Origin: Candidatus Buchananbacteria bacterium
GTDB taxonomy: Bacteria; Patescibacteriota; Patescibacteriia; Buchananbacterales; UBA6539
NCBI GenBank assembly: GCA_016930315.1
Contig: JAFGGX010000035.1
Coordinates: forward strand, 1 to 43,443
Length of the DNA stretch: 43,443 nt
Reading direction: 5' to 3'
The stretch's first letter is position 1. The number at the start of each line of letters is the position of its first letter. This document shows, in pieces, positions 1 through 43,443 of this stretch. The position numbers and the translations under genes are program-made. The notes under the pieces were generated by a model. It saw only the letters and a list, made by a program, of their open reading frames with translations. It had not been told where the DNA came from and searched no databases.

Positions 1-1032
1 CAAATAACTCCAATAATAAGTAATATAATTTACAATATCGTAAATTACCAAAAGCCACAACTCTCGACCAATCAAAACCAACAATAAAAAGGGTAAAAAC
101 CAAACAATAAACTGAGGCGAATAAATCCGGCCAAAAAAAACAAAAAATAAAACCCCTAAAGTCAAATACAAGATAAGGATTTTTTGATTTGATATTTTAA
201 CCCAAAAAAAAGGCAGGATCGCCCCAGCTAATTGAAGGTAGAAAAAAAATGGCAATAATAACTGGCTAACAGACAAGAAGCTCAAAGTACTATACGGCTC
301 AACCAGACGAGAAAAGTGAAAAACATAAGGCTGAACCAATCCAGCAAACCCAGCAGTCAGCAATGTGACTAATAACGGCAAGACAATTGGCAATAAAAAA
401 CTTAAAGATAAATAAATCCACTTAGCCGGCCTGATTTTTTCTCGATTAAATAAATATATAAAATAAATTGGCAAAAAAATTAGAGGAAACCACTTGGTCA
501 AGACAGCAAAACCTAGCAACGAAAAAGATACATAATCTTTTTTATTAAGCAAAAAATAATAACTAGCAACTATTAACAAAGCGACAAATATATCAAACCG
601 GTTGAAAGTAAAAAACAAAAAAGAGGGCAAGAGTAATAAAAAAAACCGATTAACATTACCGGATTTTTTCAAAATTAAAAATAAAAACAAGGCTAATAAT
701 AGATAGCAAACGCCATTCATTAATACAAAAAAATCCCGATAGACTAAATAATCAGCTGTAAAAAGTCTAGGGATTGAAATATAGGACAATGCCCATTGAG
801 GATATTCTTCAAAAATATGACCATACGGAATCGCCCGAGCCGCCACCCAACTGCTCCGAGCAAAATAGACTGGCACGTCCATATTATCGAAAACGATTTT
901 TTTTTCCAAAATAGTCGACGGTTCATCGGTAACAACTCCAACTGAAGTAAAAACATAGCTATGACTAGCAAAGCTAGTCCCAATAAAAAACAAAACCGGT
1001 AAAACCAAAATTATCCACTTAAAATTTTTCAT
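1..1032 (-). CDS. Multi-TM membrane protein, likely GT-C type glycosyltransferase (GT87/DUF2029-like), C-terminus beyond window edge
   Basis: Read on minus strand from ATG at 1032 (MKNFKWIILVLPVLFFIGTSFASHSYVFTSVGVVTDEPSTILEKKIVFDNMDVPVYFARSSWVAARAIPYGHIFEEYPQW...), open to base 1; hydrophobic segments. ORF track missed it because it is truncated. Confidence 0.75.
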   Translation of the reverse strand, partial: MKNFKWIILVLPVLFFIGTSFASHSYVFTSVGVVTDEPSTILEKKIVFDNMDVPVYFARSSWVAARAIPYGHIFEEYPQWALSYISIPRLFTADYLVYRDFFVLMNGVCYLLLALFLFLILKKSGNVNRFFLLLLPSFLFFTFNRFDIFVALLIVASYYFLLNKKDYVSFSLLGFAVLTKWFPLIFLPIYFIYLFNREKIRPAKWIYLSLSFLLPIVLPLLVTLLTAGFAGLVQPYVFHFSRLVEPYSTLSFLSVSQLLLPFFFYLQLAGAILPFFWVKISNQKILILYLTLGVLFFVFFGRIYSPQFIVWFLPFLLLVLIGRELWLLVIYDIVNYITYYWSYL

Positions 1033-1759
1033 AAACCGTTTTTAACCGTTTTTTCAACTCAATAGACTTAGCCAGATAAGCTTTTGCTAAAGAAAAAAGT
1101 TTCACTTTACTTTTATCGTCCCCGCTTCTTTTTTCCATCCAAATAACCGGTACCTCCATAATCTTTAAATTAAAATGCTCGGCTAAAAGCACCAACTCAG
1201 AATCAAAAAACCATTCTCGATTAAAAATTTTTGGCAAAATCAATGCTTTAGTTTTTTGATTAATGGCTTTAAAGCCACAGGGTAAATCGCTCACTTTGGT
1301 TTTAAAAATAATTTTTATTAATGTCCGATAGCCAAGCGAAAATATTTTTCTGATAATCGAGCGCTGAACTTTTGAGTTCCGGCTAAAACGAGAACCGATA
1401 GCTAGATCAGCGCCGGCCATCATAGATTTAATTAATTTAGGCAGAGCCTCTAGATCGGTAGCCAAATCCGCATCCATAAAACAATAAACGTCAGCCGTAA
1501 AATTTTCCCAAGCCGAAATAATGGCCGCACCCTTGCCCTTAATGGCCACAAAAAAATATTCAACTTCTAATAATTCAACTGCCAGACTCTTACCAATTTC
1601 TGAAGTTTGATCGGTTGAATTGTTATCGGCAATTATAATTGAATAAAAAAAATCACCAACTAAACTTTGGCGGCAAAAATTAACCAACTGTTTAATATTT
1701 TTAGCTAAAACGGCCTGCTCATTATAAGCCGGAATTACAATTAAAACTTTTGGCAGCAT
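1019..1759 (-). CDS. Family 2 glycosyltransferase, dolichyl-phosphate sugar synthase-like
   Basis: VLIVIPAYNEQAVLAKNI...ADNNSTDQTSEIG...YCFMDADLATDLEALPKLI...GSRFSR: GT2 signatures with DxD. Confidence 0.9.
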   Translation of the reverse strand: MLPKVLIVIPAYNEQAVLAKNIKQLVNFCRQSLVGDFFYSIIIADNNSTDQTSEIGKSLAVELLEVEYFFVAIKGKGAAIISAWENFTADVYCFMDADLATDLEALPKLIKSMMAGADLAIGSRFSRNSKVQRSIIRKIFSLGYRTLIKIIFKTKVSDLPCGFKAINQKTKALILPKIFNREWFFDSELVLLAEHFNLKIMEVPVIWMEKRSGDDKSKVKLFSLAKAYLAKSIELKKRLKTVYEKF

Positions 1760-1765
1760 AAAAAA

Positions 1766-3322
1766 TTAAAACTTTGACTCAACTTGATAGATATGTGCTT
1801 CGTTATCGCTATAAACTTGCTTAAAATAGATGTTACTCAATAAATTCTCGTCAAAATCCGGGTGATCTTTATAATCAACAAAAACATAATCGGCATTAAA
1901 CAACTCTTTAATCGTCTGATATAGATCTTGGCTAGTTTTGCCAGTGACTACATCGTCCCAACGCTGATAAAGGTCCGGATCATTCAAATACATAAAAGTC
2001 GGATCTAGACCAACAATATAATAATTGTTCGAGTCAAAATAGAATAAAAATGGAAATTCATCCCAATCACTATGAAAAACAATTGATTGTTTTGGCGCAT
2101 GATCTTTCAGCCAAGTGGCTGAAGCAGAAAAATGATCAAAACTAAAACCCGACGCGTAGGTATCTTTAACCGTGCTTGAATACAGATAAAGAAAGGTAGA
2201 CAAAATAATTATCAAAACCAAGCTCGTTACCCTATATAGCTTTATTTTTTTTAAAGCAGCCTTAATTTTGGGCATAAAAACATTTAAAGTTAAAGCACAA
2301 AAAACCAGACCGAACGGCACAAGATATTCAACATTGCGTTGAGACTTTAGAGTCAAGGCTAAAAATAGAAAAGCGACAATGGCAAAAAACCAATTGACTA
2401 TCGCCTGCTTTCGATAATTAATCACAAAAATCACCAAGCTAATAAAGTAAAGAATGAAAAATGGCAGGGTGTCTAAAATTAAATCTTTAATCGCATAAGG
2501 ATACCATTCGCCACCAACCCCAATTACATTATGATAATTAAACAAAGCAATTTGAAAAGTCTGTTGCCAATAGAAAGACAAATTCTCTGGAAAGTAAGGA
2601 TTAAAAAATAACCCGGCGGCCAAACCAACTACGACCGAAAACAATAAAAGTAATGATTGAACTTTAATTTTTGACTTGATTTTTTGGACAATAAACCACT
2701 GATTTTTTTTCAAATAATAAAAAAGGTTAACGATCAAATAGATAATTGTCAAAACCAATAACAGTGGCCAACCGGCATAAAGCCAAACATAAAAAGCCGA
2801 GACTAAAATCAACCACAAATATTGCCGCTTAAAAAGCAAGTACAAAAATATGAATAAAAGAAGCAACACCAATCCTTGAGCTTTGGCCAGGTTAAGGCGA
2901 AAAACAAACGGAGCAATGGCCGTCAAAAAAATCCCGTACCAAAAAGCGCCATGGATTTTGAATTGCTTTAAGAACCAATAGAAAAACCAAATCATTAACG
3001 AAGCAAATAAAACTGTGGCAAATTTTAAACCAACCAATGGAGTAAAAAGACTAACAAAGGGAATTAAAATTAAATGATACAAAAATTGATGATCAGTAAA
3101 ACTATATTTTAGATTAGTGCCAGACAACCAAGGAAATTGAGTAATCGCTCCCTGATCACGCAAGGTTAAAGCCATCTGGGCGTGATAAAAAGAATCGGGA
3201 TCAGAAAAAGTTAAATCTGAGCTGATATACAAAAATAACCCAAAAACAATCACAAAAAACAAAACGTAAATTAGGTAGGTTTTTAAATCAAAAGATTTTT
3301 TTAACTTGGCTAATAATTTCAT
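1766..3322 (-). CDS. GT-C membrane glycosyltransferase, STT3/oligosaccharyltransferase-like
   Basis: Multi-TM; N-terminal SDPDSFYHAQMALTLRDQG and C-terminal SDWDEFPFLFYFD soluble region resemble STT3/PMT-type architecture. Confidence 0.65.
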   Translation of the reverse strand: MKLLAKLKKSFDLKTYLIYVLFFVIVFGLFLYISSDLTFSDPDSFYHAQMALTLRDQGAITQFPWLSGTNLKYSFTDHQFLYHLILIPFVSLFTPLVGLKFATVLFASLMIWFFYWFLKQFKIHGAFWYGIFLTAIAPFVFRLNLAKAQGLVLLLLFIFLYLLFKRQYLWLILVSAFYVWLYAGWPLLLVLTIIYLIVNLFYYLKKNQWFIVQKIKSKIKVQSLLLLFSVVVGLAAGLFFNPYFPENLSFYWQQTFQIALFNYHNVIGVGGEWYPYAIKDLILDTLPFFILYFISLVIFVINYRKQAIVNWFFAIVAFLFLALTLKSQRNVEYLVPFGLVFCALTLNVFMPKIKAALKKIKLYRVTSLVLIIILSTFLYLYSSTVKDTYASGFSFDHFSASATWLKDHAPKQSIVFHSDWDEFPFLFYFDSNNYYIVGLDPTFMYLNDPDLYQRWDDVVTGKTSQDLYQTIKELFNADYVFVDYKDHPDFDENLLSNIYFKQVYSDNEAHIYQVESKF

Positions 3323-3433
3323 AATTAACAAAATTAATTATACCAATTTATAAACTATAAATCAAAGTCAAAAATTGAAAAAAACCTCAAAATCTGTTAA
3401 AATTCCTTAAGACTTTTATTTATTATCTATCCT

Positions 3434-4144
3434 ATGTCAGGACACTCAAAATGGGCCACTACCCACCGACAAAAGGAAGTCGCCGATGCTAAACGCGGCT
3501 TTGCTTTTACTAAACTCGGTAAAGCCATTACCATTGCTGCTAAACTTGGCGGGGGCGATTTAACGGCTAATTTCCGACTCCGGTTGGCAATTGATAAGGC
3601 TAAGGCGGCCAGCATGCCCAAAGACAACATCGAACGAGCCATTAAACGCGGTACCGGCGAACTCAACGAAGGCCAAATCGAATCGCTCACCTACGAAGGC
3701 TTTGGGCCGCACGGCGTAGCGTTTATTTTGGAATGTTTAACCGATAATCGTAATCGAACGGCTTCGGAAATTAAGCACCTTTTTAGTAAAAGCGGGGGCA
3801 GCTTAGGCAGCCCGAACAGCGTTAGTTGGATGTTTAGTCAAAAAGGAGTGATTAGGATTAGCAAAATGACAGACGAACTTGAGCTGGAATTAATTGATGC
3901 TGGAGTTAACGATATTATTGAAGAAGACAATGGGGTTACAATTTATTGTGAAATGGCTGATTTAAAAAAAATCAAAGATTTGTTGGAAGAAAAAAAGATT
4001 GAAGTTTCATACGCTCAAATTGAATGGGTGGCCAAAGAAAAAAAGATTTTAACTAGTGACCAACAGGCTGATTTAGAAAAATTTTTTGAAATTTTAGAAG
4101 AAAACGAAGACATCGACAATTATTATTCAAATGCCGAAATCTAA
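3434..4144 (+). CDS. yebC: YebC/PmpR family regulatory protein
   Basis: MSGHSKWATTHRQKEVADAKRGFAFTKLGKAI...GGDLTANFRLRLAIDKAKAASMPKDNIERAIKRGTGE. Confidence 0.95.
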   Translation: MSGHSKWATTHRQKEVADAKRGFAFTKLGKAITIAAKLGGGDLTANFRLRLAIDKAKAASMPKDNIERAIKRGTGELNEGQIESLTYEGFGPHGVAFILECLTDNRNRTASEIKHLFSKSGGSLGSPNSVSWMFSQKGVIRISKMTDELELELIDAGVNDIIEEDNGVTIYCEMADLKKIKDLLEEKKIEVSYAQIEWVAKEKKILTSDQQADLEKFFEILEENEDIDNYYSNAEI

Positions 4145-4616
4145 AAAAACTAAAATAATTCTGGGTATTGATCCAGGCATTGCGGACACCGGTTTTGGCA
4201 TTATTAAAGTTGAAGGCAATGAATTTAAAATTGTTACTTGCGGATCAATTAAAACTAAAGCTCATCAACCAACCGAAGACCGACTAAAAATTATCTACCA
4301 GGACATACAAACGTTGATTAAAAAATATAAGCCAGCGACGGCGGGGGTTGAGCAATTATTTTTTGCCAAAAATGCTAAAACCGCCATGGTGGTTGGCCAA
4401 GCCCGAGGAGTGATTATGTTAACGCTGGCCCAAGCTAATTTATCAATTAAAGAATTTACTCCATTGCAAGTAAAAATTGGCCTGACCGGTTATGGCCAAG
4501 CATCCAAAAAACAAATCCAAGAGGTGGTTAAAACAATTTTAAAATTAAAAACGGTTCCCAAACCAGACGACGCCGCCGATGCGCTAGCCATTGCCATCTG
4601 CGCCGCCAATATCTAA
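4131..4616 (+). CDS. ruvC: Crossover junction endodeoxyribonuclease RuvC
   Basis: ILGIDPGIADTGFGII...GVEQLFFAKNAKTAMVVGQARGV...KPDDAADALAIAIC; overlaps yebC 3' end by 14 nt. Confidence 0.95.
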   Translation: MPKSKKTKIILGIDPGIADTGFGIIKVEGNEFKIVTCGSIKTKAHQPTEDRLKIIYQDIQTLIKKYKPATAGVEQLFFAKNAKTAMVVGQARGVIMLTLAQANLSIKEFTPLQVKIGLTGYGQASKKQIQEVVKTILKLKTVPKPDDAADALAIAICAANI

Positions 4617-4662
4617 AAAATATTTTGTCCCGTAAGCTCAAAATAACATAACCAAACAAACA

Positions 4663-5592
4663 ATGAACTCTGAATTTAGAAAAGATTATATTCATAACCG
4701 CTGGGTGATTATTGCACCCAAAAGAAGCCGGCGGCCACATGACGTGGAAAAAACTCAGCGCACCAAAGCCGTCAACAAAAAAGATTGCGTTTTTTGTCCT
4801 GGCAAAATTGATAAAAATAATGTAGTTTTAGAAACCGTTACTTTAGGCCAAAAACCTTGGGCCATTAAGGTGATAAAAAATAAATATCCAAGTGTTTCAA
4901 CCGATAACCCAAAAGCCTATGGTCAACAAGAAGTGGTGGTAGAAACGCCCAATCACCAAAAAGAAATTGAGGAATTGCCGATAAAAACCATTGCGGAAAT
5001 TTTTAAAGTTTATGCCCGCCGGACTCAAACAATTTCAAAAGATAAAAAAATTGATTACATCTTAACTTTTAAAAACAGCGGCGGCGCAGCTGGCGCATCA
5101 CTGCAACATTCCCATTCCCAAATCTTTGCCACTGAAATGGTGCCGCCAAGGATGCAGGAAAAAACTTTAAAAATTAAAGAATACCACCAAAAAACCGGCC
5201 GCTGCATTTATTGCGATATTATTAAAAAAGAAAAAAAAGGCCCCCGTCACGTTTTTGAAGATGATAACATGGTGGCTTTTTGTCCTTGGGCGCCAATGCA
5301 TAATTACGAAATCTGGCTGATGCCAAAACGACATGTCGACAATATTACTTTGTTGAATGACGACGAGATTAAAAGTCTAGCCGAAATGCTTAAAAAAATC
5401 TTAAAAAAAATTAACAAGTTAGGCCTGCCTTATAACTATTACTTCCATCAGGTTATTAGCGACACCCATCAACATTTATATCTAAAAATCAAACCGCGTG
5501 GTTCGGTTTGGGCCAGTGTGGAAATCGGCGCCGGATTTATTATCAATCCCGTTTCGCCGGAAGAAGCGGCAAAATTCTACCGCGGAAAATAA
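4663..5592 (+). CDS. galT: Galactose-1-phosphate uridylyltransferase
   Basis: SEFRKDYIHNRWVIIAPKRSRRPHD...NSGGAAGASLQHSHSQI; HIT-like fold motifs. Confidence 0.88.
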   Translation: MNSEFRKDYIHNRWVIIAPKRSRRPHDVEKTQRTKAVNKKDCVFCPGKIDKNNVVLETVTLGQKPWAIKVIKNKYPSVSTDNPKAYGQQEVVVETPNHQKEIEELPIKTIAEIFKVYARRTQTISKDKKIDYILTFKNSGGAAGASLQHSHSQIFATEMVPPRMQEKTLKIKEYHQKTGRCIYCDIIKKEKKGPRHVFEDDNMVAFCPWAPMHNYEIWLMPKRHVDNITLLNDDEIKSLAEMLKKILKKINKLGLPYNYYFHQVISDTHQHLYLKIKPRGSVWASVEIGAGFIINPVSPEEAAKFYRGK

Positions 5593-5626
5593 ATACCACC
5601 CCTCACTCAGTTTTCCTTAATTTAAG

Positions 5627-5656
5627 CTCCCTCTCCCCTTTCAAGGGGAGAGGGAG
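5627..5656. repeat. Palindromic repeat CTCCCTCTCCCC-tttcaa-GGGGAGAGGGAG
   Basis: 12-bp perfect stem; the same stem recurs at 20843-20871. Confidence 0.9.
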
Positions 5657-5750
5657 TCTCGGTTATGCTTTAGTAGGGCAAGGAGTTATATTTGTCAATC
5701 AACTAAAAAAATGTTAGAATTGTGCTAAATTCACTTATATTTTCTAATCT

Positions 5751-8678
5751 ATGCCCATCCCTCATCTTTCTAAAAAGTCATATTCGCCCCAAAGTTGGCG
5801 CGACAAAAAACCCATGCTCAAAAAAAACAAAAGTGCCTCTTCCCGACATTCTTTTTTTGAATCTAACCAACCAAAAAATCGCAAACGTGGCAACAAGAAA
5901 AAAATCGTTAACTTAATTATTACTATTATTATTTTGATGATCGCCTTTGGTGGGGTGGGCAGTTTAGCTTTATTAGCTTGGGTGGCCAAAGACTTGCCAA
6001 ACCCGAACAAGATTATTGATCGTAATGTGGCTGAAAGCACTAAAATTTTTGACCGCACCGGCGAACAATTACTCTATGACATCCACGGTCAGGAACAAAG
6101 AACAGTGGTTAAGCTCGAAGACATCCCTGAATATGTTAAAGACGCAACACTAACTGCCGAAGACCGAAATTTCTACCAGCATTCCGGTTTTAGTATTACC
6201 GGCATTATTCGGTCGTTTATTAAAAATATCACCACCGGCAGTAAAGTTGGCGGCTCAACTCTAACTCAACAGTTGGTGAAAAATGCAATTCTATCTTCAG
6301 AAAAAAGTTACACCAGAAAACTAAAAGAATTAATTCTTTCTTACCAAATTGAAAAAAAATTCACCAAAGACCAAATTTTACAAATGTATTTTAACGAAAT
6401 TCCTTACGGTTCAGTTGCTTATGGTGTTGAGGCAGCCGCTCAAACTTATTTTAGTAAAAGCGTAAAAAATATCGACCTAGCTGAGGCCGCCATTTTAGCC
6501 GCTCTACCTCAAGCACCAAGTTATTACTCACCTTACGGCAATAATACCGACGCGCTCTACGCTCGCCAAAATTATATTTTAGACAGCATGGCTGAGCTCG
6601 GCTATATTTCCAAAGATCAGGCTGAGGCTGCAAAAAATAAAAAGATTGAATTTAAAAAAAGAACCGCCAACATTTTAGCGCCTCATTTTGTAATGTACGT
6701 CAAGGAATATTTAACCAATAAATACGGAGAGTTAATGATTGAACAAGGCGGTCTTAAAGTTATTACCACGCTTGATTTATACAAGCAACAAGCAGCCGAA
6801 GATGCTATCAAACAATACGCTGACAATAATGCTAAAAAATACAATGCTAACAATGCCGCTCTTGTTGCCCTAGACCCCAAGACTGGCCAAATTTTAGCGA
6901 TGGTAGGCTCAAAAGACTACTTTGCGGATCCAACACCAGAAAATTGCCGGCCAGGCCGTACATGCGATTTTGACCCACAAGTTAATGTGGCCATTAATTC
7001 TCGCCAACCAGGCTCATCATTCAAACCAATTGTTTACGCCGCTTCATTTGTCAAAGGTTATACTCCCGAAACCGTTTTGTACGACGTTAAAACCAACTTC
7101 CAAAATTATGATCTAAAAAACTACCAACCAAATAATTATGACCTTGGCGAGCGTGGACCAGTAACAATTAAACAGGCACTGGCCGGATCATTAAACATTC
7201 CAGCTGTTAAAGCAATTTATCTAACCGGTGTTGATAATGTTTTGGATTTAGCTGACAACTTAGGCTACACCACCTTAAAAGACCGCAGCCGGTTCGGTTT
7301 GTCGTTGGTACTTGGCGGCGGTGAAGTTAAACTAATTGAACACGTGGCCGCTTTTTCAGTTTTTGCTCAAGAGGGCAAGCATCACAATCCGGTTGGAATT
7401 TTACGAGTCGAAGACAAAGATGGCAATGTTTTGGAAGAATATAAAGATCAAGAACAAAACGTTTTGGACCCTCAAGTGGCCAGACAAATTGATTCGATTT
7501 TAACCGACAACTCCGCTCGCGCTTACGTTTTTGGTGAAAACAATCACTTAACTTTAGGCGACCGGCCAGTCGGTGCTAAAACTGGAACCACCAACAACTT
7601 TAAAGATGCTTGGACAATGGGCTTTACTCCATCGTTAGCCGCTGGGGTTTGGGTTGGCAATAGCGACAACACCGAAATGAAGCGCGGCGCCGATGGCAGT
7701 ATTGTAGCCGCACCAATTTGGCAGATCTTTATGCAAAAAGCATTAGCCGATGCACCAATTGAACAATTCACCCCACCTGAACCAACCACCACCGACAAGC
7801 CGGTTTTAAATGGCAGCTTAGCCAGCGGCTTAAAAGTTAAAATCGATAAAGCCAGCGGCAAGTTGGCCACTAGCTTGACCCCAAACAGTTTTGTGGAAGA
7901 AAAAACTTTTCAACAAGCCCACTCTATTCTTTACTATATTAATAAAGACGATCCTCAAGGCGACACTCCGCCCGATCGGTCAACCGAACAGTTTAATCGC
8001 TGGGAGTCAGCTGTTCAAGACTGGGCTCAAAGAAATAATATTGTTAACCAAGACCCACCGACTGAATTTGACGATCTCCACACTGTCGCCAACCGGCCAA
8101 ACATTAATATTATCAACCCAAGCAACGGCCAAACCATTAGCGACAGAAATTTCAACGTTAATATTTCAACCTCAGCCCCGCGAGGAGTTAACCGAGTTGA
8201 ATATTACATCAACAACCAACTGGTTGGAACCAGCCGCTCAGCTCCTTTTAGCACAAATTTATCACTCCAAAATCCTGACATAGGTAGCGGCAATTCAACT
8301 CTTAAAGCAATTGCTTACGACGACATCGACAATTCCCGCAGTGATGAAATTTCTATTAACCTGAATTTACCAGCTCCTCAACCGGCTTTAATCTGGCTTG
8401 AGCCAACCGACAATTCAACCGTTAATAGTTCCGATTTTCCACTCACCATTCGAGCTCAACTAACCGGCACAATCAATGTTCAAAAGGCTGATTTGTTTTA
8501 CGTCAATTCGAATGGCAACGATACCTACGTTAACACCGTCCAAGAATTCTCCAATAATATTTTGGAATCTCAATGGTTAACCCCGCCAACACCAGGCAGT
8601 TACCAATTCTTCGCCAAGTTGACTGCTCAAACTGGCGATATTTCTGAAACGCCAAAAGTCACCATTACCATTCAATAA
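5751..8678 (+). CDS. Bifunctional penicillin-binding protein 1A with C-terminal Ig-like region
   Basis: GT51 motifs (AEDRNFYQHSG, GGSTLTQQLVKN), transpeptidase SSFKP / SLN / KTGT; C-terminal 'INIINPSNGQTISDRNFNVNISTSAPRGVNRVEYYINNQLVG' Ig-like repeats. Confidence 0.95.
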   Translation: MPIPHLSKKSYSPQSWRDKKPMLKKNKSASSRHSFFESNQPKNRKRGNKKKIVNLIITIIILMIAFGGVGSLALLAWVAKDLPNPNKIIDRNVAESTKIFDRTGEQLLYDIHGQEQRTVVKLEDIPEYVKDATLTAEDRNFYQHSGFSITGIIRSFIKNITTGSKVGGSTLTQQLVKNAILSSEKSYTRKLKELILSYQIEKKFTKDQILQMYFNEIPYGSVAYGVEAAAQTYFSKSVKNIDLAEAAILAALPQAPSYYSPYGNNTDALYARQNYILDSMAELGYISKDQAEAAKNKKIEFKKRTANILAPHFVMYVKEYLTNKYGELMIEQGGLKVITTLDLYKQQAAEDAIKQYADNNAKKYNANNAALVALDPKTGQILAMVGSKDYFADPTPENCRPGRTCDFDPQVNVAINSRQPGSSFKPIVYAASFVKGYTPETVLYDVKTNFQNYDLKNYQPNNYDLGERGPVTIKQALAGSLNIPAVKAIYLTGVDNVLDLADNLGYTTLKDRSRFGLSLVLGGGEVKLIEHVAAFSVFAQEGKHHNPVGILRVEDKDGNVLEEYKDQEQNVLDPQVARQIDSILTDNSARAYVFGENNHLTLGDRPVGAKTGTTNNFKDAWTMGFTPSLAAGVWVGNSDNTEMKRGADGSIVAAPIWQIFMQKALADAPIEQFTPPEPTTTDKPVLNGSLASGLKVKIDKASGKLATSLTPNSFVEEKTFQQAHSILYYINKDDPQGDTPPDRSTEQFNRWESAVQDWAQRNNIVNQDPPTEFDDLHTVANRPNINIINPSNGQTISDRNFNVNISTSAPRGVNRVEYYINNQLVGTSRSAPFSTNLSLQNPDIGSGNSTLKAIAYDDIDNSRSDEISINLNLPAPQPALIWLEPTDNSTVNSSDFPLTIRAQLTGTINVQKADLFYVNSNGNDTYVNTVQEFSNNILESQWLTPPTPGSYQFFAKLTAQTGDISETPKVTITIQ

Positions 8679-8711
8679 ATTAGGCTCTCAAACTTCATTC
8701 AATCAATCCAC

Positions 8712-8740
8712 AAAGGTCAGGCTTTTTACGCCTGGCCTTT
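8712..8740 (+). terminator. Hairpin AAAGGTCAGGCTTTTTACGCCTGGCCTTT, copy 1 of a recurrent hairpin family
   Basis: Inverted repeat just 3' of the PBP1A gene; related copies at 9219, 24922 and 25713. Confidence 0.8.
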
Positions 8741-8861
8741 AAATTATTCATCAAAAAAACGGGCTTTCGACTGATTTTTTATTTACAAAAAAGAAAACTA
8801 ATGATAGTATACAGAAATCCAATTCTGCTGGTTTCTCATAACCAGTCAAGGAGTGTCTTAC

Positions 8862-9059
8862 ATGCCGAAGCCGTCTTGTACTCACTGCCCTGAATGCGAG
8901 GAATTGTTCCCCGCTGGTAATGATGTCTGCACAAAGTGCGACAGAAAAACCGAACCGGCACCCCAGTGCCTCCTCGAAAAACCTGGCATTCTCGCCCTGC
9001 TCACCACAGGTCCTGAGATTCCCCAGGGATGGCGTCGATCCAAATGGATTCCGGCCTGA
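8862..9059 (+). CDS. Small zinc-ribbon-like orphan protein (65 aa)
   Basis: MPKPSCTHCPECEELFPAGNDVCTKCDRK: several Cys pairs; SD AAGGAG upstream; TTTACA-17-TAGTAT promoter at 8782-8810. Confidence 0.65.
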   Translation: MPKPSCTHCPECEELFPAGNDVCTKCDRKTEPAPQCLLEKPGILALLTTGPEIPQGWRRSKWIPA

Positions 9060-9144
9060 TCAAGCACCATTGCACATTTGAACAAAAATATATCAGAAGT
9101 CTCGACCGCTCTCAAATCCAGCGATCAGACTTTCTGACCTTCCC

Positions 9145-9178
9145 TCGCCATTCACCCCGACTGGCGAGGTTTCTCTTT
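9145..9178 (+). terminator. Intrinsic terminator of the zinc-ribbon unit
   Basis: CCTCGCCATTCACCCCGACTGGCGAGG followed by TTTCTCTTTT. Confidence 0.85.
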
Positions 9179-9218
9179 TGTTCAATAAAACTAAAGCCCC
9201 AAAACTCAACCAACCTAC

Positions 9219-9246
9219 AAAGGCCAGGCTTCCACGCCTGGCCTTT
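9219..9246 (+). repeat. Hairpin AAAGGCCAGGCTTCCACGCCTGGCCTTT, copy 2 of the family
   Basis: Near-direct repeat of 8697-8745 including flanks (CAAYCAAYCYACAAAGG). Confidence 0.8.
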
Positions 9247-9399
9247 GAATTTAATCATGTTATTTGTCGCTCACTTGATCAAAATCGTCTAGCTTGGCCT
9301 GTTTGTGGATCCTCACATCAGGCCCTTTGCCTTTACAATAATTTTTAAAACTATACTAAAACACCTCTTCTATTATTTTACTAAAAAATCAAATCAAAA

Positions 9400-9903
9400 T
9401 TATTTTAACACATCAGCAATCGCCGCACTCATTGATGCTGGTAATGAAATAATAACAATCCTTTTTAAAGTAACGACCCAGTCCACACCTAATGGCGCCT
9501 TATCAATCAAAAAAAGCAAAAGGCCTACGACAATTGCTGAAACAATATAAGTAGCAACCACTCTTTTAACAAATTCAACTAATTCAAAGTTAGAATGATC
9601 GCGATAATAATTATAATAAACAAACGATCCTACAAAAATTAGGGAGACCAAACCAATGGCTAAAATATTTATTACAGGTAAAATCTCACTCAGTCGCCAG
9701 ACTTCTTCGGTAAACATAATTGGCATGGCAAGCAGAGTGGCTCCAACAATAACTTGAATTACATCCCGAAAATAAAATTCAATCATTAATGGCTTGGAAA
9801 TCTTGTGGAGCAAATTACCAGCTGAATCAGTTATGGTAACGATTTCATTTAAATACCGACCAACTCGAACCTTCTCTCTTTTTACTTTATGGTTATTTTC
9901 CAT
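9400..9903 (-). CDS. Integral membrane protein, DUF2391-like
   Basis: Several TM segments; ISKPLMIEFYFRDVIQVIVGATLLAMPIMFTEEVW; start placed at ATG 9903. Confidence 0.6.
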   Translation of the reverse strand: MENNHKVKREKVRVGRYLNEIVTITDSAGNLLHKISKPLMIEFYFRDVIQVIVGATLLAMPIMFTEEVWRLSEILPVINILAIGLVSLIFVGSFVYYNYYRDHSNFELVEFVKRVVATYIVSAIVVGLLLFLIDKAPLGVDWVVTLKRIVIISLPASMSAAIADVLK

Positions 9904-9968
9904 ATATTTATTATACAAATAAATTATTTAAATCGAGATTAATTTTATTATTTCTACAACCTTATTCC

Positions 9969-10460
9969 TTAAGTTTGCTTACCAAACACCACTTTTAAAA
10001 ATGTTAAATCTCGCTTATTAATCACTCGTCCGGTTGGGGAACTAATTTTAGCCTTTTCCATCAACTCAATTGCCTTACTTAGACTCATCCATTTCAACTT
10101 AAACCCGGCGGCTATTTCATCATCAGTAAAAAATAGTTTGCCTTTCACTCCAGAAACTTGAGCAGAAAAACAATAAGAAATTTGTTTAAAAGCATAAAAA
10201 TAACGAAACTCATCTATCCGACCCAACTCTTTAATATTTTTAATCTTGCACCCGGTTTCTTCCAAACACTCCCTTCTTAACGCTTGAATAATTGTTTCAC
10301 CTTTATCAATCCCACCGCCAGGTAATTTATAATAATTATCTTTACTGACATACAACATCGCCACCTGATTTTTACCATCAAAAAGAACGGCCCGAGCCGC
10401 TCTTCTGGCTAATTTAATTTTTACTTTTTTACCACTTTCAATTGTCAGAATCGTTCTCAT
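9969..10460 (-). CDS. NUDIX hydrolase
   Basis: Nudix box GGGIDKGETIIQALRRECLEETGCKI. Confidence 0.92.
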   Translation of the reverse strand: MRTILTIESGKKVKIKLARRAARAVLFDGKNQVAMLYVSKDNYYKLPGGGIDKGETIIQALRRECLEETGCKIKNIKELGRIDEFRYFYAFKQISYCFSAQVSGVKGKLFFTDDEIAAGFKLKWMSLSKAIELMEKAKISSPTGRVINKRDLTFLKVVFGKQT

Positions 10461-10474
10461 GTCAAAATTAAAAA

Positions 10475-11623
10475 TTATTGTTTAATCGGCATGACAATAT
10501 ATAAATAATCTTTCTCTGCCCCCTCTGGCCGTAACAAACATGGATTGCCACTATCAACCAAATCAATTTCCGTTTTTTGGGTGTTAATGTTTTGCAAGCC
10601 ATCTAATAAAAAGCGGAAATTTAAAACTGTGCTATTTACCTCCCCTTGAATTTCGGCTTCGAGTTCCGAAATATTTTCACCCAACTGACTGTTAATAGCT
10701 GCCACTTTCAATTGGTTTTGACCGGGTAAAATATCAACCTTAACATCATAAATCCCAATCCGGCTAAACAACCCGGCGGTTTTAATCGCTTTAACAAAAT
10801 CTGCTGTTTCCACCAACACTTTAGTTTTTGTTTCTTGAGGAATAATTTGCTGATAATCGGGATATTGACCTTCAACCAAGCGCGAAACCAACTCGATATT
10901 ACCTAAAACAAACATAATCTGATTGTCCGAAATGTAAATTTCCACTTCTTCAATGTCAGAAATTGAAGCCGGATCTTTCAGGCTACCCAAAATTCTTTGC
11001 AGTTCTTGCAAGGTTTTAGCCGGCACAATAATCCGCCGGTTAGAATCGCCATTTTTACGCTTAAATTCCAGCGATTTTTCGGCTAAACGATAACTGTCGG
11101 TGGCCGCCAGTGTTAACTTGTTATCCGAAAAATTAAATAATACCCCGCCAATTTCCGGCCGAGTTTCATTAACCGACACGGCAAAAAGAACTTGACCCAA
11201 AGCTTGTCTAAAACTTTCGTGATTAATTAAATACGGTGCATTTTTTTCCACTTGAGGAATCAACGGAAAGTCGGTGGCCGCTTGGCCTTTAATTTTAGTG
11301 GAATCATTTTTGCAATCAATTTTTAAAATCTGATCTTGATCATCAGCTTCTGACGCCTGCAAGTCAACTCTTTCTTTTGGCAAAAGCGAAACAAAGTCAG
11401 CTAGCAGTTTTGATTGAACAGTAAATTCCCCTTCCTGTTCAACCTTGCCGCGGATAGTGCAGCTAATACCGATTTCCAAATTGGTGGCGGAAAGTTTAAT
11501 AGCATTGTCTTTCACTTGAAATAAAATATTATTTAAAATCGGTAGAGCCACATTTTTATTTGCCAAGTGACTGACGATAAACAATCCTTGATTTAGATTT
11601 TCTTGAGTACAGGATATTTTCAT
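10475..11623 (-). CDS. dnaN: DNA polymerase III subunit beta (sliding clamp)
   Basis: Full-length similarity (MKISCTQENLNQGLFIVSHLANKN...; C-term YLYIVMPIKQ); next to dnaA. Confidence 0.97.
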   Translation of the reverse strand: MKISCTQENLNQGLFIVSHLANKNVALPILNNILFQVKDNAIKLSATNLEIGISCTIRGKVEQEGEFTVQSKLLADFVSLLPKERVDLQASEADDQDQILKIDCKNDSTKIKGQAATDFPLIPQVEKNAPYLINHESFRQALGQVLFAVSVNETRPEIGGVLFNFSDNKLTLAATDSYRLAEKSLEFKRKNGDSNRRIIVPAKTLQELQRILGSLKDPASISDIEEVEIYISDNQIMFVLGNIELVSRLVEGQYPDYQQIIPQETKTKVLVETADFVKAIKTAGLFSRIGIYDVKVDILPGQNQLKVAAINSQLGENISELEAEIQGEVNSTVLNFRFLLDGLQNINTQKTEIDLVDSGNPCLLRPEGAEKDYLYIVMPIKQ

Positions 11624-11639
11624 ATTATTAATATATTTA

Positions 11640-11897
11640 ATTTATATATATAAGTAATAGTAATAATAAGCGAGTGGATAAGTATCTTAACTAGATTTTT
11701 AGTTTAAACTTGGACAAATTTTGAACGATTTTTTATGGTGAACTTATGGATAAGTGGTCGAACAAAGTGTGTTAGAATTTGGCCTAAAAAATTGATTGAT
11801 TTTTTGACTACTTTTATCCTCAGGTTGCTTGGTTTTTTTGCAGATAGTTATCCAATTGAATTTCAAGTTTTATCCAAAGCTTTTCCCCAACTGATTG
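11640..11897. promoter_or_regulatory. oriC: Putative oriC in the dnaA-dnaN intergenic region
   Basis: AT-rich; DnaA-box-like TTATCCNNN at 11673-11681(-), 11745-11753(-), 11814-11822(+), 11848-11856(+), 11870-11878(+). Confidence 0.7.
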
Positions 11898-13274
11898 TTA
11901 TTGATTGTATAATTTTTCTTTGATTAACTTAATGTCTTGGGTAATTTTTTCGTCTTGATCAATTAAATCTTTGATTTTTTCGTAAGCATGCATGGCGGTG
12001 GTATGGTCGCGGTTGCCGATTTCTTGGCCAATGGTAGGAAAGGAACTTTTCAATTCATCGCGCATTAGATACATTACAATTTGTCTGGGAACGGCTAAAC
12101 TCTTTTTGCGGCAAGCACCGAGCAAATCTTCAAGTGAAACGTCGTAAAAAGTGGCGACCGTGTTGATGATTTGTTTAGGGGTAATTGATTTACGTTGGCG
12201 GACCGAAGAAATTGAATCGATTACTTTTTTAACACTTTCCAAATCCGGTTGATTGCCGCTTAGTTGATGATAGGCAATGATTTTATTTAACGCCCCTTCG
12301 AGTTCTCGGACGTTGTTTTGGATATTAGCGGCAATATGATGGATAACGTCTTCGGCTAAAGAGAAGTTTTTTTCTTTCATTTTTAGCCTTAAAATTGCCG
12401 ATCGGGTTTCCAAATCAGGGGCGGAAATATCAACCAACATCCCCCATTCAAACCGAGACACCAACCGTTCTTCCAAAGCCGGAATGGCTTTGGGTGGCCG
12501 ATCAGAAGTTAAAATAATTTGTTTGTTGGCTTGGTGTAAATCGTTAAAGGTATGAAAGAATGCTTCTTGAGTGCCTTCTTTTCCGGCTAAAAAATGGACA
12601 TCATCGATTAATAAAACATCAACCGATCGATAAACACTTTTAAAATTGTCGGCCCGGTTATTAGAAATTGATCTGATAAAGTCGTTAGTGAATTTTTCGC
12701 AACTAACGTACATGATTTTTTTGTTGCCAAAATTTTGGTTGATTTTATTGCCGATGGCTTGCATTAGGTGGGTTTTACCCAAACCAACTCCGCCGTAGAT
12801 AAATAGTGGGTTGTAAACACCGCCTGGCTGTTTAGTTACGGCCATGCCGGCTGCCTGGGCTAGTTCATTGCCTTTTCCAATGACAAAAGTTTCAAAAGTA
12901 TAATTAGGATTTAATCCAAATTCGTTGATGGTTGGCAGGCTGCGTTCGACTGCTTGTTCGGTTGATTTTTCCTCTGTCTTTGCGTTGGTTTGAACGTTGG
13001 AAACTTTAGCTGCGGCTTTAGTTTCTACCCGATAAGTAACATTTCGGGCTTTATTTTCCGTGATTTTTTGCAATGCTTTTAAAATTGCCGAATGATATTT
13101 TTTTTCCAGCCAAGCTTTGGTAAAAGTATTTGGTACGCCGATTGTGATAGTGTCTTCTTGATAGTCGGTAATAAAAGTATTTTTAAACCAAGTGGTAAAA
13201 TTTGCCTTGCTTAAAGACAATTCCAATTCGCCTAAAGCCGCTTGCCAGATTTTTTGAGTTTCGCCATCAATCAT
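11898..13274 (-). CDS. dnaA: Chromosomal replication initiator DnaA
   Basis: Walker A GGVGLGKTH, Walker B LLIDDVHFLAGKEGTQEAFFHTFN, C-terminal GNRDHTTAMHAYEKI. Confidence 0.98.
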   Translation of the reverse strand: MIDGETQKIWQAALGELELSLSKANFTTWFKNTFITDYQEDTITIGVPNTFTKAWLEKKYHSAILKALQKITENKARNVTYRVETKAAAKVSNVQTNAKTEEKSTEQAVERSLPTINEFGLNPNYTFETFVIGKGNELAQAAGMAVTKQPGGVYNPLFIYGGVGLGKTHLMQAIGNKINQNFGNKKIMYVSCEKFTNDFIRSISNNRADNFKSVYRSVDVLLIDDVHFLAGKEGTQEAFFHTFNDLHQANKQIILTSDRPPKAIPALEERLVSRFEWGMLVDISAPDLETRSAILRLKMKEKNFSLAEDVIHHIAANIQNNVRELEGALNKIIAYHQLSGNQPDLESVKKVIDSISSVRQRKSITPKQIINTVATFYDVSLEDLLGACRKKSLAVPRQIVMYLMRDELKSSFPTIGQEIGNRDHTTAMHAYEKIKDLIDQDEKITQDIKLIKEKLYNQ

Positions 13275-13492
13275 TTTTTTGTTTTTTTAATCAAAACGAT
13301 ATTAGTTAACAGGCTCATTATAACACAAAAACCAATGGGAAAGTATTGGTAAAATCGACCTAATGTGCTCAACCTGTTAGTAAAATGTGTACAATATTTT
13401 GCTTGATTTTTAATAACTTTTATGGCTTTGACCAAATTGCCTAAATCTGTTAGTATAGGTTTGTAATTTAACTTAAAATAATTTAATAATTT

Positions 13493-13630
13493 ATGCCGAA
13501 AAGAACTTTTCAGCCAAAAACCCTTAAAGGTAAAAAAGATCATGGTTTTCGAGGAAGAATGGCCACTAAAAATGGTCGAAATGTGATCAAAAGACGAAAG
13601 ACTAAGGGTAGAGCTAGATTAACCAAATAA
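13493..13630 (+). CDS. rpmH: Ribosomal protein L34
   Basis: [45 protein letters not shown] (45 aa; below the ORF track cutoff). Confidence 0.97.
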
Positions 13631-13640
13631 GCTTTGTTTA

Positions 13641-13982
13641 ATGTTAACAAAAAATCACCGCTTGACCCGCCAAAAGGATTTTTTGTTGGTAAAAAAACGG
13701 GGGAAAAGTGTTTATAATGGCTATTTTAAGCTAAAATATCTAGAAAATGGAGGTGAATTCAGCTGTTTTTCGGTAATTATTTCAGCTAAAATTAGCAAAA
13801 AAGCCGTGGTAAGAAATAAGCTCAGGCGGCAAAGTTTAGAAATAATCAGGTTAGCGCTTGATAAGATTAAACCGGGTTATAATGTGTTAATTTGGCCAAA
13901 TAATAAGGCTTTAGACCTTGATTATCAACTTTTAGAAACCAACTTATTAGCTTTATTTAAAAGAGCTTTTTTGTTAAAATGA
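13641..13982 (+). CDS. rnpA: Ribonuclease P protein component
   Basis: MLTKNHRLTRQKDFLLVKKRGKSV...ISKKAVVRNKLRRQ. Confidence 0.95.
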   Translation: MLTKNHRLTRQKDFLLVKKRGKSVYNGYFKLKYLENGGEFSCFSVIISAKISKKAVVRNKLRRQSLEIIRLALDKIKPGYNVLIWPNNKALDLDYQLLETNLLALFKRAFLLK

Positions 13983-14233
13983 ACTTTTTTACCATCACCA
14001 CCCGTCGGATTGTTTTAAAAATCATTAGGATCTATCAAAAAACCCTGTCTTTCGACCATGGGCCGCTCAAAATCTTTTTTCCCAATGGTTATTGTCGGTT
14101 TCATCCAACTTGTTCGGAATATGGCTATCGGGCGATTGAAAAATATGGAATTTTTAAGGGTGGCTTAATGGCCGCTAATCGAGTTTTACGCTGTAATCCC
14201 TGGAATAAAGGGGGTATAGACGAAGTTAAATAA
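13979..14233 (+). CDS. yidD: Membrane protein insertion efficiency factor YidD
   Basis: FPNGYCRFHPTCSEYGYRAIEKYGIFKGGLMAANRVLRCNPWNKGGID. Confidence 0.97.
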   Translation: MNFFTITTRRIVLKIIRIYQKTLSFDHGPLKIFFPNGYCRFHPTCSEYGYRAIEKYGIFKGGLMAANRVLRCNPWNKGGIDEVK

Positions 14234-14246
14234 CTAAAAATGTTTT

Positions 14247-15020
14247 ATGGTTCAACTTTTTAATGTCGTTTTGTATCAGCCAATCTTAAATGCTTTGGTC
14301 TTTTTGTATAATATTATTCCCGGCCATGATTTGGGAATTGCTATTATTATTTTGACAATTTTAGTTAAATTATTAATTTATCCGTTGACCAGGCAATCGA
14401 TCAAGGGTCAAAAAGCGTTGCAGGATTTGCAACCAAAAATTGATGCATTGAAATTAAAATATAAAGACAACAAAGAACAGCAAGCCAAGGAAATGATGGA
14501 GTTATATAAACAAGAAAAAGTTAACCCTCTTTCTTCCTGTTTGCCGTTATTAATTCAATTACCTCTTTTAATTGCGGTTTATCGGGTTTTTATCGATGCG
14601 ATTCCGGCTCAAAATTTAGATTCTATTTATTCGTTTATTAACAATCCTGGGCAGTTAAATCCAATTGCTTTTGGGTTTGTTAATTTAGCGATACCAAACG
14701 TGGTGTTAGCGGTTTTAGCTGGGGCGGCTCAGTTTTGGCAGACCAAAATGTTGATGACTAAAAAAGCGCCAAAGAATATGCCTGGTGCTAAAGATGAAAA
14801 TATGATGGCGATGATGAATAAGCAGATGCAGTATTTTATGCCGATAATTACTATTATTATTGGTTTGCGCTTTCCTGGTGGTTTAACCTTGTATTGGTTT
14901 GTTTTGACATTATTAACCGCCTTGCAACAGGTTTGGATGTTTAGACATGATGATAAAAATAATCCGCCGCAAATAATCGAGGGTCAAAAAATTGAAGACC
15001 AAAAAAAATTGGGCAATTAA
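14247..15020 (+). CDS. yidC: YidC/Oxa1 membrane insertase (short form)
   Basis: LGIAIIILTILVKLLIYPLTRQSIKGQKALQDLQPKIDALKLKYKDNKEQQAKEMMELYK. Confidence 0.96.
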   Translation: MVQLFNVVLYQPILNALVFLYNIIPGHDLGIAIIILTILVKLLIYPLTRQSIKGQKALQDLQPKIDALKLKYKDNKEQQAKEMMELYKQEKVNPLSSCLPLLIQLPLLIAVYRVFIDAIPAQNLDSIYSFINNPGQLNPIAFGFVNLAIPNVVLAVLAGAAQFWQTKMLMTKKAPKNMPGAKDENMMAMMNKQMQYFMPIITIIIGLRFPGGLTLYWFVLTLLTALQQVWMFRHDDKNNPPQIIEGQKIEDQKKLGN

Positions 15021-15023
15021 TTT

Positions 15024-15302
15024 ATGGAACTCGATGGTAAAAAAATTATTGGTCTGCCAACAGAAACTCGTAGCGGTCAATATTTAGGTAAGGTTAAATC
15101 AATTGATTTCGATCAAACCACCGGTAAAGTAACTTATATCTATGTTCGTCCTGTTTGGACCAAGCGTTTTTTTTGCCGCCAGTTTATCATCCATCGCGAT
15201 CAGGTAGTTAGCCTCCAAGAAAATAAATTAGTAGTTGATGATACCAGCATAAAAACGCCGGTTACCAGTTTTCAGAAATCAAATTTAGCACCGAGTAAAT
15301 AA
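15024..15302 (+). CDS. PRC-barrel-like domain protein
   Basis: DGKKIIGLPTETRSGQYLGKVKSIDFDQTTGKVTYIYVRP. Confidence 0.6.
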   Translation: MELDGKKIIGLPTETRSGQYLGKVKSIDFDQTTGKVTYIYVRPVWTKRFFCRQFIIHRDQVVSLQENKLVVDDTSIKTPVTSFQKSNLAPSK

Positions 15303-15313
15303 AAATATTAAAA

Positions 15314-15341
15314 AAAGGAACCACCTGGTTGGTTCTTTTTG
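15314..15341 (+). terminator. Intrinsic terminator
   Basis: AAGGAACCACCTGGTTGGTTCTTTTTG. Confidence 0.8.
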
Positions 15342-15420
15342 TTTAATGAATAATTACATAAAATACTGCCCTAAAAAGGGAATGGCATTAGATTTTTTTA
15401 ATCTAGCGCCATTTTTTCGA

Positions 15421-15666
15421 TTAGTCTGTGGCAAGTAAGGTGGCTGTGGCCACTGTGGTGCGGTTGACATTGATCCCTCCGCTGAGACGGTAGCCACACG
15501 CTTGAAGTTGTTCGATTTGGAACAAAAGATCAGGAATGTCGGAGTTTTCGAGTAATAGAATTGTTCCATCCGGGCTTTCGGTGTACGTCCGTCCAGGGTG
15601 TTCTTCTGCTCTAATTAGTATGTCAAAAGAGCTGAAGTGTCTGTCTATCCTTTGAAGAGCATTCAC
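15421..15666 (-). CDS. Orphan small protein (81 aa)
   Basis: GTG start with AGGAGGTGA SD; promoter TTGACT-17-TAAAAT (15746..15718, minus); downstream hairpin AATGGCGCTAGATTAAAAAAATCTAATGCCATT. Confidence 0.65.
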   Translation of the reverse strand: MNALQRIDRHFSSFDILIRAEEHPGRTYTESPDGTILLLENSDIPDLLFQIEQLQACGYRLSGGINVNRTTVATATLLATD

Positions 15667-15808
15667 TGTAATTCACCTCCTTTTGGGTGGCGTAAAATTG
15701 ATCCGAATAACAAAACTATTTTATTCCAAATCGATTTAAGAGTCAACTTACGTGTTTTTGTATTAAAAAATCGCTTGTTCAGCGATTTTGGCTTGATTAG
15801 CATCCGTT

Positions 15809-16573
15809 TTAGAATTCCCGGCTTTTTCCGACGATTAGCTTCAATTTTTTGGGGACAATTTCGATTTTAACTGGTGTTTTTAAGACTTTTTGGCCGTCGG
15901 TAATGACCGAAACAGATTGTTTGCTGTCAATGGCTATTTTTCTAATTGGGATGATGCTTTGTGCCATGATTGGTTTTTTAAAAAACTTTGACATGCCACT
16001 GACAATTGGCTGGATAAAAATTTCCAGTAGGCCGTCTTGGGGGTTAAAATAACCATTTTGGTTAAAGGAGCCGGCTAAAGCCGGTTTAAAATTACAGATA
16101 GAAATTTCTGATTGGCTGGCTTGGGGCATGATTTTGTAGTGATCTTCGCATTCAATAGTCACTTGATCGCCGGCAATTTTAATGTCTGATAAAAAGTAGG
16201 TATTATTGATTTTACCTAAGTCCAATTTTTTAATAATGCGGCCGGAAATAATATTGCAGGCCTCTTCGCCAATTGGAATACCTAAACTGCTGGCGATGTG
16301 GTTTTCTCCACCAACCGGAATTAAACCAAAAATCACGTCAAATTTGGCCGCGATGTTGATGACTTCGTTTAGAGTTTTGTCATTACCAACAACTACCACG
16401 GTTTTAACGCCATTGCGCAACTCATCGGCCAGCAACTCTTGAATGTTTCTGAGTGGCGACAATCGGCTGATTTTGCCGTTGATGCCCAAGTCAGTCAAAC
16501 GAGTTTCGATTCTGGCTAATTGGTTGTTATATTTTTTTTGATTTAAAAACGAGTCGTAGAGATATAAATACAT
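15809..16573 (-). CDS. Diacylglycerol kinase-like / lipid kinase domain protein
   Basis: TVVVVGNDKTLNEVINIAAKFDVIFGLIPVGGENHIASSLGIP resembles the DAGK catalytic GGDGTxNEV...GTxNDFA region, degenerate. Confidence 0.7.
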   Translation of the reverse strand: MYLYLYDSFLNQKKYNNQLARIETRLTDLGINGKISRLSPLRNIQELLADELRNGVKTVVVVGNDKTLNEVINIAAKFDVIFGLIPVGGENHIASSLGIPIGEEACNIISGRIIKKLDLGKINNTYFLSDIKIAGDQVTIECEDHYKIMPQASQSEISICNFKPALAGSFNQNGYFNPQDGLLEIFIQPIVSGMSKFFKKPIMAQSIIPIRKIAIDSKQSVSVITDGQKVLKTPVKIEIVPKKLKLIVGKSREF

Positions 16574-16589
16574 ATGGCAATAAACCAAT

Positions 16590-17036
16590 CTAGTTTAACT
16601 GCTCGTCTACCACCTCTTCTAGCTCCTCGGTAATTGGAGCTTCTTTTTCGGTTGGTTTGGAATGATGATCGATTTTTTCGAATTTAGATTTTTTATCATC
16701 ACCGGCTTGGCAGCGACCATTTAAAGTTGCACCTTGAGCAATCGAGATGGTTCCGGTTTTTACGTCGCCAAAGATTCTGGCGGTTTCGGCAATTTCTAAA
16801 TTTTCTTTGACTTTGATGTTGCCCTGGACTTCGCCGGCAATTGAGGCGTTAGCCGCACTAATGCTGGCAAAGATTTTTGCGCCGGGGCCGATCCTTAAAT
16901 TTTTTTCAGTGGTAATTTTGCCCGAAACTGTTCCTTCAATTACCATGTCTCCCGCCGCAATGAAATCACCTTCCACTTGGACTGATGGGCCAATAATAGT
17001 TTCAATTTCTCTAATTTCGTCTTGATTTTTGAACAT
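16590..17036 (-). CDS. Bactofilin
   Basis: IETIIGPSVQVEGDFIAAGDMVIEGTVSGKITTEKNLRIGPGAKIFASISAANASIAGEVQGNI beta-helical repeat. Confidence 0.92.
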   Translation of the reverse strand: MFKNQDEIREIETIIGPSVQVEGDFIAAGDMVIEGTVSGKITTEKNLRIGPGAKIFASISAANASIAGEVQGNIKVKENLEIAETARIFGDVKTGTISIAQGATLNGRCQAGDDKKSKFEKIDHHSKPTEKEAPITEELEEVVDEQLN

Positions 17037-17169
17037 AGGGACTTTTAAATAAATAATTAAGCTTATCACCTCTATTTTAATTGGTTTGGGCTTAACTGTC
17101 AATTTAAGGCTTGATTTATTTTTTTTAATATGTTAGACTCTTCTTGCTTACTGATTAAAATATTTAACT

Positions 17170-17439
17170 ATGCCAATTAAAAAAGCGGCTGAAAAAGCCC
17201 TAAGACAAAGCACTAAACGAGCCAACAAAAATAAGAAAATTGATTCGGATATCGACGCTTTGGTTAGAAAAGTTAAAAAAGCAATTGCCGCTGGTGATCA
17301 AGCCAAGGCTTCTGAATTTTTGAAACAAGCCATTAAAAAAATCGACAAGGCTCAACAAAAATCCGCTTTGAAAAAAAATACCGCCGCTCGAAAAAAATCT
17401 AGATTAGCGCGATCGGTCAACTCAATTGCCAAAAAATAA
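17170..17439 (+). CDS. rpsT: Ribosomal protein S20
   Basis: MPIKKAAEKALRQSTKRANKNKKIDSDIDALVRKVKKAIAAGD...KNTAARKKSRLARSVN. Confidence 0.92.
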   Translation: MPIKKAAEKALRQSTKRANKNKKIDSDIDALVRKVKKAIAAGDQAKASEFLKQAIKKIDKAQQKSALKKNTAARKKSRLARSVNSIAKK

Positions 17440-17447
17440 TAATGTAT

Positions 17448-17565
17448 CGTCTCGACAGTTGGTTTAAGGTCGAGACGACCAAAGGAGTATCCTCCTTTGG
17501 AATCCTCGCGTGAGAAGAGTAAATAAAAATGTTTGCATCGTTTATCACTTTGCAAACTTTTTATT
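17448..17565 (+). ncRNA. Candidate structured RNA / 3' element after rpsT
   Basis: Tandem hairpins TCGTCTCGAC..GTCGAGACGA and CCAAAGGAGtatcCTCCTTTGG, then GTTTGCA..TGCAAACTTTTTATTT terminator-like hairpin. Confidence 0.4.
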
Positions 17566-17632
17566 TACAGATTTTATTAATCTTCCGCCTCAGCTACTTT
17601 TTTAAGCCGGGATTATTGAGGCGGATGGCACG

Positions 17633-18625
17633 TTAGTTTTCGACTACTAACAAGTCAAATAATACCTCTGGATTTATTTGGCTTGTTTTTATTTGGTAAT
17701 CAATTTTGAGTAATTTTTGATAATTATTTTTTAGGTTCTGGTAGTCGTAGCGATTAACCTGGCCTAAAATTTTTTTTAAAACAAAAGGATGGATTTTGAG
17801 TTGGTAGGCCAATCTTTGATCCGGATAGCCAGAACCGTTTTCCACCATAAAACTTTTAACCAAAAGCAAATTTCTAAATTGCCATATAATTAAGCTCAGC
17901 AGCTCAAGCGGGTCGGCTCCCTTTTTAATTTGGTCGTTGATTATTTTTAAAGCTTTGGCTTGATTTTTTTGGCCCAAAGCGTCAGTTAAGCCAAAGACAT
18001 CGTCGTTGATTTTTGATTTGACTAACAGTTTGACCATCGCCTGATCGATTTTTCGTTGATTGGCAAGAGCAACCAATTTATCAATCTCGGAATTCAATTG
18101 CCACAAGTCGTCACCGACCAAGTTGGCGAGCAGTTCCAGCGCATTAAAATCAATTTGACCACCGCGTTTTTTAATTTCTTCACCAGCCCAACTTTTCACC
18201 TGGTCTGGTTTTAATAAACTAAATTCTTGGGCAAATTTTTCTGCTATTAATTTGTCGAATAATAACTGACTGCGACGAGCGGTGGTTTTTGCCCGGCTTT
18301 TTTTTGGCTTTTTATTTAATTCTCCTTCCCAAAAAAGCAGGACGGTTGAGTCTAGATTGTTTTGATTTAAAATTTCTAAAATTTCTTTTTGAATTTTTTG
18401 GCCCTTGTTTTTACCAATTAGATTTTCGATAATAATTAATCTTTTGGTTGCCAAAAAGGGCTGAGCGGTAATAGCTCGTTGGAATTCTTTGGTGTCTAAA
18501 TTTTGGCCGTCAAGTGTTTCGACATTCAGTGCGCTTTTATCGACCTCGCGGATGAATTTTTCTTTGATCTCGGTTAGTTTTTGGCGCGAGCGAAAAGTAT
18601 CTGGGCCATGGAGAAAGATAATCAT
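17633..18625 (-). CDS. holA: DNA polymerase III subunit delta
   Basis: MIIFLHGPDTFRSRQKLTEIKEKF...LDGQNLDTKEFQRAITAQPFLATKRLIIIENL; HolA domain layout. Confidence 0.88.
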   Translation of the reverse strand: MIIFLHGPDTFRSRQKLTEIKEKFIREVDKSALNVETLDGQNLDTKEFQRAITAQPFLATKRLIIIENLIGKNKGQKIQKEILEILNQNNLDSTVLLFWEGELNKKPKKSRAKTTARRSQLLFDKLIAEKFAQEFSLLKPDQVKSWAGEEIKKRGGQIDFNALELLANLVGDDLWQLNSEIDKLVALANQRKIDQAMVKLLVKSKINDDVFGLTDALGQKNQAKALKIINDQIKKGADPLELLSLIIWQFRNLLLVKSFMVENGSGYPDQRLAYQLKIHPFVLKKILGQVNRYDYQNLKNNYQKLLKIDYQIKTSQINPEVLFDLLVVEN

Positions 18626-18730
18626 AGTAGAGGTATTTTAGCAGAGGTGACTGAAAATGTAAAAATTTTACTTTACTTTTTTGATAAATTGTGTGATATT
18701 GATGGTATTCCTAGTGGAGGTTATAGTGCC

Positions 18731-19210
18731 ATGATAAGAAAAGTGCTTCGTTCCTTTTTTTCGTTTCGCGTCCGGTTTGTCAATGTTTTTCTCCCGCTTT
18801 GCCTTTGTATCATCGCGAGTATGTTTATCTACGGATTTATGTTCAATGTATTGGAGCCACGAGGAGCATCAAAGGCGGAAATGTATGAGAGTATTGAAAA
18901 TGGACGGCGGATGGCTACTTCTGAGATTATCACGAAGTGGCAGGTTGGTGATGTAATTTGGCGAACTAGTCGGCCTGTCTGGGAGATTCAGTCAATCTCG
19001 GTAATTGAAAAAAAACAGGTTTCTTTTTCCTTTACGGCGAGATATGAATCGGTTAGTGGTCGTTCAATGACCGTTGAATACCCGTTTTCGCTTGGCTGTG
19101 GAGAGGAGGTCAGTTTAGCCAAAGGAGAAGAAGTCATCACGTTCACTCTTCTGGAATGCTCGGGAGGGCGCTTCACAATTTCTCCAATTGTATCCAGACC
19201 GCGAAGTTGA
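18731..19210 (+). CDS. Orphan single-TM anchored protein (159 aa)
   Basis: Start ATG 18731 with SD TGGAGG; N-terminal TM; followed by terminator CGGCCAGTGAGAGAAGAAACCTCTCGCTGGCCGAGTTTTTT. Confidence 0.6.
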   Translation: MIRKVLRSFFSFRVRFVNVFLPLCLCIIASMFIYGFMFNVLEPRGASKAEMYESIENGRRMATSEIITKWQVGDVIWRTSRPVWEIQSISVIEKKQVSFSFTARYESVSGRSMTVEYPFSLGCGEEVSLAKGEEVITFTLLECSGGRFTISPIVSRPRS

Positions 19211-19214
19211 GAAA

Positions 19215-19256
19215 TCGGCCAGTGAGAGAAGAAACCTCTCGCTGGCCGAGTTTTTT
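19215..19256 (+). terminator. Intrinsic terminator of the 18731 unit
   Basis: CGGCCAGTGAGAG..CTCTCGCTGGCCG + T tract. Confidence 0.9.
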
Positions 19257-19258
19257 GG

Positions 19259-19296
19259 TAAAAGAAAGCTCCGCACAAGACAAGCAGGTGCGGAGG
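19259..19296 (-). terminator. Intrinsic terminator of the 19333 unit
   Basis: Minus strand CTCCGCACCTGCTTGTCTTGTGCGGAGCTTTCTTTT. Confidence 0.85.
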
Positions 19297-19332
19297 GTGG
19301 CAAAGGTCGTCACAAAGATGGTTGGGCCGTCG

Positions 19333-20088
19333 TTATTTTCGGCGCTTTTCAAACATAGCAAAGCGAGCATTGCGTGGCAGCGGGGACATAACGCAGATGT
19401 ATTTTTTGGTCCAAGGGCTATCCCGCCCCTCCCGCACGAGGCAGGCAATTCGCTCTGAGGTTTTCGGCCATCCTTCCGGCTTTTGTTTGTATTTTTCGCC
19501 GGGGAAAAAGATGGTCTGGCAGCCTTCCTCGGTAACATCGTAAGGGATGAGGTGTGGAAATCTGGCCAAAGCGTCGGAGAGGTTGTATGGGCACCCAGCC
19601 AATCCTTTCATGCTTTTAATGGCAACTCCAATGAAGAAGATTTTGTCTTGGTGCTGTACTTTATGCATGACGACCTCTCGTCCTTTTAAGAACAGCTGGT
19701 CGCCTTGCAGCTCTAAACGTTGCCAGCCTAAACCCCGAGGTTTATTTGGTTGGAGATCGTGCGTCAGGTTTTTGGGTGGGGCGTCGAGGTTGACCATGAT
19801 GGCTGAGCTGGAGTCGGAGATTGTTTGGAATTTCAGGCTGTCGAGAAATTCTTCGCCAAGCTTGGCCAGAGCATCGAGGAGGAACTGTTTGCCGTCGGCG
19901 CTAAGCCAGTCGATGATTGCCGGGCTGATTTCCATCTTAGCCCAGACATCTCTGATCAGGCTGAACAGAACACTGAGGCTGGCAATAAGCCGGCCTTCTT
20001 CATTTGGGGCTCTCGACGTTTTTTTCGGCATCAAGCTGCTTAACAGCTTGCCGACGCCTTTCCATGAATGAGGGAGTGATTTTCCCAT
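19333..20088 (-). CDS. Orphan protein, paralog of the 31005-31685 product
   Basis: Start ATG 20088 with AGGAGCAAGGATC leader; shares IIxWxxAxGKxF...LGxxF...VNLDAPP and HLIP with the 31 kb protein. Confidence 0.7.
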   Translation of the reverse strand: MGKSLPHSWKGVGKLLSSLMPKKTSRAPNEEGRLIASLSVLFSLIRDVWAKMEISPAIIDWLSADGKQFLLDALAKLGEEFLDSLKFQTISDSSSAIMVNLDAPPKNLTHDLQPNKPRGLGWQRLELQGDQLFLKGREVVMHKVQHQDKIFFIGVAIKSMKGLAGCPYNLSDALARFPHLIPYDVTEEGCQTIFFPGEKYKQKPEGWPKTSERIACLVREGRDSPWTKKYICVMSPLPRNARFAMFEKRRK

Positions 20089-20172
20089 GATCCTTGCTCC
20101 TTGCCTCTTATTTGTTTTGCCTTGGACAAAACTCCAATTCGGCTGAGGAATTTGGGCCAGCTGCGCGATAGC

Positions 20173-20242
20173 AGTCATAGCCAGAAATTACCAACCAGCC
20201 ATTATTTAAGGCGGCAGTGTTTGGTTGCTTTTGGCCATGACC
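20173..20242 (-). promoter_or_regulatory. Leader hairpin of the 19333-20088 gene
   Basis: GGTCATGGCCAAAAGCAACCA...TGGTTGGTAATTTCTGGCTATGACT; homologous in sequence and pairing to 30859-30906. Confidence 0.65.
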
Positions 20243-20262
20243 GTTTTTCAAAGAGCTTTTGA

Positions 20263-20291
20263 ATCTTATGACTTTTTATTTTTTTTGTCAA
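20263..20291 (-). promoter_or_regulatory. Sigma70-like promoter for the 19333-20088 unit
   Basis: TTGACA-17-TAAGAT on minus strand. Confidence 0.7.
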
Positions 20292-20318
20292 AAAACATCA
20301 CCCGGAAAGGCTGATGTT
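20289..20318 (-). terminator. Terminator of the polA/DNPH1 transcript
   Basis: Minus strand ACATCAGCCTTTCCGGGTGATGTTTTTTG; T tract overlaps the next promoter -35. Confidence 0.75.
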
Positions 20319-20351
20319 GTAAAATTTATTGTCGAAACAAATAAAAGCTAA

Positions 20352-20777
20352 TTAGCTTAAAAATTGGAAGAATTGATCAATGATGGTTTTGGCTTGGTCA
20401 AAAGTTTGGTAGGCTTGGTTAACAATTTGTGGACAACCGGCAATCATGGCTGATAATTTTTTATCATCATCTTGGCGAAACAAGCACAGAATTTTTTTGT
20501 TGTTTTCCACTGCTCGGCCAAGCTCATAGCCAACCCCTAGTGAAGCGGTGGTGACTTCGGCCACAACCACATCGGCTTGCATCAGCCAGTCCATATCACG
20601 GTTGTGGATGCTTAAACTCGAAAGCGTTTTTTCGCCAGCAGTGCTCAGATTTTTGTCGCCAACGTGTTCAGTTAAAACGGTTCCGTATTGTTCCAGATAC
20701 TCAATAATTTGTCGATAGAGATCGGCATCGTCACGGCCGCCGCGGATTGATCCGGCGAAGTAAATAGTTTTTGCCAT
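20352..20777 (-). CDS. 2'-deoxynucleoside 5'-phosphate N-hydrolase-like (DNPH1/Rcl, NDT fold)
   Basis: IYFAGSIRGGRDDADLYRQIIEYLEQYGTVLTEHVG...DMDWLMQADVVVAEVTTASLGVGYELGRA. Confidence 0.9.
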   Translation of the reverse strand: MAKTIYFAGSIRGGRDDADLYRQIIEYLEQYGTVLTEHVGDKNLSTAGEKTLSSLSIHNRDMDWLMQADVVVAEVTTASLGVGYELGRAVENNKKILCLFRQDDDKKLSAMIAGCPQIVNQAYQTFDQAKTIIDQFFQFLS

Positions 20778-20786
20778 AGGTTTAGT

Positions 20787-23627
20787 TTAGCTAATTAACC
20801 CCTCCCGTCCTCCCCTGAAAGGGGAGGTGTCGTTATTACGCTCTCCCTCTCCCCTTCCAGGGGAGAGGGAGCTCAGGCTAAAACTTCGTTTGGGGTGAGG
20901 GGTTAATTTTTTCAGTTCGCCCCAGTTTTGGCCAACTGAAAGATGAGCCTCAACTGGCGCGCGGAGCTTATAGATTTCTTCCATGGTTTTTTTAACAAAT
21001 TTGGCCACCGATCCAATTTCTTCTTCGGGAATTTCGAACACCAATTCGTCGTGGACTTGAAGTAGCATTTTACTTTTTGGTGAAATGGTTGGTAATTGTT
21101 TATCAATTTCAATCATCGCTAATTTAATTAGGTCAGCGGCTGTGCCTTGAATCGGGTGGTTGATTGCCGCGCGTTCAGCCGCCGCGCGTAGTGGTTGCAA
21201 GCTGGCGTTAATTTCCGGGAAGTAGCGGCGGCGTCCTAATAAAGTTTCGGTAAAACCTTCTTCGTGGGCCAGATTTTTGGTTTTTTCTAGATAATCATAA
21301 ATTGTTTGATGAGCGCTAAAATAACGATCAATAAAATCTTGGGCTTGAGCTCTGGGAATACCGGCAGTTTCAGATAATCCCCACGCACCTTGGCCATAGA
21401 TAATGCCAAAATTAACCGCCTTGGCAGCGTAGCGCATTTCTTTGGTGACTTTGTCGAGCGGCACGTCGTTGATTTCAGCGGCAGTGGCTTGGTGAATATC
21501 CTCGCCGTTTTTAAAAGCGGCAATCATTTTTTGGTCGTTGGCTAGCGACGCGATAATTCGCAGCTCAATTTGTGAGTAGTCGGCTGACAACATGGTAAAA
21601 CCTTTTGGTACTACAAACGCTTTTCTAATTTGCTGGCCCAGTTCGGTTCGAATTGGAATGTTTTGTAAATTTGGGTCAGACGAAGACAGCCGGCCGGTGG
21701 CCGCCACGGTTTGGTTAAAGCTGGTATGAACTCGACCGTCTTTTGGGCTGATTAGTTTTGGTAAAGCTTCCAGGTAAGTTGATTTTAATTTAGCCAGTTC
21801 GCGAAAATCAATAATTTTGTTAATGATCGGATGTTGGTTTTTTAGTTTTTCTAACTGGCCGGCGGCGGTAGAAATTCCAGTTTTAGTTTTGCCAATGCCT
21901 TGAGTGGGGATTTCTAGTTTTTCAAACAGGATTTTTTTGAGCTGCAGCGGCGAAGCCACATTGAAACTTTCGCCGGAGATTTTATAAATTTCTTTTTCAA
22001 CTCGTTCGATTTCTTTGGTAACGTCTTTGTTCATGGCATTCAAAAATTTGGCGTCAACCATAATGCCGTTAGTTTCCATTTCGGCCAAAACCGGGATCAA
22101 AGGCACCTCGATTTTTTTTAACAAACCCAAGTTGTTGACCGCCTGTAGTTGTTTGATTAACGGTGTCACTAATTGCCAGGTAAAGTCAGCATCTTCGCAA
22201 GAGTAATCTGATACTCTTTTGACATCAACTTGTTTTAAAGTAATTTGATTTTTGCCGGTGCCAATTAGTTCAGTAATTGGTTGCATTGAATGTCCTAGTT
22301 CGGTAAAGACCAAACTGTCTAGGCCGTGTTGGCGGTTGCCCGGATTGATTAGGTAAGAAGCAATCATGGTATCAAAATCAATCCCGGCCAAATCAATCCC
22401 AGCGGTTTGCAAGCTTTCTAAGTCAAATTTAATGTTGTGGCCGACTTTTTTAATTTTTTCGTCTTCTAAAATTGGTTTAAGGATTTTTAATAATTCCGGT
22501 TTAGCCAAAACATAGTAAGCCTCATTTTTTTGCCAGCTTAAGCTAACCCCCAGCAGTTCGGCGTTAAGCGCGTCAAGGCCGGAAGTTTCGGTGTCAATGG
22601 CAATTGTCTTTTGGGTTTTTAGTTCGGTAATTAATTTTTTTAATTTGGTTTCTGTGTCGATTAATTGGTATTGGTCGGAATGTCGTCTGACCGGTTGGTT
22701 AGTTTTAGAAAAATCCATTTGATCTTGAGTGGGGTCAAAAAATTTTCGGTCATTTTTTGGTAGTTTGTCGAGCAAGGTTTTAAATTCTAATTGTTGAAAT
22801 AAATCAAAAACTTTTTGACTGTCGTAATCACCGGTTTTGGTGTCTTCAAGCTTAAAATCAATATTGACATCATCAATCATCTGGCTGAGTTTTTTTGACA
22901 TCAGCGCATCGTCTTTGTGTTCAATTAATAATTTACGATAGCGGTCAGAGATTTTTTCCGACTCAATATTTTTGTAAAGATTTTCTAAAGTTTTAAATTC
23001 TTTGATCAAGTTAATTGCTCCTTTTTCGCCGATGCCTTTGACGCCTGGGATGTTGTCTGACGGGTCGCCCTTTAAGGCTTTAAAGTCAACCATTTGTTCT
23101 GGCAATAAACCATCATAGCGTTCTTTGACCCGTTCAGTATCGTAAGTAATGGTATCTGACAGGCCTTTGTACATGGTATAAACTTCTGTATTTTTATCAA
23201 CCAACTGCAGAGTATCCAAGTCGCCGGTAACGATAATTGATTTTATTTTTTCAACATTTTTGTCCCGCACTAAAGTGGCGATAATGTCGTCAGCCTCAAA
23301 GCCTTGTTTCTCGTAAATTGGGATATTGAAAGCTCGCACCACTTCTTTAATGCGTGGGATTTGGTCATAAAGCTCATCAGCTTGCTTAACCCGTGTAGCT
23401 TTGTAATTTTCGTATTGTTCGTGGCGGAAAGTCGGGCCCTTGAGATCAAAAGTAACGGCTAAATAATCTGGTTTCAAGTCTTTAAAAACCCGCAATAAAA
23501 TCATGGTAAAGCCATAAACGGCATTAATGATCTCGCCTTTTTTGGTGATCATGGTTGGCGGCAAAGCGTGCCAAGCCCGATGAATCAAGGCGTTTCCATC
23601 AATTATTACAAAATTTTTTTGTCTCAT
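20787..23627 (-). CDS. polA: DNA polymerase I
   Basis: 5' nuclease, DEDD exonuclease (AIDTETSGLD) and Pol A (SADYSQIELRIIASLA, QVHDELVFEIP) domains; C-terminal tail is repeat-encoded. Confidence 0.97.
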   Translation of the reverse strand: MRQKNFVIIDGNALIHRAWHALPPTMITKKGEIINAVYGFTMILLRVFKDLKPDYLAVTFDLKGPTFRHEQYENYKATRVKQADELYDQIPRIKEVVRAFNIPIYEKQGFEADDIIATLVRDKNVEKIKSIIVTGDLDTLQLVDKNTEVYTMYKGLSDTITYDTERVKERYDGLLPEQMVDFKALKGDPSDNIPGVKGIGEKGAINLIKEFKTLENLYKNIESEKISDRYRKLLIEHKDDALMSKKLSQMIDDVNIDFKLEDTKTGDYDSQKVFDLFQQLEFKTLLDKLPKNDRKFFDPTQDQMDFSKTNQPVRRHSDQYQLIDTETKLKKLITELKTQKTIAIDTETSGLDALNAELLGVSLSWQKNEAYYVLAKPELLKILKPILEDEKIKKVGHNIKFDLESLQTAGIDLAGIDFDTMIASYLINPGNRQHGLDSLVFTELGHSMQPITELIGTGKNQITLKQVDVKRVSDYSCEDADFTWQLVTPLIKQLQAVNNLGLLKKIEVPLIPVLAEMETNGIMVDAKFLNAMNKDVTKEIERVEKEIYKISGESFNVASPLQLKKILFEKLEIPTQGIGKTKTGISTAAGQLEKLKNQHPIINKIIDFRELAKLKSTYLEALPKLISPKDGRVHTSFNQTVAATGRLSSSDPNLQNIPIRTELGQQIRKAFVVPKGFTMLSADYSQIELRIIASLANDQKMIAAFKNGEDIHQATAAEINDVPLDKVTKEMRYAAKAVNFGIIYGQGAWGLSETAGIPRAQAQDFIDRYFSAHQTIYDYLEKTKNLAHEEGFTETLLGRRRYFPEINASLQPLRAAAERAAINHPIQGTAADLIKLAMIEIDKQLPTISPKSKMLLQVHDELVFEIPEEEIGSVAKFVKKTMEEIYKLRAPVEAHLSVGQNWGELKKLTPHPKRSFSLSSLSPGRGEGERNNDTSPFRGGREGLIS
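20802..20890. repeat. Palindromic CTCCCTCTCCCC/GGGGAGAGGGAG-type repeat inside the polA 3' end
   Basis: Hairpins CCTCCCC-TGAAA-GGGGAGG (20809-20827) and CTCCCTCTCCCC-TTCCA-GGGGAGAGGGAG (20843-20871). Confidence 0.88.
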
Positions 23628-23629
23628 AA

Positions 23630-23800
23630 TTATATTTGCTGTATTGCCACTTGCCCCGCTTGAATTTTATTGATAAATTTTTCTTTAATTAAGCTAGCCG
23701 TTAGGCGGTATTCGCGGGTGTCGGCAAAATTTGAATTTAATAGGCTCGTTCGCGGAATTCAGGCGGGGTCGATGATTACAAAATTTTGTTGTTTAGCCAT
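23630..23800 (-). pseudogene. Stop-interrupted small ORF immediately upstream of polA
   Basis: MAKQQNFVIIDPA-[TGA 23761-23759]-IPRTSLLNSNFADTREYRLTASLIKEKFINKIQAGQVAIQQI*; TATAAT just upstream. Confidence 0.5.
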
Positions 23801-23835
23801 GGGTTTATTATAGCATATTCGTTTATTTGCGTGTC

Positions 23836-23870
23836 ATTCTGAGCCCCGACCTTGCGTCGGGGCGAAAGAA
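23836..23870. repeat. Dispersed GTCATTCTGAGC...GCGAAAGAATCTC-type palindrome
   Basis: CATTCTGAGCCCCGACCTTGCGTCGGGGCGAAAGAATCTC; stem CCCCGAC/GTCGGGG. Confidence 0.7.
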
Positions 23871-23960
23871 TCTCATATAAAAAAGAAGACAAGCCAGCGA
23901 CGTCAGCACGCGCAGGCTTGTTTTGAGTGCTGGAGCTTGAGCTCCAGTGTGTGACCATCA

Positions 23961-24275
23961 TCATACCCTCCCTTGTTTTCTCGCCAGTCCAAACGAGACG
24001 GCGCCGGAGATGATTGGTACAAGAATCGCCACCCAGACCAGCCAGTGGTTGATGCTCTCGGAAGCGAATTTGGCCATAATGGCGAATACGACGGCACCGA
24101 CGAAATAGACCCAAGCGGAGCAATATTGGATTCCAGCCCAGAACCCAAGCCCTGATTTGAGATTGGCTCCGCGTGATTCCTGCTCATTACAATGTGTAAT
24201 CAAGAAAAGCACGAGGCTGATTGCTGTCAGGAATAACCCTTCGACGACTATCATTACGACAGCTGTTTCGTTCAT
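23961..24275 (-). CDS. Orphan multi-TM protein (104 aa)
   Basis: ATG 24275 with AAAGGAG SD; MNETAVVMIVVEGLFLTAISLVLFLITH... Confidence 0.6.
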   Translation of the reverse strand: MNETAVVMIVVEGLFLTAISLVLFLITHCNEQESRGANLKSGLGFWAGIQYCSAWVYFVGAVVFAIMAKFASESINHWLVWVAILVPIISGAVSFGLARKQGRV

Positions 24276-24316
24276 GAACAATCTCCTTTCGAATCTCGTT
24301 GAGTATTGATGGATGG

Positions 24317-24499
24317 CTATGCAGCCATTCCACCGATAAAAAGAGCGAAGATGCAAATCATCAGGCAGGCAGTTGCCAGCCAATCGGCTTTCTTCGCCCA
24401 GTTCTCTGCTCCAATCCAGTTCAGTAAACACCTGATTGGATAGAGCGATGGGAACAAAACGGCGCAGATCAGCATTAGTATGGCACATACATCTACCAT
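24317..24499 (-). CDS. Orphan small membrane protein (60 aa)
   Basis: AAAGGAGGT SD; MVDVCAILMLICAVLFPSLYPIRCLL... Confidence 0.6.
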   Translation of the reverse strand: MVDVCAILMLICAVLFPSLYPIRCLLNWIGAENWAKKADWLATACLMICIFALFIGGMAA

Positions 24500-24501
24500 T
24501 T

Positions 24502-24858
24502 TCAGACCTCCTTTCTTCTCTTTCTTCTCCGTCTGGCGTTCCTCGATGGAGGTTTTTCAGTCGGTTGAGAAATTTGTTCCATTGTTAACGGCCTGTAGCT
24601 TCGACCATCTCTTGTCTTACAGACGAGCGCAGAGAGGCCGAGAACTATTAATGTAATGACCAAGATCGCGAAGTTTTTGGTTTGGTAGATTGTGGTGCCC
24701 GTTGAAATCAACCAGATAATCAATACCCACCAAAAAGCTGATTTGACGATGCTTGGCGATCTGCTGTCTTGAGTTAATTCAAGTAGCAACAAAACCAGCA
24801 GAAAAACGATGAGCAATAAAAACCAGATCACAAATGACACAGGGATTTCGACTATCAT
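24502..24858 (-). CDS. Orphan membrane protein with basic C-terminal tail (118 aa)
   Basis: TGGAGGC SD; TM segments then NARRRRKRRKEV; promoter TTGACA-17-TAATAT at 24923..24895 (minus). Confidence 0.62.
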   Translation of the reverse strand: MIVEIPVSFVIWFLLLIVFLLVLLLLELTQDSRSPSIVKSAFWWVLIIWLISTGTTIYQTKNFAILVITLIVLGLSALVCKTRDGRSYRPLTMEQISQPTEKPPSRNARRRRKRRKEV

Positions 24859-24921
24859 AATTTGCCTCCAGGCAGTGATATAAAGAGCAATTGGATATTA
24901 GTAAAAAAATTGGGTTATGTC

Positions 24922-24951
24922 AAAAGGCTGGGCGTGGAAGTCCTACCTTTT
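24922..24951 (-). repeat. Hairpin copy 3, AAAAAGGTAGGACTTCCACGCCCAGCCTTTT
   Basis: Shares ACTTYCACGCC core with copies 1, 2 and 4. Confidence 0.65.
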
Positions 24952-24979
24952 TAGATATAACTTGGTTGCTAGAAAAAAA

Positions 24980-25015
24980 GAAACCGCCCGAACAGAATTG
25001 TCGGGCGGGGTTTGC
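24980..25015 (-). terminator. Terminator of the 25046-25627 unit
   Basis: Minus strand CCCCGCCCGACAATTCTGTTCGGGCGGTTTCTTTTTTT. Confidence 0.9.
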
Positions 25016-25045
25016 CTAAGATAGGCAGTCGAGTTGTGTGTTGAG

Positions 25046-25627
25046 TTAAGGAGCATGGTTATCTGGTCGTCCGGGCCGGTCAGCACGGCTTTCTTCCCCA
25101 ACCTCTGTGCTTTTGTGGGGAATATATTTTACTTCGCCGTGACGACCGAAGTAGTAAATCAATAATAACAATACAATCCCAGACCAGACGCAGGAGAGTG
25201 TTATCCAGCAACCAGGGCTTGAATGATCGGCCCAGGAAATCGAGCCGATTGATAAGGCCGTGGAGAGTAGCAGATAAACCAGCCCAGATTTTTGAGGGAG
25301 GCCGTCTTCCGCAGCTTTCCGTAGTCTGTACGTTTGGGTACTCATGATGATTAGCAGGAAGGCAAATGAGGCTGTCGGTAGGTAGTTTGTTATTTGTTTC
25401 CAGTCGACGTCAACGACAGAGGATATAACCGCAACCATTGCGATTAACGTAAGCGCTCCGCAAATAATTGCTATATCTCGGTCTTGGTGGTTGTCTTCCC
25501 AGTTCATGTAGTCCTTTCTGTACTCAAGGTAGAGTTTGAAATATTTGATTGTCCAACACCCAAATAGGACAACGCAGATGATTCCAATGCCCACCACCCA
25601 GAGATTGATTGACGTTTGAATGTGCAT
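25046..25627 (-). CDS. Orphan multi-TM protein (193 aa)
   Basis: AAAGGAG SD before ATG 25627; several TM segments; polar C-terminus. Confidence 0.62.
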   Translation of the reverse strand: MHIQTSINLWVVGIGIICVVLFGCWTIKYFKLYLEYRKDYMNWEDNHQDRDIAIICGALTLIAMVAVISSVVDVDWKQITNYLPTASFAFLLIIMSTQTYRLRKAAEDGLPQKSGLVYLLLSTALSIGSISWADHSSPGCWITLSCVWSGIVLLLLIYYFGRHGEVKYIPHKSTEVGEESRADRPGRPDNHAP

Positions 25628-25712
25628 GATCCACTCCTTTTGGTCTAACCAGGCTTGAGATTGCTAATATCTTGTTATAAAAAAGCCATTTTGTCAATGT
25701 TATTGATTCCAA

Positions 25713-25740
25713 AAAAGCCGGGCGTGAAAGTCCGGTCTTT
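25713..25740 (-). repeat. Hairpin copy 4, AAAGACCGGACTTTCACGCCCGGCTTTTTT
   Basis: Inverted repeat plus T tract; also a plausible terminator of the upstream operon. Confidence 0.72.
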
Positions 25741-25768
25741 ATCTGGTGGATGAGGTTAATTCAATTGA

Positions 25769-26377
25769 CTATGAATTGTCAGCAATAAATTTTTGGAAGT
25801 CTTGGTCTTGGTTAATAATTTTTTCAATCACTTCTCGTAGATAATCAGCTTTGGACAACTTTGTATTGTGAGTTTTCCATTGCAAATAGCGCTCGATTTT
25901 TTTGGTCATCCGTAAAGTAAATTTGATAGTGGCTTTTTCACCACTGTCGCCTTGTTCAATTTGCTGTAAAAACTCAAGCAGATTTTCGTCTAAATTTTTT
26001 TGAGTGTAAGTTTTTAAATTTAAAAGCTTAGCGGCGGTTGGCTCTTTTTTAATTTCTAATAAATTTTTATCAATTGTTTTGGCGCTTTGGGTTAAAAATA
26101 GAATTGGTTTTTTGTGGGCTAAGCCAATTGCAATTAAATAGCCGCTTTCCGGTAAAAATTTAGTGCCTTCAATTACAATACCGTCGATTGCTTCGATCAT
26201 ATTTTCACCGGTTGATTCCATTTTCTCCAAATCTTGGTTGGTCAAATCCGAAACATTTTTTTCTTGGCGATTACTCAACACCGTCACCCCAGCTGAATAA
26301 AACAAATCAACAATTCTGGCAAATTGCTTTTCCAGGCTTGTCGGCGCTTTAGTTGGGGCGGCAAAATAGAGACGCAT
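25769..26377 (-). CDS. Nucleoside 2-deoxyribosyltransferase-like protein with C-terminal RHH-like segment
   Basis: MRLYFAAPTKAPTSLEKQFARIVDLFYSAGVTVLSN...IDGIVIEGTKFLPESGYLIAIGLAHKKPILFL; C-term ATIKFTLRMTKKIERYLQWKTHNTKLSKADYLREVIEKII. Confidence 0.6.
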   Translation of the reverse strand: MRLYFAAPTKAPTSLEKQFARIVDLFYSAGVTVLSNRQEKNVSDLTNQDLEKMESTGENMIEAIDGIVIEGTKFLPESGYLIAIGLAHKKPILFLTQSAKTIDKNLLEIKKEPTAAKLLNLKTYTQKNLDENLLEFLQQIEQGDSGEKATIKFTLRMTKKIERYLQWKTHNTKLSKADYLREVIEKIINQDQDFQKFIADNS

Positions 26378-26379
26378 AA

Positions 26380-27309
26380 TTAAAGAATTTCTCCCGCGAT
26401 ATTAGTGGCCATTAAATCTTTGACCTTTTTGATATTTTTGGTTTGAGCCAATGCCCACATGGTTTTAACTACCGCCGTTGGCCAGGTGAGTTGATCAACC
26501 GAAATAAAGTTTTTTATTTTGGCCAATTGTTCATTTTCATTTTTTTGTGACCAACAGATCACCACCGGCAAATTTTGATTTTTGGTTAAAATGGTAATTA
26601 ATTTTTCGGGTAAATGTTGGTGGTGTTTGGCGTTGATTACAATCCCCTGTTTTTGGTCGATGACCTGAGCAATGGTTTGATAATCAAGATCTGGTTGAAG
26701 ATGAATGGTTAAGATGTTTTGGTTTAAGCTTGGTTTAAAAATGCCGTTAGCTTTTTTGATCAAAAGTTTTTTAAAAATTCTGACGCCAAAATCAACTCGA
26801 CCAAAAATTGCTTCAAGTGGCGCGTCGAATTTATTAAAAGCTTCAATTTGACTGAATTGGGCCTGACTGCCGCGGATTAATTTATTGCCAAACATTAAAC
26901 AAACTTCATTGATTTTAACGCTGGCCGATTGAATGGCGTTAATTAGGTTGGCTCTAGACTCGAATTGGCTTTGGTCTTTAGCGGTTTGGCCGCTGGTTAA
27001 AACAATTGGTTTGTTTAAACCCAAAGTTAAAAATGACAAAGCCGCCGCGGTGTAGACAATGTTGTCAAAATCGTGCAAAACTACAAAGCCGACAAAATTG
27101 CCGGCATTTTTTTTGATTATTTGGAAAAGCTCAAGCCAGTTTTGGCTTTCGACGTTGGTACTTGATTTTTGAAAAATTAAAAATGGCTTAACTTCAGCAA
27201 CGATGTTAAGTTCCGAGAGGCTTTTAACCCAACTGGCAATTTGATCGGGTTTAATGTTGGGATAAGAGCCGCAGATGATTAAAGCGACTTTTGGTCTTGG
27301 TCTAGTCAT
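26380..27309 (-). CDS. Asparaginase/glutaminase-fold protein with divergent catalytic motifs
   Basis: GFVVLHDFDNIVYTAAALSFLTLGLNKPIVLTSGQ...SRANLINAIQSASVKINEVCLMFGNKLIRGSQAQ. Confidence 0.75.
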   Translation of the reverse strand: MTRPRPKVALIICGSYPNIKPDQIASWVKSLSELNIVAEVKPFLIFQKSSTNVESQNWLELFQIIKKNAGNFVGFVVLHDFDNIVYTAAALSFLTLGLNKPIVLTSGQTAKDQSQFESRANLINAIQSASVKINEVCLMFGNKLIRGSQAQFSQIEAFNKFDAPLEAIFGRVDFGVRIFKKLLIKKANGIFKPSLNQNILTIHLQPDLDYQTIAQVIDQKQGIVINAKHHQHLPEKLITILTKNQNLPVVICWSQKNENEQLAKIKNFISVDQLTWPTAVVKTMWALAQTKNIKKVKDLMATNIAGEIL

Positions 27310-27407
27310 AAGATGGCTAATTAATAAATGACGGCTTTAAGTTTATTATATCGCCTAATTTATTTTAGAACAAGCATTATATAGCGCGTTGACTTTGTTG
27401 AAAGTGG

Positions 27408-27434
27408 AAAAGCCTCTCCGCGGAGAGGCTTTAA
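27408..27434 (-). terminator. Intrinsic terminator of the 27467-27625 ORF
   Basis: AAAGCCTCTCCGCGGAGAGGCTTTTCC. Confidence 0.8.
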
Positions 27435-27466
27435 TGGCAATGGATTTGGTGGGTTGTCACCCGGTT

Positions 27467-27625
27467 TCAGGTGAAAAAGGGCGTGTATGGATTTTCACTG
27501 CTGACCGGTTCTCTTGTTGGGTCGGCAGGTTCGGGCTTGTTTCTGGGCGGAGTTTCGGCGAAGTAGCAGTCTTGTTGGGGGGGGCACCTATCGTTTGGGT
27601 TTGGTTTTCTGGCTGGCTTGCTCAT
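27467..27625 (-). CDS. Putative Pro-rich orphan peptide (52 aa)
   Basis: MSKPARKPNPNDRCPPQQDCYFAETPPRNKPEPADPTREPVSSENPYTPFFT; SD AGAGGTGG; promoter TTGACA-17-TAATTT at 27754..27726 (minus). Confidence 0.5.
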   Translation of the reverse strand: MSKPARKPNPNDRCPPQQDCYFAETPPRNKPEPADPTREPVSSENPYTPFFT

Positions 27626-27764
27626 GTGTTGCCACCTCTGCGGAGTAGCTTGTGCAGGATTGTTAATACTTGATGGATTCGCCCCTTTCTCCTTTCCATT
27701 TGTTGAATGTGCGATGCTTATTTATAAATTAGCATCGGCGCTTGGTTTTGTCAAAGTAGATAAA

Positions 27765-27836
27765 TAGAACACGTAACATAAAACATGGAACATTACAGGA
27801 ATGTTCCATGTTACGTGCTCTATGTTTTATGAGTTG
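27765..27836. repeat. Inverted repeat with CACGTAACAT / GGAACAT motifs
   Basis: ACGTAACATAAAACATGGAACATTACAGGAATGTTCCATGTTACGT; related element at 33397-33480. Confidence 0.8.
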
Positions 27837-27843
27837 AGCGTTG

Positions 27844-29577
27844 CTAAGCATAAAGCTTAGTAATCTCTTTTTGATAATTTTGTTCAATTGTTTTTCGGCG
27901 TAGTTTCAAAGTCGGAGTTAACTCATCTTTAGTTTGAGAAAATTCTTTTGGCAGTAGAACAAATTTTCTAATTTTTTCCCATTCAGCAAATTGGTCGTTG
28001 ATTTTATTAATTCGGTCGGTAAAAAAATCAATAATTTTTTGATCGTTAACTAGTTGATCCGGCTCTTTGGTTGGCATGGCAATTTTGTCGAGCTGACGGC
28101 TCACTTCTTGCCAGTCCGGTACAATTAGAGCGGTTAGATAAGATTTGTTGTTGCCAAAAATAATTGCTTGAGCAATCAACCGGTCGTCTTCTAAAATATT
28201 TTCCAGTTGTTCGGGCCAAGCAATTTTACCATTAGATAAAGAAATCATTTCTTTGCGGCGGCCAATGATGGTTAAAAAACCTTCTGGATCAATAAAGCCT
28301 AAATCGCCAGTGTGCAGCCAGCCGTCGTTGTCGATTGTTTCTTTAGTCAGAGCTTCATTTTTGTAATAACCAAGCATTACGTTTGGTCCGCGAACTAAAA
28401 TTTCTTTGTCGGGATTGAGTTTTAATGCAACGCCAACTAAATGTTGGCCGACAGTACCAAATTTAATATTGTCTGGTCGATTAACCGCTACTACCGGCGA
28501 GGTTTCAGTTAAGCCATAGCCTTCAATAATTTTTATGCCAATTCTGGCGAAAAAACGGGCCAATTTATGGTTTAAGCTCGCCCCACCAGAAATAGTGAAA
28601 CGAAAATGACCGCCTAAAATCTTTTTAATTTTTGAAAAAACTAACTTGTCAGCAATTGTATAAGCCAGCGTGCCGTGTGGTTGGTGCAAGGCCCAGATAA
28701 AAAGTTTGTATTTTAATTTACTCCCCTGTTTAATATTCTCCCAAATTTTGGTGTGCATTTTTTCAAACACCCGTGGTACGGAAACTAAAATAGTTGGCCG
28801 AACTTCTTTTAAATTTTCAGTTAAGGTTTTTATGCTTTCTGCATAAGCAATGCAGGCGCCGCGTAAAATTAATGGGGCGTAGTAACCGGCAGTTCTTTCT
28901 AAAACGTGTGATAGCGGCATAAAAGAAAGCAAAACATCTTTTTCGGTTACCGGCACGGCAGTGATGGCAGCTTCGGCATCAAAAAGTAAATTATAGTGAG
29001 TTAGCATCACTCCTTTTGGCATGGCGGTAGTGCCGGAAGTATAAATTATACTAGCCACGTCATCACGGTGGCAAAGAATTTCGATTGGTTGATTTTCATC
29101 AACCGGTAAATTCATCACCTCGTCGAGCGAAATTAATTTTTTATTGCCAACATAATTTTCCGGATGATCTAGATTAATATAAATAATGGTTTCTAATTCT
29201 GGCAGGTCATCAATTACTAAAATTAATTTATTAAATTGTTCTTGATTGGAAACTAAAATTATTTTTGAACCAGAGTCGAGTAGAATGTGTTTAATAATTT
29301 TTGGTGACAAGGTGGTGTGAACCGGAACAACAATTGCACCCAAAATTAAAGTTGCCAAATCGGTCCTTACCCACTCGGTTCGATTTTCCGATAAAATTGC
29401 CAGCCGATCTCCCTTTTGTAAACCTAAATTTTTTAAACTCAAGGTTAATTTTTCAACTCGTTTTTTTAAATCTTCAAAAGTAATAGTAATATAAGCACCC
29501 TGAAATTTAAATTTCAGAGCCGGACGTTTTGGGAAGTTTTTGGCGGTTTCAAAAAATTGTCTAGGGATTGTACGCAT
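27844..29577 (-). CDS. AMP-forming long-chain acyl-CoA synthetase family protein
   Basis: IIYTSGTTAMPKGVMLTHYNL, GYGLTETSPV, GWLHTGDLG, GRRKEMI motifs. Confidence 0.95.
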   Translation of the reverse strand: MRTIPRQFFETAKNFPKRPALKFKFQGAYITITFEDLKKRVEKLTLSLKNLGLQKGDRLAILSENRTEWVRTDLATLILGAIVVPVHTTLSPKIIKHILLDSGSKIILVSNQEQFNKLILVIDDLPELETIIYINLDHPENYVGNKKLISLDEVMNLPVDENQPIEILCHRDDVASIIYTSGTTAMPKGVMLTHYNLLFDAEAAITAVPVTEKDVLLSFMPLSHVLERTAGYYAPLILRGACIAYAESIKTLTENLKEVRPTILVSVPRVFEKMHTKIWENIKQGSKLKYKLFIWALHQPHGTLAYTIADKLVFSKIKKILGGHFRFTISGGASLNHKLARFFARIGIKIIEGYGLTETSPVVAVNRPDNIKFGTVGQHLVGVALKLNPDKEILVRGPNVMLGYYKNEALTKETIDNDGWLHTGDLGFIDPEGFLTIIGRRKEMISLSNGKIAWPEQLENILEDDRLIAQAIIFGNNKSYLTALIVPDWQEVSRQLDKIAMPTKEPDQLVNDQKIIDFFTDRINKINDQFAEWEKIRKFVLLPKEFSQTKDELTPTLKLRRKTIEQNYQKEITKLYA

Positions 29578-29836
29578 GACTATATTGTAGCGGAAATTTT
29601 TGAATTAATAAAGGAAAATTCGCTGCTTTTAGCCTACCTACCGTCTTGTGGCGGCAGGCAAGATAAAGGCAACGAATTAGTGTAGCATTATTTAATTAAA
29701 ATTGATAGTAATTTAAGCTTAGCACGCTCAGTTTGCTTGTCCAGAGCGTAAGATGAGGATAAATTGTTTACAAATATTGTTTTTTTCGATATTGTTTAAT
29801 GCGTAAGAGCTATTTTTATGATTTGCGAGCCTCCGT

Positions 29837-29860
29837 AGCCTGCCTGCCGGCAGGCAGGCT
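29837..29860. repeat. 24-bp perfect palindrome AGCCTGCCTGCCGGCAGGCAGGCT
   Basis: Read directly; partial relative at 29632-29661. Confidence 0.95.
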
Positions 29861-29889
29861 CAATTGGATACCCGCCCGACTCGCCTGAC

Positions 29890-29964
29890 GTCCCCGTAGT
29901 TCAACGGATAGAACAAGGGACTCCTAAGCCTTAGATGGAGGTTCAATTCCTCCCGGGGACACCA
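29890..29964 (+). tRNA. tRNA-Arg (anticodon CCT), CCA encoded
   Basis: GTCCCCG/CGGGGAC acceptor, GTTC/GAAC D stem, CTCCTAA anticodon loop, GGAGG-TTCAATT-CCTCC T arm. Confidence 0.88.
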
Positions 29965-30157
29965 GACGAGTCAGGCGGGCGGGGGGCATCTCCGTCCTAA
30001 GCCATTGATCCTGATTCAAGTCCGGGTGGGGGTATTGATTATGGTAGTAAATGAATAAGTTTGATGAAAAGAATTGTAGGCTTGTCCCGCACATCAAGCT
30101 TGTGAGATGTTGCGGGATTCGACTCTTACCACGGGCACCATTTAAGGATTATTTTTT

Positions 30158-30233
30158 GGGCTGTTAGCTCAGTTGGTAGAGCGCTACATTCGCATTGTAG
30201 AGGTCGGGGGTTCGACTCCCCCACAGTCCACCA
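30158..30233 (+). tRNA. tRNA-Ala (anticodon CGC), CCA encoded
   Basis: GGGCTGT/ACAGTCC with G3-U70, CTACA-TTCGCAT-TGTAG, GGGGG-TTCGACT-CCCCC. Confidence 0.95.
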
Positions 30234-30474
30234 TTCGACCCATCTTAGCTTAAGTTAAGCCTCGCTCATAGTGTACCATCAATAGATTTGATATTTATAT
30301 TTTACGACTCTATATTTTGGCTAAGTTTAGCTATTATATCTCTATGTAATTTTTAGCTCAAAATATAGAAAAAATACTATTGCAAATGGTTAGATTTGAC
30401 ATTTTCTTAAAAATTGTTATACTGTATTAAGTTTATTTTTGATGTTAAGTTGTTAGTAGTAAATTGTTATTCAC

Positions 30475-30551
30475 GGGCCGTTAGCTCAGTTGGCTAGAGC
30501 GCCTCCATGGCATGGAGGAGGTCGCAGGTTCAACTCCTGTACGGTCCACCA
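30475..30551 (+). tRNA. tRNA-Ala (anticodon GGC), CCA encoded
   Basis: GGGCCGT/ACGGTCC with G3-U70, CCTCC-ATGGCAT-GGAGG, GCAGG-TTCAACT-CCTGT. Confidence 0.95.
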
Positions 30552-30779
30552 TTCGACTCGTCTTAGCTAAAACTAAGCCTCGCTCATGGTGTTCCACCAA
30601 GCTTAAAAAGACGAGGCGAATGCCTTGAGCAAGTCATATTCGAGCTTATCTTGCCGAAGGGCGTAAAAAAATAAACAAAAACTTTGACTATTAACAACCT
30701 ACTATTTTGCTTTAGATGATTTAAAAAACAGTGGAAAATACTGCCATTAAGTAATTCCCACTGTTTTTAGTTATTTAAA

Positions 30780-30795
30780 TGTTCCACGTGGAACA
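30780..30795. promoter_or_regulatory. parS: parS-like palindrome 1, TGTTCCACGTGGAACA
   Basis: Perfect 16-bp palindrome; 2 symmetric differences from TGTTTCACGTGAAACA. Confidence 0.8.
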
Positions 30796-30858
30796 TTTTT
30801 TAATTGACAAAACTAAAATTTTATAATAAACTAGCAAATTAGTTCTTTTAATTTATAT

Positions 30859-30906
30859 AGCCATAGCCAAAAGCCACTCAAATGTGGGTAGTTTTTGGCT
30901 ATGGCT
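30859..30906 (+). promoter_or_regulatory. Leader hairpin of the 31005 gene
   Basis: AGCCATAGCCAAAAGCCACTCAAATGTGGGTAGTTTTTGGCTATGGCT. Confidence 0.7.
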
Positions 30907-31004
30907 AGGCTATTTAAGTTAGCCCTCTGGCAAAATCTAATTTTTTGTCGATTCGGAGCGAGGCTATAGGCCTGGGCAATGAGGAGACAAAAGGAGCAAG
31001 CGTC

Positions 31005-31685
31005 ATGAGTAAGAAAAATGAAGTGCCATTGAATTGGGTAGGTCTTGGTAAGATTGCGGCCGTTTTTGTTAGGCTGTTTACGATTATCAAGGAGACGTGG
31101 TCTGAAATGGGTATCGGCCTGGAAATCATCGGTTGGGTTACCGCTGAAGGCAAGGATAAGTTCGTCGAGGAATTTCTCAAACCTCTTGGCCAACAGTTCC
31201 TCGCCGCTCAGCGCATCATCGTGGTAAACAAAAATACCATCCTTGTCAATCTTGATGCTCCGCCGATCCTGCCGTTTGACGGCGCAACAGTGGAAACCAA
31301 CAAGGGAGGCGGCTGGGTTACGGTACAGAAGCGCGCTGATGGCCTATACGTTGACGATCGTAAAGTCATTTTGTACCGATCCGAACGTCAAAATGGTGGT
31401 AAGGCTATCAGAGGTTACGAACTTCGCGACGAAGTGATGAACCTGCCAGTGTTGCATCCCAACGTCATGAATGGACTCTACGAACACAGCCACCTCATTC
31501 CCGAGGATTGGAAACAAAACGAAGTCAGATTCATCTACTTCTGGGCTGTTACATTCCGCGGCTTGCGCGGCGACTTGTACGTTCACTACCTATTCTGGTG
31601 CGGCGGCAGTTGGACATGGGATTGCTACTCTATTGGCCTCAGTTTCAAAGGCGACTACTCGGCTGCTGTTCTCGAAAGTAACTAA
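31005..31685 (+). CDS. Orphan protein, paralog of the 19333-20088 product
   Basis: ATG 31005 with AAAGGAGCAAGCGTC leader; MSKKNEVPLNWVGLGKIAAVFVRLFTIIKETWSEMG...VNLDAPPILPF...HLIPEDWK. Confidence 0.78.
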   Translation: MSKKNEVPLNWVGLGKIAAVFVRLFTIIKETWSEMGIGLEIIGWVTAEGKDKFVEEFLKPLGQQFLAAQRIIVVNKNTILVNLDAPPILPFDGATVETNKGGGWVTVQKRADGLYVDDRKVILYRSERQNGGKAIRGYELRDEVMNLPVLHPNVMNGLYEHSHLIPEDWKQNEVRFIYFWAVTFRGLRGDLYVHYLFWCGGSWTWDCYSIGLSFKGDYSAAVLESN

Positions 31686-31714
31686 GTACTGAGTCCTTTT
31701 GACTTGCAACTCAT

Positions 31715-31755
31715 CGACCCACACTGGTTTACGCTGGTGTGGGTCTTTTCTATTT
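31715..31755 (+). terminator. Intrinsic terminator of the 31005 unit
   Basis: GACCCACACTGGTTTACGCTGGTGTGGGTCTTTTC. Confidence 0.9.
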
Positions 31756-31765
31756 AAAAATAAAA

Positions 31766-31781
31766 TGTTCCACGTGGAACA
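31766..31781. promoter_or_regulatory. parS: parS-like palindrome 2
   Basis: AAAATGTTCCACGTGGAACATTTT. Confidence 0.8.
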
Positions 31782-31798
31782 TTTTTAATAAAAGAGAT

Positions 31799-31822
31799 GC
31801 CGCGTTATTGCTAACGCGGCGA
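31799..31822 (-). terminator. Terminator of the 31844 unit
   Basis: GCCGCGTTA-TTGC-TAACGCGGC; T-rich on minus strand. Confidence 0.85.
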
Positions 31823-31843
31823 TTTTAGTTGCTTTGGAAGCTA

Positions 31844-32089
31844 TTATTCGGACAGCACTCCAGACTCCTCTTGAAATTCATCTGGGAATCTTCTGATTAA
31901 ATTTTCATCTATCTCGATTCCTTTATGTTCCTCGGCGATGTGTTGTCTGAGACAGTGAAAGTTTACATTAGCTTCGCAACCTGGCAATGGACATTTAATG
32001 CAACAAGGACTGCAGTGGGAAATTGATTCAGGATGTGTATGGCAGTCGCAGTCACATATCATTGGGTCTGTATGGCAACCATCAAACAT
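31844..32089 (-). CDS. Cys/His-rich orphan protein with C2H2-like finger (81 aa)
   Basis: MFDGCHTDPMICDCDCHTHPESISHCSPCCIKCPLPGCEANVNFHCLRQHIAEEH; SD GAAGGTG; promoter TTGACA-17-TATAAT at 32158..32130 (minus). Confidence 0.72.
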   Translation of the reverse strand: MFDGCHTDPMICDCDCHTHPESISHCSPCCIKCPLPGCEANVNFHCLRQHIAEEHKGIEIDENLIRRFPDEFQEESGVLSE

Positions 32090-32167
32090 GATATCACCTT
32101 CTTTCATTCCAGAGATAGTTGCTATGGTAATTATAAAATAATTGATTTAACTTGTCAAGTGTCAAAA

Positions 32168-32183
32168 TGTTCCACGTGGAACA
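32168..32183. promoter_or_regulatory. parS: parS-like palindrome 3 inside a 32-bp perfect palindrome
   Basis: TGTCAAAATGTTCCACGTGGAACATTTTGACA (32160-32191). Confidence 0.82.
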
Positions 32184-32342
32184 TTTTGACATTATTTGTA
32201 TTATTTTTATATTATTAAATTGATTTGACGATTGAAATGAAGGTTTTATGATTCCTGACACTTATTGACTGGGAATCGTCTGACAGGATAATGCCTCTTG
32301 ATATCGTCTTGTCGCCACACTTCGTAGCAGAGAGGGTAAATT

Positions 32343-32534
32343 ATGTTTCGTTTTTCTAGAGACTCTCATCGAAGTGGATTGATCGACCCGCCCATTCTGC
32401 CGGATGACTATTAGAAAGATCCTCCTCGACCATCTCAACACCCGGAGGATAGGTTTGTCCTCGGTGGTCTTCCTCGGGTGCCTTGGCCTAAGCCTCTCGA
32501 TGGCTTTATGACCATGGCAGTTGCTGTGGTTTGA
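32343..32534 (+). pseudogene. Small ORF interrupted by in-frame TAG at 32412-32414
   Basis: MFRFSRDSHRSGLIDPPILPDDY-[TAG]-KDPPRPSQHPEDRFVLGGLPRVPWPKPLDGFMTMAVAVV*; SD GAGAGGG; downstream hairpin at 32628-32647. Confidence 0.4.
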
Positions 32535-32627
32535 TCCGAGTTGATCAATTCTAATTGCTCGTTTGCAAAAGCGAGAAACCTCTACCATTTTTCAGTCTCA
32601 GAAAAAAAATAATGGGAGGAAACAGCC

Positions 32628-32658
32628 GCTTGACCTGTCATGAGCGGCCTTTATTTTT
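32628..32658 (+). terminator. Intrinsic terminator of the 32343 unit
   Basis: AGCCGCTTGACCTGTCATGAGCGGCCTTTATTTTT. Confidence 0.75.
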
Positions 32659-32670
32659 ATATTTGCAAAA

Positions 32671-32686
32671 TGTTCCACGTGGAACA
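32671..32686. promoter_or_regulatory. parS: parS-like palindrome 4
   Basis: AAAATGTTCCACGTGGAACATTTT followed by TTGACA. Confidence 0.8.
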
Positions 32687-32816
32687 TTTTATTTTGACAA
32701 ACATTTTATTTAGGTGTAAGTTTATATTAGCAAGCGTAGACCTTTCTGGAGTTTTGTTGAACAGGCTGGATTTCAGCTTGGTCTGCGTAGCTAAATTCTT
32801 TCAGAGGAGTATCCTC

Positions 32817-32942
32817 ATGACGCGTCCACGGCCAACCGAATCCCCACACAGAAAGATCGACAACCTCCAGGCGATGAAAGACACCACCGCCAAAGAAGCC
32901 GGCCACGGTGCCACCGGCGCGGACCCCTGCCACAAGACGTAG
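32817..32942 (+). CDS. Orphan peptide (41 aa)
   Basis: MTRPRPTESPHRKIDNLQAMKDTTAKEAGHGATGADPCHKT; SD AGAGGAG; promoter TTGACA-17-TAAGTT at 32694-32722. Confidence 0.6.
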   Translation: MTRPRPTESPHRKIDNLQAMKDTTAKEAGHGATGADPCHKT

Positions 32943-33035
32943 CGGTAACCCACCGCACAGGCAGAGCGCTAATCGCCCTTTTCTTTCAGGCCACTTAGTG
33001 TGGTAAACCCGACCAGATCAATGCTGGGAGGATGA

Positions 33036-33064
33036 AAGCCGTATACCTGTTCGTACGGCTTTTC
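33036..33064 (+). terminator. Intrinsic terminator of the 32817 unit
   Basis: AAAGCCGTATACCTGTTCGTACGGCTTTT. Confidence 0.85.
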
Positions 33065-33155
33065 ACTTACTTGACACATACTCCCCCCCTAGTATAATTA
33101 AAATTTAAAAATTAAATCTCAAAAATCAAAAATATGGAATTTTAATTTAATATTT

Positions 33156-33392
33156 ATGGCTAAAATTACACAAAAACCAGCTATTTCTCATCTGCATCGC
33201 TTAATTGGCCAGCTGCAATCAATTGAACATTTGATTGAACAAGAAAATAAAATCTGTAAAGTTTTACAACAAATCGAAGCAGTGCGTGGCAGCTTGAAAT
33301 CGTTAGAAAAAAGGTTAATAGAAAGCAAGACAAAAAAAATTAAAGACAGTGAAGTTAAAGACTGCTTTGATTATCTTTGTAAAATTGATTAG
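33156..33392 (+). CDS. CsoR/FrmR-family (DUF156) metal-sensing regulator-like protein
   Basis: HLHRLIGQLQSIEHLIEQENKICKVLQQIEAVRGSLKSLEKRLIES. Confidence 0.8.
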   Translation: MAKITQKPAISHLHRLIGQLQSIEHLIEQENKICKVLQQIEAVRGSLKSLEKRLIESKTKKIKDSEVKDCFDYLCKID

Positions 33393-33396
33393 AATA

Positions 33397-33482
33397 TACA
33401 CGTAACATGAAACACATAACATAGAACACATAACATGCAATATTTTCATGATGTTCCATGTTATGTGTTACGCGTTTCATAA
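33397..33482. repeat. Inverted repeat with CACGTAACATGAAACA motifs
   Basis: ACACGTAACATGAAACACATAACAT...ATGTTCCATGTTATGTGTTACGCGTTTCAT; relative of 27765-27836. Confidence 0.75.
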
Positions 33483-33507
33483 GCTTAATTATTAGTTACA
33501 AAAAAAT

Positions 33508-33834
33508 ATGTCCGAACTAAAATTCGATGATCAAAATTTTAACCAAGAAGTTTTAAGCGGCGGCGTTGCTTTGGTAGACTTTTATGCTGATTGGTGCGGG
33601 CCGTGTCGAATGCAAGGTCCAATTGTTGAAAAGTTGGCTGAAGAGTATAAAGATAAAGATGTCAAAATCGGTAAGCTTGATGTTGATAATTCACCAATGA
33701 CCGCTCAAAAATATCAGGTGATGAGTATTCCAACCATTATTATTTTTAAAGATGGAAATCCGGCAGAAACTTTGGTTGGCGTTCAAGATAAAAATGTTTT
33801 AGCTCAAAAACTTGATTCTTTAATGACTGCTTAA
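33508..33834 (+). CDS. trxA: Thioredoxin
   Basis: VDFYADWCGPCRMQGPIVEKLA. Confidence 0.97.
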   Translation: MSELKFDDQNFNQEVLSGGVALVDFYADWCGPCRMQGPIVEKLAEEYKDKDVKIGKLDVDNSPMTAQKYQVMSIPTIIIFKDGNPAETLVGVQDKNVLAQKLDSLMTA

Positions 33835-33836
33835 TT

Positions 33837-34799
33837 ATGACAGAAAAAATTTATAATTTAATAATTATTGGTTCCGGGCCGGCCGGTTACACGGCAGCAA
33901 TTTATGCGGCTCGCGCTGATCTCGCCCCGTTGATGATCGAAGGAGTTAATCGCGGGGGAGTGGCCGGTGGTCAATTGATGTGGACTACTGAAGTGGAAAA
34001 TTTTCCAGGTTTTCCGGAAGGAATTCAAGGACCGGAGTTGATGGAATTGATGAAAAAACAATCAGTGAGGTTTGGAACAGAAATTATTAGTGAAGATGTG
34101 GTGAAAGTTGATTTTTCTAGTCAGCCATTAAAAATGGAAACGGGGGATGGAAAAACTTATTTAGCTCACTCGGTAATTATTGCCACCGGCTCTTCGGCTA
34201 AGTGGTTAGGCCTGGAATCGGAAAATAAGCTGAAAGGTTTTGGCGTTTCGGCTTGTGCAACTTGTGATGGCGCTTTTTTTCGCGATAAAAAAGTGGTGAT
34301 TGTTGGCGGTGGCGATGCGGCGATGGAAGAAGCCAATTTTTTAACTAAGTTTGCTAAAGAAGTAACGGTGTTGGTACGTAAGGGGGAAGTGGAAGTTAAG
34401 GCTTCATCGATTATGTATCAACGGGCTAAGAAAAATCCAAAGATTAAATTTTTATATAATATCGAAGTGGTTGATATCGCTGATCCGGCTCAAAAAAAAG
34501 TTACTAGCGTGACATTAAAAAATAACATTGATAATACTACTAGCGAGTTTCCGACCGAAGGGGTTTTTGTGGCCATCGGCCATCGGCCAAATACCGAGGT
34601 TTTTGCCGGGCAATTGAATTTAGATCGAGTTGGTTATATTGAAATTAAAGATGGTCATAAAACTAATGTTGAAGGGGTTTTTGCCGCCGGTGATGTTCAC
34701 GATTATTTTTATCGGCAAGCTATTACCGCGGCTGGGGCTGGTTGCCAAGCGGCTTTGGAGGCTCAACGTTTCTTAGCGGAAAAAGAACATCAAGGTTAG
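33837..34799 (+). CDS. trxB: Thioredoxin-disulfide reductase
   Basis: GSGPAGYTAAIYAARA, CATCDGAFF, FAAGDVHD. Confidence 0.97.
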   Translation: MTEKIYNLIIIGSGPAGYTAAIYAARADLAPLMIEGVNRGGVAGGQLMWTTEVENFPGFPEGIQGPELMELMKKQSVRFGTEIISEDVVKVDFSSQPLKMETGDGKTYLAHSVIIATGSSAKWLGLESENKLKGFGVSACATCDGAFFRDKKVVIVGGGDAAMEEANFLTKFAKEVTVLVRKGEVEVKASSIMYQRAKKNPKIKFLYNIEVVDIADPAQKKVTSVTLKNNIDNTTSEFPTEGVFVAIGHRPNTEVFAGQLNLDRVGYIEIKDGHKTNVEGVFAAGDVHDYFYRQAITAAGAGCQAALEAQRFLAEKEHQG

Positions 34800-34822
34800 C
34801 TTAAATTTAAGATAAAAAGGAA

Positions 34823-34853
34823 ATAACCCTGAAATTTTGGGGTTATTTTTTTT
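34823..34853 (+). terminator. Intrinsic terminator after trxB
   Basis: AATAACCCTGAAATTTTGGGGTTATTTTTTTT. Confidence 0.9.
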
Positions 34854-34860
34854 GTTAGTC

Positions 34861-34889
34861 TTGACAAGTTTTTAGTTTGGTGTTATTGT
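34861..34889 (+). promoter_or_regulatory. Sigma70-like promoter of the ncRNA candidate
   Basis: TTGACA-17-TATTGT. Confidence 0.75.
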
Positions 34890-34895
34890 GTCTTG

Positions 34896-35131
34896 ACTAC
34901 TGAGAGCTGTGGGTGAAGCGATTGCTTACGGCTCTCGGTCCTAGGTAAACTCACAAACCTCGCGTGAGTACCATTGAATCGTTAAGTTTTCTGAAAAAAG
35001 AAATCTCGAAGGGCCGTGCGGTCGGCTGAATTTTTCCTTCGAGATTTGACGAGACTGGACGATTCATTCCCGTCGGATTCAATCATTTTATGCTTCGGCG
35101 TAATTAATGACTTGATTCCGGCGGGTTTTTT
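34896..35131 (+). ncRNA. Structured ncRNA candidate (~235 nt), class not recognised
   Basis: Hairpins 34902-34936 and 34949-34969; 12-bp hairpin 35001-35047 enclosed by GAATCGT(34976)/ACGATTC(35059); long UUCG-capped terminator 35069-35125 + T tract. Confidence 0.65.
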
Positions 35132-35182
35132 CTTTAGAATAAAATCAGTTTTAAGAAATCCATTTTTTGAGGTTCAAAATTT

Positions 35183-35797
35183 ATGTTTTATCCAAACAAA
35201 AGTCAGGAAAAAAGGTTGGTTAAAAAAGGTTTCCAATTAATTGCTGGCATTGACGAAGCCGGCCGCGGCGCCTGGGCTGGGCCAATTGTGGCCGCGGCCG
35301 TGATTATGCCGCTTGATAATAAAATTAAAGGCATTAAAGATTCAAAGTTGTTGCGTTTGCCGGAAAGAAAAAGTCTTTATAAAAAAATTACCGAAAGTGC
35401 ACTGGCTTGGGGCGTTGGCATTGTCGATTATGACGTGATTGATAAAGACGGTTTAACTCGGGCGAATTTTTTGGCGATGGAGTTGGCTGTTAAAAGTATC
35501 AAGCCATTGCCTGATTATTTATTAATTGACGGCCGAAATTTAAAAATTGCTGATTTATCCTCGAGTGGCATTATTGATGGTGACTACAAAGTTTTTTCAA
35601 TTGCGGCTGCGTCGATTGTGGCTAAAGTCACCCGTGACAATTTGATGGATGAGCTGGACGAAAAATATCCGGCTTATGGTTTTAAACAACACAAAGGTTA
35701 TGGTACTAATCAGCATTTTCAAATGTTGATGCAATATGGGGTTTCGAAAATTCATCGGCGCAGTTATAAGCCGATTAAAGATTTGTTGGAAGGGTAG
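35183..35797 (+). CDS. rnhB: Ribonuclease HII
   Basis: IAGIDEAGRGAWAGPIVAAAVIM. Confidence 0.95.
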   Translation: MFYPNKSQEKRLVKKGFQLIAGIDEAGRGAWAGPIVAAAVIMPLDNKIKGIKDSKLLRLPERKSLYKKITESALAWGVGIVDYDVIDKDGLTRANFLAMELAVKSIKPLPDYLLIDGRNLKIADLSSSGIIDGDYKVFSIAAASIVAKVTRDNLMDELDEKYPAYGFKQHKGYGTNQHFQMLMQYGVSKIHRRSYKPIKDLLEG

Positions 35798-35866
35798 CAG
35801 TTTTACGGCCGGTAATTTTTAGCGTATAATTTAGGTATTGCTAAGTTTTTATTTTATCGTTAAAAT

Positions 35867-36418
35867 ATGGCCGAAGATAAATCCACTAATGCTTTAGTTG
35901 ATTCAACACTGCTTTTTAGTCATTTAAAACTTTCAGCCGGCATGACTGTAGCTGATTTGGGTTGCGGTACCTCGGGGCAGTTTGTGGTGGCGGCTGCCAA
36001 ATTGGTGGGTGAAACGGGATTAGTTTATGCGGTTGATATTTTAAAGTCAGCTTTGCAAGCAGCTGTTAGCCGTTCTCGGTTGGCTGGTTTAAATAACGTT
36101 AAAAGCGTTTGGTCAAATTTGGAAATCTACGGCGCTACTAAAATCGCCGAACAGAGCCTAGACGCTGCTTTTTTAATCAACACTTTGTATCAGTCGGAGA
36201 ATAAAGAAGCAATTATTAAAGAAGCAGTCAGATTGATAAAATCGGGCGGTCATTTATTGGTGGTTGATTGGTCTAAAGATAAAGAGTTTTTTGGTTTATC
36301 AGTCGATCGGAAAGTCGACGTTGATGAAATTAAAAAAAACGCCAGCGATCAAAAATTAAAACTAATTGATCAATTCGCCGCCAGTCAACATCATTTTGGT
36401 TTAGTGTTTAAAAAATAA
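35867..36418 (+). CDS. SAM-dependent methyltransferase
   Basis: VADLGCGTSGQFVVAAAKLVGETGLVYAVDI. Confidence 0.85.
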   Translation: MAEDKSTNALVDSTLLFSHLKLSAGMTVADLGCGTSGQFVVAAAKLVGETGLVYAVDILKSALQAAVSRSRLAGLNNVKSVWSNLEIYGATKIAEQSLDAAFLINTLYQSENKEAIIKEAVRLIKSGGHLLVVDWSKDKEFFGLSVDRKVDVDEIKKNASDQKLKLIDQFAASQHHFGLVFKK

Positions 36419-36436
36419 TTTTAGGATAATATTATT

Positions 36437-36838
36437 ATGTTTGCTTATCTACAGTATTTCTTTAATCCTCGTCACTTATTTTCTTTAAGACCGGATGCGC
36501 TGCAGCCCAGCGCGATCAAAAGTTTATTGGCTATTTCAATTTTGTTTATCGTGGTTGGATTAATTTTTCAGTTTGGGCTAAAAGCTAAAGATGGATTGAC
36601 CGGCAAAGGTTATAAAAAAGTTGCAATTTTGTTTAACACAATTGGGGCTTTAACTTTAGTTTATTTATTTTTTGGTTGGCAGGGGGTGATTTTATTAGGT
36701 TCGCGTTTTTGGTTGCTAGTTTTGGCTTTAGTTTTTATCATTTGGTTGGTTGTTGTTGTCCGATATTTTGTTAAAGAAATGCCTAAGAAAAAAGCAGAAA
36801 TTACAGCCAAAAAGCAAAAAGCAAAATATATTCCATAA
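36437..36838 (+). CDS. Hypothetical membrane protein
   Basis: Several TM segments, Lys-rich C-terminus. Confidence 0.7.
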   Translation: MFAYLQYFFNPRHLFSLRPDALQPSAIKSLLAISILFIVVGLIFQFGLKAKDGLTGKGYKKVAILFNTIGALTLVYLFFGWQGVILLGSRFWLLVLALVFIIWLVVVVRYFVKEMPKKKAEITAKKQKAKYIP

Positions 36839-36918
36839 AGAGTTTTTGAGTTTTTAATTAATCACGTCGTTGAACGAACGACGTGATCAACATAGCGCAC
36901 TTAGTTTAAGTGCGTTTT

Positions 36919-37218
36919 ATGTTTAATCAAAAACAATATTATATTTATATTTTAACTAATAAAATAAATACAGTTTTGTATGTTGGTGTAACTAATAATT
37001 TAGCCAGGCGTATTTATGAACATAAAGAAAAATTAAATCCAAATAGTTTCACCAGTAAATATAATGTAAACAGGTTGGTTTATTATGAAATATTTAATAA
37101 TTCTTATGATGCTATTAGTAGGGAAAAACAAATTAAGGCTGGTTCAAGAGTAAAGAAAATTAATCTAATCAAAAGTATAAATCCACAATGGCAAGATTTA
37201 TTTAACGAATTATGCTAG
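36919..37218 (+). CDS. GIY-YIG nuclease superfamily protein
   Basis: YYIYILTNKINTVLYVGVTNNLARRIYEHK. Confidence 0.92.
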   Translation: MFNQKQYYIYILTNKINTVLYVGVTNNLARRIYEHKEKLNPNSFTSKYNVNRLVYYEIFNNSYDAISREKQIKAGSRVKKINLIKSINPQWQDLFNELC

Positions 37219-37222
37219 AGTG

Positions 37223-37340
37223 TCGTCGCGAGCGAGTAGGAATATGTTCGGTGGAGCGTGGCGACCCCCAGAGATTGTTTCTGCCGACCATGTCGGCATC
37301 GCAATGACATTAGGTGGAGACTGAAGAATCTCCGCGTTGG
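37223..37340. repeat. Dispersed repeat remnants (GAGATTGTTTC...CGCAATGACA; GAAGAATCTCCGCG)
   Basis: Non-coding GC-rich tract between GIY-YIG gene and yraN with inverted GCCGACCATGTCGGC. Confidence 0.55.
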
Positions 37341-37362
37341 TAATAATAAAAAAAGAAAAATT

Positions 37363-37716
37363 ATGTTTAGTAATCGTTTGATTGGCCAGACGGCCGAAAA
37401 ATTAGCGGAAAAATACTTGGTTGATAATGGTTATTTTTTAGTGGCTAAGAATTATCAAACTCGACATGGAGAAATTGATTTGATTTGTGAAAAAAACAGA
37501 ATTTTAGTCTTTGTTGAAGTAAAAATGAGGTCGAATCTTTCGGCTGGTTTGCCCGAAGAGGCAATCACAAAAAGTAAAAAGGAGAAATTAATTTTAGCCG
37601 CTGAACAGTTTATTAATGATTGCCCCGGTGATTTTATTGGTTTTCAATTTGATGCAATTGCTTTGTCTTTGTATAAGGGTAATTTAGAGATTAATCATTT
37701 TGAGAACATTTTTTAA
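37363..37716 (+). CDS. yraN: UPF0102/YraN family endonuclease-like protein
   Basis: GQTAEKLAEKYLVDNGYFLVAKNYQTRHGEIDLICEKNRILVFVEVKMRS. Confidence 0.92.
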   Translation: MFSNRLIGQTAEKLAEKYLVDNGYFLVAKNYQTRHGEIDLICEKNRILVFVEVKMRSNLSAGLPEEAITKSKKEKLILAAEQFINDCPGDFIGFQFDAIALSLYKGNLEINHFENIF

Positions 37717-37729
37717 TTTTAAATTAGCC

Positions 37730-37758
37730 TTGACAGACAGAGTATAGATTGCTATACT
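37730..37758 (+). promoter_or_regulatory. Sigma70-like promoter for nusA
   Basis: TTGACA-17-TATACT. Confidence 0.8.
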
Positions 37759-37852
37759 TATTTTAGAATTCAGGAATTGGTGATTAAAAGGTAGCTTTTT
37801 GGAGCTACCATATTTTTTTACCAAATATTATTATTTATTTTTTAAAAAAAAT

Positions 37853-39205
37853 ATGAGTGAAGAACAGCTATCAATCGCCGATGCAATTAAATTGCTTTGT
37901 GAAGAAAAAGGCATTTCTTTTGAATCGGTGATTGAAATTATCGAAGCGGCTTTAGCGGCGGCTTATCGTAAAGACTTTGGTGAAAAAAATCAAAACATCA
38001 AAGTGGAGTTTGATTTAACCACCGGCGGTTCCAAGATTTTTGACGTTAAAACAGTGGTTGATGATGTGCCGGAAGAAGAATTAGCTATGATCGAAGAAGA
38101 AAATGAACATAAATCTGAAATTAGAAAAGAAAAACCAGTGCTAAAATCAGATCAGCCGGCAGATGAAGACGGCGAAGAAGAAAAACCAAAATTTAATCCA
38201 AAGACTGATATTCAAATTTCGGAAGCTAAAGAAATTAAAAAAGGCGTAGTGGTTGGCGATGTAATAAAAACTGAATTACCAACACCGAGTGGATTTGGTC
38301 GCATGGCCGCTCAAACTGCTAAGCAGGTGATTACTCAAAAGGTGCGAGAAAGCGAACGCGAAGCCATGTACGAAGAATATAAAGATAAGCAAGGCGAAAT
38401 TATTGTTGGCACAGTCCAGCGTCAAGAAGGCCGATTGGTTTTGATTGACTTGGGCAAATTAACCGCTTTGTTACCGCCGGAAGAACAAATTCAAAATGAA
38501 AGATATGTGCCTGGCACTCAGCTAAAACTTTATGTGGTTTCGGTTGCTCAAACCACCAAGGGTCCGGAAATTATTGTTTCGCGGGCGCATCCGGACATTG
38601 TAAAACGTTTATTTATTTTGGAAATTCCAGAAATTGCCAATGGGACAGTGGAAATTAAGGGGATTGCCAGAGAAGCCGGTTCCAGATCAAAAATTGCCGT
38701 GTGGACCGAAGACGAAAATATTGATCCAATTGGTTCTTGTATTGGTCAACGAGGTGCCAGAATTCAAACCATTATTTCTGAACTGAAAGGTGAAAAAGTT
38801 GATATTGTAAAATATAGTGATGATCCGGTTGAATATATTATTAATGCTTTGTCGCCAGCTAAAATTATTAATATTGATATTAATGAAGAGACCAAAGAAG
38901 CAACGGTTAAGGTTAATGAAGACCAGCTGTCTTTGGCAATTGGTAAATCTGGTCAAAATGTTCGGTTAGCGGCTCGGTTGACCGGTTGGAAAATTAATAT
39001 TATTTCAGCCTCAGGCGAAGAGGTTGCGTCTGAAGATGGAGAAGAGTCGGAAGAAAATTTAGAAAAAGAAATCCAAGAAACCGATGAGACCGACAAGGCA
39101 GAAACTGGAGAAAAAGAAGAAGTTGAAACCAAGGAAGAAGCAGAAAAGGCCGATGATAAAAAAGAAAAAAAAGAAAAAAAATCAACTAAAAAATCTAAAA
39201 AATAA
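37853..39205 (+). CDS. nusA: Transcription termination/antitermination protein NusA
   Basis: S1 and KH region (IDPIGSCIGQRGARIQTIISELKGEKVDIVKY...LSLAIGKSGQNVRLAARLTGWKI); acidic/Lys tail. Confidence 0.96.
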   Translation: MSEEQLSIADAIKLLCEEKGISFESVIEIIEAALAAAYRKDFGEKNQNIKVEFDLTTGGSKIFDVKTVVDDVPEEELAMIEEENEHKSEIRKEKPVLKSDQPADEDGEEEKPKFNPKTDIQISEAKEIKKGVVVGDVIKTELPTPSGFGRMAAQTAKQVITQKVRESEREAMYEEYKDKQGEIIVGTVQRQEGRLVLIDLGKLTALLPPEEQIQNERYVPGTQLKLYVVSVAQTTKGPEIIVSRAHPDIVKRLFILEIPEIANGTVEIKGIAREAGSRSKIAVWTEDENIDPIGSCIGQRGARIQTIISELKGEKVDIVKYSDDPVEYIINALSPAKIINIDINEETKEATVKVNEDQLSLAIGKSGQNVRLAARLTGWKINIISASGEEVASEDGEESEENLEKEIQETDETDKAETGEKEEVETKEEAEKADDKKEKKEKKSTKKSKK

Positions 39206-39219
39206 TTTAACTTTTTAAT

Positions 39220-41232
39220 ATGACTACAACTTTAGTTTTTGCGTTGGTCTGCGGCATTATTGCGATTGCTTATGGCCTACTGTTAAGTCGTTGGATTTTA
39301 CGCCAACCAAGCGGCTCAGCTGAGATGCAATCTGTGGCTGATGCTATTCAACAAGGAGCAAAAGCTTTTTTAAAACGTCAATATCGGGCTGTGGCTGTTG
39401 TTGCTTTAGTGTTGGCGATTTTATTGGCGATATTTTTAAATATTTTAACCACCGTTGGTTTTATCGTCGGTGCGGTTTTTAGTGCGCTAGCCGGTATTGT
39501 TGGTATGAACGTAGCAGTAAGAGCCAATGTTCGAACCGCCGAAGCCGCCCGAGGTGGATTGGCTAAAGCTTTAAACGTGGCGGTTAAAGGCGGCCAGGTA
39601 ACCGGGATGTTAGTGGTGGGTTTAGCTTTGTTAGGGGTAGCTGGTTTCTATTGGTTTGCCAGTGCTTTTACTCAAAGTAGCGGCGAAGTTTTAAGAGCAT
39701 TGATTGGTTTAGCCTTTGGCGCCAGTTTGATTTCCGTTTTTGCTCGGCTAGGTGGTGGAATTTATACTAAAGCCGCTGACGTTGGTGCTGACTTAGTTGG
39801 TAAAGTTGAAGCGGGAATTCCAGAAGACGATCCAAGAAATCCAGCCGTTATTGCCGACAACGTTGGTGACAACGTTGGTGACGATGCTGGTATGGCCGCT
39901 GATTTGTTTGAAACTTATGCCGTTACCACTGTGGCGGCCATGTTGATTGGTCATTTAGCGTTTATTGATTTTTCACCGGCAGTTTTTTATCCATTGATTA
40001 TTGGTGGTGTGGCGATTCTTTGTTCAATTATTGGCAGCTTCTTTATTAAATTGGGCAAGAGTCAAAATATCATGGGTTCGTTATATAAAGGTTTGATTGC
40101 TTCCGGAGTGTTGGCTGCCATTGCTTTTTATTTTGTGACTCGTTGGTTTTTGGGTGATTTAACTCCTCAAGCTAATTTAGGAATTTATTTGTCAGCTTTG
40201 GTTGGTTTAGTGATTACCGGATTGCTGGTAGTAATTACTGAATATTACACTTCATCAAATTTCAAGCCAGTTAAAAGCATTGCTCAAGCTTCTAATTCCG
40301 GTCATGGTACTAACGTGATTGCCGGGTTAGCCGTTGGTATGAAATCAACCGCTTGGCCAGTTTTGGTGATTGCGGCTGGGATTTTTGTCAGTTATTATTT
40401 AGCTGGGTTGTATGGAATTGCTATTGCCGCGATGAGCATGCTTTCGTTAGCTGGCATTATTGTTACTATTGATGCGTATGGTCCAATTACCGACAACGCC
40501 GGTGGCATTGCCGAAATGACTAACATGCCAGAAGATGTTCGCAACACTACCGATGCTTTAGATGCGGTTGGCAACACCACCAAAGCGGTGACTAAAGGTT
40601 ATGCGATTGGTTCAGCGGCGTTGGCAGCATTGGTTTTATTTGCCGACTACACTAATTCTTTAGGCAGTGGCGCGCAGTTTTTACTTAACGACACTCGAGT
40701 GATGATTGGTTTGTTGATTGGTGGTTTATTGCCGTTTTTATTTTCTGCCTTTTCAATGCAGGCAGTCGGCCGAGCCGCCGGTGCAATTGTAACCGAAGTG
40801 CGTCGGCAGTTTAAAGAAATTCCAGGTATTATGGAACGAACCGCTAAACCAGATTATGGTCAATGTGTTGATATCGTTACTAAAGCGGCGTTAAAAGAAA
40901 TGATTTTACCGGCCTTAATCCCGGTAGTTACTCCAATTTTAGTTGGCTTTATTTTAGGCCCAATTGCGTTGGGCGGGTTGTTGATTGGCAGTATTATTAC
41001 CGGTGTGTTTTTAGCCATCAGCATGACTTCTGGTGGCGGCGCTTGGGATAACGCTAAAAAGTATATTGAGCAAGGTAACTTTGGCGGCAAGGGTAGTTTT
41101 GCCCATCAAGCAGCTGTGACCGGTGATACAGTTGGCGATCCGTATAAAGATACGGCTGGCCCGGCGATTAATCCGATGATTAAAGTTTTGAATGTTGTCG
41201 CTTTGTTGATTGTTGGTTTGCTGGTGTTGTAA
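39220..41232 (+). CDS. hppA: Membrane-bound proton-translocating pyrophosphatase
   Basis: [60 protein letters not shown]. Confidence 0.97.
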
Positions 41233-41289
41233 GTCTAAATTAGATTTTTAGAAAAATAGCCTCGGAATTTCCCGGGGCTATTTTTAAAT

Positions 41290-41323
41290 AAAAAAGAGAC
41301 CCCCTACTAGGCCGGGGGCTAAG
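41290..41323 (-). terminator. Terminator of the 41338 unit
   Basis: Minus strand AGCCCCCGGCCTAGTAGGGGGTCTCTTTTTT. Confidence 0.85.
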
Positions 41324-41337
41324 GCACTTGGTTATCT

Positions 41338-41589
41338 TCATACTTCGCTGAGGTCGTGAAGCCAGGGATTGATTCGAGTGGAGCTTATTAGGTTATTGCT
41401 CTTGACGAAGTTTCCTGCGAATTTAGGCGGTGTTTGTAAGCCAGCGCCATCTTTGAGCTTCAGCAAGACGTGGTAGGATCGACATCGCGGGTCAGTGAAG
41501 ACTTTTTCTACTCCCCCCAGTTTTTTGAATTCTGCAATCTGGTCACTCCTTCCGTAGAAGGGTTTTTGGAAAGTTATCAACTGATACAT
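41338..41589 (-). CDS. Orphan protein (83 aa)
   Basis: ATG 41589 with AAAGGGG SD; promoter TTGACA-17-TAATAT at 41655..41627 (minus); MYQLITFQKPFYGRSDQIAEFKKLGG... Confidence 0.62.
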   Translation of the reverse strand: MYQLITFQKPFYGRSDQIAEFKKLGGVEKVFTDPRCRSYHVLLKLKDGAGLQTPPKFAGNFVKSNNLISSTRINPWLHDLSEV

Positions 41590-41761
41590 TAAACACACAC
41601 CCCTTTCTGGTTTAAGATTCTCTTTGATATTATTGTTTTTTTCTTTTTTTGTCAAATTATGTTTGGTTGACATTTATTGGTCAATTTGATACTCTTCAAA
41701 AAGATTTTAACCAGATATTAATTCGTAATATTCGTATTTATTAGTAATTTGTATTATATCT

Positions 41762-43048
41762 ATGAAAGTAGAAAGTAAAAAAATTGGACGCGGTCAAATT
41801 GAATTAACCATTGAAATTGGCATTGATGAGTATCAGCCTTTTTTGGAAAAAGCCGCTCAGGCCATTTCGCAGACCACAAAAATTGCCGGTTTTAGACCAG
41901 GTAAGGCCAGCTTAGACATTGTTAAAAAACAAGTGGGCGAAGGCCGAATTTGGGAAGAAGCAATTGAGCCGGCCGTCCAAAAAACTTTTGTTCAAGCCTT
42001 AGATCAAGAAAAGTTAATTACCGTTGGTTCGCCAAATATTGATATTGTAAAATTAGCACCGGGTAATCCAGTGGTTTATAAAGCTACCATTGCTTTGTTA
42101 CCGGCAGTTAAATTGGCTGATTACACTCAACTTAAGGTTAAAAGCAAAGAAGTTAAAGTTGAAGATAAACAAATTGAAGAAGTTTTAAATGATTTACAAC
42201 GCCGCCGGGCCAAAGAAACTTTGGCCAACCGTGAGGCGAAAAATGGCGATAAGGTGGAAATTGATTTTGAAGTTTTTATTGACAATGTGCCGATTGAAAA
42301 TGGCGCTCAGAAAAACTTTCCTTTGGTTTTAGGCGAAGGTTCGTTTATCCCAGGGTTTGAAGAAAATTTAGTTGGGTTAAAAAAAGACGAAGTTAAAGAA
42401 TTCAAACTAGAATTCCCAAAAGATTATCATCAAAAAACCGTCGCCGGCAAACAAGCTGAATTTAGAGTAACTGTCCGTGGGGTATATGATTTAGATCTAC
42501 CAAAAATTGATGATGAATTTGCCAAAAGTTTGGGTGGTTTTAAAACCGTTGATGAATTAAAAAAACAAGTCAGAGAAAATTTAGAACACGAAGCTAAGCA
42601 CAAAGAAGATCATCGGGTGGAAGATGAAATGTTTGATAAAATTATTGAGAAAAGCCAATTTGATGACATTCCAGATATTTTGATTAATTCGGAAACTAAA
42701 AAAATGCTTGATGAGTTGAGCCAGAATTTAGCCGGTCAAGGAGTGAAGTTTGAAGATTATTTAACCCATTTGAAAAAGTCTGAAAACGATTTGTTGTTAG
42801 AGTTTGCTCCCCAAGCGGTTCGTCGGGTCAAAGGTGCATTGGTAACCCGGGCGGTTGGTGATCAACAAAAAGTTGCAGTGGATGACAAAGAAGTAGAGGA
42901 AGAATTAAAAAAGACTTTGGAAAATTATGGCGGCAATGCCGATGTGGAAAAACAAATTAATACCCCAGAATACCGAGGGTATGTTAGAAACATTTTAGCC
43001 GCTAGAAAAGTGACTCAGCATCTTAAAGATACAATGATTGAGAAGTAA
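41762..43048 (+). CDS. tig: Trigger factor
   Basis: IAGFRPGKASLDIVKKQVGEGRIWEEAIEPAVQKTF; FKBP-like VLGEGSFIPGFEENLVG. Confidence 0.96.
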   Translation: MKVESKKIGRGQIELTIEIGIDEYQPFLEKAAQAISQTTKIAGFRPGKASLDIVKKQVGEGRIWEEAIEPAVQKTFVQALDQEKLITVGSPNIDIVKLAPGNPVVYKATIALLPAVKLADYTQLKVKSKEVKVEDKQIEEVLNDLQRRRAKETLANREAKNGDKVEIDFEVFIDNVPIENGAQKNFPLVLGEGSFIPGFEENLVGLKKDEVKEFKLEFPKDYHQKTVAGKQAEFRVTVRGVYDLDLPKIDDEFAKSLGGFKTVDELKKQVRENLEHEAKHKEDHRVEDEMFDKIIEKSQFDDIPDILINSETKKMLDELSQNLAGQGVKFEDYLTHLKKSENDLLLEFAPQAVRRVKGALVTRAVGDQQKVAVDDKEVEEELKKTLENYGGNADVEKQINTPEYRGYVRNILAARKVTQHLKDTMIEK

Positions 43049-43074
43049 TTTTGGATTAAAAAATAATTAAATTA

Positions 43075-43103
43075 AACCGCCACTTAAAAAGTGGCGGTTT
43101 TTT
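43075..43103 (+). terminator. Intrinsic terminator after tig
   Basis: AAACCGCCACTTAAAAAGTGGCGGTTTTTT. Confidence 0.92.
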
Positions 43104-43129
43104 AAATGTTTGAGTGCAATGATGTATAG

Positions 43130-43443
43130 TTATTCTTGTTCAATAAGTATTTTTATTTCCGGTGCCATTTTTTCAAAGATTTCTCTTTTTTGTCCGTCCG
43201 TTAGCTCGCCCTTAAGTTGTGAATTTTCTGCTATAGCATTGCCGAGGGATTGTGTTTTTTGACCTTCTAAACAACCCTTAACGCCAGTTTTTAATTCGAT
43301 TGCGCTATTTAATGCTCCAACTAAATCTGATTGAGGTGAATTTCCTCTAAAATTAATTCCTTCTAATATTTCTATAATTTCGTTTACCTCTAAAGTTGGC
43401 CGCTCTAATTCTAGGCCATTGTTTGGGGATGTTTCTGGTGATC
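43130..43443 (-). CDS. Hypothetical protein, N-terminus beyond window edge
   Basis: Open minus-strand frame from base 43443 to stop 43130-43132: SPETSPNNGLELERPTLEVNEIIEILEGINFRGNSPQSDLVGALNSAIEL...KILIEQE*. Confidence 0.65.
   Translation of the reverse strand, partial: SPETSPNNGLELERPTLEVNEIIEILEGINFRGNSPQSDLVGALNSAIELKTGVKGCLEGQKTQSLGNAIAENSQLKGELTDGQKREIFEKMAPEIKILIEQE

Follow-up and report, generated by a model that had tools for sequence, protein, structure and literature searches.

A candidate autonomous small-RNA gene between trxB-like and rnhB genes of a Buchananbacteria-type patescibacterium

Organization of the region between trxB and rnhB

The host genome of 897 kb (53 contigs, GC 38.5%, 98.8% complete) belongs to a Buchananbacteria-type patescibacterium, and the window analyzed here is a stretch of 43,443 nucleotides. 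In this stretch a trxB-like gene and rnhB lie on the same strand, and between them are a promoter and four consecutive hairpins, designated H1 to H4 (Table 1). A terminator hairpin trailing trxB sets this gene apart from what follows. The promoter that the sequence-only reading had placed behind this terminator was read directly; it is of the sigma-70 type, matches the consensus at 10 of 12 positions, has a TG upstream of the -10 element and obtained the top score in a local scan. A genome-wide count gave 126 sites with TTGACA and a good -10 element in 1.79 Mb, i.e. about one per 14 kb of strand, and such a promoter is therefore expected within 100 nt of the structure by chance in about 1% of cases. 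The UUCG-capped terminator of about 57 nt with its T run, noted in the same reading, is also present as H4, 52 nt ahead of the rnhB start codon. No credible ORF was found at the locus, in agreement with the earlier reading; a 74-codon GTG frame that enters rnhB has no Pfam match.

Table 1 Features of the region between the trxB-like gene and rnhB (positions are those of the window)
Feature	Positions	Strand	Remarks
trxB-like gene	33837..34799	+	Upstream neighbour; Pyr_redox_2, CATC motif
trxB-trailing terminator hairpin	34816..34853	+	Terminator scan
Promoter of candidate RNA gene	34861..34889	+	TTGACA-17-TATTGT, extended -10 TG; sequence read and local scan
Candidate RNA gene	34896..35132	+	About 236 nt; promoter, terminator, fold z -7.84
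Hairpin H1	34899..34939	+	18 bp; -25.0 kcal/mol, z -6.6
Hairpin H2	34944..34974	+	Loop AAACCTCGC at 34955-34963; -9.5 kcal/mol, z -4.2
Hairpin H3	34975..35065	+	-33.6 kcal/mol, z -3.7
Hairpin H4, intrinsic terminator	35069..35131	+	UUCG-capped, then TTTTTTCTTT; hairpin proper 35069-35125 (57 nt), T run to 35131; -29.8 kcal/mol, z -7.0
Possible weak rnhB promoter	35112..35140	+	TTGATT-17-TAGAAT, 9/12, overlaps H4; consensus match only
rnhB (RNase HII)	35183..35797	+	Downstream neighbour; own GAGG Shine-Dalgarno

The fold of positions 34890-35135 was calculated at -101.5 kcal/mol, and none of 200 shuffled sequences was equally stable, whereas the complementary strand folds far more weakly (-74.2 kcal/mol, z -4.96). 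What had been described as four nested or tandem stems and a terminator is seen as the hairpins H1 to H4, each of which, taken alone, is equalled or surpassed in stability by no more than one of 500 shuffles. The outer stem of H3 is GAATCGT/ACGATTC; its inner stem, AAATCTCGAAGG/CCTTCGAGATTT, is interrupted by an internal loop and a bulge. In simulated stepwise folding each hairpin adopts its final form upon synthesis, and the sole rearrangement, around H3, is transient. Accessibility is predicted for the loops of H1 and H2, the latter being AAACCUCGC, and for three stretches of H3. An excess of G-U over A-C within helices (17 to 7, p 0.03) takes in flanking noise and was set aside.

Standing in the genome, known RNA families and conservation

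When the 156 intergenic regions with lengths of 235-1200 nt are ranked, the locus comes 7th in energy and 8th in shuffle z, beside RNase P (-96.6 kcal/mol, z -6.8; ranks 8 and 13, respectively) and tRNA clusters; these ranks are approximate, since the underlying gene calls are simple ORF calls. Several further intergenic regions, some of them repeated palindromes, match the locus in fold strength, and strong structure is thus not peculiar to it. Structured RNAs tend to sit in long, GC-rich intergenic regions, which is an established heuristic (PMC8632094). The GC content of the locus (45.9%) is indeed above that of the genome and of the median intergenic region (34.9%), as the sequence-only reading had stated for a GC-rich element in an AT-rich background, but only mildly so: by best GC window it comes 53rd of 155 intergenic regions, so that the argument rests on energy and strand asymmetry.

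A search with Rfam models, at gathering and at relaxed thresholds, placed no family on the RNA region, and nearly all weak matches at relaxed thresholds fell on the trxB terminator; the candidate thus stays outside known families. The absence of tmRNA, RNase P or SRP hallmarks, also noted earlier, was borne out in that the locus matched neither tmRNA, be it by a tRNA-like domain and tag frame or by the model, nor the model of RNase P RNA (RF00010), and the genome carries its tmRNA on contig 23 (9128-9520) and its RNase P RNA on contig 6 (12438-12867). As nothing in the whole order, the host genome included, matched the models of 6S RNA (RF00013) and small SRP RNA (RF00169), a highly diverged version of one of these housekeeping RNAs might be sought here, which we regard as very improbable indeed. 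Although 6S RNA is likewise an autonomous RNA of about 200 nt, the one long hairpin that characterizes it, with a bubble at its centre resembling an open promoter, is missing at this locus, which has four tandem hairpins instead, and 6S identity was rejected accordingly; so was SRP identity, as a scan for the GGAA...AGCA motif of domain IV does not place SRP RNA here. Moreover, a diverged housekeeping RNA would be expected in relatives, from which this RNA is absent, and a better-conserved structured candidate is present on contig 23 (L065).

The latter candidate (30960-31125, + strand) is closed by a long stem and matches no Rfam family convincingly; a homolog with 71% identity occurs in a further genus of its family (L129). 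It makes a better case than the present locus for an unrecognized conserved RNA, and is perhaps 6S-like. A probable T-box leader with the motif AGGGTGGCACCGCGG lies on the - strand of contig 41 (L083; 5458-5790); its match of 35 bits (E 4e-6) is below the Rfam gathering score.

No relative of the RNA was detected in the other 12 genomes of the order (a sample of 13 including the host, each of a different genus) by blastn or by a single-sequence covariance model, and blastn against 56 relatives gave short, mostly low-complexity matches only. In samples of the class and of the phylum (384 genomes each) the covariance model recovered the locus itself only, with non-self scores of at most 13.6 bits vs. 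285.8 bits for self. Matches of up to 14.1 bits to the unfiltered model at rnhB loci of relatives were to hairpin-rich DNA on either strand and were judged non-homologous. Phages gave no match to the locus, and plasmids a single 27-nt match inside a Pantoea gene; in viral contigs a 16-mer was matched three times, a chance-level number, and the covariance model found nothing strong at these three loci. Lack of conservation, which the sequence-only reading had named as an argument against an RNA gene, was thus encountered in every genome searched, all of them outside the host's genus. Because the compared genomes all come from other genera, the absent homologs are weak evidence against function.

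The surroundings of rnhB differ between the host and its relatives. A gene for a protein of 65-70 aa, matching no Pfam family, lies beside rnhB on the opposite strand in 8 of the 12 other genomes of the order (L035-L042); it was not found in the host genome, where the RNA occupies its slot before rnhB. This suggests that the host lineage gained the RNA and lost the divergent small-protein gene. In some relatives a TrxB-like gene lies beyond the small gene, also upstream of rnhB, which speaks against a misassembly. In line with a patescibacterial host, the RnhB sequences of the contig collection that are nearest to its own come from a MAG labelled "Patescibacteria group bacterium" and a Candidatus Buchananbacteria MAG.

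Several other elements of the genome were observed in the course of the analysis. The palindrome TGTTCCACGTGGAACA occurs in four copies inside a 2-kb part of the window (30780, 31766, 32168 and 32671) and nowhere else in the approximately 897 kb read; it resembles the ParB-binding parS site, and the cluster suggests a centromere-like, possibly origin-proximal region. A recurring leader, in which a boxA-like GTTCTTT(T)AA is followed by a long near-perfect hairpin, is found at 30805-30910 of the window, with copies on the + strand of contigs 20 (L062; 491) and 40 (L082; 7266) and on the - strand of contigs 16 (L058; 13455) and 21 (L063; 11123); those copies inspected by eye have a TTGACA-type promoter upstream. 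Finally, the intergenic regions L055 2761 and L082 48991 have palindromic segments such as CCGACCCTTTATGGGTCGG in common and appear to belong to a family of dispersed repeats.

Alternative explanations and possible mode of action

The locus may be explained as a stand-alone RNA gene, as a leader of rnhB or as palindromic DNA of no function. Hairpin-rich intergenic stretches are common in the host genome and in its relatives, and the locus is unconserved, as would fit a non-functional or mobile insertion, rich in hairpins, that came to lie behind a chance promoter-like site. We nevertheless consider such an origin unlikely. The locus has no second copy in the genome beyond partial matches of 15-19 nt and, being single copy, is not a dispersed palindromic repeat; its fold is strand-asymmetric, whereas the palindromic regions on contig 34 (L076; 24324) and contig 18 (L060; 1380) fold equally on both strands; and a canonical promoter and a terminator are situated exactly at the ends of the structure.

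The sequence-only reading had left open whether the element is a trans-acting sRNA or an attenuator for rnhB. In the latter case H4 would stop most transcription from the promoter at 34861, and a factor or ligand would permit read-through into rnhB; in a variant, the H2 loop could mask the rnhB Shine-Dalgarno sequence within the read-through RNA. The layout is that of attenuating leaders such as the T-box, in which a structured region and an intrinsic terminator lie just upstream of a gene on the same strand. There is also an 8-bp pairing that the 5' arms of H3, AUUGAAUC, and of the terminator, GAUUCAAU, could form; the resulting antiterminator fold is only 1.6 kcal/mol from the best one as long as the 3' arm of the terminator does not yet exist. 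Once the terminator is complete, however, this fold falls behind by 21 kcal/mol, so that a regulated attenuator would need an added factor and is disfavoured; no other antiterminator was found. Likewise, the calculated pairing of -8.6 kcal/mol between the H2 loop and the rnhB Shine-Dalgarno sequence, which the variant would exploit, is unexceptional, the rnhB start ranking 47th among 819 approximate translation starts. The possible promoter overlapping H4 may serve rnhB separately, and no conserved counterpart of the RNA precedes rnhB in relatives, contrary to the synteny that had been proposed as a check. Differing in these respects, and in the lack of a family match, from leaders of the T-box type, the locus is in our view unlikely to be an rnhB attenuator.

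With its own promoter and an intrinsic terminator around a non-coding structure, the locus has what is looked for in a stand-alone sRNA gene, and it resembles trans-acting sRNAs further in its intergenic position and its several stem-loops. An exposed C-rich loop, a feature of some Gram-positive sRNAs, is likewise found in the candidate: the H2 loop AAACCTCGC is complementary to Shine-Dalgarno sequences of the GAGG type, including that of rnhB. Trans action was nevertheless left unsupported by the search for targets, as 111 of 300 shuffled loops pair as well as the H2 loop with the 819 starts, which is the level of chance. An endonuclease-IV-like gene has a perfect 9-nt complement to the loop where its start was called, but this start call is doubtful. 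The candidate also differs from trans-acting sRNAs in having no conserved seed and unusually little single-stranded RNA, and in its genome, where no match to Hfq (PF17209) was detected in spite of the 98.8% completeness.

Since promoter and terminators bracket the structure, the fold is strand-asymmetric, and neither an Rfam match nor a coding signal was found, we interpret the locus as probably an autonomous, lineage-restricted, Hfq-independent small-RNA gene of this Buchananbacteria-type patescibacterium. The claim of an autonomous RNA gene can thus be upheld as far as signals, fold and novelty are concerned, but it gained nothing from conservation, and the functions proposed with it were unsupported. 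According to the model suggested by these features, the housekeeping RNA polymerase would begin near 34896, as the position of the promoter implies, the nascent RNA would fold stepwise into four independent hairpins, and the RNA would be let go at the H4 terminator near 35132 as a stable species of about 236 nt, apart from the trxB and rnhB mRNAs. Because the body of the RNA is almost fully paired, it must act via few exposed stretches, presumably the loop of H2, AAACCUCGC, and, in H3, the internal, apical and bulge loops. Provided that the locus is an RNA gene, the mechanism we favour, as a tentative possibility, is Hfq-independent regulation in which the CCUC loop of H2 contacts Shine-Dalgarno regions, that of rnhB possibly among them; protein binding is the main alternative. 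It appears quite improbable that the candidate stands for a new RNA class, rigid and paired along nearly its entire length, with a regulatory or protein-binding role, born in one patescibacterial lineage in the slot before rnhB.

The regulatory RNAs of Patescibacteria are little described, and no survey of them was found in the literature collection searched. As a single, unconserved locus of a familiar kind, the candidate alters no general picture; being cleanly bounded, it gives RNA-seq studies of enrichment cultures a defined locus to look for.
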